DNA from: an uncultured Gammaproteobacteria bacterium | Lineage (GTDB): Bacteria; Pseudomonadota; Gammaproteobacteria; UBA4575 | Direction of reading: 5' to 3' | Length of the DNA stretch: 64,000 nt | Assembly (NCBI GenBank): GCA_951812785.1 | Contig: OX638335.1 | Location: 385,630 to 449,629, forward strand | Part shown: one piece after another, positions 1 to 64,000 of the stretch | Numbering within the stretch: position 1 is the stretch's first letter | How the letters are laid out: each line of letters opens with the position of its first letter | Notes under the pieces: generated by a model | The model's database searches: none | What the model saw: the letters and a program-made list of their open reading frames with translations, nothing else | What the model was told of the DNA's origin: nothing | Made by a program: the position numbers and the translations under genes

Positions 1-37
1 ATATACGTGGCTGGCCTTATTTGTTAATTGGCGTAAT

Positions 38-1396
38 TCAGTCTCTAGAAACACCTTCTATTTTTGCATCTATGTCATCTACTGGATAAAAGATTGTAGC
101 TTTACTTTTTTCTTCTCCCTTAACTAGAAGTCCTTTTGCATTTAAATCCAACAAATCCGCTCTTGCAGTGGCATAAGCTATATTATGACTTCTTTTATGC
201 GATTCAAATGTATAACCTTCACGACCACTCCCTCTAATTGCATGACTAAGGAGTGCTAACTGTCGATAGTTAAATTTACTGGTACTTTTTAGTTTGCTTT
301 CTAATAGATTTATCTGTTCAATTTTTTTATGTAGGTACTCTTCAAGGTCTTCAATTGAAGATATAATTACACTTAATTGATTTATTATGAAGTATGTCAG
401 ATCGTTTTCATCTATCTCTGTATAAAGATATGCATAGCCATACTTCACAGATGCCTTTTTTATATTTCTTGATATAGAAATAAATTCAAATAACCAATAA
501 TGCTGTCTCAGCATTGCCCAATAAAATATTGCACGCGCCAACCTACCATTTCCATCTTCAAATGGATGATCAAATCCAATCCAGAAGTGCAAAATTATTG
601 CTTTTATAATCGGATGGATAAAATTCGTACCTTCATTTTTTTGGTTTGCGAATTCACATAATTTTTCAAGTCTCTTCTCTAGTTGATCAGCAGGTGGCGG
701 GGTATGTAAAAGTTCGCCATTATTATCACTAAATACACTCACTCTAATATCGCCCGCAGTTTGTAATTTTCCAGCTGCTTCTGGATTTTCTAGTGTTTTA
801 TCTGTCACCATTCTATGTAGACATAGTACAAGTTCTGGTGTAAGTTCTTCTTCTTTAATATCTCTTACAAAATTCATCGCGATATAATTATTTAAAATCA
901 TCTGCTCATGTTTGTCTTTTGGCCTTCTTCCTGACCTAATCATATTGGAAGCAACTTTCCTTGATGTTGATGCTCCTTCTAGTTGGCTGGATTTAATTGC
1001 CTCCTCAATTAATGAGTTCACAACATATCGGTTGCGTGTATCTGGATTAGTAACTTCTTCTGAGATTGTAATTCGACCAGTTGCTTTACTGTCTATTACA
1101 TGGAGCATCTCCAGTATTATGTCAGGCATACCAAATGCAAAATCTTTTCCACTTGCATCTTTCAGTGGAATAAATTTTGATGATTGAGCGCGCGCGATTT
1201 TTATACCTGCCCACCATAATTTATGGTCAAATCCATCTGGTGGATTTTTGTGTTTTAATTCTGACCAATGTAAATATTTACCTTTCACGGTTGGCATTAT
1301 TGCTCCGCCACCACTGGACATAAGCAGCTTGAATTGATCTGCGTTTAATTCTTCCATTACCTCAATTGCTGAAGGTGCTTTTTCTGGTCTTTTCAT
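38..1396 (-). CDS. Fic family protein (probable AMP/NMP transferase) with C-terminal winged-helix-like region
   Basis: 452 residues. The Fic signature HPFEDGNGR lies at about residues 277-285, with the catalytic His and the phosphate-binding loop intact. An N-terminal inhibitory-helix motif of the form (S/T)xxxE(G/N) is seen as SSQLEG at 136-141, so this is a self-inhibited (N-terminal inhibitor) Fic protein. Family members transfer AMP or a related group to hydroxyl side chains of target proteins; the target here is unknown. The last 80 residues look like a winged-helix fold (inference), so DNA binding is possible. It is transcribed leftward, away from ampD. Its upstream region holds six copies of a 10-bp alternating repeat that could be its operator. 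No adjacent antitoxin gene is visible. Confidence 0.9.
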   Translation of the reverse strand: MKRPEKAPSAIEVMEELNADQFKLLMSSGGGAIMPTVKGKYLHWSELKHKNPPDGFDHKLWWAGIKIARAQSSKFIPLKDASGKDFAFGMPDIILEMLHVIDSKATGRITISEEVTNPDTRNRYVVNSLIEEAIKSSQLEGASTSRKVASNMIRSGRRPKDKHEQMILNNYIAMNFVRDIKEEELTPELVLCLHRMVTDKTLENPEAAGKLQTAGDIRVSVFSDNNGELLHTPPPADQLEKRLEKLCEFANQKNEGTNFIHPIIKAIILHFWIGFDHPFEDGNGRLARAIFYWAMLRQHYWLFEFISISRNIKKASVKYGYAYLYTEIDENDLTYFIINQLSVIISSIEDLEEYLHKKIEQINLLESKLKSTSKFNYRQLALLSHAIRGSGREGYTFESHKRSHNIAYATARADLLDLNAKGLLVKGEEKSKATIFYPVDDIDAKIEGVSRD

Positions 1397-1403
1397 AATG
1401 TGA

Positions 1404-1494
1404 TATCTATCAAATCTTCTAATATTGATAGATTAACTATACTATTATCTATCAATTTATTCAAAGTTGATAGATATTGATAGTTATCTATCAG
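1404..1494. promoter_or_regulatory. Array of six alternating TATCTATCAA / TTGATAGATA repeats upstream of fic
   Basis: Copies read by eye: TATCTATCAA at 1404-1413 and 1446-1455; TTGATAGATT at 1425-1434; TTGATAGATA at 1467-1476; TTGATAGTTA at 1477-1486; TATCTATCAG at 1485-1494. They alternate in orientation, giving three inverted pairs just 5' of the fic start. This is the arrangement expected of a multimeric operator, perhaps for autoregulation (inference). The rest of the gap to ampD (1495-1748) is AT-rich and shows no gene. Confidence 0.55.
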
Positions 1495-1748
1495 TGCTCT
1501 TATTACACCTTGTCTAACAAAGCACCATAGAAATCTGCCTGCATATCTATCGATGTCATCAATGAACAATAAAAATTAAACAAGCTAAATTACATCAAAT
1601 TTATTACCTCTATAGAAATGGAGGAATCAGCACTCTTTAGTTTTTTTTCTTAAGGATCCATGGCTTTGATTCCATAGGGTCAGACTTGATTAATTCATAG
1701 ATATTTTTTTATTTGGATAAGCAAAGAAAATGGACATAGAATTGGCCA

Positions 1749-2288
1749 ATGAGAATAGATCCCGCCACACACTGTATCGTCGGTGCAAAATGTATCGAGT
1801 CACCTAATTGTGATCAGCGACCTGATGGTGTTGCGATTGATTTAATTGTGATTCATAACATCAGTTTGCCGCCGAATGAGTTTGGTGGTGGTTACGTGCA
1901 TGATTTTTTTCAGAATCGGTTGGATTCAAACGCTCATCCTTATTTTGATGAAATAAAGGATCTACAAGTCTCTAGTCATTTATTTATTGAGCGCAGTGGT
2001 AAGTTGACTCAGTTTGTGCCTTTTAACATGCGTGCATGGCATGTGGGGCAATCATGTTTTGAAGACAGACAAACGTGTAATGATTTTTCAATTGGGATTG
2101 AGTTGGAAGGTGCGGATGATATTGAGTACACGGAGAAACAATATGCAGTGCTTAATGCAGTAATACTTAGCTTGCAAATGACTTATCCATCTTTGAGTGA
2201 GCGTAAAATAGTCGGGCATTGTGATATTGCTCCAGGAAGAAAAACGGACCCCGGTCCTGCGTTTGATTGGGATAAGGTGATTGTCTAA
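1749..2288 (+). CDS. ampD: 1,6-anhydro-N-acetylmuramyl-L-alanine amidase AmpD
   Basis: 179 residues, the usual AmpD length. AmpD is a cytoplasmic zinc amidase that removes the stem peptide from anhydro-muropeptides during cell-wall recycling. The amidase_2 fold motifs are visible: VIHNISLPP near residue 34 (first zinc His), the IGIELEG strand near 118, and GHCDIAPGRKTDPG near 157-170 (second His and the Asp/Lys of the active site). Several residues typical of AmpD (FGGGYV, NRLD) are kept. It is divergent from fic and convergent with the DUF2322 gene. No strong Shine-Dalgarno is seen before the ATG, but family length supports this start. Confidence 0.93.
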   Translation: MRIDPATHCIVGAKCIESPNCDQRPDGVAIDLIVIHNISLPPNEFGGGYVHDFFQNRLDSNAHPYFDEIKDLQVSSHLFIERSGKLTQFVPFNMRAWHVGQSCFEDRQTCNDFSIGIELEGADDIEYTEKQYAVLNAVILSLQMTYPSLSERKIVGHCDIAPGRKTDPGPAFDWDKVIV

Positions 2289-2307
2289 TTGTTAGAGGTG
2301 GTTTTCG

Positions 2308-2631
2308 CTATTCTGCGTTGACTAGCCATTCTTCATCGTTGGTCATAATATTCATTAAAAAATGAATATTGGGGTGTGAGTTGGGTTGTTGCTCTTCTTC
2401 TTGGGCGTAATCGCCAAATAAAGCAATGCCGGTGCGGGCGACACTTCTGTTGATTTGCGAGTAATTGGTTTGCGCGATGGAATACAGAATTTTCACCGAG
2501 GCTTGTTTGCCGGGGATATTTTCAAGGCTGAATGACTTATCGGTTTCTCGGTTAATAAAAGTGACTTTCTTTAAGTCGCTAGTATTAGCTAAATCATCAA
2601 AGCCGGCGCCAAACGTTTTTTTGTTACTCAT
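2308..2631 (-). CDS. DUF2322 family protein
   Basis: 107 residues. The pattern matches my memory of the DUF2322 family: an N-terminal FDDLANTSDLKKVTF block, ENIPGKQASVKILYSIA in the middle, and a C-terminal HPNIHFLMNIM helix. Function is unknown. Its start overlaps the 3' end of bpt by 8 bases on the same strand, so the two are probably translated from one message. No signal peptide or membrane segment is seen. Confidence 0.6.
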   Translation of the reverse strand: MSNKKTFGAGFDDLANTSDLKKVTFINRETDKSFSLENIPGKQASVKILYSIAQTNYSQINRSVARTGIALFGDYAQEEEQQPNSHPNIHFLMNIMTNDEEWLVNAE

Positions 2632-3325
2632 GTAATGCTATCCATTGATCATTCGTAAATCCTTCGCAAGGTTTGAATTGGGTTTTATAATTCATTTTAT
2701 CGCAGTCATTAATCCAATACCCTAAATATAAATACTTCAAGCCGCGTTCTTTTAATAATGAGGTTTGTTTAAGGATGGAATAGGTGCCAAGACTAAGCTG
2801 AGAATAACCAACGTTATAGAAAGTATAAACAGCAGACCAGCCTTGAATGAGTGGATCGCAAATCGCAACGCAAACCAGTTCTTTAGACGGTAGCCTGAAT
2901 TCAATCGCAAACGTATCTGACCAGAGGCTAAATAGAAAATTCTCAAACGTGTCTTGAGCTTGTTGCATGCTCTCAGTTTCGTGGTGTCTATTTTCTATAT
3001 AGTGTTGATATAAGTCGAGATAGTTTGTGTGATCAGGGTTAATCACCACATAGGTATCAAGGATTGAATTTTTCTTAATAGTTCTACGTTGACCACGGCT
3101 GGCAACAAATTTATCCACAGGAATGCGCAAGGACACACATTGGCTACAACTCAAACAATTAGGTCGATGAATGCGGTCGCCCGTACGCCTGAAGCCCATA
3201 TCGATTAACTGACTATAAATATCACTAGATAAAGGTAAATTTGGCCCAGTTGTATAGTGATGAGCAGTATTAGTCGGAATATATGGGCAACTATAGGGCG
3301 TGCTTTGATATAATCGTAGCTTCAA
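2624..3325 (-). CDS. bpt: Aspartate/glutamate leucyltransferase (Bpt/Ate family)
   Basis: 233 residues, the normal length. The enzyme moves leucine (or arginine) from aminoacyl-tRNA to N-terminal acidic residues, marking proteins for ClpAP through the N-degron pathway. The N-terminal cysteine region is present (TPYSCPYIP near residue 10 and CLSCSQC near 58-64), as is the GNAT-like C-terminal domain (WSAVYTFYN; LGTYSILKQ; YLYLGYWI). The first gene of a two-gene leftward unit with the DUF2322 gene. Bpt rather than Aat is preferred because of the cysteine cluster and length. Confidence 0.93.
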   Translation of the reverse strand: MKLRLYQSTPYSCPYIPTNTAHHYTTGPNLPLSSDIYSQLIDMGFRRTGDRIHRPNCLSCSQCVSLRIPVDKFVASRGQRRTIKKNSILDTYVVINPDHTNYLDLYQHYIENRHHETESMQQAQDTFENFLFSLWSDTFAIEFRLPSKELVCVAICDPLIQGWSAVYTFYNVGYSQLSLGTYSILKQTSLLKERGLKYLYLGYWINDCDKMNYKTQFKPCEGFTNDQWIALHE

Positions 3326-3391
3326 CGTGTGCTAAGTGTAGCAGAGCAAAATTATTTTAATCATCTAGTCATAGATAAAATCCAATAAGTC

Positions 3392-4975
3392 ATGCGCAAG
3401 TCCATTGAGGAAAATTTAAACCTTATTATCAAAAATAATATGGGGTCTGAGCTTCGTATTGGCAAAGTAGGCATTGAAAAAGAATCACTGCGTGCTGATA
3501 AAAAAGGAATGATCGCCAACACAGACCACCCAATGGCACTGGGTTCAGCATTGACACACCCATATATTACGACAGATTATTCAGAAGCCTTATTAGAATT
3601 TGTCACGCCTCCGCTAGAGACAGCAGAACAAGCAATTAACTTCTTGGGCCAGATACATCAATTCGTTTATCCCAATATTGGCAAAGAGTGTTTATGGCCA
3701 GCCAGTATGCCTTGTATTCTTGACGGTGAGCAGAGTATTCGTATTGCTGAATATGGAACCAGTAATCAAGGATTGATGAAAAATATCTACCGCAGAGGTT
3801 TAGGTTATCGTTACGGGAAAGTGATGCAGGTTATTTCTGGTATTCATGTCAATTTGTCTATGCCAGAAACTTTTTGGTCAAGTTGGCAAAATACATTAGC
3901 CGATCAAAGTAGCCCACAAGAATTTGTTAATCAGCAGTACTTTAAATTAATTCGTAATCTCCAACGTGTTGGTTGGTTAGTCCCTTATTTATTTGGTGCA
4001 TCATCTGCGGTTGATAAAAGTTTTATTCATCAAGGGGTCAAAGATTTACAGCAATGGGATCAAGATACGCGTTATGCACAACATGCTACTTCTTTACGGC
4101 TGGGAGATATTGGCTACACCAATCATCGAGAAAATGAAATTGGCATTAAAGCCTGCTACGACAACTTGCCAGACTACGTGAGTTGTTTAACGCGTGCGAT
4201 TGAAACACCTTATATTCCCTATGAGGAAATTGGCGTACAGGTTAATGGTGAATATAGGCAATTGAATGCCAATATTCTACAAATTGAGAATGAGTACTAC
4301 AGTACCGTGCGACCCAAGCAAGTGACACAGCGCAATGAAAAACCTACTCATGCATTATTAGATCGAGGTGTGCAGTATGTTGAAATACGTTCATTAGATT
4401 TAAATCCATTTTCACCATTTGGGATCAACATAGAGCAGTTGAGATTTATCGAAGTATTGTTTGTTTACTGTTTATTAGGGGATGAAAGTCTGATAGACCG
4501 GAAAGAACGAGAAGAAATTGATATCAATGCCTATGAAGTATCTCATCATGGGCGCAACCCAGAATTGTATCTGCGTAAAAATGGGGAAAGTATCGCGTTA
4601 AAGGAATGGTGCAAAGAAATATTTACTGGGCTATTGCAGGTAGCTGAGTGTATGGATAAAAATAGTGGGAATGATTTGTTTGCCCAGTCAGTGAACCAAT
4701 TCTACTCTAGTGTCGAGTCGGTAGAAGAAACCTTTTCGGCAAGAATACTCAGTGCGATGCGCGATAATAATTATTCTTATTATCAATACATTGAGACATT
4801 AGGTAAACAGTATTGCCAATTTTACTCGGACAGTGAAAGATGTGAACAAACCTCGAATGATCTTTCAAAGGCGGTTGATATTAGCTTGCGCAAACAAAAG
4901 CAATTGGAAGATAGTGACGATAAGAGTTTCTCGGAATTTTTAGAGGATTATTTTGCTAAGCAATATAGTTGCTAG
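3392..4975 (+). CDS. gshA: Glutamate--cysteine ligase (type 1)
   Basis: 527 residues, the typical size of the proteobacterial type-1 enzyme. It joins glutamate and cysteine with ATP, the first step of glutathione synthesis, in the cytoplasm. Family hallmarks are visible: IGKVGIEKESLRAD near the start (metal and glutamate binding), TDYSEALLEFVTPP near 70, SGIHVNLSMP near 150, and RGVQYVEIRSLDLNPFSP near 325-345. The frame is intact. Divergent from bpt; its 3' end overlaps a degraded DUF4124 gene. Two GST-like proteins elsewhere in the window would use its product. Confidence 0.96.
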   Translation: MRKSIEENLNLIIKNNMGSELRIGKVGIEKESLRADKKGMIANTDHPMALGSALTHPYITTDYSEALLEFVTPPLETAEQAINFLGQIHQFVYPNIGKECLWPASMPCILDGEQSIRIAEYGTSNQGLMKNIYRRGLGYRYGKVMQVISGIHVNLSMPETFWSSWQNTLADQSSPQEFVNQQYFKLIRNLQRVGWLVPYLFGASSAVDKSFIHQGVKDLQQWDQDTRYAQHATSLRLGDIGYTNHRENEIGIKACYDNLPDYVSCLTRAIETPYIPYEEIGVQVNGEYRQLNANILQIENEYYSTVRPKQVTQRNEKPTHALLDRGVQYVEIRSLDLNPFSPFGINIEQLRFIEVLFVYCLLGDESLIDRKEREEIDINAYEVSHHGRNPELYLRKNGESIALKEWCKEIFTGLLQVAECMDKNSGNDLFAQSVNQFYSSVESVEETFSARILSAMRDNNYSYYQYIETLGKQYCQFYSDSERCEQTSNDLSKAVDISLRKQKQLEDSDDKSFSEFLEDYFAKQYSC

Positions 4976-5408
4976 ACTGGTATTAGTGTTTTATCTAATG
5001 TGTGCAGCAAGTTTGCATGCTGAAGATGTACATAGAGTGATTGATGAGAATGGTCGCATTAAATTTACTCAGTTCCCACATTATAAAGGCGCAGTGAAAT
5101 TTCAGTTTAAAAATAAAAGCACTGATCCAATTGACAATAATGCCAACAATAGCCAGGCTTTGTAAGAAAGGTACTCTGACTATCTGCAATCAGAAAGGCT
5201 AGAGCGTAAAGAGAAGCGTATGCAATCTAAGCAAGAGAAAGCTGAATTGGCATCCAAATGCCTTCAGTCAGGGCAGATTTAAATGATATGAATCAAGGGG
5301 GAATTTTGTATTATGATCTTGATGAAATGGCAACCAAATTTATATCGATGAGAGTCGCGTAGAAGCGAAAAAAATCAATTGCGTAAATATCCAGATAAAA
5401 AGTGTTAA
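4953..5408 (+). pseudogene. Degraded DUF4124-type secreted protein
   Basis: The first 70 codons encode a signal-peptide-like start and the DUF4124 pattern VIDENGRIKFTQFP, then stop at TAA (5163-5165). The same frame stays open after that stop for about 38 codons of charged coiled-coil-like sequence, as in intact homologues. Next come a second stop near 5280 and frame changes, with recognisable pieces (QGGILYYDLDE, then NGNQIYIDESRVEAKK) in different frames. I therefore read one gene broken by a nonsense codon and at least one indel. It begins inside the end of gshA. Function of the family is unknown. Confidence 0.75.
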
Positions 5409-5443
5409 GCAAGGAATACATTCTAAATTAAGAGAGCAATAAA

Positions 5444-5860
5444 ATGTTAAATATTAGGAATTGGATAGCCATATTTGGCTTACTGTTTACTCAGGTTGCA
5501 TGTACCGCAGAATTGGCTGAAATAAATGCACAAGAACTTGAAAAGTTAATTACTGCAGGCGTGACAGTGATAGACGTAAGAACACCAGGTGAGTGGAAGA
5601 AAACAGGTATAGTAGAAGGCAGTATTCCCATTATGTTCTTTGACGAAAAACGTAAGGCGCATGCGCAGGAGTGGATGCAGCAAGCATCTATGCATATAAA
5701 GCCTGATAGCCCAGTGGCCATTATCTGTCGTTCGGGAAACCGCAGTAAAGTGGTCGGTAATTTTCTAATCAAGCAACATGGTTACCAAAATGTTTATAAC
5801 GCCAGCGGCGGTATTAAAGCCTGGGTCGCTAAAGGCAATAAAACTGTTAAAGCTAAATAA
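5444..5860 (+). CDS. Periplasmic single-domain rhodanese-like protein
   Basis: 138 residues with an N-terminal hydrophobic signal (IAIFGLLFTQVACTAEL; a lipobox at Cys20 is possible but not canonical). The rhodanese fold is complete: VIDVRTPGEW near 42 and the active-site loop CRSGNRS near 97-103 with its cysteine. Rhodaneses move sulfane sulfur between donors and thiols. RBS AGAGAG precedes the ATG. Followed 12 bases later by the PPK2 gene, so the two are probably cotranscribed. The physiological donor is unknown. Confidence 0.88.
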   Translation: MLNIRNWIAIFGLLFTQVACTAELAEINAQELEKLITAGVTVIDVRTPGEWKKTGIVEGSIPIMFFDEKRKAHAQEWMQQASMHIKPDSPVAIICRSGNRSKVVGNFLIKQHGYQNVYNASGGIKAWVAKGNKTVKAK

Positions 5861-5872
5861 GAGAACAATATA

Positions 5873-6748
5873 ATGCTTAAAGCGATTGATCATCCATACT
5901 TGGTTCCATTTGACGGCTCCTTCAAGGTTAAGGATGCCATTACTAGCATTAATGAAAAACAGCTTGATGATAAAGAATATAAAAAGAAGTTAAAAAAGCA
6001 AACAGAAAAGATTCATGATTTGCAGCGCATAATGTATGCACATGATAGCCATTCCGTATTATTAGTATTTCAAGCAATGGACGCTGCAGGTAAAGACAGC
6101 ACAATTCGTCACGTACTTACCGGTGTGAACCCAGCAGCTTGCCAGGTATTTTCATTTAAAAAGCCATCAGATAACGAACTGGATCATGACTATCTATGGC
6201 GAACTACCACTCGTTTGCCTGAACGTGGCCGTATTGGCGTATTTAATCGCAGTTACTACGAAGAAGTATTAGTCGTGCGTGTACATCCTGAAATTCTGAA
6301 TTTTCAAAAACTACCAGATAAGCCAAACGAAAAAGAAATTTGGTCGCAGCGATATGAGTCTATTCGTGACTTTGAACAGCACTTAGCACGTAACGGTACA
6401 GTGGTATTAAAATTTTGGTTGAATGTGTCTAAAGAGGAACAATATAATCGGTTTTTAAGTCGTATTGATGAACCAGAAAAAAACTGGAAATTTTCAGAGG
6501 CCGATATAAAAGAACGCGGCCATTGGGATGAGTATATGAAAGTTTATGAAAAAGCACTTAGTGAGACATCACGCTCATATGCGCCTTGGTATTCTATTCC
6601 TGCAGACAACAAACCATACATGCGTTACACCGTCGCAAAAATTATTGCGGAAACGCTAGAGTCATTAAATATGCATTACCCGCGTGTAGACGAAGATGCG
6701 AAAAAGCGCTTTGCTCATTTGCGTGAAATGCTAGTGAATGACAAATAG
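5873..6748 (+). CDS. Polyphosphate kinase 2 family protein (polyphosphate:nucleotide phosphotransferase)
   Basis: 291 residues. Walker A-like [10 protein letters not shown] near 68-77, the PPK2 motif [19 protein letters not shown] region near 124-142, and the C-terminal [17 protein letters not shown] motif identify the PPK2 family. These enzymes transfer phosphate between polyphosphate and nucleotides. The length matches one-domain PPK2 enzymes that phosphorylate AMP or ADP (class inferred). Follows the rhodanese gene closely. The frame is intact. Confidence 0.92.
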
Positions 6749-6875
6749 TCATTGACTCAAAAACGGTAAAAGACATTGATACTTGTTATCGCAATCGATA
6801 ATCCATATATTGAGAGTATTTTTTAACGTTTTAATTTTACCCAACTAAATAAATCTAATTAAATTAGGGGTCTAT

Positions 6876-7280
6876 ATGACAAAGTTAGCAGAAATTGAAG
6901 GTATTGGAGAAGTTTATTCAAGGAAATTAGAGGAAGGTGGGATTTCTTCTATTGAAAAATTATTAGAGGCGGGCGCCGAAAAGAAGGGTCGTCAAGACAT
7001 CGCTACTAAATGCGATATTAGTGAAAAGCTAGTCCTGAGCTGGGTAAACCGTGCAGACCTAGCGCGTATTAAAGGCGTAAGTACGCAGTATGCAGATTTA
7101 CTAGAATGCGCAGGTGTAGATACAGTGCCTGAATTAGCACAACGAAATGCGGCTAACCTTCATGAGAAGATGTCAAGTGTCAACGAAGAGAAAAAGTTAG
7201 TTCGACAAGTACCTTCAGCGTCACAAGTAGAAGACTGGGTTAAGCAAGCGAAAGGTCTTCCACGCGCAATTAATTACTAA
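6876..7280 (+). CDS. DUF4332 domain protein (tandem helix-hairpin-helix-like)
   Basis: 134 residues. Opens with IEGIGEVYSRKLEEGGISS, a helix-hairpin-helix-like start, and repeats the idea at IKGVSTQYADLLECAGV near 66-82. This matches the DUF4332 family, whose members are predicted nucleic-acid or protein binders of unknown role. RBS AGGGG lies before the ATG at 6876. A strong hairpin follows the stop. It stands as a single-gene unit. Confidence 0.78.
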   Translation: MTKLAEIEGIGEVYSRKLEEGGISSIEKLLEAGAEKKGRQDIATKCDISEKLVLSWVNRADLARIKGVSTQYADLLECAGVDTVPELAQRNAANLHEKMSSVNEEKKLVRQVPSASQVEDWVKQAKGLPRAINY

Positions 7281-7299
7281 TTAATATTTAGCTGTTACG

Positions 7300-7335
7300 A
7301 ATCAGCTCGAACTAAATGGTTCGAGCTGATTTTGC
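7300..7335 (+). terminator. Rho-independent terminator after the DUF4332 gene
   Basis: AATCAGCTCGAAC (7300-7312), a 6-base loop, and GTTCGAGCTGATT (7319-7331): a perfect 13-bp stem followed by TTT. Confidence 0.85.
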
Positions 7336-7472
7336 TTAGATCGTTTTTGTTCTTATCTAAGAAATTGTTGCTCTGCTCTGAAACTCTGACCCATGCCAAC
7401 CAATAAAAGTATTTTTTGAATGTACTTAGTTTTCACCTTTCTTTAACTAATATCAAAGTTGGTTTTCTAAGA

Positions 7473-7667
7473 TTATAGCGTCGGGTCTCCATTCGGACTG
7501 GGAGGTGTGTAACTAGAGTGCCCAATCTTTTTAGGCTTCAATTTTTTGATAATTTCTTCTAGCTGGTTTGCTGCACAATGGTTTTGATCCCAAGATATAA
7601 TAGGTAACTCTGACAGCTCGGTAACACCACAAATGAATCGAGATTTTGATTCGCTAAAAGTATTTAG
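7473..7667 (-). pseudogene. Unrecognised C-terminal gene remnant
   Basis: Reading leftward, a 64-codon open frame runs from just after a TAA (7668-7670) to a stop at 7473. It has no ATG. The peptide looks genuinely coding (SWDQNHCAANQLEEIIKKLK, then GHSSYTPPSPNGDPTL at the end), so it may be the tail of a lost gene. I do not recognise the family. The rest of 7336-7704 shows no gene. Confidence 0.3.
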
Positions 7668-7704
7668 TTAGCGTTTGAGAAAAGAGAGAAGAAGGATGAA
7701 GTTT

Positions 7705-10659
7705 TTAAGTGGCTTTATTTTTCAGATTGAACTGCAACAAGTTGGGGATAAGTACTAATGTAAAGAAAGTGCTGACTATCATCCCTCCTACAATGACAGC
7801 CGCCAAACCTCGGTAAAGTTCAGCGCCAGCGAATATTACTAATGGCAACATTCCAAACACGGTAGTCGAAGTACTCATTAAGATAGGTCTTATGCGTGTG
7901 CGCACAGCATTTTTAATTGCATCAGTACGAACAAGCCCTTCGCGTTCTGAGGTGCGTGCTTGGTAGACAAGTAAGATGGCATTGTTGACTACTAGCCCGA
8001 GTAAAATAATAAAACCAATTAGTGTTAGCAGGTCTGCAGGTAAGCCGAGTATCTTAAGTGAAATTACACCACCTATTGTTGCCAGTGGTAATGCCAGCAT
8101 GACTAAAAGACTTTCAAAGAATGATCTAAATAATGCAGCCATTAATAGTAATAAAATAATCAGTGCGATAATGAAGCTGCCACTTTTAAATTGTCAGCCG
8201 AATCACCATAGCGAATCACGCCATCATTAGGCAGTAAGGGCTCCATGACGGGAGCTACTTCAGACTGAATGGTTCTTAGCGCCTGTTCTAACGGCATATC
8301 ATCGGGTGGGGTGACTTCTAAAGCGATAGTGCGTCTTCGGTCTAGTCGGCGAATAGTATTCGGGCCTGCCGTTCTAGTTACATCCACTAATTCACCAAAA
8401 GGAACTACACCTGTGTCAGGAGTGTGTAGCGGTATGGCGGTAAGTTGTTCTGGAGTCTCCCAAATGGGCACGCGGACTAATATATCCAAGCGTTCGTCGC
8501 CATCAAAATATTCTCCGACTTGCATACCATCGCCTAAAATCCTGGATATTTGTGCAAGCGTTTCACGATTCCAACCAGCTTCTCGTAAGCGATCATCACG
8601 TGGAGCAAACTGTAACTTTGGCTCGGCTAGTTCGAGGCCAGGGCGTGGCCGAACTCTGGCGCCAGGGAGTTTTTGTGGAATAGTAATGAAGCCGGCTAAG
8701 GCTGATTCAATTAATGCATCAATGTTTTGGCCTTGAACGTTTACCCCTATTTCTCGATTTGCGCCAAAACCAGAAAATAAAGAAGCCTTTGTGACTATCG
8801 CAAAAGTGTCCGGGAAGCCACTGACAACTTGATTCAGTATGCCCACAAGTTCATCTACTTTTTTGGGGTCTTCAGCGCGCCCACCAATGAAAATTGAACC
8901 AGCACTAGCAACAAAAAAGGAATGCTTTATTTTAGGTTGTTTTTCGCCGCTCAAGTAAGGTGCGATGCGATCAGCAATCACATCACCCATTTCATTTTTA
9001 ATATGGGTAATGTTCACTCCAGGAAAAGGTGGCAGTACGAAGCCGAACACTAGATTGAGGTTGCCCGTTGGCAGGTAATCACGATCAGGGAACAGCAATA
9101 CTGAACTGGCGATTGGAACTGTGACTAGTAAGGCAACAATAATAGTGCGAGACAGTGTTGATTGAGTAACATTGAAAATTTTATTGCTAATTAAATCCCA
9201 TGTATGGCTGTGCTTATCTACAAACGTTGTTTTGTTAAGCCATACCATGCTGGCGACAGGAATAAGAACGGTAGCAACAAAAAGCGAGGCAATAATGGCG
9301 ATTGATAAATTTGCAAACAGTTGCCCGCTTTGATCTTTTAAAAATAATACTGGCAAGAAAATGGCAACGGTGGTGGCAGTAGATGCAAGTAATGCTGGCC
9401 ATACTTGTGCTGTGCCTTTTAAAGCGGCATTGAAATTTGATTCGCCTTTTTCTTTTAGTCGTACAATATTTTCAAGCACAATAATGGCCGCATCCATTAC
9501 CATACCTACTGCAAATACCAATGCAGCTAAAGAAATAACATTGATTGATTTTTCTGAGGCAAGAATTACTACAAATGCGACGCATAAACATAAAGGGATG
9601 GTAATAGTTACAACCATGGTTGCACGTAACCGGCGCAGGAACCACCACAAAATTAATACCGCTAAGAAAACACCTAAACCAAGATTGCTGCGTAGTAACT
9701 GAATTGCGCTATGAATATAAACTGTTTCATCATAGACTTGTTCTATATTTAAGTTAGAACGTTTTAACGGGCCATCTTTAAGTTCTGACATGGCGATTTG
9801 CAAATCAGACATTACATCTAAGACGTTAACCCCAGCTTCACGATAGGCGTTGACAGCAATGGCTGGTTCGCCACGAGTAATCACAAAATTATCGCGGTCG
9901 GCTGATTGCACGCTAACTGTGGCAATGTCGCGCAGGTAAACAGGTTGTCCGTCACGCCATTCTATTACTAGAGTCTGTAAGTCTTTAGGATCAAGTGCGC
10001 CGGTGTAACGTAAAATGTACCTGCGTTTGCCAACTATTTTTGCTGCATTAACAACATCAATACCCATACCGGCTGCTTTGTATGGGTCGACTGTAATGCG
10101 CACTTCACGTTCGTTACCGCCACGTACTTCAAGATAAGGCCACGCCAGAAACACGCTCGAAGCGTGACTGAACAACTTCTTCTATATAGTCACGATACTC
10201 TTCAATGTTAATTTCATTACCTTCGTTAGGCTTGATGATAAACCAAGCAATAGGGCGGCTACGTCCTCCTGCTGTGCTAAGGATAGGTTCATCTGCCTCA
10301 GTGGGGTATTGCGGAACACGGTTGAGGCGATTAATGACTTCGATTAGTGCGCGGTCAAGACTAAAGTCGCCATCAAATGAAAGAGTAATTTTTCCTGAGG
10401 CTTGCTTGGCTTCCGACAAAAGCTCAGTCATTCCAGGTAAACCACGTAACTGATCTTCTTGTGGTTCGATAATTTCTGCTTCTACTTCTTCAGGCGCTGC
10501 ACCGCGCCAAGCAGTAGTAATGGTGATTTCTGGTCGTTCAACTTCGGGTGTGAGTTAAATGGGTAATGCACGTAAAGCTAAGAATCCAAATAATACGATG
10601 AGTAATGCAGTGACTAAGCCTGCGGTTGGGTTGCCTAGTGCAAGTTTAGTTGGACTCAT
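7705..10659 (-). pseudogene. RND efflux transporter (AcrB/MexB superfamily), broken by one stop and two frameshifts
   Basis: Starts at ATG 10659, overlapping the end of the hlyD-like gene by 14 bases. The first 34 codons give a transmembrane start ending ALPI, then TAA at 10555-10557 where homologues usually have Gln before LTPEVERPEI. The frame then continues to a one-base shift near 10140 (between RFERVSGVA and YLEVRGGNEREV). It runs 2 kb in the new frame and returns to the original frame near 8175 (at GSFIIALIILLLL). Normal RND landmarks survive: NEREV, the TM4 stretch FAVGMVMDAAIIVLENI and GLVVNNAILLVY. Without the lesions it would be a proton-driven inner-membrane exporter. The good conservation suggests recent loss. 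Confidence 0.9.
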
Positions 10660-11713
10660 TGGATATTTTGACAGTCTCACCAGGGCGTAAACGTTCTCCG
10701 CCTCTAGTGACGATACGATCGTCAGGATTAATGTTGCCGATTAACTCGACGTATTCGCCATCACCGATGCCTACTTCTATGCTGACTTGCTCTGAAATAT
10801 TTTCTGCATTAATGCGATAGACACTAATACTCCCCTTTCTAAGCACTAATGCATCTCTATGGATAGAAATAACATTGCGAGCTTTTGCAGTAGGAATTAA
10901 AACACGCACTAAGGTTCCTGGGGGTAATGGTTGTTGGGGTTTTAAGCGCAATTCAAATAATCGTGATGCAGTTGTACCAACAGGCACAATAGTTTGAACG
11001 TTGGCTTTAATCGTTTGATCGGCATTATGTACACTCAGAATGCTGTTAAGTGTTATTAAAGAGTAAATGCTTTGGGGAACGCGTACTTGTATTTCAGAGT
11101 TATTGAAATCAATTATGCGTACTAAAGGGTTTCCATTCTGAGTCCACTCACCTGATTGGGAGAAGCGTTCGCTTATCACTCCTGTAAAAGGGGCGCGTAA
11201 ATTTGATCGTGAAATACGTTCTTCAATTTGTGCCATTCTTGCACGTGCCGCGATGATATTGCTACTGGCAACGGCGCGATCTGAAATGGATCGGTCTAAT
11301 TCGGTTTGAGCAATACTGTTTTGTTTGATTAGGCGTTGGAAACGTTTAACTTCTTTCTCATGTAAAGTCAGCTTAGCTTGTTCGCTTTGGATGATAGCGA
11401 GTTCTTCAGAGCGTTGTTGTAAAAAAATATCATCTAATTTGGCACCAACATCGGCTACCCATGTCAAACGACCTTCAACTTCAGATGAAATACGGGCGTC
11501 ATCTTTACTGATGACAGTGCCTGAATATTCAGCAGTCGGGGCTAGTTCGCGCAGTTGGGCAATATCAACCACCACAGGTTTAACCTGGCTGGGACGTCCG
11601 GCGGCAACAATCGTATTAATACTAGTGAGTAGAATGAATACGATCCATGTATTTTTGATTAGTGTGTTTATGAATAGTGGCGATTGTACCTTATGCGGGC
11701 TAGATACATACAT
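10646..11713 (-). CDS. HlyD/MFP-type periplasmic adaptor of an RND efflux system
   Basis: 355 residues with an N-terminal membrane anchor/signal (TWIVFILLTSINTIVAAG). Then come a barrel-sandwich half (SGTVISKDDARISSEVEGR), a coiled-coil hairpin (EQAKLTLHEKEVKRFQRLI, ISDRAVASSNIIAARARMAQI), the second half (LRAPFTGVISERF) and a beta-barrel domain. It would link an RND pump to an outer-membrane channel. Its pump gene immediately downstream is broken, so this adaptor may be orphaned. No TolC-type gene is visible nearby. Confidence 0.87.
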   Translation of the reverse strand: MYVSSPHKVQSPLFINTLIKNTWIVFILLTSINTIVAAGRPSQVKPVVVDIAQLRELAPTAEYSGTVISKDDARISSEVEGRLTWVADVGAKLDDIFLQQRSEELAIIQSEQAKLTLHEKEVKRFQRLIKQNSIAQTELDRSISDRAVASSNIIAARARMAQIEERISRSNLRAPFTGVISERFSQSGEWTQNGNPLVRIIDFNNSEIQVRVPQSIYSLITLNSILSVHNADQTIKANVQTIVPVGTTASRLFELRLKPQQPLPPGTLVRVLIPTAKARNVISIHRDALVLRKGSISVYRINAENISEQVSIEVGIGDGEYVELIGNINPDDRIVTRGGERLRPGETVKISNESN

Positions 11714-11757
11714 TACACAAGTACTATATACAGCGTATTACAATGATAGGAGTTATC

Positions 11758-12717
11758 TTAATTAAGCGCGCCTGAGCAACTGCTTCCTTGACCCGCCGTA
11801 CATCCATAGCAATGGTTGCCTGTTTTAATCGGTAAATCACTGAGTTTGGTAGAAAATAAATCACTGATATGTAATGAGTGTTTATCTTTGGTATGCAGTG
11901 GTTCTTCTAACATCTGATTAAAGTCGCAATCATATACGTTACCTTGCCAGTCAATACTTACTGTATCTTTGCACATGACTGTGGCGAGATTGTTAGGCTG
12001 ATGGCTGTCGCGTAATGTGGTCATGTAGCTTTCAAAATGTCCGCTAGAAAGTAGACTGCTGCCAAAGCGTTGTATAGGCATATTAGTGATGACGAATAAT
12101 TCATTAAATTGAATGTTGAAATCTTGCGCTAAATGCTTCTTATATTGTTTTTCTAATTCAACCTGCGAGGGTGGCAATACAGGTCCACTAGGATTAAATA
12201 CTAAGTGTAAATTGAGAGCACTATCTTGAGCGTAACCAAGTGCATTTAATTGTTGCAATGCTTGGATACTTAGAAAAAACACGCCTTTGCCACGTTGCTT
12301 GTTGACATTTTCTTCAGTGTAACAAGGCAGTGATGCTACAATTTCAACATGATTGTCGGCAAGGAACTGTGCCAGATCTTCTTGTTGTGGTTCAAACAGA
12401 ACAGTTAAGTTGCATCGGTCACGCACAGTAATGTTGGCTTTTCCTGCTTCCGCAACCAGCTCACGAAAACGTGGATGAAGTTCAGGTGCGCCACCGGTGA
12501 CATCTAACAGAGATACATTATGTTCTGAGATGTATTTGATGATTAAGTCCAGTGTTGCATCATCCATCATTTCGCTGCGATTGGGCCCAGCGTTGACGTG
12601 ACAATGTGTACACGACTGATTGCACTTGTAACCAAGGTTTACTTGCAAAGTGGTTAAGCGATTACGTCTTAGCGCAGGGAAATCACCAGGGAATAACAAG
12701 TGTTTTGTTTCGCGCAT
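11758..12717 (-). CDS. arsS: ArsS-type radical SAM / Cys-rich protein (arsenosugar biosynthesis family)
   Basis: 319 residues. The radical SAM cluster motif CNQSCTHCHVNAGP lies near 30-43, with the GGAPELHP SAM-binding strand near 76-83. The C-terminal half matches the Cys-rich DUF3641 region and ends with CYGCTAGQGSSCSGA, a signature of the ArsS family. ArsS acts on methylated arsenic to make arsenosugar precursors (family knowledge). The usual partner, an ArsM methyltransferase, is not in this window. The gene follows the TVP38-flavoprotein gene by 4 bases, so the two are almost certainly one operon. Confidence 0.85.
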   Translation of the reverse strand: MRETKHLLFPGDFPALRRNRLTTLQVNLGYKCNQSCTHCHVNAGPNRSEMMDDATLDLIIKYISEHNVSLLDVTGGAPELHPRFRELVAEAGKANITVRDRCNLTVLFEPQQEDLAQFLADNHVEIVASLPCYTEENVNKQRGKGVFFLSIQALQQLNALGYAQDSALNLHLVFNPSGPVLPPSQVELEKQYKKHLAQDFNIQFNELFVITNMPIQRFGSSLLSSGHFESYMTTLRDSHQPNNLATVMCKDTVSIDWQGNVYDCDFNQMLEEPLHTKDKHSLHISDLFSTKLSDLPIKTGNHCYGCTAGQGSSCSGALN

Positions 12718-12721
12718 ATCG

Positions 12722-14848
12722 CTATCTCAGTCTCCACGATTGAAATTTTTTCAACAAATTAATAGTGCGTGCGGTAAGTTTAGAGCGGCGCCATTTTCCA
12801 GCAGCCATTCGATTGATTTCACTTCTTGTGGGGTAAATGTGCACTGTTTTCAGAATTTTATTCAGACCTAATCCATTTGTTTTAGCGAGTACAAACTCAG
12901 CAATTAATTCGCTGGCGTGTTCGCCGACTATGCAAACACCTAAGATTTCATCGCTATCGGCAGCAGTGAGTACTTTGATAAACCCTGTTGTTGCATTATC
13001 AGTAATTGCGCGATCAATGTCATCCATGGGGAAAGTAGTGACTTGATGATTAATGCCTTGCTCAATCGCTTGTTTTTCACTGATACCTAAACTGGTTACT
13101 TCGGGGTCTGTAAACACAGCACGAGGAATATTATCTAATGTGCATTTAAATTTCTTTATTGGATGAAACAGTGCATTAAATGCTGCATACCAAGCTTGGT
13201 GAGATGCGCTATGAGCATACTGCATAGAGCTTGTGACATCTCCGCAAGCATAAACATTTGGATACCTTGTTTGTAATGTATCGTTAGTCGTTATGCGGCC
13301 GTGTTGGTCAACCTCCAAATTAAGTGCATCCAACCCCTCTAAATTTGCTTTTCTACCTGTAGCAATTAACAAATGTGTAAAGTTAACTGTTGCGACTGCA
13401 TCATTTTGGGATCCAACTAAAGAGTAATTATCGAGGTCATTAATAAATTTGTCAGAATTGAAGTTGGTCAATAGTGTGACATTGTCTTTGACCAACGATT
13501 CCTCAACTAGCTTTGCCGTCTCTTTGTCTTCATTGGGTAAAATAGTTGCATGTCTGTGAACAATAGTGACATTAGAGCCAAGTCGAGCGAAAGCTTGTCC
13601 TAACTCGCAGCCAATAGGGCCGGCGCCAATTATTAATAGCTTTTTAGGTGACTCTGTCAATGACCAGATAGTATCGGTGGTGTAATAAGGAATTTGATTT
13701 AAGTCTGTAATGTTTGGCAGTGCAGGGGTAGCGCCAGTAGCGATAATAATGTTTTTTGTAGTCAATGTTTTGTCATTAACTTTTACTTGCCAAGGCGAGA
13801 TGACAACAGCATCACCTTGTTCGCACTGCACGCCTAACTCGGTGTAACGAACAACGGAATCTTTGGGTTGTATAACGGATATTTTATCATGAACTCGCGC
13901 CATGATTTTTTCGAATTCTAGTTCGTAATTGGCTTTGGATAAGCCATATGATGCATAGTCCTTCAAATCTGCAACAAACTTGGCACTACGTAAAATCGAC
14001 TTAGAAGGAACGCATCCTGTATTTAAACAATCTCCTCCCATTTGATGTCTTTCTACCAAAGCAACTTTTCCTTGCAGAGTGCTAGTGGTATATCCTGCCA
14101 CTAACCCTGCGGACCCACCGCCAAGTACCACTGTATTGTATTCAAATGAATCAGGTTTTTTGAATTGTTTATATACGTGTCTGTTTTTTAATGTAGACAT
14201 AATATTTTTAGTAATGAACGGTAGGATACCGAGTAATATGAATGCGAAGATGAGTGATGGTGAGGCGATATCACTAGGCGAAGAAATCTTGGCAATTTGA
14301 GTGCCCGCATTCACATAGATGAGCGTGGCTGGCAACATACCTAGTTGACTTACCCAGTAATAAGTCGATGCACGGATGGGTGTCAGCGCCATCACTAAAT
14401 TGACCAAGAAAAAAGGAAATGCTGGGACCAGACGAAGAAATAATAGATAAAAAGCACCTTCCTCATTAATTTTCTGGTTAATTAAAGTAAGGCGATCAGA
14501 AAATTTATTTTGTACAAAATCATGTAAAAAATATCGCGCAACAATAAAGGCAAGTAGTGCACCAATGGTTGATGCAAATGAAACCAATATAGTGCCTTGG
14601 ACTAAGCCAAACAGTGCGCCACCTGCAAGAGTGAATATAAGAGCGCCAGGGAGGGAGACGCTGGTGGCAACAACATAAATCAAAAAGAATATAGCAGCTG
14701 AGGCAAATTTATTACTGCTCACTAACGATTGTAATTCTGATTGGCGATCTTTTAATTCGTTGAATGTGAGGTAGCTATCCACATCAAAAAATGCTGCGCC
14801 AAAAATAATCGAGGCAATGATCACTAAAAATATTATAATTCTTTTCAC
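12722..14848 (-). CDS. TVP38/TMEM64 membrane domain fused to a MerA/lipoamide dehydrogenase-like flavoprotein
   Basis: 708 residues in two modules. Residues about 1-220 are a SNARE-associated/TVP38 membrane domain with several helices (FLIYVVATSVSLPGALIFTL; LVPAFPFFLVNLVMAL). Residues about 235-705 are a class-I pyridine nucleotide-disulfide oxidoreductase: FAD site VVLGGGSAGLVAGY, redox pair GGDCLNTGCVPSK, NAD(P) site IIGAGPIGCELGQAFARLG, second FAD motif YACGDVTSS, and a dimerisation domain. The catalytic C-terminal HxxPT-like segment is present (VHIYPTRSE). MerA's extra C-terminal cysteine pair is absent, so mercury reduction is unlikely. Operonic with arsS. Confidence 0.88.
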   Translation of the reverse strand: MKRIIIFLVIIASIIFGAAFFDVDSYLTFNELKDRQSELQSLVSSNKFASAAIFFLIYVVATSVSLPGALIFTLAGGALFGLVQGTILVSFASTIGALLAFIVARYFLHDFVQNKFSDRLTLINQKINEEGAFYLLFLRLVPAFPFFLVNLVMALTPIRASTYYWVSQLGMLPATLIYVNAGTQIAKISSPSDIASPSLIFAFILLGILPFITKNIMSTLKNRHVYKQFKKPDSFEYNTVVLGGGSAGLVAGYTTSTLQGKVALVERHQMGGDCLNTGCVPSKSILRSAKFVADLKDYASYGLSKANYELEFEKIMARVHDKISVIQPKDSVVRYTELGVQCEQGDAVVISPWQVKVNDKTLTTKNIIIATGATPALPNITDLNQIPYYTTDTIWSLTESPKKLLIIGAGPIGCELGQAFARLGSNVTIVHRHATILPNEDKETAKLVEESLVKDNVTLLTNFNSDKFINDLDNYSLVGSQNDAVATVNFTHLLIATGRKANLEGLDALNLEVDQHGRITTNDTLQTRYPNVYACGDVTSSMQYAHSASHQAWYAAFNALFHPIKKFKCTLDNIPRAVFTDPEVTSLGISEKQAIEQGINHQVTTFPMDDIDRAITDNATTGFIKVLTAADSDEILGVCIVGEHASELIAEFVLAKTNGLGLNKILKTVHIYPTRSEINRMAAGKWRRSKLTARTINLLKKFQSWRLR

Positions 14849-14987
14849 ATTTAGCTATAGGTTGTATTTGCCTGAGAATAGACCTGTAATTTAGGCTTAA
14901 GCTTAACATCAAGTGATTGTGGTTTGTGCGATATATTCGTGTAAACAGCATTGAATGAAAACAATTAAAGTATGAATAAGGGAAGCT

Positions 14988-15881
14988 ATGCGTTTAGTCA
15001 GTTGTGAGTATGAAAACAAGGTGTGGTTGGGAGTTGAGCAAGAAGACCGCATATTTTTGCCAAATAAGCATCCACAATGGAATGCAGCAATCGACTCAAT
15101 GCTCTCGCTGTTGGATGCGGGAAATTCGGCTTGGAGTGAATTGGCAGACATTAGCCAGGATTCGGATGATGCACATTACGTATTGCATGGCCAAGTGACA
15201 TTGTGTTCGCCAATACCTAGACCGAGACAAAATGTCATATGCCTTGGGTTAAATTATGTTAACCATGTGTCAGAAAATTCTGCTGCAAAACAAGAAGAAG
15301 TGAAATTGCCAAGGTCACCAATTGTTTTCACAAAGGCTGCTAATAGTATGAATGGCCCGTATAACGATATTGAGATCAATACCAGCATCTCTGCAAAAAT
15401 GGATTGGGAGGCTGAGTTAGCTGTTATTATCGGCAAACCTGGATTTGGTATAAGTGAGCAAGACGCTATGCAACATGTGTTTGGGTATAGCGTGATTAAT
15501 GATGTGACTGCACGTGATAGACAAAAGTGGCATAAGCAGTTTTATATTGGAAAAAGTTATCGTAGTTGTTGTCCAATGGGCCCGGTTATTGTTACGACAG
15601 ATGAAATAAAAGACCCGCATGATCTGCAACTACGAAGCTGGGTGAATGGAAACTTAAAGCAGGAGTCAAATACTAAACATCAAATATTCTCAATTGCGAA
15701 TGTAATCTCAGTATTGTCGCAAGGGATGGAATTGGAAGCGGGTGATATTATTGCCACAGGGACACCTAGTGGAGTTGGTTATGCACGAACACCGCCTGAG
15801 TTTCTTATGCCGGGTGACTTGGTCGAATGCGAGGTTGAAAATATTGGCAAGATATCTAATCGAATTACTGAAAGAAAATGA
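14988..15881 (+). CDS. Fumarylacetoacetate hydrolase family protein
   Basis: 297 residues. The N-terminal region is followed by the FAH catalytic domain: ICLGLNYVNHVSEN near 83, RSPIVFTKAANSMNGP near 103, the metal-binding DWEAELAVIIGKPG near 135-148, and the C-terminal DIIATGTPSGVGYAR near 254. The family covers C-C hydrolases and decarboxylases of aromatic degradation, and oxaloacetate tautomerases. The exact substrate cannot be read from sequence, and no aromatic pathway genes flank it. Monocistronic and divergent from the flavoprotein gene. Confidence 0.88.
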   Translation: MRLVSCEYENKVWLGVEQEDRIFLPNKHPQWNAAIDSMLSLLDAGNSAWSELADISQDSDDAHYVLHGQVTLCSPIPRPRQNVICLGLNYVNHVSENSAAKQEEVKLPRSPIVFTKAANSMNGPYNDIEINTSISAKMDWEAELAVIIGKPGFGISEQDAMQHVFGYSVINDVTARDRQKWHKQFYIGKSYRSCCPMGPVIVTTDEIKDPHDLQLRSWVNGNLKQESNTKHQIFSIANVISVLSQGMELEAGDIIATGTPSGVGYARTPPEFLMPGDLVECEVENIGKISNRITERK

Positions 15882-16019
15882 GCATTAAGAAAACCTGCTT
15901 GTTCATCAAGGTGTTTAAAGTGGATGATAATCTGGCGTTATGAGTTAATTTAAATGCTACTGTAAAGTTTAATTAGCAATAAATTTTCTACTTGAAATGG
16001 ACTGTGTTGGGGAGAGGTA

Positions 16020-17114
16020 ATGATGCAAGATAAAATGCTTAAGCCGGTGACGCTTGAATTTAATGGTAAAGCCGGGGAGTATTTTCGCGTTTGGATTGTT
16101 AATGTATTACTAAGTATTGTTACCCTGGGTATTTATTCAGCCTGGGCTAAAGTGCGTAACAAACAATACTTTTATGGCAACACTATTCTTGATGGGTCGT
16201 CGTTTGAATATACTGCAAGTCCAATTGCTATATTAAAGGGACGGATTATTGTAGTGGCTGTATTAGTGATAGCATCTATTCTTTCCCAGTTTTTTCCGCT
16301 AGCTAACAGCATATTTTTTGTGATCTTCTTTTTGCTGACGCCCTGGTTAGTGATGCGAAGTATGATGTTTAATGCACGCTATACTTCATATCGAAATTTG
16401 AATTTCTCATTTGAAAGAAACTTATTGGGCGCAATAAAAATATTTATTGGTTTAATCATTCTTATGGTTGTCACCCTTGGCTTAACTTATCCATTACTAA
16501 TCCATGGTGTGCAAAAGTATCGTGTTGATAACCATGGGTTTGGTCAATACATATTTCACTTTAAAAGTTCTATAAAAGCCTTTTATAAGTACCACATTAT
16601 TGGCTTATTGATAGTGATAGTCGCTCTGGCTATTAGTGTTATGTTCAGTGGAGGCATGGCTACGATTATAGGTCCATTCAATGCTGATTCCGAGGCTGAT
16701 CCAGTCTTGTCTTCAACACCATGGGTGTTTGTCTCGATTCTTTACCTCATGGGGTATTATCTTGCTTATGCTTATGTGCAAGCGAATACTTTCAATACGG
16801 TTTGGTCAAATACTTCGTTGAATAAAGCTCCTGCACATTTGCTTACTGTGCCTGCGGTGCCTTTAATGGCTTTTAAAGGGAATCTAACGACAAGCAAAAT
16901 GTTGTTCATTTATTTAACCAATACGTTAGGTATTATATTGAGTGTTGGGCTACTCATCCCTTGGGCTAAAGTGAGACTGGCTAAATATCGCATTGAAAGC
17001 TTGGATGTCTCGTCATTGGCAGACTTGAAAGTGATTACGGCCAATCAACAAGAGCAGATGGGGGCTATTGGAAGTGAGATGGGAGACTTTCTGGATATCG
17101 ACATTGCTATGTAA
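16020..17114 (+). CDS. DUF898 (YjgN-like) polytopic membrane protein
   Basis: 364 residues. The N-terminal FNGKAGEYFRVWIVNVLLSIVT motif and the repeated IYSAWAKVRNKQYFYGNT and IPWAKVRLAKYRIES motifs are typical of DUF898. Several hydrophobic segments are present. Function is unknown. Its stop overlaps the start of the following M48 peptidase (TAATG). This pairing of DUF898 and M48 genes recurs in proteobacteria, suggesting a shared envelope role (family context). RBS GGAGAGG precedes the start. Confidence 0.85.
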   Translation: MMQDKMLKPVTLEFNGKAGEYFRVWIVNVLLSIVTLGIYSAWAKVRNKQYFYGNTILDGSSFEYTASPIAILKGRIIVVAVLVIASILSQFFPLANSIFFVIFFLLTPWLVMRSMMFNARYTSYRNLNFSFERNLLGAIKIFIGLIILMVVTLGLTYPLLIHGVQKYRVDNHGFGQYIFHFKSSIKAFYKYHIIGLLIVIVALAISVMFSGGMATIIGPFNADSEADPVLSSTPWVFVSILYLMGYYLAYAYVQANTFNTVWSNTSLNKAPAHLLTVPAVPLMAFKGNLTTSKMLFIYLTNTLGIILSVGLLIPWAKVRLAKYRIESLDVSSLADLKVITANQQEQMGAIGSEMGDFLDIDIAM

Positions 17115-18139
17115 TGATGAAATTTGATGCGACATATTATGATGGGATTCATCCGGTAGGAAAGACAGTTACTGTTCTAGTGAGTGATAAAGGTAAGACC
17201 AATTTCATTGGTCCGGAAGTATCCTATAGCTGTCGCTGGCAAGATCTGAATGTTAGTAATCAATTAGGCAATACGGTGAGAAGTCTGCAACTTCCCAATG
17301 GTGCGAAATGTGAAACTGATGCACATCAACAAATTAATCAGTTAGAAGATCAATATTCTCGATCTATCTTTAGTCAATACTTACATGGTTTGGAATCGCG
17401 TTGGCATTATGTGTTGTTAGCATCGGTAGTAGTTGTTGGATTTACCTGGAGTATGATTGTGTATGGTATCCCTTCGCTCGCAAAAACAGTTGCTCATGCG
17501 TTGCCAGTAAGTGTTGATGAGCGTTTGACTGATGGAACCTTATCTATACTAGATGAGAAGATATTGAAAACATCTGAACTAGATTTGAAAACACAACAAC
17601 GTTTGCAGAATAAATTCTCTATCATGGTAGAGAACTCCCAAGATGAACATAGTTATCAATTACTGTTTAGAAAAGGTGTTGGTGTAAATGCATTTGCATT
17701 GCCTTCGGGCCACATAGTGGTTACCGATGAGCTAGTAGAAGTCGTTGATTCTGATGACGAAGTGCTCGCCGTATTAGCGCATGAAATAGGTCATGTTGTA
17801 CATGAACATGGGTTGCGGTCTGTCTTGCAGAGTTCAGCGGTTGTACTATTATTAACAGCAGTAACGGGTGATATAGGTTCTGCTAGTGGATTTTCGGCAG
17901 CAATGCCAATCATTTTATTAGAAACAAGTTATTCGCGTAAATTTGAGTTGGAAGCAGATAGATATGCGTTAGACTATATGCAAGCGCATAATATGGATAC
18001 CAATAGTTTTGCTACCATATTACAAAAAATTACCGGGCAGGAAGAAGAGCACGAAAATAGTGTCTTTTCATATCTGTCGACACACCCGGCTACCCAAGAG
18101 CGTATACAGCCTTTTATAGATAATCGCCTAAGCAAATAG
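17114..18139 (+). CDS. M48 family zinc metallopeptidase, membrane-anchored
   Basis: 341 residues. A single membrane helix lies near 100-120 (HYVLLASVVVVGFTWSMIV), followed by the peptidase domain. The zinc motif HEIGHVVHEH is near 223, and the third ligand is in FELEADRYALDYM near 274. The domain probably faces the periplasm (inference). Translationally coupled to the DUF898 gene by a one-base overlap. All catalytic residues are present. It is not HtpX (topology differs) nor BepA (no TPR repeats). Confidence 0.9.
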   Translation: MMKFDATYYDGIHPVGKTVTVLVSDKGKTNFIGPEVSYSCRWQDLNVSNQLGNTVRSLQLPNGAKCETDAHQQINQLEDQYSRSIFSQYLHGLESRWHYVLLASVVVVGFTWSMIVYGIPSLAKTVAHALPVSVDERLTDGTLSILDEKILKTSELDLKTQQRLQNKFSIMVENSQDEHSYQLLFRKGVGVNAFALPSGHIVVTDELVEVVDSDDEVLAVLAHEIGHVVHEHGLRSVLQSSAVVLLLTAVTGDIGSASGFSAAMPIILLETSYSRKFELEADRYALDYMQAHNMDTNSFATILQKITGQEEEHENSVFSYLSTHPATQERIQPFIDNRLSK

Positions 18140-18199
18140 GGCTAGCATAAGCAAACGTTTATCACTGTTCTATGTTGGCAAACAGTAGAAATTTTCATC

Positions 18200-19545
18200 A
18201 TGTTAAAAGCAATTAAAACACGCTGGTCTGACGATGGCGGTTATCGTGAAGTGCTGGTCATTGCTGTGCCTCTTATTCTAAGCACAGGTGCTTGGAGCTT
18301 ATTATTGTTTGTCGATCGTATGTTCTTGTCTTGGTATTCATCAGATGCTATTGCCGCTGCAATGCCTGCGGGTATGGCAAGCTTTGCCATGATGTGTTTG
18401 TTTATTGGTACGGCAGCCTATGTGAATACATTCGTCGCTCAATATTATGGTGCAAGGGAAGAAAAGAATATTGGTGCAGTGATTTGGCAGGGCATCTATT
18501 TTAGTGGCCTGTCTATATTGTTGGTTATCCCTGCGTATATATGGGCGCAAGAGTTTTTTGCATTAATAGATCATGAGCAATCAGTTCAACTATTAGAGAT
18601 AGATTACTTTAGATTGTTACTGTATTCCGCAGTCTTCGTTGTATTGAATAATACACTGTCGAGTTTTTTTCTGGTCTAGGCAAGACCATGGCCGTCATGT
18701 GGGTGAGTGTATTAATTACAATGATTAATATCTTATTAGACTACTTATTTATATTTGGAAAATTTGGTTTTTCAGAGATGGGTATTCGAGGCGCAGCGAC
18801 TGCGACAAATATTTCTGTGATCATGGGTTCTATAGTATTACTGGGTTTGATTTTCCAAGATAAATACAGGCAACGCTTTCAGTTATTATCTGCGTGGAAG
18901 TTTGATAAACAGATATTCAATCGCTTGGTTTACTTTTGTTTTCCCAATGGCTTGAGATTGTTTATTGATATGTCAGCCTTCACGGCATTTCTTATGTTCA
19001 TCGGTACGTTGGGGACACGTGAACTTGCGGCAAGTAACATTGCATTCAATATTAATGCGCTGTCATTTTTGCCAATGGTTGGCTTAATGATTGGTGTCGC
19101 TGTGGTGGTTGGTCAGAGGTTGGGTGAAAAGAAACCTCAACTAGCTGAGAAAGCAGTGTGGTCGGCAATACATATTGCCTTAACATTTTTTGGTGTATTG
19201 GCGCTGTTGTATTTGTCTATGCCTAAAATATTTATTTACCCATTCACTTTAAATGGCGGGTTAAGTGATATGGAGGGCAGTGTAGAAATGATTGTGGTAT
19301 TGCTTAAGTTCATCGCATTTTTTGGCATGTTTGATGCGCTGTTTCTAGTTTTCCTTGGCGCTTTAGAAGGAGCGGGTGACACAAGATTTATTATGAAAAT
19401 GAGTTTTATAATATCGGGATTATTGTTGATTGTTCCTTGTTATTTATACATTGAATATTTTCAAGCAAATATATATGTGCTCTGGTTGATCATTACCTTA
19501 AATGTAATTGTTTACTGCTTTGTATTTTTCATGAGATCCCTATAA
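18200..19545 (+). pseudogene. MATE family efflux transporter, split by a T-tract frameshift
   Basis: Two frames together give a full-length MATE protein of about 448 residues. The first covers residues 1-159 and ends LSSFFLV. The second resumes as SGLGKTMAVMWVSVL after a one-base shift in the T7 tract near 18664-18670; eight Ts would restore the frame. MATE landmarks are present: IPLILSTGAWSLLLFVDRMF-type start, GAREEKNIGA, and LGEKKPQLAEKAV in the second half. A sequencing error in the T run is possible; otherwise the pump is inactive. Confidence 0.85.
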
Positions 19546-19930
19546 AGGACCATGGAAAAAATGAGTGTGATTCATTAATCTAGACCGTTGTTTTATTGCC
19601 CTTAGATAATGCAGGCAAAGTATAGGCTTAGTGCAATATTTGTTAGGCAAATAATTTTAAGCGTGTAAGTTATTGAAAGATAATTCTGATTGCTCTAGCA
19701 TAGAATCTGCGGAGCTTTTTTACGTCAATTAAAATAATTATTTAGAATATATTGAATTATATAGCTGCTAACGGCGAAGCAGCATCGCTCCACTAATGAT
19801 TCATTTAATATATTGTTATGATATAATTAATTCAATTTACTGATTACCCTATTTGCTTCAATATTCATTTCGTAGTCGGCTGTTGTGTCGTTAGTAACCA
19901 GCCCGAAAGAATTTTCAATAGGAGATAGTT
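19546..19930. other. Intergenic region upstream of catalase
   Basis: No gene is seen. A small hairpin GCTGCT/AGCAGC lies at 19764-19783. TATAAT at 19822-19827 is a possible -10 element for the catalase gene, but no clear -35 or OxyR half-sites could be confirmed by eye. AGGAG at 19919-19923 serves the catalase start. Confidence 0.3.
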
Positions 19931-21415
19931 ATGAAAGATAATCAAATGACCACGTCAGCAGGTATTCCTGTCGCTGACGATCAAAACGCCATCACCGCTG
20001 GAGAGCGCGGTCCAGTATTAATGCAAGATGTGGCATTAATTGAAAAACTTGCTCATTTTAACCGTGAAAGAATTCCGGAGCGTGTCGTGCACGCTAAAGG
20101 GACAGGTGCTTATGGGACGTTCACGCTTACTCGTGATATGTCGGATGTGACCATAGCAGATTTCCTTAATGATCAAGGCAAGCAAACCGAAGTATTCCTA
20201 CGCTTCTCGACGGTAGGTGGAGAAAGTGGCTCCGGTGATGCTGAAAGAGATCCGCGCGGATTTGCCGTAAAATTTTATACTAAACAAGGTAATCACGATA
20301 TTGTTGGAAACAATACACCAGTGTTTTTCATTCGTGATGGGCATAAGTTCCCAGATTTCATTCATACCCAAAAGCGTGATCCGATGACTAACCTTAAGTC
20401 GCCTGAAGCAGTGTGGGATTACTGGTCATTGAATCCGGAAGCAATGCATCAAGTAACCATATTGATGTCTGACCGGGGGGTGCCAGCAACATACCGCAAC
20501 ATGAATGGTTATGGTTCGCATACATTCTCTATGTGGAATAAACAAGGTGAGAGAGTGTGGGTTAAGTTCCATTTCAAAACTAAACAAGGCATTAAGTGTA
20601 TGGAAGAAAGTACATCAAGAGATGTGATTGGTGACGATCCAGATCATGCACAGCGTGATTTAGTTGAGTCGATTGCAAATGGTAACTTCCCGCAGTGGAG
20701 TGTCAAGGTTCAAATCATGCCTGAAAAGGATGCTGAGACTTATAAAGTGAATCCATTTGATGTGACTAAAGTGTGGAACCATAGTGACTATCCTTTAATT
20801 GAGATTGGTACGCTTGAGTTAAATAGGAATGTGCAAAATTATTTTGCAGAGACTGAACAAGCAGCATTTGCACCAAGTAATATGGTGCCAGGCGTCGGTG
20901 CGTCACCAGATAAAATGCTACAAGCAAGATTGTTTGCTTATCAGGATGCGCATCGTTACCGCATGGGTGCTAACTACAATCAGGTTTACGTAAATAGTCC
21001 GCATGCAACAACAGCTCAGAACTATCAGCGCGCAGGCGCAATGGCAGGTGTTATACAACCAGGTAGTGAACAGAACGGTGTTGACCATGCAGGTGCGAAT
21101 TACTTCCCTAATTCTAAGGGTGGCCCCGTGGAAGGCGCGCAAACTCAAGAGCCACCATTACGCATTTCAGGTGATGCGAGTCGATATGATCGTAACGCGG
21201 GTAATGATGACTACACTCAAGCAGGTGATTTGTTCCGCATTATGGGCAGTGATCAGCAGCAGCAATTAGTCAATAATATTGCTGGCGGGCTAAGTCAATG
21301 TTCATCTGAAGTGCAAGCACGCATGTTGCCGCACTTTGAGCGAGCGGACGCTAGCTACGGAAGTATGGTTCGCGAAGCGATTGCTAAAATCACTGGAATG
21401 AAGCAAGCAAGTTAA
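19931..21415 (+). CDS. katA: Monofunctional heme catalase
   Basis: 494 residues, a small-subunit clade catalase. It breaks hydrogen peroxide to water and oxygen. The active-site signature FNRERIPERVVHAKGTGAYG lies near 43-62 (catalytic His), the distal Asn region DIVGNNTPVFFIRDG near 125, and the heme-ligand Tyr motif RLFAYQDAHRYRMGANYNQ near 333-351. The frame is intact. A terminator follows. OxyR, the usual peroxide regulator of catalase, is encoded 0.4 kb downstream on the other strand. Confidence 0.95.
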   Translation: MKDNQMTTSAGIPVADDQNAITAGERGPVLMQDVALIEKLAHFNRERIPERVVHAKGTGAYGTFTLTRDMSDVTIADFLNDQGKQTEVFLRFSTVGGESGSGDAERDPRGFAVKFYTKQGNHDIVGNNTPVFFIRDGHKFPDFIHTQKRDPMTNLKSPEAVWDYWSLNPEAMHQVTILMSDRGVPATYRNMNGYGSHTFSMWNKQGERVWVKFHFKTKQGIKCMEESTSRDVIGDDPDHAQRDLVESIANGNFPQWSVKVQIMPEKDAETYKVNPFDVTKVWNHSDYPLIEIGTLELNRNVQNYFAETEQAAFAPSNMVPGVGASPDKMLQARLFAYQDAHRYRMGANYNQVYVNSPHATTAQNYQRAGAMAGVIQPGSEQNGVDHAGANYFPNSKGGPVEGAQTQEPPLRISGDASRYDRNAGNDDYTQAGDLFRIMGSDQQQQLVNNIAGGLSQCSSEVQARMLPHFERADASYGSMVREAIAKITGMKQAS

Positions 21416-21425
21416 TTACTTGTAA

Positions 21426-21459
21426 TAATACGCCGGGCGCAAGTTCGGCGTATTACTTT
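21426..21459 (+). terminator. Terminator after catalase
   Basis: TAATACGCCG (21426-21435) pairs with CGGCGTATTA (21446-21455), followed by CTTTT. Confidence 0.8.
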
Positions 21460-21472
21460 TGAGGTTGATATC

Positions 21473-21883
21473 ATGAAGAATTTAATATTAAAAGTAATAG
21501 GCGGTATTTCATTAATGTTGGGGGTGTTGGGCGCATTTTTACCACTGCTTCCGTCCACTTGTTTCATTTTGCTAGCCACATGGGCATTTAGTAAATCATC
21601 GCCACGTTTCCATGATTGGTTGTATTACGATTCGCCATTTTCAATTTCTATACAAAATTGGCAACAACACCGCACTGTTCCTAACAAGGTGAAAATGATA
21701 GCGACATTATCATTAGTGTCTTCGTTTGCGTTAACTGCAATGTTTGTATCAAATGTAGTTGTATTAATGTCACTAGGCTTAGCTATGGTTACTCTACTGG
21801 CTTATTTGCTAACGCGATCAAGCGAAGTTGACGAACAACTTAAGAATTTACACAGTTACGAATTACGTCGGCTAGTAAATTGA
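21473..21883 (+). CDS. DUF454 (YbaN-like) inner-membrane protein
   Basis: 136 residues. The start LKVIGGISLMLGVLGAFLPLLPSTCF matches DUF454: one glycine-rich helix followed by PLLPTTPF-like residues. Then comes FSKSSPRFHDWLYY, also typical, and two more hydrophobic segments. Function is unknown. The last 44 bases overlap the 3' end of oxyR on the opposite strand. Confidence 0.85.
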   Translation: MKNLILKVIGGISLMLGVLGAFLPLLPSTCFILLATWAFSKSSPRFHDWLYYDSPFSISIQNWQQHRTVPNKVKMIATLSLVSSFALTAMFVSNVVVLMSLGLAMVTLLAYLLTRSSEVDEQLKNLHSYELRRLVN

Positions 21884-22739
21884 ATTCCTGTTTGCGTACG
21901 CTGGACTTTCTCCACATTAAGCCAATTTCACGATAAGGCTTTTCCTTCAACTCGGAAGTGACTACTTTGGTTTGTTTAAGCAGTCCGCTATCAACTGCCA
22001 TTTGAGGTACAAAAGTAATTCCAAGATCGCTATCGACCATTTGTATCAAGCTATACAAGCTATTAGCAGAGAACTTGCTGATTTTGTCTTTTCTACTAAG
22101 ACTACATGCGCTCATTGCATGGTCGCGTAAGCAGTGTCCATCTTCTAATAATAAAATCGATTCTTTATTTAACTTGTTAGGGGAGAAGTTTTCAGGATTG
22201 ATCAGTTTGGTGCCTTTGCGATAAGCAAGTTTAAACGGATCGTTGAAGATACTTACCGATTCGGTGTTGATTAAATCAATTGGAAGTGCCAGTAATAAAA
22301 TGTCTAGTTCGCCATCGAGTAACAGTTGGTGAATTCGCTTGGTCTGCTCTTCTTTTAGGTACAGCTCTAACTTTGGATATTGCATTCGAATTGCAGGGAG
22401 AATGCGCGGTAATAAAAATGGCGCAATAGTTGGGATGACTCCCATTTTTAACTGACCGCTAAGAGGCTCTTGACTGGATTTAGTAATATCAATAATGCCT
22501 TCTAAATCAAAAATGGCTAACCGAGCTTGTTGGGCGACTAAGGTACCTGTTGAGGTGAATACGACACTTCTATTAGTGCGATCAACTAGTGAGGTATTAA
22601 GGATATTTTCTAGCTCTTTGATCGCCACGCTGAATGCAGATTGTGTGACAAAGCAGGATTCGGCTGCCTTGCCGAAATGTGAATGCTTTTCTAAGGCAAT
22701 CAGGTAGCGGAGTTGTTTTACGGTGGGCAGATTAACCAT
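21840..22739 (-). CDS. oxyR: Hydrogen peroxide-sensing LysR-type regulator OxyR
   Basis: 299 residues. The LysR helix-turn-helix is at about 1-60 (LRYLIALEKHSHFGKAAESC). The redox loop reads LEDGHCLRDHAMSAC near 194-208, with both cysteines in the E. coli OxyR spacing (Cys199/Cys208). Peroxide oxidises them to a disulfide and the protein then activates catalase and related genes. Downstream of catalase and convergent with DUF454. Full length and intact. Confidence 0.93.
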   Translation of the reverse strand: MVNLPTVKQLRYLIALEKHSHFGKAAESCFVTQSAFSVAIKELENILNTSLVDRTNRSVVFTSTGTLVAQQARLAIFDLEGIIDITKSSQEPLSGQLKMGVIPTIAPFLLPRILPAIRMQYPKLELYLKEEQTKRIHQLLLDGELDILLLALPIDLINTESVSIFNDPFKLAYRKGTKLINPENFSPNKLNKESILLLEDGHCLRDHAMSACSLSRKDKISKFSANSLYSLIQMVDSDLGITFVPQMAVDSGLLKQTKVVTSELKEKPYREIGLMWRKSSVRKQEFNLLADVIRNCVNS

Positions 22740-23030
22740 GAGTAAAATAGATCATAATTCTTAGATCAATCAAATTTACTTAGAATTGACAAAAACTACA
22801 ACAGCAATTTTTCCGCGTTAGCCTGCGAGATAATTAATCAAAGCATCGAATTTATCTTTGCAAGCACAAATGGTAACGGAGTAGCTGTGGATGGTATAAG
22901 GCGTGAGTTTTGCGTAGCGTTTTGGAGTGACGGTTCTACTGCCGGCAGCGTTACCAATAATGCTAATGAGACCTTAGTTGTTGGGTTGATTGGCTTTACA
23001 TGATGCTTAGCATAATTAATTTCATGCATT

Positions 23031-24065
23031 TTATTTGGCGAGATAAGATTGCATCTCGCCAAACACAGTAGAAACGTAATTGTCATTGTCACGAGTGATC
23101 AGAACGCCAGAAAGATTGTTAGTGTTGGATAGCTGAATGCTTTTTTTAGGGCCTAACACCATAAAGGCTGTAGCCCATGCGTCTGCAATTGCGGTGGACT
23201 CATGGATGACAGTGACCGACTCCAGGTGATGATCTGCCGGATACCCGCTACGTGGGTCGATCGTATGTGAATAATGCTTGCCCTCGTATTCAATGAAATT
23301 TCTATAATCACCAGAAGTCGCCACGCCAACATCGCCTAGCGAAATTATCTTTTCTATTTTCCCACGTTCAAAGTTAGGCGTCTCAATGCCTATGCGCCAT
23401 GGGGTTCCATGAGGAGCAACACCTTTGCCTTTAATCTCTCCACCGATCTCAACCATGTAATTGAGAATATTATGGTCATCAAGAATCTGCGCAACCTCAT
23501 CAACGGCATAACCTTTAGCGATGGCAGATAAATCAACATACAAGTCAGCAACTTTCTTATTGATAGCGGGTGGATCAATACGTACCTCAAGGTTTTGATA
23601 ACCAATACTACGTTTAGCGATATTAATTTCAGTGTCTGTAGGAAAGGTAAACGTAGTTTCGCTTGGACCAAACCCCCATAAATTAACTAATGGGCCAACA
23701 GTGATATCGAAAGCCTCATCTGATTTTTTGCTGATCGACAATGCTAATGCTACAAGCTGAGCTAATTCACCATCAATTGCATGCCATCCCGTTTCACGTG
23801 ATTGATTGAAATTGCTTAATTGTGAGTTTGGAATATACGTCGACATTAATGAATTAATTTGATCTAGACGTCGCTCAATAAGGTCTTTTAATTCTGAGGT
23901 GGAAATTGAAATTGATACGTCAGACCACTGAACACTATAGCTTGTGCCCATGGTGCTGCCGGTAATTTGTGGGCCGGTTTTTTCCGCTTCACAACCGATA
24001 ACGAATAAAACGCAACTGAGAGTGATAAGTATTAAGGTGAGTTTCTTAAAATGAGATAGAAGCAA
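23031..24065 (-). CDS. apbE: FAD:protein FMN transferase (ApbE) lipoprotein
   Basis: 344 residues with a lipoprotein signal ending VIGC near residue 25. ApbE motifs: GSTMGTSYSVQW near 36, DGELAQLVALALSISKKSDEAFDITVGPL region near 95-125, the ISLGDVGVATSGDYRNFIEYEGKHYSHTIDP block near 240-270, and ATAFMVLGP near 297. The enzyme attaches FMN covalently to flavoproteins such as NqrB/NqrC or RnfG in the periplasm. No nqr or rnf genes are in the window. The gap upstream of oxyR (22740-23030) shows no supported gene. Confidence 0.92.
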   Translation of the reverse strand: MLLSHFKKLTLILITLSCVLFVIGCEAEKTGPQITGSTMGTSYSVQWSDVSISISTSELKDLIERRLDQINSLMSTYIPNSQLSNFNQSRETGWHAIDGELAQLVALALSISKKSDEAFDITVGPLVNLWGFGPSETTFTFPTDTEINIAKRSIGYQNLEVRIDPPAINKKVADLYVDLSAIAKGYAVDEVAQILDDHNILNYMVEIGGEIKGKGVAPHGTPWRIGIETPNFERGKIEKIISLGDVGVATSGDYRNFIEYEGKHYSHTIDPRSGYPADHHLESVTVIHESTAIADAWATAFMVLGPKKSIQLSNTNNLSGVLITRDNDNYVSTVFGEMQSYLAK

Positions 24066-24092
24066 GAGTAATTTAGGCTTTTAGTGAGGAAA

Positions 24093-24120
24093 GCAGAGAC
24101 AATATTTTTACTGTCTCTGC
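24093..24120 (-). terminator. Terminator after the Fae homologue
   Basis: Reading leftward, GCAGAGAC and GTCTCTGC form an 8-bp stem with a 12-base loop, followed by a T-rich stretch. Confidence 0.65.
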
Positions 24121-24140
24121 CTTGGAGCATCCTTAACGGA

Positions 24141-24689
24141 TTAAATCTTTCCGTCTAGACCCATTTGATAGTATTTATGAGTAATTTCTTCTTGGTTTTC
24201 TAATAACCAATCAATGTCAGGCTCATTATTCATTGCTTTATGAATTGCACCTGCCATCGCTTTGCGATGAATATCAAACAAGATTTTGTGATCCAAATCA
24301 TCGGCAGTGGCTACCATTGGGTTTAACCAAACAGAAACAATAATACCTAAATCATTTGCCTTTTCTTTTGGGATGTCTCCGTTACGTACGGCATCTAAAA
24401 CGCCGTTAGCAATAGCGGCTTGCACAGTGCCCATCAGAATGTTGGTATAACGTTCATCTTTAACCGTCACTTTACTGACCATCAAAGTAGAAGGGCGCAC
24501 CTGAATATCTGTATTCATAATCGCAAGTACACGCGAGTGACCTTTTACTTGATCACCTAATGATGTGGCGAATGCTGTTCCTACAGGGCCATCCAGCTCA
24601 CCAATAATAACTTCTGGTTCTGCCGCAGTACCAGCAGGGCCGCCGGCTACAAGTGATTCGCCGACACGCATTACAATTCGATCTGACAT
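24141..24689 (-). CDS. Formaldehyde-activating enzyme (Fae) family homologue
   Basis: 182 residues. The Fae fold is recognisable: VGESLVAGG near 9-17, VIIGELDGPVGTAFATSL near 28-45, VRPSTLMVSKVTVKDE near 65-80, and the VQAAIANGVLDAVRNGDIP helix near 88-106. True Fae condenses formaldehyde with tetrahydromethanopterin. Where the methylotroph enzyme has NEVAHIDL with its catalytic histidine (from memory), this protein reads AGTAAEPEV, so the histidine is absent. It is therefore probably one of the Fae-like paralogues of unknown function. No H4MPT pathway genes are nearby. Monocistronic, with AAGGAG just before the ATG. Confidence 0.75.
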   Translation of the reverse strand: MSDRIVMRVGESLVAGGPAGTAAEPEVIIGELDGPVGTAFATSLGDQVKGHSRVLAIMNTDIQVRPSTLMVSKVTVKDERYTNILMGTVQAAIANGVLDAVRNGDIPKEKANDLGIIVSVWLNPMVATADDLDHKILFDIHRKAMAGAIHKAMNNEPDIDWLLENQEEITHKYYQMGLDGKI

Positions 24690-24727
24690 AGTTACGATGC
24701 TCCTTAAATTAATTTAAAAAAGATAAC

Positions 24728-24748
24728 GCGACAGCGTAATGCTGTCGC
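24728..24748 (-). terminator. Terminator after the DUF3617 gene
   Basis: GCGACAGC (24728-24735) and GCTGTCGC (24741-24748) form a perfect 8-bp stem. Reading leftward it is followed by GTTATCTTTTTT. Confidence 0.7.
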
Positions 24749-24786
24749 AAAGTATATTCGTGAATATTATTGGTGGGGTATGCTAA

Positions 24787-25212
24787 TTAGCAAGAACCGA
24801 TTCTGCGTCCTTTCCAGACCATTTCCATCGAGACAGATTGGCCTGCAACATTCATATTCATTGTTATATTACCTGAATCCGAATCACCTTTGGATTCAAA
24901 TGAGCCCTGGCCGTTCATAGCGCCACCCGGGGTATTGCACTGCATAGACCAGCTTAAGGTGTCACCGCTAACATTAGTTTCTGAGATAGAACATTCACTA
25001 TTTTCACTGTAGCCGAGTGTTTCTGGGCTGATTTTTGATTCTTTCACGCACCCTTGCTGAGTCTGAACATGAGGTTGAGGAAACATGGGTGATGTCATGG
25101 TGGTGGAACCCTCCCATAAACCGGGTTCTATTGAGACACTATCGCCAGTCATGGCCAGATGGGCGGTAGATAAAGTGAATAAGCTTGCAATGGTTAATGT
25201 GGCGATACGCAT
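24787..25212 (-). CDS. DUF3617 family periplasmic protein
   Basis: 141 residues with a signal peptide (MRIATLTIASLFTLSTAHLA). The pattern SIEPGLWEGSTTM, a conserved Cys pair (QQGCVKES and NSECSI), LSWSMQC and the closing WKGRRIGSC match DUF3617. Function is unknown; paired cysteines suggest disulfides in the periplasm. Monocistronic with a terminator. Confidence 0.82.
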   Translation of the reverse strand: MRIATLTIASLFTLSTAHLAMTGDSVSIEPGLWEGSTTMTSPMFPQPHVQTQQGCVKESKISPETLGYSENSECSISETNVSGDTLSWSMQCNTPGGAMNGQGSFESKGDSDSGNITMNMNVAGQSVSMEMVWKGRRIGSC

Positions 25213-25324
25213 ATCATCTAGACCTAAGAGTTGATTTAAATTGAAGCGCTTATTTTACAGGTTCTACCCATGTCTACAATAAACAAACCTTGAGAATTGT
25301 ATTGACAATTAATAGCATGATGAT

Positions 25325-25825
25325 ATGAATAAACAACTGAGTATTATTCGCCATGCTAAATCAGATTGGTCCGCTGGGTGTAGAGACTTTGATAGAACCC
25401 TAAATAACCGCGGCTATAATGATGCAAAGTTGATCGGAAATTATTTGCATACCAGTCATCAACAATTTGATCGAGTGTTTTGCAGTACGGCTAATCGTGC
25501 CAAGCTAACCCTGCAACAATTGAACGCATCATTGAACCTGCCAACAAAGCACTTTCAATTTGAGCAATCATTATATCTAGCGTCGTTGACTCATCTGGTA
25601 TCGTTTATTGAGAAGATCAGTGATCAATATCACCATGCAGCACTGATTGCCCATAACCCTGGCCTCACTGATTTATGTAATTTTTTAACTGGAGATCAGC
25701 TGGCGAATTTACCAACCTGTGGTGTTTACACTATTCAGTGTTGTATTGATGACTGGAAGGCCATTGGGTTTGAAAGCGGCATTATGAAGTCATTGATAAC
25801 ACCACGGATATTAAAAGGTAATTAG
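25325..25825 (+). CDS. sixA: SixA-type phosphohistidine phosphatase
   Basis: 166 residues. The phosphatase motif IIRHAKSDWS near 7-16 carries the catalytic His. The second catalytic His is in LIAHNPGLTDL near 112-122. This short histidine-phosphatase form matches SixA, which removes phosphate from His residues in phosphotransfer proteins. The target here is unknown. Confidence 0.88.
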   Translation: MNKQLSIIRHAKSDWSAGCRDFDRTLNNRGYNDAKLIGNYLHTSHQQFDRVFCSTANRAKLTLQQLNASLNLPTKHFQFEQSLYLASLTHLVSFIEKISDQYHHAALIAHNPGLTDLCNFLTGDQLANLPTCGVYTIQCCIDDWKAIGFESGIMKSLITPRILKGN

Positions 25826-25883
25826 TCTGTAAGCATTCTGGTGTTAACTCGACCGCTATTACATAGAGCTAAAGGAGTTGATC

Positions 25884-25943
25884 ATGAATAACAAGCAATC
25901 TGCTGGAGTGTTTTATTACGAAACTACCTTCGGCTTCAAATAA
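25884..25943 (+). pseudogene. Short ORF with strong RBS, possible 5' stub of a lost gene
   Basis: AAAGGAG (25871-25877) stands 6 bases before ATG 25884, an excellent translation start. The frame ends after 19 codons, inside the 3' end of the convergent methyltransferase gene. It could be the surviving start of a gene cut when that gene arrived. I do not recognise it. Confidence 0.25.
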
Positions 25944-26707
25944 AACCATTCCATAATAGCTCCACGTCCTTCTGACAACACTTTTTGTTTAACATTGAAA
26001 GGCAATCCATTAAGTTCCTTATACGAGTATGAAAGAGCTTTTTGTGAATTAGAAATTGAACTATATGCCTCTATTGTGTGAGTGTTTTTAAAAACGTCCC
26101 TCAGGTGTGAAGATATGGTTGGATCAAATATGTCATGGACTTCAATCAATAGATCATGATTAATTAAGGCAGAGGCTATTTTATCTGTGAAGAGTTTCTT
26201 CTCGTAACCTTCACAGTCACATACGATAAGTGCTCTTGTCAAAGGAAGGTTTTTTAGTACAGTCTGATCGCAAAAGTTCCCTAAAATAATTCGATCTTGG
26301 ACATTGTTTAAGTCGGCCATTTGTTTGCACAGTTCAATAGCCCTGCTGTTAGTATCAAATCCAAACACTTTAGCTTTTTTCAGCCTCATGGCTAAACCCA
26401 CGGCGTAATAACCTTCGGCGCAGCCAATATCAACTACTTCAGTGTAATCTTTAGCGCAAAGTTGTTCTAGCAAGTTGCCTATTTCTTTCTCATAAGAACC
26501 CAATATTTTAGGAATAAAACAGCTGCCTACACTTTCAGCATGGGGGTAGAGCATCCCAGTAAAAGGTCCAGATCGCACTTTTAAATCTTTTGATAAAGTG
26601 TATCTGACGTATTTAGCGTACTTCCTGGAGTACGATTTCTCCCCCAACAAAAAACGTAGCCAACTATTTTCACTGACGATCTTATATATTCTAGTCTTAG
26701 TTTTCAT
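25916..26707 (-). CDS. Class I SAM-dependent methyltransferase
   Basis: 263 residues. SAM motif I reads VVDIGCAEGYYAVGLA near 92-107, followed by the acidic strand end VFGFDTN near 116. DCEGYEKKLF near 161 recalls the FkbM-like acidic motif. The N-terminal 80 residues are basic and unrecognised. The substrate is unknown; related genes often sit in surface-sugar clusters, and a second, broken member lies at 55.2 kb. The gene is more AT-rich than its neighbours, suggesting transfer. Confidence 0.75.
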   Translation of the reverse strand: MKTKTRIYKIVSENSWLRFLLGEKSYSRKYAKYVRYTLSKDLKVRSGPFTGMLYPHAESVGSCFIPKILGSYEKEIGNLLEQLCAKDYTEVVDIGCAEGYYAVGLAMRLKKAKVFGFDTNSRAIELCKQMADLNNVQDRIILGNFCDQTVLKNLPLTRALIVCDCEGYEKKLFTDKIASALINHDLLIEVHDIFDPTISSHLRDVFKNTHTIEAYSSISNSQKALSYSYKELNGLPFNVKQKVLSEGRGAIMEWFYLKPKVVS

Positions 26708-26815
26708 AGATAGTTATCGGGTTTTCTCCGGTGGCTTTGGTTGAATAACTTGCTATAGATATATGCGCTAAAACTCTTTATTTAAGTAAGTTGGTTAATG
26801 AGCTAGTGAGAACAC

Positions 26816-27559
26816 TTACCAATAATTCTCAGTACTAATACTGCCAGGTGTTTTGCGGAGATTTTTAGTTAGGCCGCGTTTCTCTAACGTTTCTCGAACA
26901 TCTTTCACCATGTCCGGATTACCGCATAACATGATTTGTGATTTGCCACTTTCAATTTTTAAATTGACGCGATCTTCTAGTTTGCCCTTTTTCAACGCTT
27001 TTGGAATGCGGTCAGGTAGTGCAAAGTCTGTTTTTTCGCGACTCACAAATGGCGCGTATTCAAATTGATCTGGGTGTTGTTGTTTAAATTCGTTAATTAA
27101 CTCTTGATAAGTTAATTCTGGCGCGGTACGAACTGCATGAACTAATACACATTTCTTGAAACGCTTCCAAGGTGTTTCAGTTTTTAAGATGGATAAAAAA
27201 GGTCCAATGCCGGTGCCAGTTGATATCATCCATAAGTCATCACTTTCAGGAATTTCATTGAGTATTAAAAAGCCGTTAGCTTTTTTCCCTAAGTAGATAT
27301 GATCGCCTGCTTTTAATTTTGCTAGAGGTGGGGACAGTAATCCTTTTTCTACGACGATAGAATAAAACTCACAGTAGTCTTCATGCGGTGCGCTAACAAA
27401 AGAATAGGGACGACCGACAATTTGATCATCAATCATTAAACCCAGGCGGCCGAATTGGCCTGCTTCGTAATCACCGATATCACCTTTAACTTTTAACGAG
27501 TAAAGTGTGTCCGTCCAATGAATGTTTTCGATAACTTCTGCGTCAATCCAGTTTGACAT
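26816..27559 (-). CDS. fpr: Ferredoxin--NADP+ reductase
   Basis: 247 residues. FAD-binding RPYSFVSAP near 51-59, the NADP-binding MISTGTGIGPFLSILK near 109-124, LVHAVRTAPELTYQ near 136, and the C-terminal NYW aromatic end are those of bacterial Fpr. The enzyme moves electrons between NADPH and ferredoxin or flavodoxin in oxidative stress and Fe-S maintenance. The frame is intact. Possible partner: the Rieske ferredoxin-like protein at 31.7 kb (inference). Confidence 0.94.
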   Translation of the reverse strand: MSNWIDAEVIENIHWTDTLYSLKVKGDIGDYEAGQFGRLGLMIDDQIVGRPYSFVSAPHEDYCEFYSIVVEKGLLSPPLAKLKAGDHIYLGKKANGFLILNEIPESDDLWMISTGTGIGPFLSILKTETPWKRFKKCVLVHAVRTAPELTYQELINEFKQQHPDQFEYAPFVSREKTDFALPDRIPKALKKGKLEDRVNLKIESGKSQIMLCGNPDMVKDVRETLEKRGLTKNLRKTPGSISTENYW

Positions 27560-27682
27560 GGTAATACCCTTTAACTACCTAATACTAAAAAGCTTGCTAG
27601 TGTACCTAGCTATCTACTGTTTTAGAACAAGTAGTTGTGAGTAGTGCAGGCCACCCAATTGTAGATAAGTAAAGTGTCTTAG

Positions 27683-28361
27683 CTATTCCTTGGTTAAGGT
27701 AGGAGGTTCGACGGGATCTAAGGCTGATTCAAAATTAGTGTCAGGCGCGGGTTCTTTTTTGCCAGAAAAGAAATTGATAAAGAAGCGGAAGACTTTTTTA
27801 ATCGCGCGAAATAATTTGGGTAGTAGCCAAATGATTAGCAAAATAAAGATCACTAACAAGATTAGGAATAACACCGGGTGTTGCAATGCTGCCCATAGGC
27901 CTGCAAACACCGCAATATCTTCTGTAATGGGGGCGGTCCAGTTAGAAAATGGTTCGGGAGAGGTATTAATAAGCACACGTGTACCGGCTTTAGTAAAGTG
28001 ACTTCCAGCAGCAATGGTGCCGCCGCCGAGTGCCGCGGCAATTTCAGCGCCAGCACCCACTTCGCCAATGGCGCATGCGGCTAATAAAGCCCCGGCAGGG
28101 ATGCGCACTAGTGTGTGTAGCGTGTCCCAACCGGTGTCGACGCCTGGAACCTTATCGGCAAAGAATCCAACCACATACATGAATCCTGCGGCGGCAATAA
28201 CAAGTGGATCACCGACGACTTGTAAGTCAGGGGGGGTCGACATAACCCATATTCATCATGACGCCAAGCGCAACGAGGGTGCCATATAAGTTAATACCAC
28301 TGGCCCAGGCGACGCCCATGGTCAATGCGATAGTTTGAATTAAGCCCTCATATGCTTCCAT
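27683..28361 (-). pseudogene. DUF4126 membrane protein, frameshifted in a C7 tract
   Basis: ATG 28361 has a GGAG site upstream and opens with MEAYEGLIQTIALTMGVAW, then GINLYGTLVALGVM. At the seven-G run 28230-28236 (C7 on the coding strand) the frame breaks: one extra base gives VDPP-stop. With six Cs it reads VDPPDLQVVGDPLVIAAAG and continues for 180 more residues to the normal DUF4126 end. Glycine-rich helices follow (AAALGGGTIAAGSHFTKAG). Function is unknown. A homopolymer error or real slippage could explain the break. A shorter product starting at ATG 28243 would lack the first helix. Confidence 0.8.
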
Positions 28362-28513
28362 TGAGTCAGTCTCCTGCTGTTTTTATAGTCACACTACATT
28401 ATGACTTAGAAAAACGCGAATAGTGCAATAAAATTATGCAAATCAATGAGTTGGATGAATTTTTACGTGAGATGATACTTTTATGGGCGATTCTCCCTTA
28501 GGGATATAATGAA

Positions 28514-29877
28514 ATGCTAACATTGATAAAATTAATTAGCCTCATGAAACAAAATTCACCTGGAAAACTGAACCAGCCACTGATGCGTAAGCCAGGCAGT
28601 GAGCGTGGTGAAGGTGACTTTGAACCAGTCAGTTGGGAAACGGGGCTTGATTACTTAACTAAAAGATTGGACAAAGTACGCAAGACTGACCCTAAGAAGT
28701 TAGCGTTTTTTACAGGCCGTGACCAGATGCAAGCCCTTACAGGCTTTTGGGCACAACAATTTGGAACAATTAACTGGGCCGCACATGGTGGTTTCTGTTC
28801 GGTCAATATGGCGGCGGCAGGTTTATATACGACGGGCCAATCATTTTGGGAGTTTGGCGACCCAGACTGGGAACACACCAAGTATTTTATGTTGTGGGGG
28901 GTGGCAGAAGATCACTCATCAAACCCAATTAAAATTGGTTTAGAAAAATTAAAACGTCGTAGTGCAAAGTTTGTTTCTATTAATCCTGTACGCACAGGCT
29001 ACCAAGCGATTGCAGATGAATGGGTTCCAGTAAAACCTGGGACTGATGGCATGCTTGCATTGTCGATGGTGCACGTCTTATTGAAAAATGATTTGTTCGA
29101 CTGGGAATATGTAGTCCGTTATACAAACGCGACTCAGTTGATTGTCCATACACCTCTACTAACGAGGACGGTTCAGCAAAATATAAAGGCTATAAAGATT
29201 TTATTGTTAACTACGAAAAATCACCTGGCATTGGTTTCTTAGCAGGCTGGCGTGGCTTAGAACAACGCTGTACGTCTATAGAAGAGTATCCATTCCATGC
29301 GATCACACAGTGTCCAATGATGATGTATCACTCATGGGACTCACAGAATGCATGGTTGCGCCAGATACTGGCACAAAACTATATGTACATGAATCGTCAA
29401 CAAGCTGAAGCCATGGGGATAAAAGATTTGTCTTGGATTTGGTTGGAATCTAAAACAGGCAGAATTCGTGTGCAGGTTAAGTTGATGGAAGGTGTTGAGA
29501 AAAGCACTGTCTGGACCTGGAACGCGTTTGGTAAACAAAGAGGCACATGGGGGCTTGATGCGGATGCCAATGAGTCTAACCAAGGCTTCTTGTTGAATCA
29601 TTTGATTAATGAGCATCTACCATGTGGCGATACAGGAAGACCAATTACTAACTCAGACCCAATCACCGGTCAGGCAGCTTGGTATGACTTACAAGTCAAA
29701 ATATATCCTGCTAAGGCAGGCGAAGTAGGAATATGGCCTAACTTTGAAACGATTAAGCCGTTACCAGGGTCGGTAAGAGCAAAAGATAAGTTGCGTTATC
29801 AAACGCATAAAGCAGTGGGTGTCAGTCGTTCGCTAAAAGATATTTTAATGCGCGGCGATACAAGGAGAGACAAATAA
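28514..29877 (-). other. Strand note: see the plus-strand soeA remnant in this interval
   Basis: No supported minus-strand gene lies here; the coding content is the plus-strand soeA remnant listed separately. Confidence 0.3.
28514..29877 (+). pseudogene. soeA: Molybdopterin sulfite oxidase catalytic subunit SoeA, heavily deleted
   Basis: Homologues are about 950 residues with an N-terminal 4Fe-4S motif. Here the N-terminal cysteine region is absent. A first block (residues like MKQNSPGKLNQPLMRKPG, GGFCSVNMAAAGLYTTG, YFMLWGVAEDHSSNP) runs to VRYTNATQLIVHTP near 29155. The frame then shifts and sequence from much later in the protein follows (SPGIGFLAGWRGLEQRC, HSWDSQNAWLRQILAQN, the molybdopterin dinucleotide C-terminal domain). 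At least 400 residues are missing in the middle (estimate from family length). The identification as SoeA rather than formate dehydrogenase rests on the SoeB/SoeC-like partners. Confidence 0.8.
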
Positions 29878-30485
29878 TGAAACTAGGACTGGTTATCGAT
29901 TTAGACACATGTGTGGGTTGTAATGCTTGTGCGGTTGCGTGTAAGCAATGGAACACATCAGGCACAACAGGTCTGCTCACAGATTTTGAACCCTACGGAA
30001 AAGATTCAACCGGCGTTTGGTTTAATCGTATTCGTAATTATGAAGTTGGCGACTACCCAAATAGCAAGACTGTCCATTTCCCAATGTCATGTATGCATTG
30101 TGATGACGCAGCTTGCGTGACGGTGTGTCCTACAGGTGCATCATACAAACGTGAATTAGATCGTGAAGATGGCGTCATGAAAAAGTGTACTTTGTGTGTG
30201 GATCGAATTTACGATGAGAATCTGCCCGAAGATGAACGCAAACCCGCTTGTGTGATGACGTGTCCATCTCATGCACGCTACTTTGGTGATTTTGATGACC
30301 CAAATTCAGAAGTGTCTATCATTTCTAGGGAAAGAAATGGTGAACAGCTAATGCCAGAACTGGGTTATCAGCCCGTGAATAAGTATTTGAGTCCTCGTGA
30401 AAAGAAAAATGTAGGAACTTATGTCAATGAAACTAACTCCATCAAAGCAGTAAAAGATTGGGTTAATCGTTTAGTGACAAGATAA
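29877..30485 (+). pseudogene. soeB: Iron-sulfur subunit SoeB lacking the third 4Fe-4S motif
   Basis: 202 residues in an open frame, translationally coupled to soeA (TAATG). It keeps motif I (CVGCNACAVACK near 15-26), motif II (CMHCDDAACVTVCPTGA near 67-83) and motif IV (CTLCVDRI and PACVMTCPSHA). Homologues of the DmsB/NarH/SoeB family carry a third motif CxGCxxCxxACPYG between GASYKR and the EDGVMKKC stretch. Here GASYKR joins directly to ELDREDGVMKKC, so about 25-30 residues are deleted in frame. The protein would lose one cluster of the electron wire. It may still be translated but is unlikely to work. Confidence 0.8.
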
Positions 30486-30503
30486 AATCAAGGAAGAATA
30501 TCG

Positions 30504-31290
30504 ATGCATCCAGCACTATCAGTAATATTTTTTACAGTCACATCCGGAGCAGGCTATGGCTTATTTGCTATCACTTGTTTATATAATTCTATTAGTCAGA
30601 CGCAACCATTAGGGGCTGAAGGAATCTTGTTGTCGTGTACGGTTGCTTTGGGATTAATTTCATCAACATTCCATTTGGCAAATCCAAAGAATGCATGGCG
30701 TACGTTTAGTCGTATACGAACATCTTGGTTGGCGCGTGAGGGATTGTTAGCAATTTTGTTTTACCCAATTGCAGCTTTGTATATGTGTACCATCTGGAAA
30801 GGAATTGGCGGGTATAATTGGCTCGCAGTTATTTCAATGCTTTCAGCGCTATGGGCAATGACGACTATCTTTGTCTACGGGTATGATTTATGCCTGTCTT
30901 AAAACCATTAGACAGTGGCATAACGCCTTAACACCGGTTAATTATATTTTGTTAGGTGCTATGTTAGGCGGGTTAATATTTCTATTGATAGCCTCTATGT
31001 ATGAGCCAGTGATTACAGGGTTGGTGGTGACGAGCACTTACTTGATTATTATTGCCGCGATAGCGAAGATTGTTTATTTCTTTTGGATAGGAACACCCGC
31101 TGGCCCAACGATTAACACGGCAACTTCTTTCACTAGAAGTATGGTCAGATTGCTTGATGTTGGGCATACCGCAGGAACATTCTTAACAGATGAATTTGGT
31201 TATCAGGTTGCACGTGCACGTTTAATTGCATTGCGTTGGTTGGTTTTTTTGTTCGCATTTGCAGTGCCTGCATTAGTGCTTTGGGTGTAA
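30504..31290 (+). pseudogene. soeC: Membrane anchor SoeC (DmsC/NrfD-like), frameshifted
   Basis: The first frame begins MHPALSVIFFTVTSGAGYG, typical of SoeC, and runs to ALWAMTTIF. A one-base insertion near 30880 then sends it to a stop at 30902. The second frame resumes STGMIYACLKTIRQWHN and continues through membrane helices to VPALVLWV at 31290. SoeC would anchor the cytoplasmic SoeAB pair and pass electrons to quinone. RBS GGAAG precedes the start. Third damaged gene of the operon. Confidence 0.82.
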
Positions 31291-31717
31291 TGATAGAGCG
31301 CTGGCTGCTTCTTTGCTGAAGCACGTCACGTAGTTAATTTATACCACGGTACACAGCAGTGTTAGTAACTATGAATAATATCAATATGTGAAACTCTCAC
31401 CAATGCGAGGATTTTTTAGTTGAATAAGATTGTTAACTAATTTTCCGCAATGTAATTGCTGGTTTCTTCTATATCTTTATCCCAACTAATGATGAGAACC
31501 AAAAACTATTAAATAAATCCTATATATTTATTCAATAGAAACAAACTGTGTATATGTAAGTATCTGACGGTAGAAAAATTTAATGAGAAGTTTAATGTCA
31601 AACGCTTATAAATTGCAGACAGATGTGGCAGATGTAGGTGCTGAATAAAGTTGTGCTAAAAGCGTATAAATAGACAGGCAAATGGCTTATTAGCGAAACT
31701 AATGAAGAGGCAATACT
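31291..31717. other. Gene-poor gap after soeC
   Basis: AT-rich. No recognisable gene, RNA or clear terminator is seen; only very short open frames. Confidence 0.3.
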
Positions 31718-32059
31718 TTATTTAATAGGTTCTAGATCTATCCAGATTTCATTATTGTTAATTTCAACATGATAACGCTGCAAAGCTTCATCGGCAGGTT
31801 CATCAGTAGGTTCTCCCGTGGTGACACTAAACCAACTACCGTGCAGTGTGCATTTAACCTTGCTACCTCGTAAACAACCTAGTGCTAATGAAGAGTCTTC
31901 ATGTGTGCATGTATCATCAACTGCATAAATGGTGCCGTCAACATTCGCTAATAAAATTGGGGCGTGATTAGGGAAGCAGACTTTTTTGGTTTTACCAGGA
32001 CGAACATCATCTAAATTTGCGGCAAAAATTGTTGGCTTATTCATGCGGATACTATTCAA
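31718..32059 (-). CDS. Rieske-type (2Fe-2S) ferredoxin-like protein
   Basis: 113 residues. The two Rieske boxes are complete: CTHEDSSLALG near 46-56 (C-x-H) and CTLHGSWFSV near 65-74 (C-x2-H). Size and sequence resemble the ferredoxin components of ring-hydroxylating or nitrite-reductase-like systems. No oxygenase partner lies beside it, so its electron acceptor is unknown. Monocistronic, divergent from the small operon that starts at 32195. Confidence 0.88.
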   Translation of the reverse strand: MNSIRMNKPTIFAANLDDVRPGKTKKVCFPNHAPILLANVDGTIYAVDDTCTHEDSSLALGCLRGSKVKCTLHGSWFSVTTGEPTDEPADEALQRYHVEINNNEIWIDLEPIK

Positions 32060-32194
32060 AATAACAGACTGGCTGTCAATAACACTTCAGTAAGCTTGTT
32101 GTAGCATTTAGGGTAGAAGTCATTACTCGACCAGGTTATTTGCAATCAGCGATAACAGTGCTTAAATAGCCTAAATTAACTAATTGGTGAAAAA

Positions 32195-32434
32195 ATGCCA
32201 TATTTTGTTTTTCATTTAATCAAAGGGACTAATGGTGTCGTACGGGAAGCTGAGTTAAAAGACGGTTTTCCTGAGTATAAGGATGCGAAACTATTTGCAC
32301 GAAATCTTAGAGCTGAGCTTGAGTTAAAAGATGTCAGTGATATAAAAATTATGTTTGCCGATAATGCAGAGTTGGCTGAGGCTAAGTTAACTGAGAATAG
32401 GGATGCACCTATTCTGCGGGAATGGGAAAAATAA
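32195..32434 (+). CDS. Small conserved hypothetical protein
   Basis: 79 residues, alpha/beta in appearance: MPYFVFHL start, KDAKLFARNLRAELE helix, DIKIMFADNAELAEAKL, and an acidic tail REWEK. I recall similar short proteins in gammaproteobacteria but know no function. RBS is weak (GGTGAAAAA). Its 3' end overlaps the next open frame by 13 bases; first of a three-gene unit with the uracil-DNA glycosylase. Confidence 0.7.
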   Translation: MPYFVFHLIKGTNGVVREAELKDGFPEYKDAKLFARNLRAELELKDVSDIKIMFADNAELAEAKLTENRDAPILREWEK

Positions 32435-32898
32435 TTAATACACATAATATGGACGAAATAGAGTATCACTCTACTTATAAAGATATAAATCCCACTCGTT
32501 GCGTATTTGAAAAAGCAATTAATTCACGTGTATGCAATTGTGCTCAATCTTCGCGATTTAATTTAGCCGATAGAGAAGGGGTTTCATGCAAGTCAAATGC
32601 GGCACAACAATTATGTGTAACAATATTAGTGTCATTGCGAGAAAATGCGCGCTTTGTTATTCAGCAAAAAAGTATTGATGGACAACTGCCGCATAATGCT
32701 GAAATAAAAATTCAGAATGGTGCAGTTAAAGGTTTAGTAAAAATTCTTCAGATTGATGGCTTAAATGAGCAAGATATCTATGCCGTACTAAATGCAGCGC
32801 TGGAAAGCTATAAAAGTATTGATAACCTTCCGTACAGCAAGCTGATACAAGAAATTTCTGCATACAAAATTAGGCGTGCACGAAATAATAAGAAATAA
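32422..32898 (+). CDS. Cysteine-rich hypothetical protein (possible metal or Fe-S binder)
   Basis: 158 residues as drawn; the real start may be Met10 at 32449. The N-terminal third holds five cysteines in the pattern C27-x10-C38-x-C40-x15-C56-x8-C65 (VCNCAQSSRFNLADRE around the CxC), suggesting a metal or Fe-S site. The C-terminal part is helical and basic. It overlaps its upstream neighbour and the glycosylase gene downstream (TAATG), so translation is coupled. The family is not known to me by name. Confidence 0.7.
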   Translation: MGKIINTHNMDEIEYHSTYKDINPTRCVFEKAINSRVCNCAQSSRFNLADREGVSCKSNAAQQLCVTILVSLRENARFVIQQKSIDGQLPHNAEIKIQNGAVKGLVKILQIDGLNEQDIYAVLNAALESYKSIDNLPYSKLIQEISAYKIRRARNNKK

Positions 32899-33485
32899 TG
32901 CCTCGCTCAAAGTTGCAAGTGTTAACTGAAGAAATTCGTGCATGTCATCAATGCTCGCAACAACTGCCTTTTGCACCTAATCCCATTGTACGTCCCTCTG
33001 CGAAGGCAAGAATATTGATTACTGGCCAAGCGCCAGGAACAAAAGTACATGAAACTAGTATCTCCTGGAATGATGTGAGTGGAAATAAACTGCGTGAATG
33101 GATGGGGGTGGATCGCGATGTTTTCTATGACAATAATAAAGTTGCAATTATGCCGATGGGTTTTTGTTATCCAGGAAAAGGTAAATCTGGAGATTTGCCG
33201 CCAAGGCCGGAGTGTGCGCCTATGTGGCATCCGAAACTACTGAAATTAATGCCGCAAATTGAACTCACTCTATTGATAGGAATGTATGCGCAAAAATTCT
33301 ATTTAAAGACAGAGAAAAAGAAAAATTTAACTGAAACCGTGCGTGCGTGGGAACAGTACTCACCACGTTATTTGCCAATGCCACACCCTTCTCCTCGCAA
33401 TAAACTTTGGTTGAAGAGAAATGCCTGGTTTGAATTAGAGGTCGTGCCTGTATTAAGGAAAAGAATACAAAAACTTATTTCGTAA
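32898..33485 (+). CDS. Uracil-DNA glycosylase family protein
   Basis: 195 residues. Motif 1 reads GQAPGTKVHE near 43-52 and motif 2 MPHPSPRN near 158-165, as in the UDG superfamily. Four cysteines (CHQC near 14-17, one in GFCYPG, one in PECAPMW) resemble the Fe-S ligands of family 4/5 enzymes, though spacing differs. These proteins remove uracil or related bases from DNA. Last gene of a tightly overlapping trio with a small protein and a Cys-rich protein. Confidence 0.82.
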   Translation: MPRSKLQVLTEEIRACHQCSQQLPFAPNPIVRPSAKARILITGQAPGTKVHETSISWNDVSGNKLREWMGVDRDVFYDNNKVAIMPMGFCYPGKGKSGDLPPRPECAPMWHPKLLKLMPQIELTLLIGMYAQKFYLKTEKKKNLTETVRAWEQYSPRYLPMPHPSPRNKLWLKRNAWFELEVVPVLRKRIQKLIS

Positions 33486-33490
33486 TACTC

Positions 33491-34522
33491 TTAAATATTG
33501 TAATCCTTTGCAAACATCGCCCATATGGTGAGAAAGAATGCAGCAATGACGGGTCCTAGTACAAACCCTGAAATACCTATCATTGAAATTCCTCCTAAGG
33601 TACTCAATAAGATTAAATAATCAGGCATTTTTGTATCGCGTCCAACTAATATCGGTCGCAGAATATTATCAACCATGCCAATGATAAATATTCCAACGGC
33701 GATAAGCACAATGCCTTTGATTATCATGCCGCTAGTAATGAGGTAAATGGCAGCTGGTCCCCAGACTAATGCTGAACCAATGGCGGGTAGTATTGATAAT
33801 AAAGTCATCACCACTCCCCAAAAAATGGCGGATTCTATGCCCAGTATTGAAAAGATGATGCCGCCGATAGTGCCTTGAATAGCACCAACTACTAACGTGC
33901 CTTTAATAGTTGCTCGTGATACCTCCGCAAATTTAGAAAGCAGGTAACGCTCGCGCTCATCGCCAATCGGAAGGATGTGAATAATTTTATCGATAATTTT
34001 TTTACCATCACGCAAAAAGAAAAATAATAAATACAACATTAAGAAAAACATAATGGCAAAGCGCACTGTATTCTGGCCAAACGTAAATATATGTGACGCT
34101 GCCCATTGACTCCCCTGTAGCGCTGAAGAAGAGAGCTTTTGTTTCACTTCTTCGATATCGACACCTAAACTTTCGGCACGATCTATTAATGAGGGCCATG
34201 TGTTCTGAGCCCAGCTGATGGGACCAGATAAATCCATCTCGCCGCTAGTAATGGATTGGTATAACGCAATACCTTCGCGACCGACAGATATTGATAAAAG
34301 TAACGCAGGTACGATGACGGCAAATACGATAATTAATAATGTGCCCAATGATGCTAAGTTTTCTCGTTTAGGCAAGGCTGTGGTTAGTTTTCTTTGCACT
34401 GGCTTAAATACTATTGCCAGCGTAACGGCCCACAGAATAGGTTCAAAGAAAGGTGTCAGCATGGCAATAAAAGCTAGGCTGGCAGCAATTAATATTGAGA
34501 AAAAGAATGCGTTTTGTACCAA
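33491..34522 (-). CDS. AI-2E family (PerM/YdgG-like) transporter
   Basis: 343 residues. An N-terminal helix pair (ILIAASLAFIAMLTPFF), a central amphipathic region, and the C-terminal block with LPAIGSALVWGPAAIYL and DNILRPILVGRDTKMPDYL are the family signature. Members export autoinducer-2 or exchange sodium and protons; the substrate here is unknown. The 3' end converges on the glycosylase gene 5 bases away. Confidence 0.9.
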   Translation of the reverse strand: MVQNAFFFSILIAASLAFIAMLTPFFEPILWAVTLAIVFKPVQRKLTTALPKRENLASLGTLLIIVFAVIVPALLLSISVGREGIALYQSITSGEMDLSGPISWAQNTWPSLIDRAESLGVDIEEVKQKLSSSALQGSQWAASHIFTFGQNTVRFAIMFFLMLYLLFFFLRDGKKIIDKIIHILPIGDERERYLLSKFAEVSRATIKGTLVVGAIQGTIGGIIFSILGIESAIFWGVVMTLLSILPAIGSALVWGPAAIYLITSGMIIKGIVLIAVGIFIIGMVDNILRPILVGRDTKMPDYLILLSTLGGISMIGISGFVLGPVIAAFFLTIWAMFAKDYNI

Positions 34523-34743
34523 AATACCCTGCCTTATTTATGGATAATAGCGAAATACTGATCAAAAACCAGTACTTACACTAGATAGAATGACCCAATA
34601 GACCACAGTAGAACGTCAAAATAAACCGTTAGTTAACAGTATGTGGTCATATACCTAATTTAGAATATTATATATTGCTTATATTATAATTTTCTACTAT
34701 ACTGGCTGACGTAAACCTATTAACCCCCAATTGGAGAATTAAC

Positions 34744-34845
34744 ATGTTTGGGAATTCAAACTTTTGTAAATCTGCAACAACAGAAACTATGATGTTAATT
34801 GTTGCGTTATCAGTCATATTTGCTGCCGGTATCGCGATTTTTTAA
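34744..34845 (+). CDS. 33-residue single-helix membrane peptide
   Basis: ATG 34744 has TTGGAG 8 bases upstream. The product has a polar start (NSNFCKSATTETMM) and one hydrophobic helix (LIVALSVIFAAGIAIF). A strong terminator follows 30 bases after the stop. RBS, hydrophobic pattern and terminator together argue for a real small gene. I do not recognise it. Confidence 0.6.
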   Translation: MFGNSNFCKSATTETMMLIVALSVIFAAGIAIF

Positions 34846-34874
34846 GACCTTCTTACTCTCATTATTTTAAGAGT

Positions 34875-34905
34875 AAAAAGCCAGCTTATTGAGCTGGCTT
34901 TTTTA
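34875..34905 (+). terminator. Terminator after the 33-residue peptide gene
   Basis: AAAAAGCCAGCT (34875-34886) and AGCTGGCTTTTTT (34892-34904) form a strong stem with a TATTG loop. It could also end the leftward DUF6632 transcript. Confidence 0.85.
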
Positions 34906-34924
34906 TGGGCAACTGTATTTGGTG

Positions 34925-35302
34925 CTAATTTTTACGTGGTGTGAGGTAGGCGAGAACGGCAGCCACAATGAACAAAGCAGGCACATCACCTAATAAGTGT
35001 CCCATATTGTGGTGACCATCAAATGACTGCCAAGCCATGACAGCACCGTGAGCAACGCTAGACCAAACCGTAAACCAAATTAAGCTTCGATGTTCAAGAG
35101 GATTACGTACAGCAAGCATTAAGAAAATGCCTAATGTGGCATAAATGCTTAGAATCATTTCTAAATAATATGAACGCCCCTCTCCATGCCAAGACCAGCC
35201 AGATGGCCAGAACATCGTCAGCGGAAGGATTACAAAAGTGAAAGTAATTCCTATCAGCACTAATGCAATTTTTAAATACTTAATACGACTCGAATCATCC
35301 AT
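34925..35302 (-). CDS. DUF6632-like four-helix membrane protein
   Basis: 125 residues with four hydrophobic segments. The motifs LPLTMFWPSGWSWHG near 27, EMILSIYATLGIFLMLA near 48 and HGAVMAWQSFDGHHNMGHLLGD near 85 resemble proteins annotated DUF6632 (from memory). Function is unknown. The clustered His residues (HH..H) in one loop are noticeable. Leftward, before chrA but separated by 120 bases. Confidence 0.65.
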   Translation of the reverse strand: MDDSSRIKYLKIALVLIGITFTFVILPLTMFWPSGWSWHGEGRSYYLEMILSIYATLGIFLMLAVRNPLEHRSLIWFTVWSSVAHGAVMAWQSFDGHHNMGHLLGDVPALFIVAAVLAYLTPRKN

Positions 35303-35425
35303 TTTCTACCCCTTAATAATTATTATAGTTAGTGTATGAATGCTGGCTTTATAAGCTATGCATTAGTTAAGAGTACAAGAAACCAACGGATCAGTTAAGC
35401 CATAAATATTAAAAATAACATTGAA

Positions 35426-36784
35426 TTATGCAACCAATGTTTTTATAAGTAAGCCTAATATGCCGCATACAGCGATTAAATGGAGTAGATTCAGCTTGAA
35501 ATAAAATAAAGCGATAGTTGCAGACACAGTGATGAGTGCGGAAAACCAATCAAACATTCCAGAGAAGCCTTCGGGCCACAACACATGGTAACCAAAGAAT
35601 AATGCTAAATTAATAATCACTCCAACGACTGCGGCAGTGATGGCCGTGAGTGGCGCAGTAAATTTTAAATTGCCATGGGTGGTTTCAATGAAAGGTCCGC
35701 CAGCAAATATAAATAGGAATGAAGGTAAAAATGTAAACCAAGTGACTAGCGATGCAGCCACAATTCCTGCAAGTAATAACTGGCCTGGACCGAATAAATG
35801 ATTGATATAGCCACCAATGAATGCCACAAAAGCAACGACCATGATTAATGGTCCTGGAGTGGTTTCACCTAATGCTAATCCATCAATCATTTGGGTGGGT
35901 GTTACCCATGAGTAATTTTCAATAGCACCTTGGTATACGTAAGGAAGTACCGCGTAGGCGCCACCAAAAGTGACGAGTGCTGTTTTGGTAAAGAACCAGC
36001 CCATTTGTGTCAGCGTGTGGTCCCAACCATAAAAATGATTTAATAGAAACATAGGCACTAGCCATAAGATGAATCCTAGCGCAAAAGCACGAATGAGTTT
36101 GTTAGCGCTAAATGTCGCATGATCAGGGACTGGAGTATCGTCATCAATGACGGCAGGCCCAAAAGATTTGTCTTCAGCGTTATGTCCGCCTCCTGATTTG
36201 AATTTGGCAGGCAATATGCGACCACCAATAAAGCCAATAATGGCTGCGCAAATAATAATAATTGGGAATGGTATCTTGAAGATAAATATAGATAAAAAAG
36301 CTGCTACAGAAATAGAAAAGAGTAATCCGTTTTTAATCGCGCGTGAACCAATACGGTAAGCTGCATGAATGATAACAGCAGTAATAGCAGGTTTAATGCC
36401 ATAAAATACACCCGCAACAATAGGTACGTCACCATAAGAAATATAAACCCATGACAGCAGAATCAAAATAAACAATGAAGGTAGGACAAAAAGTACGCCA
36501 GCAACAATTCCTCCCAATCCATGATGCATTAACCAACCAAAGTAAGTAGCAAGTTGTTGTGCTTCTGGACCAGGTAACAACATACAAAAGTTAAGTGCAT
36601 GTAAAAAGCGCCGTTCAGATATCCAGCGACGTTTTTCGACTAACTCTTGATGCATGATGGCAATTTGCCCTGCGGGGCCTCCAAAACTAATGAAGCCCAG
36701 CTTTAACCAAAATTTAAAAGCCTGCCAAAAAGGAATTGAGCGAGGAATATCATCCTGTAGTGAGGATTGTGTTTCAGAGTTCAT
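35426..36784 (-). CDS. chrA: Chromate transporter family protein ChrA (two CHR domains)
   Basis: 452 residues, the long two-domain form. Each half carries the CHR signature: FGGPAGQIAIMHQELVEKRR near 36-55 with LNFCMLLPGPEAQQLATYFG near 66, and FGGAYAVLPYVYQGAI near 274 with ALGETTPGPLIMVVAFVAF near 305. ChrA exports chromate by proton exchange, though many homologues have unknown anions. A charged linker (KSGGGHNAEDKSFGP) separates the halves. Intact. Confidence 0.92.
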   Translation of the reverse strand: MNSETQSSLQDDIPRSIPFWQAFKFWLKLGFISFGGPAGQIAIMHQELVEKRRWISERRFLHALNFCMLLPGPEAQQLATYFGWLMHHGLGGIVAGVLFVLPSLFILILLSWVYISYGDVPIVAGVFYGIKPAITAVIIHAAYRIGSRAIKNGLLFSISVAAFLSIFIFKIPFPIIIICAAIIGFIGGRILPAKFKSGGGHNAEDKSFGPAVIDDDTPVPDHATFSANKLIRAFALGFILWLVPMFLLNHFYGWDHTLTQMGWFFTKTALVTFGGAYAVLPYVYQGAIENYSWVTPTQMIDGLALGETTPGPLIMVVAFVAFIGGYINHLFGPGQLLLAGIVAASLVTWFTFLPSFLFIFAGGPFIETTHGNLKFTAPLTAITAAVVGVIINLALFFGYHVLWPEGFSGMFDWFSALITVSATIALFYFKLNLLHLIAVCGILGLLIKTLVA

Positions 36785-36858
36785 TGGTGTTTTTTAAATG
36801 AGGATAGAATTTAGTGTTGAAAGTGTTTTATGTGGATTAAACATAATTAAATGAGATG

Positions 36859-37596
36859 CTAGTTCATTTTTGGCCGGCTATACTTATTGAAGTACTTTTG
36901 TAATACTTCTCTGACATCTTCAGGATAATTGAGTCTCTCCATCTCATGCATGCCTTCTGAAAAAAAATTTGCAGCATCGGATGGAAATGCGCTAACAAAT
37001 TGTTCAAACACATGGCATATTAAATCAGTGTCATGAGAGCGGGTTGCGGTGATTGCTCTGTTTAGATGGATAACGCGCCATGGGCGAAGTGGATTGGTTT
37101 GTTCAAGATCACTTTTAATAGCACCTGAGCAACTTTCAATAACATTACCTATCATGCTGACGATTTGTTTTAGTTGTTGGTTATCAGTGGTTTTGTTTGC
37201 TGTCTGTGCGAACGCATCAACAATGGGTTCTAATGTGCGTAGCTCTCCTTGATGTTTAGTGATCCATAATGAGAGCGACAATATTAATTGGCGTGCCGTT
37301 TTAGTGAAGTCGTGGCGGCGATTGTATTGAGCCCACTGTAGTAGCTCGGTCAGCAAGTTGAATCCATACTCACCTATTTGAGTAATGTCGTCTGGATTTA
37401 TATCAGCACTGCCCTTGGAATCTTCTATGTTGGTGCCAATTTCATATAACTGAATAAGCCCCTCTAATACTTTGTTATCTAATGTTTGAGTGGGGGTGTT
37501 TTCTTGCTCGTTTTCAAACAACTTCTGAATAGCGCTGAGCAACGCGTGTGCGCACTCTTGTTGTTCATGCATGGTTTTACGTAATTCAATGGGCAT
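36859..37596 (-). CDS. Hypothetical cytoplasmic helical protein
   Basis: 245 residues, largely alpha-helical and acidic, with no signal or membrane segment. Sequence such as LLTELLQWAQYNRRHDFTKTARQLILSLSLW recalls TPR-like helical repeats. I do not recognise the family. It lies downstream of the MoxR ATPase gene on the same strand but separated by 350 bases that hold an opposite-strand FKBP remnant, so cotranscription is uncertain. Confidence 0.75.
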   Translation of the reverse strand: MPIELRKTMHEQQECAHALLSAIQKLFENEQENTPTQTLDNKVLEGLIQLYEIGTNIEDSKGSADINPDDITQIGEYGFNLLTELLQWAQYNRRHDFTKTARQLILSLSLWITKHQGELRTLEPIVDAFAQTANKTTDNQQLKQIVSMIGNVIESCSGAIKSDLEQTNPLRPWRVIHLNRAITATRSHDTDLICHVFEQFVSAFPSDAANFFSEGMHEMERLNYPEDVREVLQKYFNKYSRPKMN

Positions 37597-37675
37597 ATGA
37601 GTTTAATTTTAAAAATCAGTTTCGATATTATAGGGTAGTTTATTCATCAACCCATAATAAGCATCATGATGCATT

Positions 37676-37935
37676 ATGAGCGATAACGTTATTTCTAAGC
37701 ACAAATTTGTCGAGTTTCTTTATAGTATTTCTGGAATTGATGGGAATATTCTTGAGCAAATCGAAATACCTATTCATTACAGTCATGAAGCTGGCAATGA
37801 TATGTTTCCTAATATTGAAGATGCACTGAATGGGTGTGCTAGGCGATCATGTTCGGGTGTTGATGGCGTCTGAAGAAAGCCATGGGCAACCAAGAATTGG
37901 TTTACACTGAGAATATTAACAATGTGCCAGTCGCA
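37676..37935 (+). pseudogene. FKBP/SlyD-type peptidyl-prolyl isomerase remnant
   Basis: Starts well (KHKFVEFLYSISGIDGNILEQ, HEAGNDMFPNIEDALNGC), the N-terminus of an FKBP-like isomerase. One shift near 37842 is needed to reach GDHVRVLMASEESHGQPR and another near 37890 to reach ELVYTENINNVP. The homology stops near 37930, just before the end of the convergent MoxR gene, so the C-terminus is lost. Two indels plus truncation make a clear pseudogene. Confidence 0.78.
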
Positions 37936-37947
37936 TTAATTTATTGC

Positions 37948-38772
37948 TTAAAAAACAGAAGAGCTGAGTTCGTTTACGGCTGCTAGCATTTCTGGGTCAT
38001 CTGTAAGTGCCTGAGAAATTGAGCTCTTGCACGCTGTCACCGGGTTAATACCTGTCTGAATAAGTTTTCCTGCGTGGACTAACAAGCGTGTGCTGGCACC
38101 TTCATCGAGTCCACTTCCTTTAAGATTGCGTGTCATCTGTGCGAATTTAACCAACAGTTTGGCAGTGTCAGCATCGACTGCAGTTTCTTTCTCAATAATT
38201 TTTTGCTCAATGCCAGCACCTGGGTAGTCAAACTCTAAAGCCACAAAGCGTTGACGAGTACTTTGTTTTAGGTCTTTTAATACACTTTGGTATCCTGGGT
38301 TGTATGAAATCGCCATACAAAATTGATCTGGGGCTTCAAGTAGTTCGCCTATTTTTTCTATAGGAAGTACGCGTCGATCATCACATAGGGGGTGGATTAC
38401 TACGGTGGTGTCTTTACGTGCTTCAACGATTTCATCTAGATAACAAATACTACCAGTACGAACTGCACGTGCCAGCGGGCCATCTATCCAAACAGTTTCA
38501 CCTCCAGTGACTAAATATCTGCCAACAAGATCAGATGCTGTCAGATCATCGTGGCAAGAAACTGTAATCAGCGGTCGCTTTAAGCGCCAGCCCATATACT
38601 CCATAAAACGAGTTTTCCCGCATCCAGTTGGGCCTTTTAGTAGTACTGGCAGTTTGTTCTTGTACGCTGCTTCAAATACTTCGATTTCATCGGATACGGG
38701 TTCATAATAGGGTTCTTTTTCAACGAAATATTCTTCTGGCTTGTAACTTTTTGCACTGATATTTGAATCCAT
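37948..38772 (-). CDS. MoxR-family AAA+ ATPase (CbbQ/NorQ/NirQ type)
   Basis: 274 residues. Walker A KGPTGCGKTRF near 42-52, Walker B-like ICYLDEIVEARKD near 110, sensor region MAISYNPGY near 152-160, arginine-finger segment STRQRFVALEF near 169. This short form matches CbbQ/NorQ proteins that, with a VWA partner (CbbO/NorD), activate Rubisco or nitric oxide reductase. No VWA, Rubisco or nor gene is in the window, so it is an orphan here. Confidence 0.88.
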   Translation of the reverse strand: MDSNISAKSYKPEEYFVEKEPYYEPVSDEIEVFEAAYKNKLPVLLKGPTGCGKTRFMEYMGWRLKRPLITVSCHDDLTASDLVGRYLVTGGETVWIDGPLARAVRTGSICYLDEIVEARKDTTVVIHPLCDDRRVLPIEKIGELLEAPDQFCMAISYNPGYQSVLKDLKQSTRQRFVALEFDYPGAGIEQKIIEKETAVDADTAKLLVKFAQMTRNLKGSGLDEGASTRLLVHAGKLIQTGINPVTACKSSISQALTDDPEMLAAVNELSSSVF

Positions 38773-38966
38773 ATTGTTAATATTTTAATAGGTGAATGTT
38801 TATGTATCTCAAACTAGCGTTTTCCATTATTGCGCGCAAGTGATAAAGCAACTTTTGGGAGCTTTGTGTAAGTCTTAGAAGTTGTTACTTATTGGTCATT
38901 GACTCACCCGTTATAAATAAGTAAGTTCTTATATAATTCCTTCTTAATCAAGATTTTAACAAAGAT

Positions 38967-40820
38967 ATGCAAAGTGCTGCGCAACAAGCTCTAGAAATTG
39001 AACAAGTGTCGGATCATCCACTTGCCGGTCAGGAGATGGCGGGGTCAGATATAATTGTTCAGGTACTGGCTCAAGAACAAACAGATGTTATTTTCGGGTA
39101 TAGCGGAGGCGCTATTCTCCCTACCTATGATGCAGTGTTTCGTTATAACGAGAAAACCAATGATTCTATGCCACTAATAGTACCTGCAAATGAGCAGGGT
39201 GCTGGGTTCATGGCATCAGGTTATGCGCGCGCCAGCGGTAAAGTGGGTGTAGTGATGGTGACATCCGGTCCGGGAGCAACTAATACTGTTACTCCGGTAA
39301 GAGATTGTACGGCAGATTCAATTCCTATTGTGGTTATCTGCGGGCAAGTGCCAACAGCTGCTATTGGCAGTGATGGCTTCCAGGAAGCGCCAATTTCCAA
39401 CATTATGGGCGCCGTGGCTAAGCATATTTTCTTGGTGACTGATCCCGCCAAGTTAGAATCTACTATTCGTACAGCATTTGAGATTGCGCGTACCTGTAGG
39501 CCCGGTCCGGTTGTGGTCGATATTCCTAAAGACGTGCAGAATTGGGTAGGGCCCTTCCGAGGCCGAGGCCGCTTACCTGTGCGTGGCTATCGTGAGCGTA
39601 TGCATGCAGTAATTTCATCTGAATTAACTGCAGATAAAAGAAAGCAGTTTTTTGATGCTTTAACGCAAGCTGAACGTCCATTAATTTACGCCGGTGGTGG
39701 AGCTGTTAATGGAGAAGCTTCAGAGCAACTTAGAAAATTTGCAGACGAATATAAAATTCCTGTCGTCACTACGTTGATGGGTATTGGCACATACGATACA
39801 ACAGAGCCTAGAGCATTGCATATGCTAGGCATGCACGGAACAGCATTTGCTAACTATGCAACTGACGATAGTGATTTTCTAATTGCCATTGGTGCGCGAT
39901 TTGATGATCGAGTTGCTGCAGTGGCTGAAAAGTTTGCACCTGGTGCAAAATATATTGCTCATTTTGATATCGACCCTTCTGAAATAGATAAGGTTAAATC
40001 AGTTAACTGGCATCACGTAGGTTTGTTGCCAGAAAGTTTGCAGCACCTTTTAGAATATGGCAAAGAAATTTATAAGTTCGAGGCAGATTATTCACAGTGG
40101 CATGAGCATATTGCTGCGCTGAAGTCTACTTATGCGATGAACTATGACAAAGAGATTGATGCAATTCAGCCTTATGCTATTATCGAAGAGATTAACAGGC
40201 ATACCAAAGGGCATGCGATTATCAGTACCGGCGTTGGTCAACATCAGATGTGGGCTGCTCAATACTTTGATTTTAAACAACCGCGTTTATGGTTGACCTC
40301 GGGAAGTATGGGAACGATGGGATTTGGTTTGCCGGCGGCGATCGGTGCCCAGTTTGCTAAACCAGATTCAATGGTGATTAATATTGATGGTGATGCCAGT
40401 ATTCGCATGAATCTAGGCGAGCTAGAAACAGTAACTACTTATAAGCTGCCAGTGAAAACTGTGGTACTAAATAACTTTGGTGATGGCATGGTGAAGCAAT
40501 GGCAGAAGCTATTTTTTAAAGGTCGTTTATCTGCTAGCGATAAGTCGCTGCATAAAAAGAATTTCGTTAAATCTGCAGAGTCAGATGGCTTTGAATATGC
40601 GGTCCGTCTAGATAATAAAGCCGATTTGCCAAAAGTGATTAAAGAGTTTGTTGAATACCCTGGTCCAGCATTCTTAGAGGTGGTTATTGATCGTGATGCT
40701 GGTGTATATCCAATGGTAGGGCCTGGTATGTGTTACCAAGAAATGATTACCGGTGACCACATTCCAGCTCGAGATGCCGACAAATCAAAGAAAGAAGTCG
40801 ATTCATCAGAGATGTTTTAA
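38967..40820 (+). CDS. ilvB: Acetolactate synthase large subunit (thiamine diphosphate enzyme)
   Basis: 617 residues. GYSGGAILPTYDAVF near 45, catalytic Glu region PANEQGAGFMASGYARASGK near 76-95, SGPGATN near 103, and the ThDP motif NIDGDASIRMNLGELETVTTYKLPVKTVVLNN near 472-503. It condenses pyruvate units in branched-chain amino acid synthesis. The regulatory subunit gene ilvN usually follows but is absent here. About 25 extra N-terminal residues precede the family start. Xsc and Gcl are less likely given the C-terminus ending PMVGPGMCYQEMI. Confidence 0.87.
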   Translation: MQSAAQQALEIEQVSDHPLAGQEMAGSDIIVQVLAQEQTDVIFGYSGGAILPTYDAVFRYNEKTNDSMPLIVPANEQGAGFMASGYARASGKVGVVMVTSGPGATNTVTPVRDCTADSIPIVVICGQVPTAAIGSDGFQEAPISNIMGAVAKHIFLVTDPAKLESTIRTAFEIARTCRPGPVVVDIPKDVQNWVGPFRGRGRLPVRGYRERMHAVISSELTADKRKQFFDALTQAERPLIYAGGGAVNGEASEQLRKFADEYKIPVVTTLMGIGTYDTTEPRALHMLGMHGTAFANYATDDSDFLIAIGARFDDRVAAVAEKFAPGAKYIAHFDIDPSEIDKVKSVNWHHVGLLPESLQHLLEYGKEIYKFEADYSQWHEHIAALKSTYAMNYDKEIDAIQPYAIIEEINRHTKGHAIISTGVGQHQMWAAQYFDFKQPRLWLTSGSMGTMGFGLPAAIGAQFAKPDSMVINIDGDASIRMNLGELETVTTYKLPVKTVVLNNFGDGMVKQWQKLFFKGRLSASDKSLHKKNFVKSAESDGFEYAVRLDNKADLPKVIKEFVEYPGPAFLEVVIDRDAGVYPMVGPGMCYQEMITGDHIPARDADKSKKEVDSSEMF

Positions 40821-40890
40821 AGGTTGATAATAGAACACCTAGAGATAAGTATTCTATTTGAGTCTTGGCCGTTGCTAACTTGGTTGAGAG

Positions 40891-41328
40891 TTATTGTGTA
40901 GCAAAGTTTGTAACAGTAAATTCAGAGACATCTTGCGCTGCTTTTAGAATGGCCTCGTTGATTGAACCTCCCAAAAATCCACTTCCAATTCTGCCTTCTA
41001 CCTGTGTTTTTGCAAGCTCAATGTCATTCATGTCTTTATATGTGATCTGAATAGTAATTGAAGCCTCCCCGGAATTACCCAATCCTGCCCAGAACCATCT
41101 AGCTAGTCTATTACCCTCTTCATGTGAAATAAATGTATAAAATAATTTCAATTCTTGTCCCTCAGAAAATGATCCAGACGCATATAATCCTTTCTTTAAT
41201 TCTGTTTCAAATACATTAGTAACTTCAGGTGGTACGCTTACAGTGGGGTTGTGTTCAACAATTGCAATATTTGAAAAACGTTTGGCTCCTTCTGCAGGCG
41301 CTAATACTAATAAAATAATTGCCTTCAC
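40891..41328 (-). CDS. DUF4410-like protein, probably damaged at the N-terminus
   Basis: 145 residues. The part SFSEGQELKLFYTFIS, GNRLARWFWAGLGNSGEASITI and VEGRIGSGFLGGS matches the DUF4410 pattern of small secreted proteins. The first 12 residues look like a signal peptide start (MKAIILLVLAP) that joins abruptly to AEGAKRFSNIAIV without a proper lipobox or cleavage region, suggesting a small deletion. Function is unknown. Convergent with ilvB. Confidence 0.6.
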   Translation of the reverse strand: MKAIILLVLAPAEGAKRFSNIAIVEHNPTVSVPPEVTNVFETELKKGLYASGSFSEGQELKLFYTFISHEEGNRLARWFWAGLGNSGEASITIQITYKDMNDIELAKTQVEGRIGSGFLGGSINEAILKAAQDVSEFTVTNFATQ

Positions 41329-41490
41329 GTTTAATCTTCCTTGTATTCGTTTAACGATAGAATATACCTTATAAATATAATGATTAAGATGTCGAAGGTG
41401 GTGTAGGAAGGGCAGCAGATTGGAAATAGGAGAGTAATCCTACTAGTAATATTAGAGCAGCATTGCTGTGCACTAATATTTGATTTCTTA

Positions 41491-42081
41491 TTAATGAGTC
41501 TCCTGCTTCCCCCAAATTTCTTGTACACGCTGATCGCGCCCACAATTCCATCGGTAATACTTATAACGAAGAGGATTATTCTTATAGTAATCCTGATGGA
41601 AGCTTTCTTGTCCAGCAATTGGATGGAACGTAGAAGCATTTAAAATCGGTGTGACAACTGTTTGGTCAGGGAATTGATTAATAACCTTCTGCTTAGATTT
41701 TTCTGCTAGTTCACGTTCATTTTGATTGGCAACAAAGATAGCGCTTAAGTAGCTAAATCCTTTATCGCAGAACTGACCCGTTGCATCAAATGGGTCTATG
41801 TGTCTCCAGAAATAATCTAATAGCTGTTGGTAACTAATAATGCTTGGGTCATAAGTGACTTCTACAGCTTCATAATGACCTTTATGATTTCCGTTGTATG
41901 TGGGGTTTTTTAGCGTGCCGCCGGTAAAGCCTGACACTGCTTCAGACATACCTTCTAGTTTTTCAAAATCAGATTCAACACACCAGAAGCAGCCGCCTGC
42001 AAAAATGGCTTTATCAGCAAATGCTGTAGAATTAAGGGTTAGCAAAAAACTGACTATCGGCAATAAGATAATATTTTTCAT
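41491..42081 (-). CDS. msrA: Peptide methionine sulfoxide reductase MsrA, periplasmic
   Basis: 196 residues with a signal peptide (IILLPIVSFLLTLNSTAFA). The catalytic motif AGGCFWCVESDF near 28-39 includes the active Cys. YDPSIISYQQLLDYFWRHIDP near 76-96 and HPIAGQESFHQDYYKNNP near 153 are typical. The enzyme repairs S-methionine sulfoxide. No MsrB is adjacent. Intact, leftward. Confidence 0.94.
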   Translation of the reverse strand: MKNIILLPIVSFLLTLNSTAFADKAIFAGGCFWCVESDFEKLEGMSEAVSGFTGGTLKNPTYNGNHKGHYEAVEVTYDPSIISYQQLLDYFWRHIDPFDATGQFCDKGFSYLSAIFVANQNERELAEKSKQKVINQFPDQTVVTPILNASTFHPIAGQESFHQDYYKNNPLRYKYYRWNCGRDQRVQEIWGKQETH

Positions 42082-42093
42082 TTCTAAATGTAT

Positions 42094-42462
42094 CTATGGG
42101 GAAGTCGATACAGGTAAGACCTTATTTAGACACATTACATTACAGAATTTACTTGGTCGGTAGATGTTATTATGCGGCAAGTACTCTAAGTAAGGTGAGG
42201 CATCCTCGCTTGAAAATATTTTTTTGAAAAAGCGTAATACACCTTTATTATTTCCTACAGTTTTTTTGTCAAAATAAGAGTGACTATTGTTAACTGCTTT
42301 TTCGCGTGTGAAGTCAATGTAAGTGGCATTGTTAGCATCTAGCCTTTTCAAGTAGTGTTCTAAACGTGCTTTTTGTTGTTCGCCAGGTTTGCGCCTAGAC
42401 CAGGACAGTGCAAAGTCATTTTCATTAACAGTGATGTATACGGAATTTCTAACTTGTAGCAT
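42094..42462 (-). pseudogene. 5'-truncated remnant of a predicted alpha/beta hydrolase
   Basis: The frame is open upstream of Met 42462 to about 42530 and reads like protein there (THSFIATADANNESHKRW), so the true start is lost at the GST-operon terminator. Inside, VYITVNENDFALSWSR and NATYIDFTREKAVNNSHSYF resemble the C-terminal half of a serine-hydrolase-like family with a final His (from memory, uncertain). No RBS supports 42462 as a real start. Confidence 0.45.
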
Positions 42463-42554
42463 CTCTACCCATCTTTTATGTGATTCGTTATTCGCATCAG
42501 CTGTGGCTATGAAAGAATGGGTACTTTGAAATGGATAATTTTTATTCCGCCTAC

Positions 42555-42582
42555 AAAAAAGCCCCCTTAAGGGGGCTTTTTT
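42555..42582 (-). terminator. Terminator of the GST-like gene pair
   Basis: AAAAAAGCCCCC, TTAA, GGGGGCTTTTTT: a perfect 12-bp stem with T-runs on both strands. Confidence 0.9.
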
Positions 42583-42605
42583 GAACCCGATAACTTAACT
42601 TTAAA

Positions 42606-43373
42606 TTAGAAATCTGCAATCTTAATAATTGGAGGTAGTTTTTTCGCTTTAATATCAGCCGCTGTTGGCATGAATGAAGTGGCGACAACGTTCTGGCCAC
42701 AAGCACTTTTTTTGCTTCTGATTTTTGCGATCCAATTTTTAATATTGCTGCGCTCGTCAATCAAATCGGCACCCGCGGTTAAGCTAAGTAAATGTAGAGC
42801 TGCAGTCCAATGGATATCTGCTAGTGAAAATTTATCAACAATGAATTCGCTTTTACCGAGCGCATCATTAAGCATGTCTAAAATTGGGCCTAATGTGTTC
42901 TTGGCATCAGCGATTTTGCCAGCATCACCACTATCTGAACAAACACACTCTGCAACAAGTGTTGCAATGGCCGGCTCTGCCTGTGTTCGTGAGATTTCAA
43001 TCCAGCAATCCTGGTCAGCTGCTTTAACAGCATTCATCGGTATTAGTGTATTACCTAAGCCGCGTGCATTAATGAATTCTGTAATAGCTCTAACTCCAGC
43101 AACTGTGTAATCACTTTCTTTTAAAGCAGGCATGACACCAAATTCTGAAACAGCGAGGTAGTCACTAGAGTTTTGCTCATTTTCGGATGAGTCCACTAAG
43201 CCACAGGTCATTTCCATGCCTTGCTCGGCTGCCGCTAAAATGCACTTTAGTGTGTCGGCACACCAAGGTGCTCCCAATAGTTGGAGAATGTACTGAGTTT
43301 TCTTCATTTCGCCCGAAAGGCCGTACTGTCCTTCACTCTCATCTAAGGCTGCGCGTTGATCAAATAAATCCAT
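42606..43373 (-). CDS. Glutathione S-transferase-like protein
   Basis: 255 residues. A thioredoxin-fold N-terminal part (LQLLGAPWCADTLKCILAAAE near 31-51) and an all-helical C-terminal domain (KSEFIVDKFSLADIHWTAALHLL near 174-196) match the GST superfamily. The N-terminus has about 20 extra residues. The substrate is unknown. Follows a shorter homologue by 27 bases, so the two form an operon ending at the terminator at 42.55 kb. GAGAGGA serves as RBS. Confidence 0.8.
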   Translation of the reverse strand: MDLFDQRAALDESEGQYGLSGEMKKTQYILQLLGAPWCADTLKCILAAAEQGMEMTCGLVDSSENEQNSSDYLAVSEFGVMPALKESDYTVAGVRAITEFINARGLGNTLIPMNAVKAADQDCWIEISRTQAEPAIATLVAECVCSDSGDAGKIADAKNTLGPILDMLNDALGKSEFIVDKFSLADIHWTAALHLLSLTAGADLIDERSNIKNWIAKIRSKKSACGQNVVATSFMPTAADIKAKKLPPIIKIADF

Positions 43374-43400
43374 GTTGTTAATCCTCTCTCTTTAATCTGT

Positions 43401-43952
43401 TTAGCTTGTGTGGCTCATATAAGTAGAACGTAGATTTTCTGGAATCTGCTGCTCAACTCTTGTTAACCAAGCGTCAATGTTTGATAAACTTGACGGGTAG
43501 TTGCCCGCCTTTTTAAGCATAAGTACATTGCCAGCAATCACAGGATCAGCAAGTGATAGAGGGCCAGCGACAAATTCTTGGTTAGCTAGATTGCTATCTA
43601 GTCGATTAAGGATTTCGCTAACTTTCTCGCCTGTGTCTAAATATTGGCAACTTAGATCCATCCAATAATTCTGTTCGCCTAAAGTGCGTGCTTTCTTAGG
43701 TCTGAGAGAAGGGCCGACACCTTTTTTATCAAAATAGGTAATGACAGCGCTTTCACCTTTCGCTGAAACTGGACCGTGAGTTATGCTGAGCGAATCACCG
43801 GATAGATTGATGTCCATTTCAACACCACGTATGCCTGCAGCCATAATGCTTTTCATGGTAACGGCATCTGTTGATCCTGTGAGTAAAATCTTGTCGTCCT
43901 TACCTGCGGTAACGGGTTTTTCTTTTTTCCCGCCGAATCCAAATAGGGCCAT
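43401..43952 (-). CDS. GST-like protein (short, paralogue-like)
   Basis: 183 residues. The N-terminal 85 residues form a weak thioredoxin-like part without a clear catalytic Ser/Cys (DDKILLTGSTDAVTMKSIMAA). The C-terminal half has GEQNYWMDLSCQYLDTGEKVSEIL and FVAGPLSLADPVIAGNVLML, as in GSTs. It resembles its downstream neighbour in architecture. A lysine-rich start (FGFGGKKEKPVTAGKD) is unusual. First gene of the pair; a palindrome lies 40-60 bases upstream. Confidence 0.72.
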   Translation of the reverse strand: MALFGFGGKKEKPVTAGKDDKILLTGSTDAVTMKSIMAAGIRGVEMDINLSGDSLSITHGPVSAKGESAVITYFDKKGVGPSLRPKKARTLGEQNYWMDLSCQYLDTGEKVSEILNRLDSNLANQEFVAGPLSLADPVIAGNVLMLKKAGNYPSSLSNIDAWLTRVEQQIPENLRSTYMSHTS

Positions 43953-43988
43953 TATAAATCTCCATTAAAATCAAAGTATTAGTTTATA

Positions 43989-44014
43989 ATTGAAGATGTA
44001 AATACACCTTCAAT
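43989..44014. promoter_or_regulatory. 11-bp inverted repeat upstream of the GST-like operon
   Basis: ATTGAAGATGT (43989-43999), AAAT, ACACCTTCAAT (44004-44014), with one mismatch. Position 37-62 bases upstream of the GST start suits an operator. The rest of 43953-44361 has no gene. Confidence 0.4.
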
Positions 44015-44301
44015 CGTCATAAATTCGTTTTAGTTACTATAGTATAGTGTGGTCCGACAATAAAAATACTAGCCTGTCTAGTTAAATAGCGCATATTAGA
44101 TATTAGGGAAGTAGTTACTGTGTCTTTATTTCTATTCTCTAGGGTAATTACATAGGCTATTGTAAAAATTTATGCCTAAGTTTATAGGCATAATCGGATG
44201 ACTTCACACATATTATAAGCCATGATTACTAGTTATTGCTGGTTGCAAAGTGGCCTGCACAATGGCTGGTATAATAATAGCAATGTGGGTGGTAATAGTA
44301 A

Positions 44302-44315
44302 TTGATATAGGTCAA
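44302..44315. promoter_or_regulatory. FNR-type box upstream of fnr
   Basis: TTGATATAGGTCAA matches the FNR consensus TTGATnnnnATCAA with one mismatch. It lies about 50 bases before the fnr reading frame, which fits autoregulation. Confidence 0.6.
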
Positions 44316-44361
44316 GCCTAGTTTGGAATATTCAATGCGAAAATATAAATGGAGAGTTTGA

Positions 44362-45086
44362 TTGACGGAATCTAATGTCAGTTTTCGAGCACTAACAGCA
44401 TCTTGTAAAACCTGTAGGTTGGCTGAGCTATGCCTACCTTAGAGGCTTGCATGCTGAAGACTTACAAAGTCTGGATGATCTCATCAAAACTAGATGTGTC
44501 GTTCATAGAGGAGATCTACTTTTCAAGGAAGGCGAAAGTAATCAATCTATCTATGCTGTTCGTTCTGGCTCAATTAAAACATTTGCAATGACTGAGCGTG
44601 GTGATGAACAAGTGTTAGGTTTCCATCTTCCGGGTGAAATAGTTGGCTTGGCGGGCTTGGATGAATCTATTCATAATTGTAGTAGCAAGGCATTAGAAAA
44701 TAGCAGTGTATGCGAGATGCCGCTCAATGAATTAGAAAATATTTGTATGCAAATTCCTAGTTTACAGAAGCAGCTGTTGAAATTAATTAGTCGCGAAATT
44801 TCTCAAGATCATAAAATGCTTTTGCTGTTAGCCAAGAAAAATTCTGATCAACGTGTAGCGACGTTCTTAATTAAGCCTCTCTGGGCGATTCAAATTACGC
44901 GGTTTGTCTAGTGAGTCATTTATTTTGTCAATGAGCCGCCAGGATATTGCTAATTACTTAGGTTTGGCGGTGGAAACAGTGAGTCGTATCCTTACCCGAT
45001 TTGGTGAAGATAACATTGTTGATGTGACGCGACGTTCGATTCAGATTATGAATCGTGATCGCTTAATAGAAATTGCCGAGGTATAA
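44362..45086 (+). pseudogene. fnr: FNR/ANR oxygen-sensing regulator with two frameshifts
   Basis: Three frame pieces join into a full FNR of about 240 residues. Piece 1 (TTG 44362, GGAG at 44351-44354) holds the cluster motif SCKTCRLAELCLP, C-x2-C-x5-C, as in FNR. An extra base near 44440 shifts to RGLHAEDLQSLDD and the cyclic-nucleotide-like fold (GSIKTFAMTERGDEQVLGFHLPGEIVG). An extra base near 44875 shifts again to [13 protein letters not shown] and the helix-turn-helix ([20 protein letters not shown]). Removing both bases restores the family sequence well, so the break is recent or an error. FNR switches genes in response to oxygen loss. Confidence 0.88.
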
Positions 45087-45093
45087 ATAAAAA

Positions 45094-45117
45094 AGCGCGG
45101 TATGAAAATACCGCGCT
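45094..45117. terminator. Terminator between fnr and the alkB-linked membrane gene
   Basis: AGCGCGGTAT, GAAA, ATACCGCGCT: a perfect 10-bp stem preceded by an A-run (AAATAAAAA). The A-run favours use as a terminator of the leftward alkB message. Confidence 0.75.
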
Positions 45118-45182
45118 AACTGCTACGTCTTCCTCCTTGTGGAGGTACTATGGATGGATGAAGACGTTATTTCTCCCACTGA

Positions 45183-45371
45183 TTAAGCTTCTTCACCTGC
45201 GATGGCGAAGAACATCCATACATCGATGAGTAAAGTCACTAGGAATATTAGTGATGTACCGATCGCCCATATAGGGTTTGCATGGTGCTGTTCTACGCCT
45301 AATGAGACTAATACGACGCCTACTAAAGAGGTAAACAGTACGATTGAAAGTAATGCTGTAAATGTTTTCAT
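45183..45371 (-). CDS. Small two-helix membrane protein downstream of alkB
   Basis: 62 residues from ATG 45371, chosen because AAGGAG stands 7 bases before it; the longer frame from 45410 lacks an RBS. Two hydrophobic helices (LLSIVLFTSLVGVVLVSLG and WAIGTSLIFLVTLLIDVWMF) are joined by a short loop EQHHANPI. It starts 25 bases after the alkB stop, so it is cotranscribed. I know no family name. A role with the membrane-bound AlkB is an inference from position. Confidence 0.7.
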   Translation of the reverse strand: MKTFTALLSIVLFTSLVGVVLVSLGVEQHHANPIWAIGTSLIFLVTLLIDVWMFFAIAGEEA

Positions 45372-45396
45372 TGTTATATTCTCCTTAAGCCAGTAC

Positions 45397-46578
45397 TTAT
45401 GCTTTTTCACATAAAGGCATGTCAGTCCATCCAGCCCGATAGTTCATTCGAGCAGCGATTTTTTGTTCGCCTTCACTAGCATGTCTCTTATCCCATTCAG
45501 CAAGTTTTGGCTTAATGAATGCTTCCCAGACTGGTGGCACCAAGATCATTGCGAACATAGCGAAGTAACCGTAGCCAGTATCAGGCGAACCAACTTCTTC
45601 TAGTTCCCAGAAGTGTGTCTCACCTCGGTCATGGTGATCGCCTTGGCGACCAATCTCGATGAAGCCCCATTGGGTGATAGGTGACTCGCCAACATCCCAT
45701 GAATGGTGATACTCAATTGGCTTACCTTTTTCACGAATTAACCCGTAATGCTCTAGATAGTTAAGTACTTCTAATTCAAAACCGGCTATTGCCCATGCTG
45801 CTAGCATAATGCCTAGGCTGATCCAGCCACCCGCCATCCAGAATAGAATGATGGTAGGTAAACTCATAGCATAGCCACGAATCCAACGGTTCTGCCAAGA
45901 GATGAATGAAACACCTAATCTTTTCAATCGTTGTTGTTCCATTATGTACAAAAAGCGTGACTGCCCAAAATGGGATAATAAGTAATGCTTGTAGATTGAT
46001 CTTCCACGAGGTGAAGTCGCAGGGTCGTCTTCGCAACCCAACTCTAAATGATGGTTATAGACGTGTGCATAACAGAAGTGTGCAATTCCACTTAATGCCA
46101 TCATCCAGCGAGCTAGTACAAAAGTAGGTCCTTTTGTATGAGCAAGCTCATGACCAAACATAATGCCAAGTCCAAGAAACATTGCCGCTGAAAATGTTGC
46201 GCCTGTCATTTGCCAACCCGTCAATCCAGTTTGTACTTCAAGGCCCAGGAAACCCATGGTGCCTATAGGAACACCTGTTGCGAATTCGTAAACGCGCCAA
46301 ATTAAAGCAAGTTGTAATGCTATAAACACAGGGTACTGTGCCCACATCATTGCTTTGAGTAACCAGGGTTTGCCTATGGTTTCGCCATCTTCATCGCGAC
46401 CTGCTGGTTCAGCGTGAATGCTAGGAATTACACTGGTGAGGAAGTCTGCAACAATTGCTGCTCCGAATACGGCAACGCCTAACCATACCCAGTTGCCGCC
46501 GAGAACGACGCCTAATAAAGATAACAATATTAAGCCTGGGGTGAAAAAATATCTAATGTTAACTAAAAACGTATGCAT
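45397..46578 (-). CDS. alkB: AlkB/XylM-type membrane diiron monooxygenase (alkane 1-monooxygenase family)
   Basis: 393 residues with six or so membrane helices. The histidine boxes are present: HELAH at 143-147, HVYNHH at 172-177, NYLEHYGL at 273-280, and GDHH at 313-316. The family oxidises terminal methyl groups with rubredoxin electrons. The second box reads HVYNHHLELGCEDDPATS rather than the common EHxxGHH form, and the last box reads GRQGDHHDRGETHFWEL rather than LQRHSxHHxxxxxxYQxL, so the substrate range may be unusual. No rubredoxin gene is in the window. An ompW remnant lies upstream and a small membrane gene downstream. Confidence 0.88.
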   Translation of the reverse strand: MHTFLVNIRYFFTPGLILLSLLGVVLGGNWVWLGVAVFGAAIVADFLTSVIPSIHAEPAGRDEDGETIGKPWLLKAMMWAQYPVFIALQLALIWRVYEFATGVPIGTMGFLGLEVQTGLTGWQMTGATFSAAMFLGLGIMFGHELAHTKGPTFVLARWMMALSGIAHFCYAHVYNHHLELGCEDDPATSPRGRSIYKHYLLSHFGQSRFLYIMEQQRLKRLGVSFISWQNRWIRGYAMSLPTIILFWMAGGWISLGIMLAAWAIAGFELEVLNYLEHYGLIREKGKPIEYHHSWDVGESPITQWGFIEIGRQGDHHDRGETHFWELEEVGSPDTGYGYFAMFAMILVPPVWEAFIKPKLAEWDKRHASEGEQKIAARMNYRAGWTDMPLCEKA

Positions 46579-46644
46579 GCATAACTCCTACTATATTTTT
46601 TATAACTTGTGAACCTATATTGAGTGCTTCACACGCTATTAGAA

Positions 46645-46658
46645 ATGATGTAAATCAA
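46645..46658. promoter_or_regulatory. FNR-type box, alkB-proximal
   Basis: ATGATGTAAATCAA fits TTGATnnnnATCAA with one mismatch, centred about 73 bases upstream of the alkB start codon. Confidence 0.55.
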
Positions 46659-46706
46659 TTAATAGCTAGATGAGATACGCCTGTTTTAGCTAGGTTTTAC
46701 AGTAGC

Positions 46707-46720
46707 TTGATGAATATCAA
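46707..46720. promoter_or_regulatory. FNR-type box, alkB-distal, perfect consensus
   Basis: TTGATGAATATCAA matches TTGATnnnnATCAA exactly and is extended by flanking C/G into a longer palindrome. It lies about 135 bases upstream of alkB, just after the ompW remnant's stop. Confidence 0.6.
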
Positions 46721-46723
46721 GTT

Positions 46724-47086
46724 TTAAAATCTTTTGCCAAAGCCAAGTCCAACTACAATGAGGTCAATGTTGACATCTACTTCGACATTTCCAGACGCGG
46801 CCGGGGTGTTATGGAACTTTGCGGTGGAGTCGATTTTTATATATTTAATATCTGCGTTGATGAACTAGTTGTCTTTAAGCATATAGTCGGCACCTATTTG
46901 TGCGGCTAACCCCTAAGAGCTTTTTTAGGTGTATATCAGAGCCGGCAATATCTAATGGTCCCCTGACTTTTTCATCATAAAATTAAGTGTAGTTGACACC
47001 TATGCCTGCATATGGGCGGATTGTGCCACCAGGATTGAAGTGATATTGCAAAGTTAAGAGTTGGAGGAAGCACGTCGATGTTAATT
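46724..47086 (-). pseudogene. ompW: OmpW-family outer-membrane porin remnant, cut by an IS481 copy
   Basis: Reading leftward from the IS edge: LLTLQYHFNPGGTIRPYAGI, then stops and frame changes, then LAAQIGADYMLKDN-stop, and the OmpW ending INADIKYIKID, VDVNIDLIVVGLGFGKRF. Two nonsense codons are seen (TAA after GVNYT, TAG after LKDN), and the N-terminal half is missing beyond the IS. OmpW forms a channel for small hydrophobic compounds, which fits a neighbour of alkB. Confidence 0.75.
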
Positions 47087-48263
47087 TGTAATAGTTCAGA
47101 CCCGATCTGACAATTAGCAATCCACAAGGGTTGCAAAAGCGAGAGTTACCCGTTTTGATAAAGGTGTTGAAATCTTTAAATCAAACCAAAAAGGCAGGTA
47201 ACTCTCATGCTTCATACTAACAATCCAATCCTTAAACACAAGGCGGGCTTGCTCAACTTAGCAGAAGAACTGGGCAACGTATCTAGCGCCTGTCAAGTCA
47301 TGGGGGTGTCGCGAGACACATTCTATCGTTATCAACAGCGGGTTGAAGAAGGTGGCATTGACAAGAGTCGTAGAACAGCCGATGTTAAAAACCGTGTGGA
47401 TGAAGCCACAGCACATGCAGTGGTTACGTCAGCGATTGAACAGCCCGCGGTTGGGCAACATCGAAGCAGCAATGAACTCCGTAAGAGAGGTGTGTTGATC
47501 GCTGGTAGCGGTGTGCGTTGCGTTTGGCTGCGCCATCATCGAGAGCACTTCAAGAAACGACTCAAAGCACTCGAAGAAGAAATTGCCAAGGATGGCATTA
47601 TCTTAAGCGATGCACAGATCGCCGCCCTTGAGAAACAGGATGACGAGGCCTGTGGTGAGATTGACACGGCACATCCTGGTGACTTAGGCAGCCAGGATAC
47701 GTTTTACCTAGGCCACCTCAAAGGTGTTGGTCGGCTATACCAGCAAACGTTCGTAGACACCTACAGCAAGATCGCCTTTGCGGCACTCTACACGACTAAG
47801 ACGCCGATTACCGCCGCAGACCTACTCTTTGATGAGGTGCTACCGTTTTTTGAAAAGCATGCCTTGCCGATGCTACGTAGTTTAACCGACAGAGGCACAG
47901 AATATTGTGGGCGCGTGGAGCATCATGACGATCCGTGATACCTGTCCATTAACGACATTGATCACCGCAAACCCATGGCATCTGTGAACGCTTTGATAAA
48001 ACCATTCTGAATGAGTTTTATCAAATTACCTTCAGGAAAAAACGGTACTCAACCAGGGAAGATTGACAACAAGATCAAGACAACTGGATAGAAACTGATC
48101 ACAATGAACGCACTCATCAAGGCAACATGGGCGGTGGTAGCACACCCATGGACAGGTTAATGGATGGTAAATTGATTTGGGCTGAAAAGAATTTAGCTCA
48201 CATCTAAACTGACAGACTCCTATCAATAACCGGTAACGGTACGATCAGGTCTGAGCTACTACA
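47087..48263 (+). mobile_element. IS481-family insertion sequence, left copy
   Basis: The 1177-bp element is bounded by TGTAATAGTTCAGACC at 47087 and, in reverse complement, TGTAGTAGCTCAGACC ending at 48263: related terminal inverted repeats starting TGT. The transposase lies inside on the plus strand and is defective. Its mirror copy is at 51208-52369. No target-site duplication could be matched around either copy. Confidence 0.82.
47207..47938 (+). pseudogene. IS481-family transposase, C-terminally broken
   Basis: 243 codons: an N-terminal helix-turn-helix (GNVSSACQVMGVSRDTFYRY) and the DDE core start (DTYSKIAFAALYTTKTP, LRSLTDRGTEYCG). After HDDP-stop, homologous sequence continues out of frame (INDIDHRKPM, then GICERFDKTILNEFYQITF, ERTHQGNMGG, WAEKNLAHI). 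A short deletion between HRKP and GICERF removes the usual PQTN segment. It cannot make a full DDE enzyme. Confidence 0.8.
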
Positions 48264-48310
48264 CCTAATGCTATTTTCTGTTGGCCTTCATTCATGTTCT
48301 GATACAACAT
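48264..48310 (-). pseudogene. Start of a further gene cassette, interrupted by the left IS
   Basis: Just beyond the first attC (leftward), AAAGG precedes ATG 48310 and 15-16 codons (MLYQNMNEGQQKIALG) run into the IS edge at 48263. This is where the next cassette's gene should start. The gene is cut, and its remainder is not seen on the other side of the IS, where ompW lies. Confidence 0.4.
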
Positions 48311-48319
48311 CCTTTTAAA

Positions 48320-48376
48320 ACTTAACGCTTGGATTCAGCCGCCGCGTTAGCGGTCGGCTGGAATGATTTGTTATGC
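48320..48376 (-). repeat. attC recombination site (integron cassette), 57 bp
   Basis: Outer core sites ACTTAAC (48320-48326) and GTTATGC (48370-48376) enclose an imperfect palindrome. Its arms are GGATTCAGCCGCCGC and GCGGTCGGCTGGAATGATT, with the unequal bases expected of attC arms. This is the layout of a classical 59-base element. It lies directly 3' of the DUF262 gene (leftward), as a cassette attC should. Confidence 0.78.
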
Positions 48377-48386
48377 GTTTTAGTCA

Positions 48387-50069
48387 TTAACTCCTTTTTT
48401 CTTTAATGACAACACTAAATTCATCTCTAAATTTATTTGTAATTAATTTTTTTCTTTCTTTTATAAATTCGTCAAAATTTTCAATTTTCCATAACTCTGG
48501 GTCATCTGGTATTAAATGTAGCTTAAGATACTTTTCTGTTTTATTATTAAACCATTCTGATGGCTTCATATCACCTTTGCCGCCAGCTCCATTTTCTTCT
48601 ATTGTTAATAGCATTAAATTAGCAATTTGATCTCTAGCTTCTTTCTTATATTTCGTTATTCTGGAGCTATTTTCTAATTTAATTTTTCGTAAAACACCAG
48701 TTGGAAAAATATGGTCAATACTTAACTCATTGCCAGAATATGACGGATTGTAGTCTACACCTTTGTACCACAAATTAAAAAGCAGGTGTAAATCATTTCT
48801 TTTTGAATAACTTTGAGTCAAAAGTTCATCTTTTGAGATTTCTAAATTCCTACCACTGTTACGAATTACGTTAAATATTTTTTTATTAACGAATTCCTTA
48901 TTGGCTTTTATTTCATTAATACAATTATCTATTAAACTATCTGGACTACCTCCAAAAGAACCTGCTAAAAGCGTTTTAAGTATGTAGTTGTCTAAGTGTT
49001 TCAATGAATCCCATTTGTCTTTATTATTATAGTGAAAATATATTATCGGAATAAGCGTTAGATATGATTTAAGTGCTTTTTTTGACCTTAAGTATGTGTT
49101 TCCATATAAAAAATCTTTGACAACTCTAATGGATTGTTCAATATTTTCCCAATCATTCATCATACGGTCTTTTATTTCTGGCTTTCTAAATTTTTCAATT
49201 TTATAACTTGCACCTGTATCTAATAAAGTTAAGCATGTTTTTAACACAAAATCCCTTGTAAAGGCGTATCCTTCTCTATTTAAATCTTCTAATAGATTTG
49301 ACATTTTTTCTTCTGCCTCTTCCCAAACAGATGTTAGCAATGAAAAGAGCAGGTCAGATTTTCCTAATGGCGTCCCTCCAGCATTTGCCCTAATGAAAAT
49401 TTCCACCACATCATCCTCACCATATAATTTTGGTCGTTCTACACTATCAAACTCTTGGTATACAATTCTCTCTTCTGTTTTAAATACCTGATATAGCGTA
49501 GAAATATTTTTTCCTATTTTTGTTTTTTCTTCTTCAGATATGTCATGCTTTAAAGCAGATACAATGTTTTTTTGGGTGGAGAAAATATCTCCTTCATTAG
49601 AAACTATATCCTTTAACTTAATCCAAGTTTCACCGGGAGATTCATCTTTAAATTTAAAAGCATATTTAACATCTTCTGGTGCGTTACTACTACCGCTTAA
49701 GAGATCAAAATATAATTCTTTTCCGTTATAACTACCGCGTAATCCTATAAACATGCTTTGCAATCGTTGTTGCCCATCTAAAACCAGTAATTTACAGTTA
49801 TCGTTTTCTGGCACATAAAAATCAGTAAAATTTGTATCATTTTTGTAAGTATCTATAAATTTTCTATGCTTTATCTTGCTTTTTGTTTTCCATACTAACA
49901 ACGTTCCAATGGGGTAGTCTCTCATTAAAGAGTCAAAAAGTCTTTCTGTCTGCTCTTCTTTCCATACAAAATTCCTTTGAATGTTTGGAAGCCAAAAACC
50001 ACCATCTGTACCATCTGGTTGATTTAATTGTGTTACAATTTTTCTAATTGTGATTGTTTGGTTTTTCAT
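48387..50069 (-). CDS. DUF262/HNH (GmrSD-like) protein encoded by an integron cassette
   Basis: 560 residues. The N-terminal DUF262 domain has IQRNFVWKEEQTERLFDS near 29-46, PIGTLLVWK near 53, and the nucleotide-binding motif LVLDGQQRLQSMF near 95-107. The C-terminal part ends in a DUF1524-like HNH region with LSIDHIFPTG near 456-465 and RDQIANLMLL near 485. This is the domain order of GmrSD-type IV restriction enzymes and related antiphage proteins; restriction of modified DNA is inferred. The gene fits exactly between two attC sites. It is very AT-rich compared with neighbours, supporting transfer. Confidence 0.88.
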   Translation of the reverse strand: MKNQTITIRKIVTQLNQPDGTDGGFWLPNIQRNFVWKEEQTERLFDSLMRDYPIGTLLVWKTKSKIKHRKFIDTYKNDTNFTDFYVPENDNCKLLVLDGQQRLQSMFIGLRGSYNGKELYFDLLSGSSNAPEDVKYAFKFKDESPGETWIKLKDIVSNEGDIFSTQKNIVSALKHDISEEEKTKIGKNISTLYQVFKTEERIVYQEFDSVERPKLYGEDDVVEIFIRANAGGTPLGKSDLLFSLLTSVWEEAEEKMSNLLEDLNREGYAFTRDFVLKTCLTLLDTGASYKIEKFRKPEIKDRMMNDWENIEQSIRVVKDFLYGNTYLRSKKALKSYLTLIPIIYFHYNNKDKWDSLKHLDNYILKTLLAGSFGGSPDSLIDNCINEIKANKEFVNKKIFNVIRNSGRNLEISKDELLTQSYSKRNDLHLLFNLWYKGVDYNPSYSGNELSIDHIFPTGVLRKIKLENSSRITKYKKEARDQIANLMLLTIEENGAGGKGDMKPSEWFNNKTEKYLKLHLIPDDPELWKIENFDEFIKERKKLITNKFRDEFSVVIKEKRS

Positions 50070-50095
50070 ACCCTATTCTTAAATATTCTATGTTT

Positions 50096-50208
50096 GCGTA
50101 ACAATGCCGCTATAAATTGCGGTTTTATAGTTAATTTTTTTGTGGTAGCGTAGCGTTAAACCATAAAAAAGCGACGGAAAAGCAGTCAATTTGATAGCTT
50201 TGTTATGC
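50096..50208 (-). repeat. attC recombination site, 113 bp, VCR-like
   Basis: GCGTAAC (50096-50102) and GTTATGC (50202-50208) are the outer core sites. Inside, AACAA pairs with TTGTT, and GCTATAAATTG pairs with CAATTTGATAGC, which has one extra G, the extrahelical base typical of attC. The centre is a longer AT-rich loop. It separates the small secreted-protein cassette from the DUF262 cassette. Confidence 0.78.
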
Positions 50209-50213
50209 ATATT

Positions 50214-50650
50214 TTAGAAATGCTTACATTGCCCAAGATATACAGTGCTATCGTGCAAAAAGACAAATGGTTTTTGATCCTCTTCTACATATTCTGAGAT
50301 GTGTAACGCATATATATTAGAGCCAGCTCCCAATCCTTGATCGGTTCTCATCGTTGTAATGACTTTATACCCATTACCTGTACCTGTAGATCCAAAATCT
50401 ATTACTTGAGGATCGGTAACGAAGGAGTTTTTCAGAGCCCCTGACATCAACCCAGTTTTTCGGTTAATGGTAAACTTTTACCAACGAAAACTCTGTTAAG
50501 CGTTTCTACTAAGCGCTTATGTTCTGTATCTTCGGCTTCTGTATCTTCGTGTGACGATATAACTCTTTGAATAGAGCAAATATAGTCTGGACCTGTTGAC
50601 CAAGCCTGTTTCCCCGCGCACAGAAATACTATAAAAATGATCTTTTTCAA
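50214..50650 (-). pseudogene. Cassette-encoded small secreted protein, frameshifted
   Basis: TTG 50650 has GGAGAA 4 bases upstream and starts a signal peptide (LKKIIFIVFLCAGKQAWS). The frame runs to RVFVGKS and ends LPLTEKLG-stop at 50447. If one T is restored in the AGTTTACC run near 50475, it continues FTINRKTGLMSGALKNS and on through GNGYKVITTMRTDQ to a stop at 50214. Together that is one protein of about 145 residues. No family is recognised. An alternative ATG at 50683 lies inside a core-site-like GTTATGC. Confidence 0.65.
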
Positions 50651-50706
50651 AATGTTCTCCGATAACAAATCGTGCTTATGCATAACAGTAGATTAGGTGG
50701 AAGCAA

Positions 50707-50749
50707 TCTATCTGCAAGATAGGTTGCGGCTCTCTATCTTGCAGATAGA
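50707..50749. repeat. 16-bp perfect inverted repeat, possible damaged attC
   Basis: TCTATCTGCAAGATAG (50707-50722) and CTATCTTGCAGATAGA (50734-50749) with an 11-base loop. A core-site-like GCATAAC lies at 50680-50686, 5' of the cassette gene, but no convincing partner site is seen on the far side, so a complete attC cannot be claimed. Confidence 0.4.
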
Positions 50750-50919
50750 CCGCAAATGAATCCTTTATGAGATTCGTGTTTGGATTTTTTAAGGTTATTC
50801 TCTGTGAATGTATTTCAAACTATCTAAAGAAAATCTTAGGGCATTATCTTCCTATATGCAAGCAAGGCTTCTTAAAGGGGTGAATCGCCCCGGGTTTGTC
50901 GAAGACTGTTTTATTTGAG

Positions 50920-51207
50920 TCAGGCGACATTGCCTGGCGCAGTTTGTTGATCATACAGCATTTCATATTCAGCAGGCGGCACATCACCTATCGGCCTCAG
51001 CAATCGACGGTTATTAAACCAGTCAACCCAAGTAAGCGTTGCTTGCTCTACATCATCAAGTCCGCGCCAAGGCCCGTCTTTGTGGATAATTTCTGCTTTG
51101 TAAAGCCCGCCTCCGCCAGACGCTCGGTATAACGAATCGACAAATACTGACTGCCACGATCACTGTGGTGGGTAACGCCTGTGAGTTTGCCTCGCGCCCA
51201 CAGAGCT
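50920..51207 (-). pseudogene. IS3-family transposase (OrfB) 3' remnant
   Basis: Leftward reading gives LWARGKLTGVTHHSDRGSQY then RYTERLAEAG, an internal deletion, and in another frame YKAEIIHKDGPWRGLDDVEQ, TLTWVDWFNNRRLL and PIGDVPPAEYEMLYDQ to a stop at 50920. This is the C-terminal DDE half of an IS3-group transposase, missing the conserved SVGSVGDSYDN segment. Its 5' part is cut by the right IS481 copy. Confidence 0.82.
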
Positions 51208-52369
51208 TGTAGTAGCTCAGACCTGATCGTACCGTTACCGGTTATTGATAGGAGTCTGTCAGTTTAGATGTGAGCTAAATTCTTTTCAGCCCAAATCAAT
51301 TTACCATCCATTAACCTGTCCATGGGTGTGCTACCACCGCCCATGTTGCCTTGATGAGTGCGTTCATTGTGATCAGTTTCTATCCAGTTGTCTCGATCTT
51401 TTGGTCAATCCTCCCTGGTTGAGTACCGTTTTTTCCTGAAGGTAATTTGATAAAACTCATTCAGAGATGCCATGGGTTTGCGGTGATCAATGTCGTTAAT
51501 GGCCAGGTATCACCGATCGTCATGATGCTCCACGTGCCCACAATATTCTGTGCCTCTGTCGGTTAAACTACGTAGCATCGGCAAGGCATGCTTTTCAAAA
51601 AACGGTAGCACCTCATCAAAGAGTAGGTCTGCGGCGGTAATCGGCGTCTTAGTCGTGTAGAGTGCCGCAAAGGCGATCTTGCTGTAGGTGTCTACGAACG
51701 TTTGCTGGTATAGCCGACCAACACCTTTGAGGTGGCCTAGGTAAAACGTATCCTGGCTGCCTAAGTCACCAGGATGTGCCGTGTCAATCTCACCACAGGC
51801 CTCGTCATCCTGTTTCTGTTTCTCAAGGGCGGCGATCTGTGCATCGCTTAAGATAATGCCCTCCTTGGCAATTTCTTCTTCGAGTGCTTTGAGTCGTTTC
51901 TTGAAGTGCTCTCGATGATGGCGCAGCCAAACGCAACGCACACCGCTACCAGCGATCAACACACCAGTTCATTGCTGCTTCGATGTTGCCCAACCGCGGG
52001 CTGTTCAATCGCTGACGTAACCCCTGCATGTGCTGTGGGTTCATCCACACGGTTTTTACTATTGGCTGTTCTACGACTCTTGTCAATCCGTGAGTCAATG
52101 CCACCTTCTTCAACCCGCTGTTGATAACGATAGAATGTGTCTCGCGACACCCCCATGACTTGACAGGCGCTAGATACGTTGCCCAGTTCTTCTGCTAAGT
52201 TGAGCAAGCCCGCCTTGTGTTTAAGGATTGGATTGTTAGTATCAAGCATGAGAGTTACCTGCCTTTTTGGTTTGATTTAAAGATTTCAACACCTTTATCA
52301 AAACGGGTAACTCTCGCTTTTGCAACCCTTGTGGATTGCTAATTGTCAGATCGGGTCTGAACTATTACA
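51208..52369 (-). mobile_element. IS481-family insertion sequence, right copy (inverted)
   Basis: 1162 bp, the mirror of the left copy, from TGTAGTAGCTCAGACC at 51208 to the reverse complement of TGTAATAGTTCAGACC ending at 52369. It is inserted into an IS3-family remnant. It differs from the left copy by several indels, so the pair is not a fresh duplication. Confidence 0.82.
51510..52249 (-). pseudogene. IS481-family transposase, right copy, broken
   Basis: A 97-codon N-terminal frame ends NELVC after a 10-base deletion relative to the left copy (which reads NELRKRG). A 150-codon second frame then carries the rest to HDDR-stop. Insertions encoding SRID and QK relative to the left copy are seen. 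The C-terminal region carries the same HRKP-type deletion as the left copy and a larger one after it. Confidence 0.8.
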
Positions 52370-52499
52370 TCAGTTAAGCCTATTAGCCTCTCGTAATTTA
52401 TAAGTTCACAATTCTTCTGGTTGCGTATTTATTGTGTGCGACTAGAAGAATTCTTTTTCTCGCTTGATCACTTCTTTTGGTCTATATGGATAAGGCGAC

Positions 52500-53720
52500 T
52501 TATACATGTTCGCCTGCAGCTGCTCCAGAGGCCCATGCCCACTGAAAATTAAACCCTCCTAGGTGGCCGGTGACATCTAGTACCTCTCCAATAAAATATA
52601 AGCCTTTATGTTTATTTGCCTGCATGGTTTTTGATGATATGTCATTGCAATTCACTCCTCCCAATGTGACTTCTGCAGTACGATAACCTTCAGTCCCGTT
52701 GGGTGTGAAGTGCCAACAGTGAAATTGATTAGCGATACTGTTTAGATCTGCATGGTTGAATTGATTAATAGCTTTGTTAACGAACCCACAATCTGGAAAC
52801 CATAGATTGATGGGTGTCTGTGCCACATTCTTTGTCATGAACTGGGCTATAATTGTTTTTAATTCTGATTTTGGATGAGTACGTTTTTTCTCTTTAAGCA
52901 CTTTAAATAAGTCTATTTCTGGAATTAAATCTATTTTTATATGATCACCTGCTTTCCAGTATGAAGATATTTGTAAGATAGCAGGTCCGCTTAAGCCTCT
53001 ATGCGTGAAGAGTAAGTTTTCTTTAAAACTCATGTTGTCACAAGACACGCTTACAGGTAAAGAGCTGCCGCTTAACCCAGATAACTTTTCTAGCGTTCTT
53101 GTGTCCACAGTAAAAGGGACAAGTGCGGCGCGAGTGGGGATCACATCTAAATTGAATTGTTTAGCAATCTGGTATCCGAACCCAGTGGCACCCATTTTAG
53201 GTATTGATAAGCCGCTTGTTGCAATCACCAGAGATTGGCAGCTGATCTGACCTAAATTGGTGTTTACTTCGAAGTAGTTGCCTGTTGCTTTTATCTTATT
53301 AATATTACAGTGTGTTCTAATTTTAGCGCCTGATTGATGACATTCGTTTAAAAGCATTGCTAATATGTCTTTAGATTTGTTGTCACAAAATAGTTGGCCT
53401 AACTTTTTTTCATGGTGTGCAATGTTATGTTTATCCACTAGTGCAATAAAATCGGAAGGCGTGTAACGCGAGAGTGCTGATTTGCAGAAATTAGTGTTAT
53501 TGGATATGTAATTGCTAGGCTCGCAGTGAATGTTTGTGAAGTTGCAACGACCCCCGCCCGATATGAGAATTTTTTTCCCAACCTTATTGGCATGATCTAT
53601 GACCAATATTTGGCGCCCTCTTTGGCCGGCAACAAAGGCACACATTAAACCTGCTGCTCCTGCGCCGATGATTAGTACCTCAACTTTTGTTGGTAATGGC
53701 TTGTTAGAGAGGCTGGTCAT
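52500..53720 (-). CDS. BaiN/HI0933-type NAD(P)/FAD-dependent oxidoreductase
   Basis: 406 residues. FAD motif VLIIGAGAAGLMCAFVAGQRG near 9-29, then VGKKILISGGGRCNFTN near 47-63 (the HI0933 hallmark), SLVIATSGLSIPKMGATGFG near 163, and the C-terminal GLYFIGEVLDVTGHLGGFNF region near 371-391. The physiological substrate is unknown; some members reduce bile acids or flavin-linked compounds. Intact, and a neighbour of the mobile island. Confidence 0.9.
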   Translation of the reverse strand: MTSLSNKPLPTKVEVLIIGAGAAGLMCAFVAGQRGRQILVIDHANKVGKKILISGGGRCNFTNIHCEPSNYISNNTNFCKSALSRYTPSDFIALVDKHNIAHHEKKLGQLFCDNKSKDILAMLLNECHQSGAKIRTHCNINKIKATGNYFEVNTNLGQISCQSLVIATSGLSIPKMGATGFGYQIAKQFNLDVIPTRAALVPFTVDTRTLEKLSGLSGSSLPVSVSCDNMSFKENLLFTHRGLSGPAILQISSYWKAGDHIKIDLIPEIDLFKVLKEKKRTHPKSELKTIIAQFMTKNVAQTPINLWFPDCGFVNKAINQFNHADLNSIANQFHCWHFTPNGTEGYRTAEVTLGGVNCNDISSKTMQANKHKGLYFIGEVLDVTGHLGGFNFQWAWASGAAAGEHV

Positions 53721-54098
53721 CTAATTTGGATTATCATAATTAATTATAATATGAGTTTTCTATTTATATAACGATAGAGAGTATGTAGCATGCTTTATGT
53801 CGATATTAAAGCAACTAAAGAAAGTGCTATTAAAAACTAAGAGTCAGAGTTTATCAAAAGTGTGACTGATGAAACTGATATCGATAAATGAGTAATAGGC
53901 GGTGAACAAGTGATCATTGTTGAATGATAACTTCACACGATGCCTGTGAATATCTAATGGTTTGGATAAGTTGACTTAATGCTGATTGCTTTTGCGAAAA
54001 ATTTATTTCATGGATAAGCGCTATCATGCAAATGTGATCAGTTATAGAATGAACAATTAGCATGCAAGCCCTGATGTATTTTTTAAGAAAGTAATAGC
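53721..54098. other. Gap with a possible short gene remnant
   Basis: From ATG 53791 short protein-like pieces (MLYVDIKATKESAIKN, SVTDETDIDK, GGEQVIIVE) are separated by in-frame stops. I do not recognise them. No RNA gene or terminator is seen. Confidence 0.25.
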
Positions 54099-55208
54099 GT
54101 GTCTGGTAAGAAAACAATAATAATTGACTTTGGGAAAATATCTACTCCTTACTGTGGATTGGCTGAGGTAGCTTTAAACTATGCGCAGGCGCTAGAAAGC
54201 CTAAAGCTTGATGATCTGGAATTTATATATATTGTTCCTAAAGCACTGTTAGAAAAATTCTATGAATATGTAGGTGTTAATGCAATATCGCCAAAATATT
54301 CAGGGCTTAATCGATTGTGTTACTACCTGACAGGGCGAAGAAAATTTTTGTGTCGTTTGCCTGATTTTGATTTATATCACTACCTTCATTTCTATTCCCC
54401 ATGGGGACCAAAGTCTTGTCGTGTAAAGCCGATTTTGTTAGCAGTGCATGATCTACATGTGTTAGAGAGAAAAAGAGCGGAAAATAAACTGAGGAGTAAG
54501 CTTAATGAGGTTTCACATATTGCTTTTATCTCGAAGTTTGCCGCACAAGAATACACTAAATATTTTTCTTCACTTCATAAAGAAGTGCGTGTTATTGCTA
54601 ATGGTGTTAAGAAGCCACCAATCATTGATAAGGAATCTAGTGAAAAGTGGAAGCGTGAATACTCAGATTTTTTATTCACTCTCGGAGGCTTGAAGCGTAA
54701 AAATATCCATAGTCTGTTGGGTATGCTGGATAAAAATAATCAGTTTGATTCTGTGAGAAATTTGAAATTGATAGTTGCTGGTAGTGTTAAAGATAAATAC
54801 AAGAAAGAACTAATAGCTGAAGTTAAGCAAAGAGGAATTCAGGGTAAAGTAATTTTTTTGGGAGCTGTTTCTGAGCAGGATAAATATGAATTAATGCAAG
54901 CTTGTCGAGCATTTGTATTTCCATCATTGCAAGAAGGTTTTGGTTTGCCGGTGATTGAAGCATTACACTTTGGGAAACCTGTGTTTTGCTCAAATAAAAC
55001 AAGTCTCCCAGAAGTGGGGGGAAGCATGGTTTATTACTGGGAACAGTTTGATGCTGATCATATGTCTGAAGTTTTGCGACAAGGACTACAGGATAATGAT
55101 GATTCGATTGAAAATAAAATAGTTATGCGTAAGCAATATGCTAATAGTTTTGATTGGAATAAAAATGCAAGCGAGTATATAGATTATTACTTGCATATCT
55201 TGAAGTGA
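54099..55208 (+). CDS. Glycosyltransferase family 4 protein
   Basis: 369 residues starting at GTG. The C-terminal GT-B domain shows FLFTLGGLKRKNIHSLLGM near 191, GKVIFLGAVSEQDKYELMQACRAFVFPSLQEGFGLPVIEALHFGKPVFCSNKTSLPEVGG near 249-309 in several conserved blocks (the EGFGLPVIEA donor-sugar motif). The N-terminal acceptor domain is variable. It probably adds a hexose to a surface glycan. The neighbouring convergent methyltransferase and the upstream AT-rich gap suggest a small transferred cluster. Confidence 0.9.
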   Translation: MSGKKTIIIDFGKISTPYCGLAEVALNYAQALESLKLDDLEFIYIVPKALLEKFYEYVGVNAISPKYSGLNRLCYYLTGRRKFLCRLPDFDLYHYLHFYSPWGPKSCRVKPILLAVHDLHVLERKRAENKLRSKLNEVSHIAFISKFAAQEYTKYFSSLHKEVRVIANGVKKPPIIDKESSEKWKREYSDFLFTLGGLKRKNIHSLLGMLDKNNQFDSVRNLKLIVAGSVKDKYKKELIAEVKQRGIQGKVIFLGAVSEQDKYELMQACRAFVFPSLQEGFGLPVIEALHFGKPVFCSNKTSLPEVGGSMVYYWEQFDADHMSEVLRQGLQDNDDSIENKIVMRKQYANSFDWNKNASEYIDYYLHILK

Positions 55209-55213
55209 CATTG

Positions 55214-56075
55214 TTATTTAGCATGTCTTTTTCTCAAGTACTTCCACTTGCGAGTACTTAAGCTGCGTTTTAAGTGCGCAAATTTTTGTTCTATAAAAGG
55301 TTTTTTTGGGGCAATAATTTCTTGGGGTGAGTAAAAAGGCCAAAAATCAAGAATATGATCTTGCATGTAAGCATGGCAGGCTTGATCGTATTTAGTGGGA
55401 AATAGTTCTGTTGCAATTTTTCCACCTGGGTGTAGTTTTTTGTTAACAAATGTCATTTCCATCACATCGGGGACTTTGTATCCATCCACAATAAACATAC
55501 TAGCGTAATTGTTTGCATGCACATTCCAGCAATGGAAGTGTTTTGTTATTTTTTTCATGACAGCGACTTTTTCTTCTAAAGATGCTTTAGGGCACATAGT
55601 GTTGATGCCTAGCCCAGATAAGTCATGAACCTCGACGGCAATTTGATTACATTGTAAAAGGGTTTTTTCTGGCATGTTTAGAAAGGTTAACCATTCGGCT
55701 CCTTCGACATCCATTTTTAGAAAAATGCGTTTATCTTGGTCAGAGTTGCGGGCTATGTGTGATTCACATGTATCGCAATTGTGAGTCTTTTCGTGGCTGA
55801 TGCCTTCTTGAGTGAAACTTAAAACCAGGTCTTTTGAGTGGAGGAGGAATTGAAAAGTCATGCTGGCGCACATCTGTTCCATAATGCTTGTGGTAGTCTT
55901 GGTCAAAGCTGTCGTTATCTTTGATGCCGTATGAATATAGAATAGTTTGAGAAAGGTTGTTGTGATCCATAATGACGTAACCACCATCGCCTGAACAGCC
56001 CAGACGAATTCTTGATGAGTTGTCTATCTGCTTCGGTTGTAAAAGCTTTAAGAAATCATTGATTTGCTGTGTTGC
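55214..56075 (-). pseudogene. FkbM-like methyltransferase, frameshifted
   Basis: The coding order leftward is NDFLKLLQPKQIDNSSRIRLG, CSGDGGYVIMDHNN, SYGIKDNDSFDQDYHKHYG, HDFSIPPPLKRPGFKFH. A one-base shift near 55815 leads to EGISHEKTHNCDTCES and the acidic motif FLKMDVEGAEWLTF, then a normal 170-residue tail to 55214. The start is also lost (in-frame TGA near 56078). The GDGGY and MDVEGAEW motifs point to a small-molecule or sugar methyltransferase. The open 257-codon frame from 55987 has a scrambled N-terminus. Confidence 0.72.
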
Positions 56076-56119
56076 ATATCAGGTGAGCTAAATTTAGTGC
56101 AGGGGAGTTTTTCAAATTT

Positions 56120-56428
56120 ATGAATCAGTCAATTTTGAGCGCCGTATGTGTTTTTATCGTATTGGCAAATATATCGATTGTAAGTGCCGACACTTTGTAT
56201 GTTGGTGAAAATGAACAGTGTAAGTCTATCGATGAGGTGCAGCATGTAGTCGAAGATGGCAATATTATTGAAATCGTGCCTGGTGTTGTGTATCGAGACT
56301 GTGCAATATTTGAGGCAAATAATATTACAGTGCGCCCTAAGGGTTGGCCGGAACGAATCAAAAAAGTATTGCTCTGAGAAATAACACTTTGAAAGGTGGT
56401 AAAACCATATTGATTGAGCACGAATACG
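56120..56428 (+). pseudogene. N-terminal remnant of a secreted, possibly right-handed beta-helix protein
   Basis: A signal peptide (ILSAVCVFIVLANISIVSA) is followed by YVGENEQCKSIDEVQHVVEDG and EIVPGVVYRDCAIFEANNIT, typical of the first coils of a beta-helix. The frame stops at 56377; a shift restores a few more coils (ALRNNTLKGGKTILIEHE). The rest is missing where the glycosylase gene ends. Family assignment is tentative. Confidence 0.5.
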
Positions 56429-57049
56429 CTAGTAATTATCAATTTTTTCTGAGTTATAGTAATGCCATAAAAATAAGCTGCCAGCAGTGCGATATGGCGC
56501 CCAATGTTCCACAAGAGATCTAGCTAACTTTGGCGTTGGTTTTTTATCTAACTGTTTTAAATTTTGTAGTGCGATCTGTAGTGCTAAATCATTGGAAGGA
56601 AAAACATCTTGTCTTCCAAGAGAAAATATTAAGTAGATTTCAGCGCTCCATTCGCCAAATCCATGTAAATTAGTGATAGCGTTAATAGCGTTAGCATTAT
56701 CAAGTGAATCAAGCTTGTCTGGATTAAAATGACCATGTTTGATTGCCTTTGCTAATCCTCGAATATATTCGACTTTGCGCTCTGATAGGCCCGCTTTTCT
56801 GAGTGTCGTTTTGCGTTTGGCTAACACATTGTCGGGTGTAATATTTATCAGTAAATCTCTAAAACGCTGCATGATTGCGCCAGCGGCTTTGGTTGAAAGC
56901 TGTTGATTGACAATGGTTACCACAAAAGTTTCAAAACCTGCAGGTTGTATCCTAGGTTCGGGATATCCATAAGAGTCAAGAGCATGCTTAAGTTCTGTAT
57001 CCCGCTGAGCAATACTAAGTAAATTCTTTTTTATTTGTATTTTATTCAT
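56429..57049 (-). CDS. DNA-3-methyladenine glycosylase II (AlkA-like, HhH-GPD)
   Basis: 206 residues. The helix-hairpin-helix and GPD segment LHGFGEWSAEIYLIFSLGRQDVFPSNDLAL lies near 126-155, with the catalytic Asp of the motif in SNDLAL. ERKVEYIRGLAKAI near 92 is typical. The enzyme removes alkylated bases. It lacks the extra N-terminal domain of E. coli AlkA, so it is the short form. Intact; both flanks are remnants. Confidence 0.9.
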   Translation of the reverse strand: MNKIQIKKNLLSIAQRDTELKHALDSYGYPEPRIQPAGFETFVVTIVNQQLSTKAAGAIMQRFRDLLINITPDNVLAKRKTTLRKAGLSERKVEYIRGLAKAIKHGHFNPDKLDSLDNANAINAITNLHGFGEWSAEIYLIFSLGRQDVFPSNDLALQIALQNLKQLDKKPTPKLARSLVEHWAPYRTAGSLFLWHYYNSEKIDNY

Positions 57050-57182
57050 TAGTTGCTGTTTTACGTGACTTATTAGAGAGTTATCTTAAAGTAAGTAAAT
57101 ATTTATTATTAATCGCTTGAAAGATTATTTATTAAATATCTGTCTTGTATTCATTGAAATTAAATCGAAGAAAATTTTTATC

Positions 57183-57359
57183 ATGAGAGTTAGTGTTTTG
57201 GCAGTGCTTGTTTTCACTTCATTTTCCACTCTTTCAGATATAAATATTATCAAAGTTGGAGAGTTTTCAAGTGCGAGCCTGTCTGGCTGGGATCGAAAAT
57301 CATTTGGTGGTGCTACAAATTCCATGCCTAAACTGGTTTCTTTATTTTCAGTTCATTAA
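57183..57359 (+). pseudogene. N-terminal stub of a DUF3047-like secreted protein
   Basis: From ATG 57183 a signal peptide (MRVSVLAVLVFTSFSTLS) is followed by KVGEFSSASLSGWDRKSFGG, resembling the start of DUF3047 proteins (from memory). The homology ends abruptly near 57330 and the frame stops at 57359, at the edge of a chemotaxis-gene remnant. Confidence 0.4.
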
Positions 57360-57655
57360 TGTACTCACTTTTATAGTGTCTTGCACTAAGCGGGTATTTT
57401 CCTGATTCATTTTATCCATTTTATTGATAGTTTTATTTGCCTGTTCAATCCCAAGCGATTGTTCTTGACTGGCTGAAGCTGTTTCAGAGATGAGATGATT
57501 TACTTGAGATGCAGATGTGACTACTTGTTCTAACACCTTTCCAGGTCATCTGCTAATTGATTTCATAAGCAACTATGAAGCAGAAAATAACCAAAGCAAC
57601 TAAAACTGAGAATGCTGTTAGTGTCCCCAATCTTTTTCTCGCAGTTGGTTATTTT
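57348..57655 (-). pseudogene. Methyl-accepting chemotaxis protein remnant with a large internal deletion
   Basis: The leftmost part, VVTSASQVNHLISETASASQ and GIEQANKTINKMDKMNQENT, is the end of the MCP signalling domain. Immediately upstream, with a frame change, are the MCP start-like NNQLREK and a hydrophobic helix (FSVLVALVIFCFIVAYE). Thus the start and the end of an MCP of some 500 residues are joined, and nearly everything between is gone. Confidence 0.7.
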
Positions 57656-58092
57656 GAGCTGGTTGTGTATTTTAGTATTTGAATTACTTCTTCAGGGATT
57701 TTTGCCCAAGCCATTGCGCCAGCATCTACTTCTTTTAACGGATGTATGATGTCTTCATCATGTAAAGTGATATAGGGTTTGTTAAGAGCAGAGCAATAAC
57801 CAGCATCAAAAGCAGCATTCCACTGTTTATATTTGTTGCCAAAACGCACAATGGCAATGTCACACATCTCGATTAATGTTTTAGTGCGGATACTATTCAC
57901 TTTTGAGGATTTATGATCTCGCCAAAACCCTTCACTAACAGGTTCAAGCATGTCACCTGCTGCATCACTAGTCTCATGATTAGTAACTGCTGATGTGAAG
58001 CTGATAGGTAAGTTGAGAGATTCTGAGCCTTTTTTGATTTGATCGCGCCAATCGGTATGAATTTCACCTGATAAGTAAACGGTCCAATGCAT
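57649..58092 (-). CDS. YtoQ family protein
   Basis: 147 residues. The start MHWTVYLSGEIHTDWRDQI and the blocks FTSAVTNHETSDAAGD near 32, FWRDHKSSKVNSIRT near 56 and VRFGNKYKQWNAAFDAGYC near 82 match YtoQ, a nucleoside deoxyribosyltransferase-like fold. The reaction is unknown. Intact. Confidence 0.85.
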   Translation of the reverse strand: MHWTVYLSGEIHTDWRDQIKKGSESLNLPISFTSAVTNHETSDAAGDMLEPVSEGFWRDHKSSKVNSIRTKTLIEMCDIAIVRFGNKYKQWNAAFDAGYCSALNKPYITLHDEDIIHPLKEVDAGAMAWAKIPEEVIQILKYTTSSK

Positions 58093-58138
58093 GGTGTTTA
58101 TATCTCCGTTTTATGTATTGCTGGAATTATACGTGAGA

Positions 58139-59248
58139 TTAATTGTTTATTGATATGGATTGCATCAAATATTGGAGACACTCATTATAACTTCCACGAA
58201 ACGTAATATATTCTTTGCGCTTTTCTAGTTGAGAGGCGTATAGGGGGTCATAGTACTCATTGAGTAATGGCGCTAACCATTGCATATGATGTGTAGCATT
58301 ATTATGGTTTTGATGTTGGTGTAATGCTTGCTGTAAGTTCTTGTCAAGCACTTGCCAATGATTCATCCCGAGTCTTTTGCGAATTCTTAGTAAGCTATCA
58401 CTTAAATAATCAGAGAATTTCTGGAAGGCTAATTCGTGGCCGTCATAAAGCGTAGTAAATTCTTTTTCCATGTCGACGATATATTCTTTATGTAATTGTT
58501 GTAGCCTTTCTTCCAGAGAGATTTGAACCACCACTAATGGAGATGTGCGCATTTTGGAGTAGATATTTTTTGGTATATTGATGCTACCTATGAAGCGGCT
58601 TTCATCTTCGAGTGTGATGGAGTTATATCCGCCATTATTTGCGTTTAGTAAGTCTATAGACAATTGATTTTCAAAATTGATTTGAGTGCTGGGAGCAGAA
58701 GCATGGGCGCCAAAACTTGAGCCACGATGATTGGCAGCGCCTTCTAGATCAATTCCATTGCTGATTTCTTTGATTAACTGAGTTTTTCTAGAACCGGTTA
58801 ACCCTCCAATTAGAGTGAAATCAAACTGATTATCAGCATTTTCTAATTGTTTGACTAAAAAATGTCTTAATGCTTTGTAGCCACCACTCACCCTGGGGAC
58901 CTCAATGCCGGCATCGTATAACCATTGTTGTGTGATCTTCGAACGCAGCCCTCCTCGAAAGCAGTAGAGGTAAGTATTGTTATGCTGTTTGGTGAATGCA
59001 ATCCATTGATCAATGCGTTCTTGTTTGGTGTCACCATTGACTAATTTGTGTCCCAATTCAATGGCTTTGTCTTGTCCATTTTGTTTATAGCAAATACCGA
59101 CACGATGACGTTCATCGTTAGTGAGTAAAGGGAGGTTGACTGCATGCGGAAATGCTCCTTGATTAAACTCTATGGGTGCGCGTACATCTAGCAGGCCAGG
59201 GCTACTCAGCAATATTCTTTCATACTCGCTACTTTGTGGATGTTGCAT
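58139..59248 (-). CDS. mnmH: tRNA 2-selenouridine/geranyl-2-thiouridine synthase MnmH (SelU) with a changed P-loop
   Basis: 369 residues from ATG 59248; the frame can extend to a TTG at 59263. N-terminal rhodanese domain with the catalytic Cys in YLYCFRGGLRSK, then an ATPase-like domain. MnmH exchanges sulfur for selenium (via geranyl) at the wobble uridine of some tRNAs. The P-loop, normally GxTGSGKT, reads GLTGSRKT: the last Gly is Arg, codon AGA, one transition from GGA. Other motifs (LEGAANHRGSSFG, LEDESRFIG, LLNEYYDPLY) are normal. Activity is therefore doubtful. Confidence 0.88.
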   Translation of the reverse strand: MQHPQSSEYERILLSSPGLLDVRAPIEFNQGAFPHAVNLPLLTNDERHRVGICYKQNGQDKAIELGHKLVNGDTKQERIDQWIAFTKQHNNTYLYCFRGGLRSKITQQWLYDAGIEVPRVSGGYKALRHFLVKQLENADNQFDFTLIGGLTGSRKTQLIKEISNGIDLEGAANHRGSSFGAHASAPSTQINFENQLSIDLLNANNGGYNSITLEDESRFIGSINIPKNIYSKMRTSPLVVVQISLEERLQQLHKEYIVDMEKEFTTLYDGHELAFQKFSDYLSDSLLRIRKRLGMNHWQVLDKNLQQALHQHQNHNNATHHMQWLAPLLNEYYDPLYASQLEKRKEYITFRGSYNECLQYLMQSISINN

Positions 59249-59351
59249 ATATTTATTCGCCAAGTAATTGCTGGTAGAAATAATGAAGTAAATTATACAG
59301 CGGATTATTATAAAATAAGTAGATGTTCAATCGATGAACTAATAAGGTTAT

Positions 59352-60576
59352 ATGTTCTTTCGAAGTATTCAATTGATAAATGCGATGAGATTTCTGAGAT
59401 ATTTGTTTTTGCTGTTAGCACTGATATTGGCTTGTTCGCAAAGTTATGCTGGAACAGCCCTGGATACATTGAGTGAAATAGATGATTCGGCTTTATTGGT
59501 GCTCGATCATAATGGCTTGCCTTTATATTCCAAACAAGTTGAACAGATGTTTATTCCTGCTTCAACCGTTAAATTGCTGACTGCATTAATGGCGCTTGAA
59601 ACTTGGGGGCATGAGTATCGATTTGCCACAGAATTTTACATTGATGAATTGAATAATATTCTCGTCGTTAAAGGGCTGGGTGACCCATTCCTAGTGTCTG
59701 AGGAAATTGATTTAATTGTTGGAAAAATTAAACAGTTGGATGTTCAAGCGTTCAGCAGCATTCAAGTAGATCTAAGTTTTTTCGGTGAGTCGCTAAATAG
59801 TACCACAGTTGGCCACAACGAATAATCCTTATGACGCTGCTGCCAGTGCGTTAGCAGCAAATTTTAATACTATCGATGTCAATGTTATAAATGGAAACGT
59901 CACTAGTGGAGAAGCACAAACACCTATTACTGCAATGGCAAAATCGTTGGCGACAGGATTGGCGAATGGGAAGCATCGAATTAATCTAGGTAATGCACAA
60001 CGTGGCCCACAGTATTTTGTTGAGGTGCTGTCTGAAAAGCTGCGACAAGCAGGTATAGGGATTAAGCAAACTCAAATAAAGGGAACTGACCCTAAAAATC
60101 TAAACTTATTGTTTACTCATTACAACAGCCGTTCACTTGACCAAGTAATTGCGGCAATGCTTGAATACTCAAATAATTTTATCGCCAACCAATTGTACTT
60201 GATGTTGGGAGCTAATAAATTTTCCGGCCCGGCGACATTTGAAAAATCCAAACAAATGCTTGAAGAATTCATCGATATCAATTTTCATTGGCAGCAATAT
60301 GCCGTTTACGATGGAGCTGGATTGCCTAGAAATAATCAATTGAGTGCGCAACACCTTGCCGAAGTGGTGCGAAAATTTGCACCTTATCGAGACTTGATGC
60401 CGTCCCAAAAGGAAGTAATTAGAGCTAAATCCGGCACTTTGAACGGTGTTAGTTGCTATGCGGGCTATGTGTTTCGTCAAGGCAAATGGCTGACATTTGC
60501 CTTACTGATAAATCAGCCGGTCGAATATCGATTTAGGGAGCGATTGGCTGAGGAATTATTGACGATTTCATTCTAA
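59352..60576 (+). pseudogene. dacB: D-alanyl-D-alanine carboxypeptidase/endopeptidase PBP4 (DacB), frameshifted
   Basis: The first frame has a signal peptide and the SxxK motif (PASTVKLLTALMALE near residue 67 on), ending GESLNSTTVGHNE at 59825. A one-base loss near 59808 shifts to ATTNNPYDAAASALAANFNT and the second frame runs to 60576. It carries the SxN motif (YSNNFIANQ) and the KTG-like motif AKSGTLNGVSCYAGY. The joined protein is about 407 residues, short for DacB but typical of the minimal class C form. PBP4 trims peptidoglycan in the periplasm. Confidence 0.85.
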
Positions 60577-60795
60577 ATATGGGGACGAGGTTAGGTCGCT
60601 GTAAGTGTCTGTTTTATATGTATATTCGTGCTATGTGCTTACTTGCCTCCGAGTTAACTCAGGACCCTCCCAAAATAGCTGTAAAAGTCTTTAGTGTTAG
60701 ATCGTCACTTGTAGTATTATCGCGCGGCTCACAGGGAGCGGGCGTGCCTACCTTAGGATACCCAATTATTTAATACATTTTTAAAGATTACTGTT

Positions 60796-62880
60796 ATGAC
60801 TGATTTATCCAAATACCGAAATATCGGAATTTTCGCACACGTTGATGCTGGCAAGACCACCACTACTGAACGTATCTTAAGTCTCACTGGAAAGATTCAT
60901 AAAATTGGTGAAGTTCACGATGGTGAAGCGACGACTGATTTCATGGACCAAGAGCGTGAGCGTGGCATTACTATTCAGTCGGCTGCAACCAGCTGTGAGT
61001 GGGATGATCATCGCTTAAATATTATTGATACTCCGGGACACGTTGATTTCACTATTGAAGTATACCGTTCACTAAAAGTGTTGGATGGTGGTGTCGGTGT
61101 TTTCTGTGGGTCAGGAGGGGTAGAACCTCAGTCAGAAACAAACTGGCGTTATGCTAACGAATCAGAAGTAGCGCGTATTATTTTTGTTAATAAACTTGAT
61201 CGTTTAGGTGCAGATTTTTACCGTGTTGTTAAGCAAGTTAAAGATGTGTTGGGTGCGAACCCATTAGTCATGACATTGCCTATTGGTACTGAAGATGATT
61301 TTTCCGGTGTCGTAGACTTGCTATCTCGCAAAGCTTTGGTATGGGATGGCAGCGGCGACCCAATGAAATATGAGATTCAAGATGTGCCAGCAGATATGGC
61401 TGATGATGTTGAAACTTACCGCCAAGAATTAATTGAAACTGCGTTAGAGCAAGACGATGATGCAATGGAAAAATACCTTGATGGTGAGGAGCCTAGTGAC
61501 GAGACTATTAAGGCGTGTATTCGTAAGGGTACTATCGCTTTAGATTTCTTCCCAACTTACTGTGGTTCAGCCTTTAAGAATAAAGGTGTTCAACTAGTGT
61601 TGAATGCAGTGGTTGATTACTTACCAAGTCCAACAGAAGTACCACCACAGCCAGAAGTGGATTTGGAAGGTAATGAAACTGGAGAAGTGGCAACTGTTGA
61701 TGTTGAAGGTCCGCTGCGTGCGCTAGCATTTAAAATTATGGATGATCGCTACGGTGCATTGACCTTTATTAGAATTTACTCAGGTAAATTAGAGAAAGGC
61801 ACGACGGTACTAAATACTTATACAGGCAAGACAGAGCGTATTGGTCGAATCGTGGAGATGCACGCTGAGTCTCGAGAAGAGTTAGATTCTGCGCAAGCCG
61901 GTGATATTGTTGCAGTACTGGGCATGAAGAATGTTCAGACAGGCCACACACTGTGTGATCCTAATAAGCCTGCAACGTTAGAGCCTATGGTGTTCCCTGA
62001 TCCAGTCATCTCAATGGCAGTGGCGCCAAAAGATAAAGCTGCCTCTGAGAAAATGGGTGTCGCACTTGCTAAGATGATTGCAGAAGATCCATCATTCTTA
62101 GTTCACACAGATGAAGAAAGTGGTGAGACTATTCTTAAGGGGATGGGCGAGCTTCATTTGGATATTAAGATTGATATTCTCAAACGCACACATAACGTAG
62201 AAGTGGTTGTTGGTAAGCCGCAAGTGGCATATCGTGAAACAATTACTCAACGCCTAGAAGATTCCTATACGCATAAGAAACAATCAGGTGGTGCCGGCCA
62301 ATTTGGTAAAATTGATTTCGTGTTGGAACCTGGCGAAGTTGGTGAAGGCTGGCAATTTGAATCAAAAGTCACCGGCGGAAACGTGCCACGTGAATTTTGG
62401 CCAGCCGTGGAGAAAGGTTTTAAAATGATGTTAGATGAGGGCGTCTTAGCCGGTTATCCATGTGTCGATGTTAAAGTCACGCTGGTCGATGGAGCGTTCC
62501 ATCCAGTGGACTCATCTGCAATCGCATTTGAATTGGCTGCTAAAGGCGGTTTTCGTCAAGCCATGCCAAAGGCGGGCCCGCAAATAATGGAGCCGATTAT
62601 GACAGTAGATGTGTTTACGCCAGAAGATCATGTTGGTGATGTAATTGGTGATTTGAACCGTCGTCGCGGCATGATTAAGTCTCAAGAACCAGGCGTAACA
62701 GGTACTCGTGTTAAAGGTGATGTGCCATTAGCAAAAATGTTTGGTTACATCGGTGATTTGAGAACGATGACATCGGGTCGAGGTCAATTCTCAATGGAAT
62801 TTTCACACTATAACCCTTGTCCATCGAATGTTGCTGAGCAAGTGATTAAAGAGGCTAAAGAGCGAAAAGAAAATAAGTAA
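60796..62880 (+). CDS. fusA: Elongation factor G, EF-G2-type paralogue
   Basis: 694 residues. GTPase motifs: [15 protein letters not shown] near 14, [11 protein letters not shown] near 56, [28 protein letters not shown] near 82, and NKLD near 132. Domains II-V follow intact, including [14 protein letters not shown] and [21 protein letters not shown]. The text around [17 protein letters not shown] and the 694-residue length resemble the second EF-G (fusA2) of vibrios rather than the str-operon copy. No rpsL/rpsG/tuf genes are adjacent, which supports a paralogue. It moves tRNA and mRNA through the ribosome or takes part in recycling. Confidence 0.93.
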
Positions 62881-62903
62881 TCGTTAATTTTCTTTAGCAT
62901 AAA

Positions 62904-62940
62904 TAAAACCCTCGATCAGTTATTATGTTCGGGGTTTTTT
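62904..62940 (+). terminator. Terminator after fusA
   Basis: AAAACCC-T-CGA and TCGGGGTTTT form a stem with one bulge, followed by a T-run. Confidence 0.7.
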
Positions 62941-63012
62941 GTACCTGCTAGGTTTAACTCTAAATATAGAGTTAACATTAATATTTTTTCTCCTCCTTCT
63001 TTTTCATAGGGG

Positions 63013-63432
63013 CTACTGTTGTCTCCAAAATGATTTGTTGCTGCAGGCTTTGTAATGAGGAGTCCTGGTCTTTAAGGCGAATCTATCTCTATTGTTTGGG
63101 TTACTTCCATATAAATTTTTATAGTCTGAGTATTCGCTAGTAGAGTAATTGTCTTGATTGTCATTTGTGTCGCTTAGGCGTCTGAGCTCAATAGTCGTTT
63201 TGTCGCCTGCATGACTAAGTAGTTCTAGTATAGAAGTTTTTATAAAGCTTTTTTCGGTTTCTAGCCAATAAGATTTTTCTTTTTCTGAAGTGTGTAAATG
63301 ATGAATTGAGTTGGATGGTTTGCGAGTAGGCGAACCGTCTTGCATATGCAGATCGCGCATGGTTTTTTCTAGTAGTAACTCATATGCTTCACCAATCATA
63401 TTAACTGGATCATGTGGGTTGTGGTCTTTCAT
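63013..63432 (-). CDS. Possible zinc-ribbon (DUF1451-like) protein, lacking most of its ribbon
   Basis: About 139 residues from ATG 63432, chosen because AGGAGG stands 5 bases upstream. The blocks NMIGEAYELLLEKTMRDLH near 10-28 and YWLETEKSFIKTSILELLSH near 55-74 match the N-terminal and middle helices of zinc-ribbon DUF1451 proteins as I remember them. The middle is shorter than usual, and the C-terminal two-CxxC ribbon is absent; the tail KACSNKSFWRQQ has only one Cys. Probably degraded. Confidence 0.45.
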   Translation of the reverse strand: MKDHNPHDPVNMIGEAYELLLEKTMRDLHMQDGSPTRKPSNSIHHLHTSEKEKSYWLETEKSFIKTSILELLSHAGDKTTIELRRLSDTNDNQDNYSTSEYSDYKNLYGSNPNNRDRFALKTRTPHYKACSNKSFWRQQ

Positions 63433-63681
63433 GCTCACCTCCTGATTGATCGAATAACTATGTTTAGTTACCTGCTATTTAGTTCATTAGCTGCTCTATT
63501 TGTTAGATATGCAAATCAATAAATATTTTTTAAAGAATAAATAGATCTTATTCTGTAATTTTTTTGGCTGGATTATTTTTAACAGTTCGATTTGTTCATG
63601 GATTTGCATTGCTCATATGTGGGCAGGTGCCTAACTATGATCAGTTTGATCTGACTTTGCTAATAAAGAATGGTTACGTAA

Positions 63682-64000
63682 TTACTTGCTGTTTGAGCAG
63701 AGTTCGCGGAGATACTTAATGATTTCATCAGATTCATATAACCATGCTACTTGTTGTTTATACTCTATGCGCAAGCAAGGCACTTGGAATTTGCCACCCT
63801 CATTGACTAAAGTTGTCATATCTTCGGCGTGTTTTTTTACGTCGATTTTAGGGATATTTATCCCGAGTTGTTTTAATTCTCTGCGTACTTTTACGCAAAA
63901 AGGGCAGGCAAGCATCTCATAAATTTTTAAGCCGCTGGCTTTTGATCAATAACAGCTTGCTGTTCTGCGCTACGAGAAGGAGCGCTAGGTGATGTGACTT
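63682..64000 (-). pseudogene. Glutaredoxin/GST-N-like protein, frameshifted and cut by the window edge
   Basis: The main frame (stop at 63682) encodes LKIYEMLACPFCVKVRREL with the CxxC redox motif CPFC, then GGKFQVPCLRIEYKQQ and WLYESDEIIKYL. In-frame upstream sequence ends at a stop, but another frame reads PSRSAEQQAVIDQ, which in homologues directly precedes this domain. One more A in the AAAA run near 63945 would join them. The gene therefore continues past 64000. Confidence 0.65.

Follow-up and report, generated by a model that had tools for sequence, protein, structure and literature searches.

A gene for the oxygen regulator FNR is spread over three reading frames in a 64,000-nucleotide stretch of an uncultured gammaproteobacterial genome (hereafter, the window), which raises the question of whether the organism has truly lost this regulator, whether the breaks are errors of assembly, or whether a functional protein is made despite them. 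As a rule, a global oxygen regulator is recognised as lost only once its gene has disappeared. Here, the dead gene, its intact relatives, the surviving target boxes, and the partly erased low-oxygen enzymes can all be seen, which allows the likely order of loss to be read. The fnr locus (44362-45086, + strand) is very probably a genuine and recently formed pseudogene in a broadly decaying genome with lost partner functions. The event itself is of a known kind, ordinary genome erosion, and is well documented by relatives and controls; nothing close to it was found in the literature as a prior report of an fnr pseudogene.

The fnr locus and its counterparts in related genomes

The limits of the pseudogene follow from its sequence and from alignment with relatives. 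The frame opened by the TTG start at 44362 runs LTESNVSFRALTASCKTCRLAELCLP up to a TAG at 44440-44442, while the FNR coding region as a whole ends at the TAA at 45084-45086. Aligned against the intact FNR genes of three genomes of the same genus (G002, G003, and G004), the locus shows one extra base in the TT of CTACCTTAGAGG and another in the AA of TTCTTAATTAAGC. The first is a +1 frameshift at TT 44439-44440 (feature 44439-44442, +) that creates the TAG at codon 27, directly past the third cluster cysteine; the second is a +1 frameshift at AA 44869-44870 (+). The original prediction that two single-base insertions break the gene was borne out, as the relatives' FNR aligns across both sites unshifted; it had placed the first exactly, at 44440, and the second about 5 bases off, at 44875.

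The longest open frame left (44447-44911, +) covers the sensory/dimer region and lacks both the three N-terminal cysteines and the helix-turn-helix, the latter being carried by a C-terminal remnant at 44904-45086 (+; PF00325 match at G000:C1:430554-430640). No stops occur inside the long pieces. All four cluster cysteines (three N-terminal and one in SVCEMP), whose retention had been anticipated, are still encoded, albeit in two different frames, and so is the DNA-recognition helix VETVSRI; cysteines and helix are unchanged. Because of the TAG at codon 27 and the second +1 shift, no single open frame runs from the sensor to the DNA-binding domain, and the assembled sequence, read with standard decoding, shows one whole FNR protein to be impossible. 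The truncated protein, 26 residues ending directly after the third cluster cysteine, would not couple an Fe-S sensor to a DNA-binding domain. The longest open piece scores 155.9 bits against the NCBIfam model NF008365 (Fnr), below its cut-off of 228, as opposed to 263 bits for an intact relative.

In each of the three relatives, an intact 240-residue FNR occupies the matching place, with about 84% identity over the middle part, and aligns over residues 13-240 with PDB 5cvr (E 2e-63). The relatives' gene has the four cysteines and the helix-turn-helix of FNR from Aliivibrio fischeri and Escherichia coli (PDB 5cvr; NF008365); the window copy differs from these in being broken in two places, which would rule out a whole protein. 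The putative autoregulatory-type FNR box upstream of fnr (44302-44315, +; TTGATATAGGTCAA, one mismatch to TTGATNNNNATCAA) is present as predicted and is conserved in the orthologues, reading TTGATATGGATCAA at the equivalent position in G003 and G004 and TTGACATGGATCAA in G002.

DNA and protein searches of the source genome, together with a CRP-family helix-turn-helix model, found no second fnr/anr; the model matched only the broken fnr and a single CRP-like regulator that lacks the cysteine motif. The proposed recent loss of the organism's oxygen switch accordingly stands for FNR, of which the genome has no other copy, and extends no further, since loss is shown for FNR only. G002 (L161:1181-1960) and G004 (L162) possess a divergent second FNR-like gene, 37-39% identical, that is absent from the source genome. 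In another genome of the genus, G001, an FNR homologue is reduced to its C-terminal DNA-binding half, 94 residues long, lying between other genes at L159:3472-3756 (contig 16); this half-gene possibly represents an independent FNR loss.

True decay versus assembly error, altered decoding, or a variable allele

The counts below for the source genome come from a 1.26-Mb sample of stretches, set against a 0.8-Mb sample of G002. An initial comparison (464 kb of the source genome and 400 kb of G002) first cast suspicion on the assembly: 6 of 71 shared genes were multi-frame in the source genome, and the reverse test gave none. The larger comparison raised this to 26 of 309 genes shared with G002, while 0 of 249 own ORFs were multi-frame in G002's sample when tested in reverse at an intermediate sampling (864 kb of the source genome). 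A core-gene control and the spectrum of stops and deletions then turned against error. The core set comprised the E. coli K-12 core genes in the sampled part (rpoB, rpoC, rpoA, dnaE, ileS, alaS, leuS, ribosomal proteins, and others), and in these 61 genes and 67 kb no true frameshift was present, where 6-9 were expected (Poisson p of about 2e-4 to 2e-3; Fisher p 0.008). The sole core "match", for fusA, was a second match of 30% identity just downstream of an intact fusA and was taken to be a paralogous translation-factor gene. By a count that takes in frameshifts, internal stops, and the loss of more than 30% of a gene, the source genome has 54 damaged shared genes vs 7 in the reverse comparison with G002; fnr is one of dozens of pseudogenes. 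Random errors would strike housekeeping genes equally, so the absence of core frameshifts, along with the stops and deletions, points to true decay from which selection has spared essential genes. Such a genome-wide core-gene control is a usable way to separate decay from assembly error without reads.

Several other damaged genes were recorded. An RND efflux permease (1005 residues in G002; window 7717-10659) is broken by a frameshift, by an in-frame stop, and by the deletion of some 19 bases; a large CheA-type hybrid chemotaxis kinase (1553 residues in G002; L049:13144-17076) has several frameshifts, and genes for surface behaviour may therefore be decaying; and an MsbA/Atm1-like ABC transporter (L060:14734-16520) has a frameshift and stops. 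Two further genes go off frame within homopolymers, where error is more plausible than elsewhere: a 459-residue membrane transporter, MATE-like by eye (window 18200-19575), within a T run, and a 224-residue membrane protein (window 27686-28361) within a C run.

Since dS between species is saturated, the dN/dS ratio suggested as a check of the gene was uninformative, and fnr was instead set against intact neighbours in a relative test. This three-way comparison, from which one non-orthologous row was taken out, showed an amino-acid excess in fnr: 26 private changes on the source lineage vs 15 on G002 and G003 together, as opposed to 94 vs 193 in the intact neighbours (Fisher p = 0.0002), indicative of relaxed constraint on fnr along the source lineage. 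The fnr dN, at about 0.10, is low, which means that the gene was constrained for most of the branch and counts against the preferred reading. The unchanged cysteines and helix, the presence of only two lesions, and the stop-free long pieces mark the inactivation as recent when set against the species split. As neither +1 insertion compensates for the other, one of them presumably arose in an already dead gene.

That indel errors in sequencing or assembly hide an fnr still intact in the living organism is unlikely. Long-read consensus typically suffers from single-base indels in short repeats, the source genome is one contig, and some of its other indels sit in longer homopolymers (the T run near 18661 and the C run near 28234) where error is plausible; an assembly error at fnr itself is still conceivable, although errors do not explain the genome-wide pattern. 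The frameshift-free core genes speak against such errors, as do the in-frame stop codons and large deletions in many broken genes, which are not products of indel errors, the accelerated amino-acid change in fnr, and the neighbouring molybdenum-dependent oxidoreductase operon and ompW, which are broken by deletions and IS rearrangement. The earlier reading of fnr as broken is supported in that the spared housekeeping genes and the relaxed constraint on fnr disfavour error. It is more improbable still that the assembly caught a low-frequency or phase-variable allele while most cells keep FNR. The break is known from one genome only, and single-base changes should in principle be reversible; however, phase variation by slippage needs longer repeats than these two-base ones, the gene has two lesions, and amino-acid constraint on fnr is relaxed. 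Hardly credible at all is programmed or four-base (+1) decoding, by which the ribosome would pass both sites, for example at CCT, and make a functional FNR. Both sites are +1 and have a CCT nearby (CCT TAG; AAG CCT CTC), but in the alignment with relatives the second inserted base falls within TTA|A|TTA, which precedes the CCT, on which ground four-base decoding at CCT was dropped. Moreover, the relatives have no shift at either site, the genome's other frameshifts include minus shifts and unrelated contexts, and its core genes are without frameshifts.

Low-oxygen enzymes and FNR-type boxes at alkB

The case for fnr being a true pseudogene includes the state of functions that low-oxygen metabolism would engage. 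A molybdenum-dependent oxidoreductase operon lies 14 kb upstream of fnr and consists of (i) a molybdopterin oxidoreductase remnant (28541-29874, +), of which pieces 63-267, 623-655, and 763-968 of the 968 residues in G002 are left, (ii) an open Fe-S subunit gene (29877-30485, +), about 28 residues shorter than in G002, and (iii) a dmsC-type anchor subunit gene (30504-31362, +) frameshifted near 30877. G001-G005 all have the molybdopterin oxidoreductase intact, at about 80% identity or more. G002 carries the cbb3 high-affinity oxidase genes ccoNOP, and G011 has a ccoN of this type some 4 kb away from its fnr. PF00115 matches of that class are also found in G003, G004, G006, and G008; in G014, a shorter match likewise sits some 4 kb away from fnr. 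The cco DNA of G002 as query found no match in the source genome, whose one cytochrome oxidase subunit I is of the aa3 type, judged by its length and subunit II neighbour. Among 19 genomes of the family, all 7 with a ccoN-type match of 463-501 residues have FNR, and the 10 without a full FNR (including the source genome and two fragments) lack such a match, with G017 ambiguous; these counts are uncorrected for relatedness or incomplete genomes.

These observations suggest a course in which selection for low-oxygen metabolism was relaxed, fnr turned dispensable and was then inactivated, partner functions of the FNR regulon (the ruined oxidoreductase operon and the absent cbb3 oxidase) were also lost, and the alkB target boxes have so far escaped erosion. 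The oxidase and the molybdenum enzyme likely went first and the regulator later, with the boxes last. A bolder and tentative proposal, somewhat less probable than its negation, is that FNR and the cbb3 oxidase have repeatedly been lost together in the family and that the source genome has been caught just after inactivation of the regulator, with its alkB boxes intact. If true, it would offer a natural experiment in which to follow the behaviour and erosion of a regulon whose oxygen sensor has died.

The alkB gene, an intact alkane 1-monooxygenase homologue (45397-46578, - strand; 8sbb, E=5.8e-27), is a putative retained target of FNR-type control. Target sites had been claimed upstream of it, and two FNR-type boxes were indeed located there: one with one mismatch at 46645-46658 (-) and a perfect one at 46707-46720 (-). 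Both are conserved in the genus, being kept in G002, where the second is likewise perfect, and in G003 with one mismatch each. Perfect FNR boxes number 9 per 1.26 Mb in the source genome vs 1-8 in permuted controls, and 11 per 0.8 Mb in G002 vs 0-3, figures that are suggestive only. An Anr box has been reported upstream of alkB in Pseudomonas extremaustralis (PMC6588701), where an alkane hydroxylase gene is likewise preceded by an FNR/Anr-type box; unlike that organism, the source genome keeps two conserved boxes despite a broken regulator. Its alkB would now run without FNR control.

The split ompW and expansion of an IS481-family element

In G002 and G003, ompW adjoins alkB and carries an FNR-type box of its own. 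The window holds only the 3′ half of ompW (46727-47118, -), with stops and frameshifts, whereas the 5′ half, together with the box, is found at a distance of 1.56 Mb (L146:4448-4798) beside another IS copy. The 3′ half borders a decayed copy of a repeated IS481-family element (47077-48277, +), whose end points vary slightly by the copy compared. Since both halves adjoin copies of this element, and since the order of genes found in G003 changes over at that point, the split is attributed to rearrangement between IS copies. The loss of fnr is coherent with this IS-split ompW, the ruined oxidoreductase operon, and the absent cbb3 oxidase.

Sixteen full-length copies of the element, at 93-99% identity, occur in the 1.26-Mb source sample, and none in the 0.8-Mb sample of G002; repeats make up 8.5% of the former vs 0.3% in G002. 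In the window, the element occurs at 51208-52369 as well as beside ompW. Pseudogene accumulation with IS expansion is known from host-restricted or recently niche-restricted bacteria, and the source genome resembles these in its IS proliferation, many young pseudogenes, spared housekeeping genes, and rearrangement between IS copies. One relative from its genus, G004 (JANQKJ/PL25a_bin.154), is a metagenome-assembled genome from Porites lutea coral skeleton, according to its sample prefix (PMC9868349, PMC11070183).
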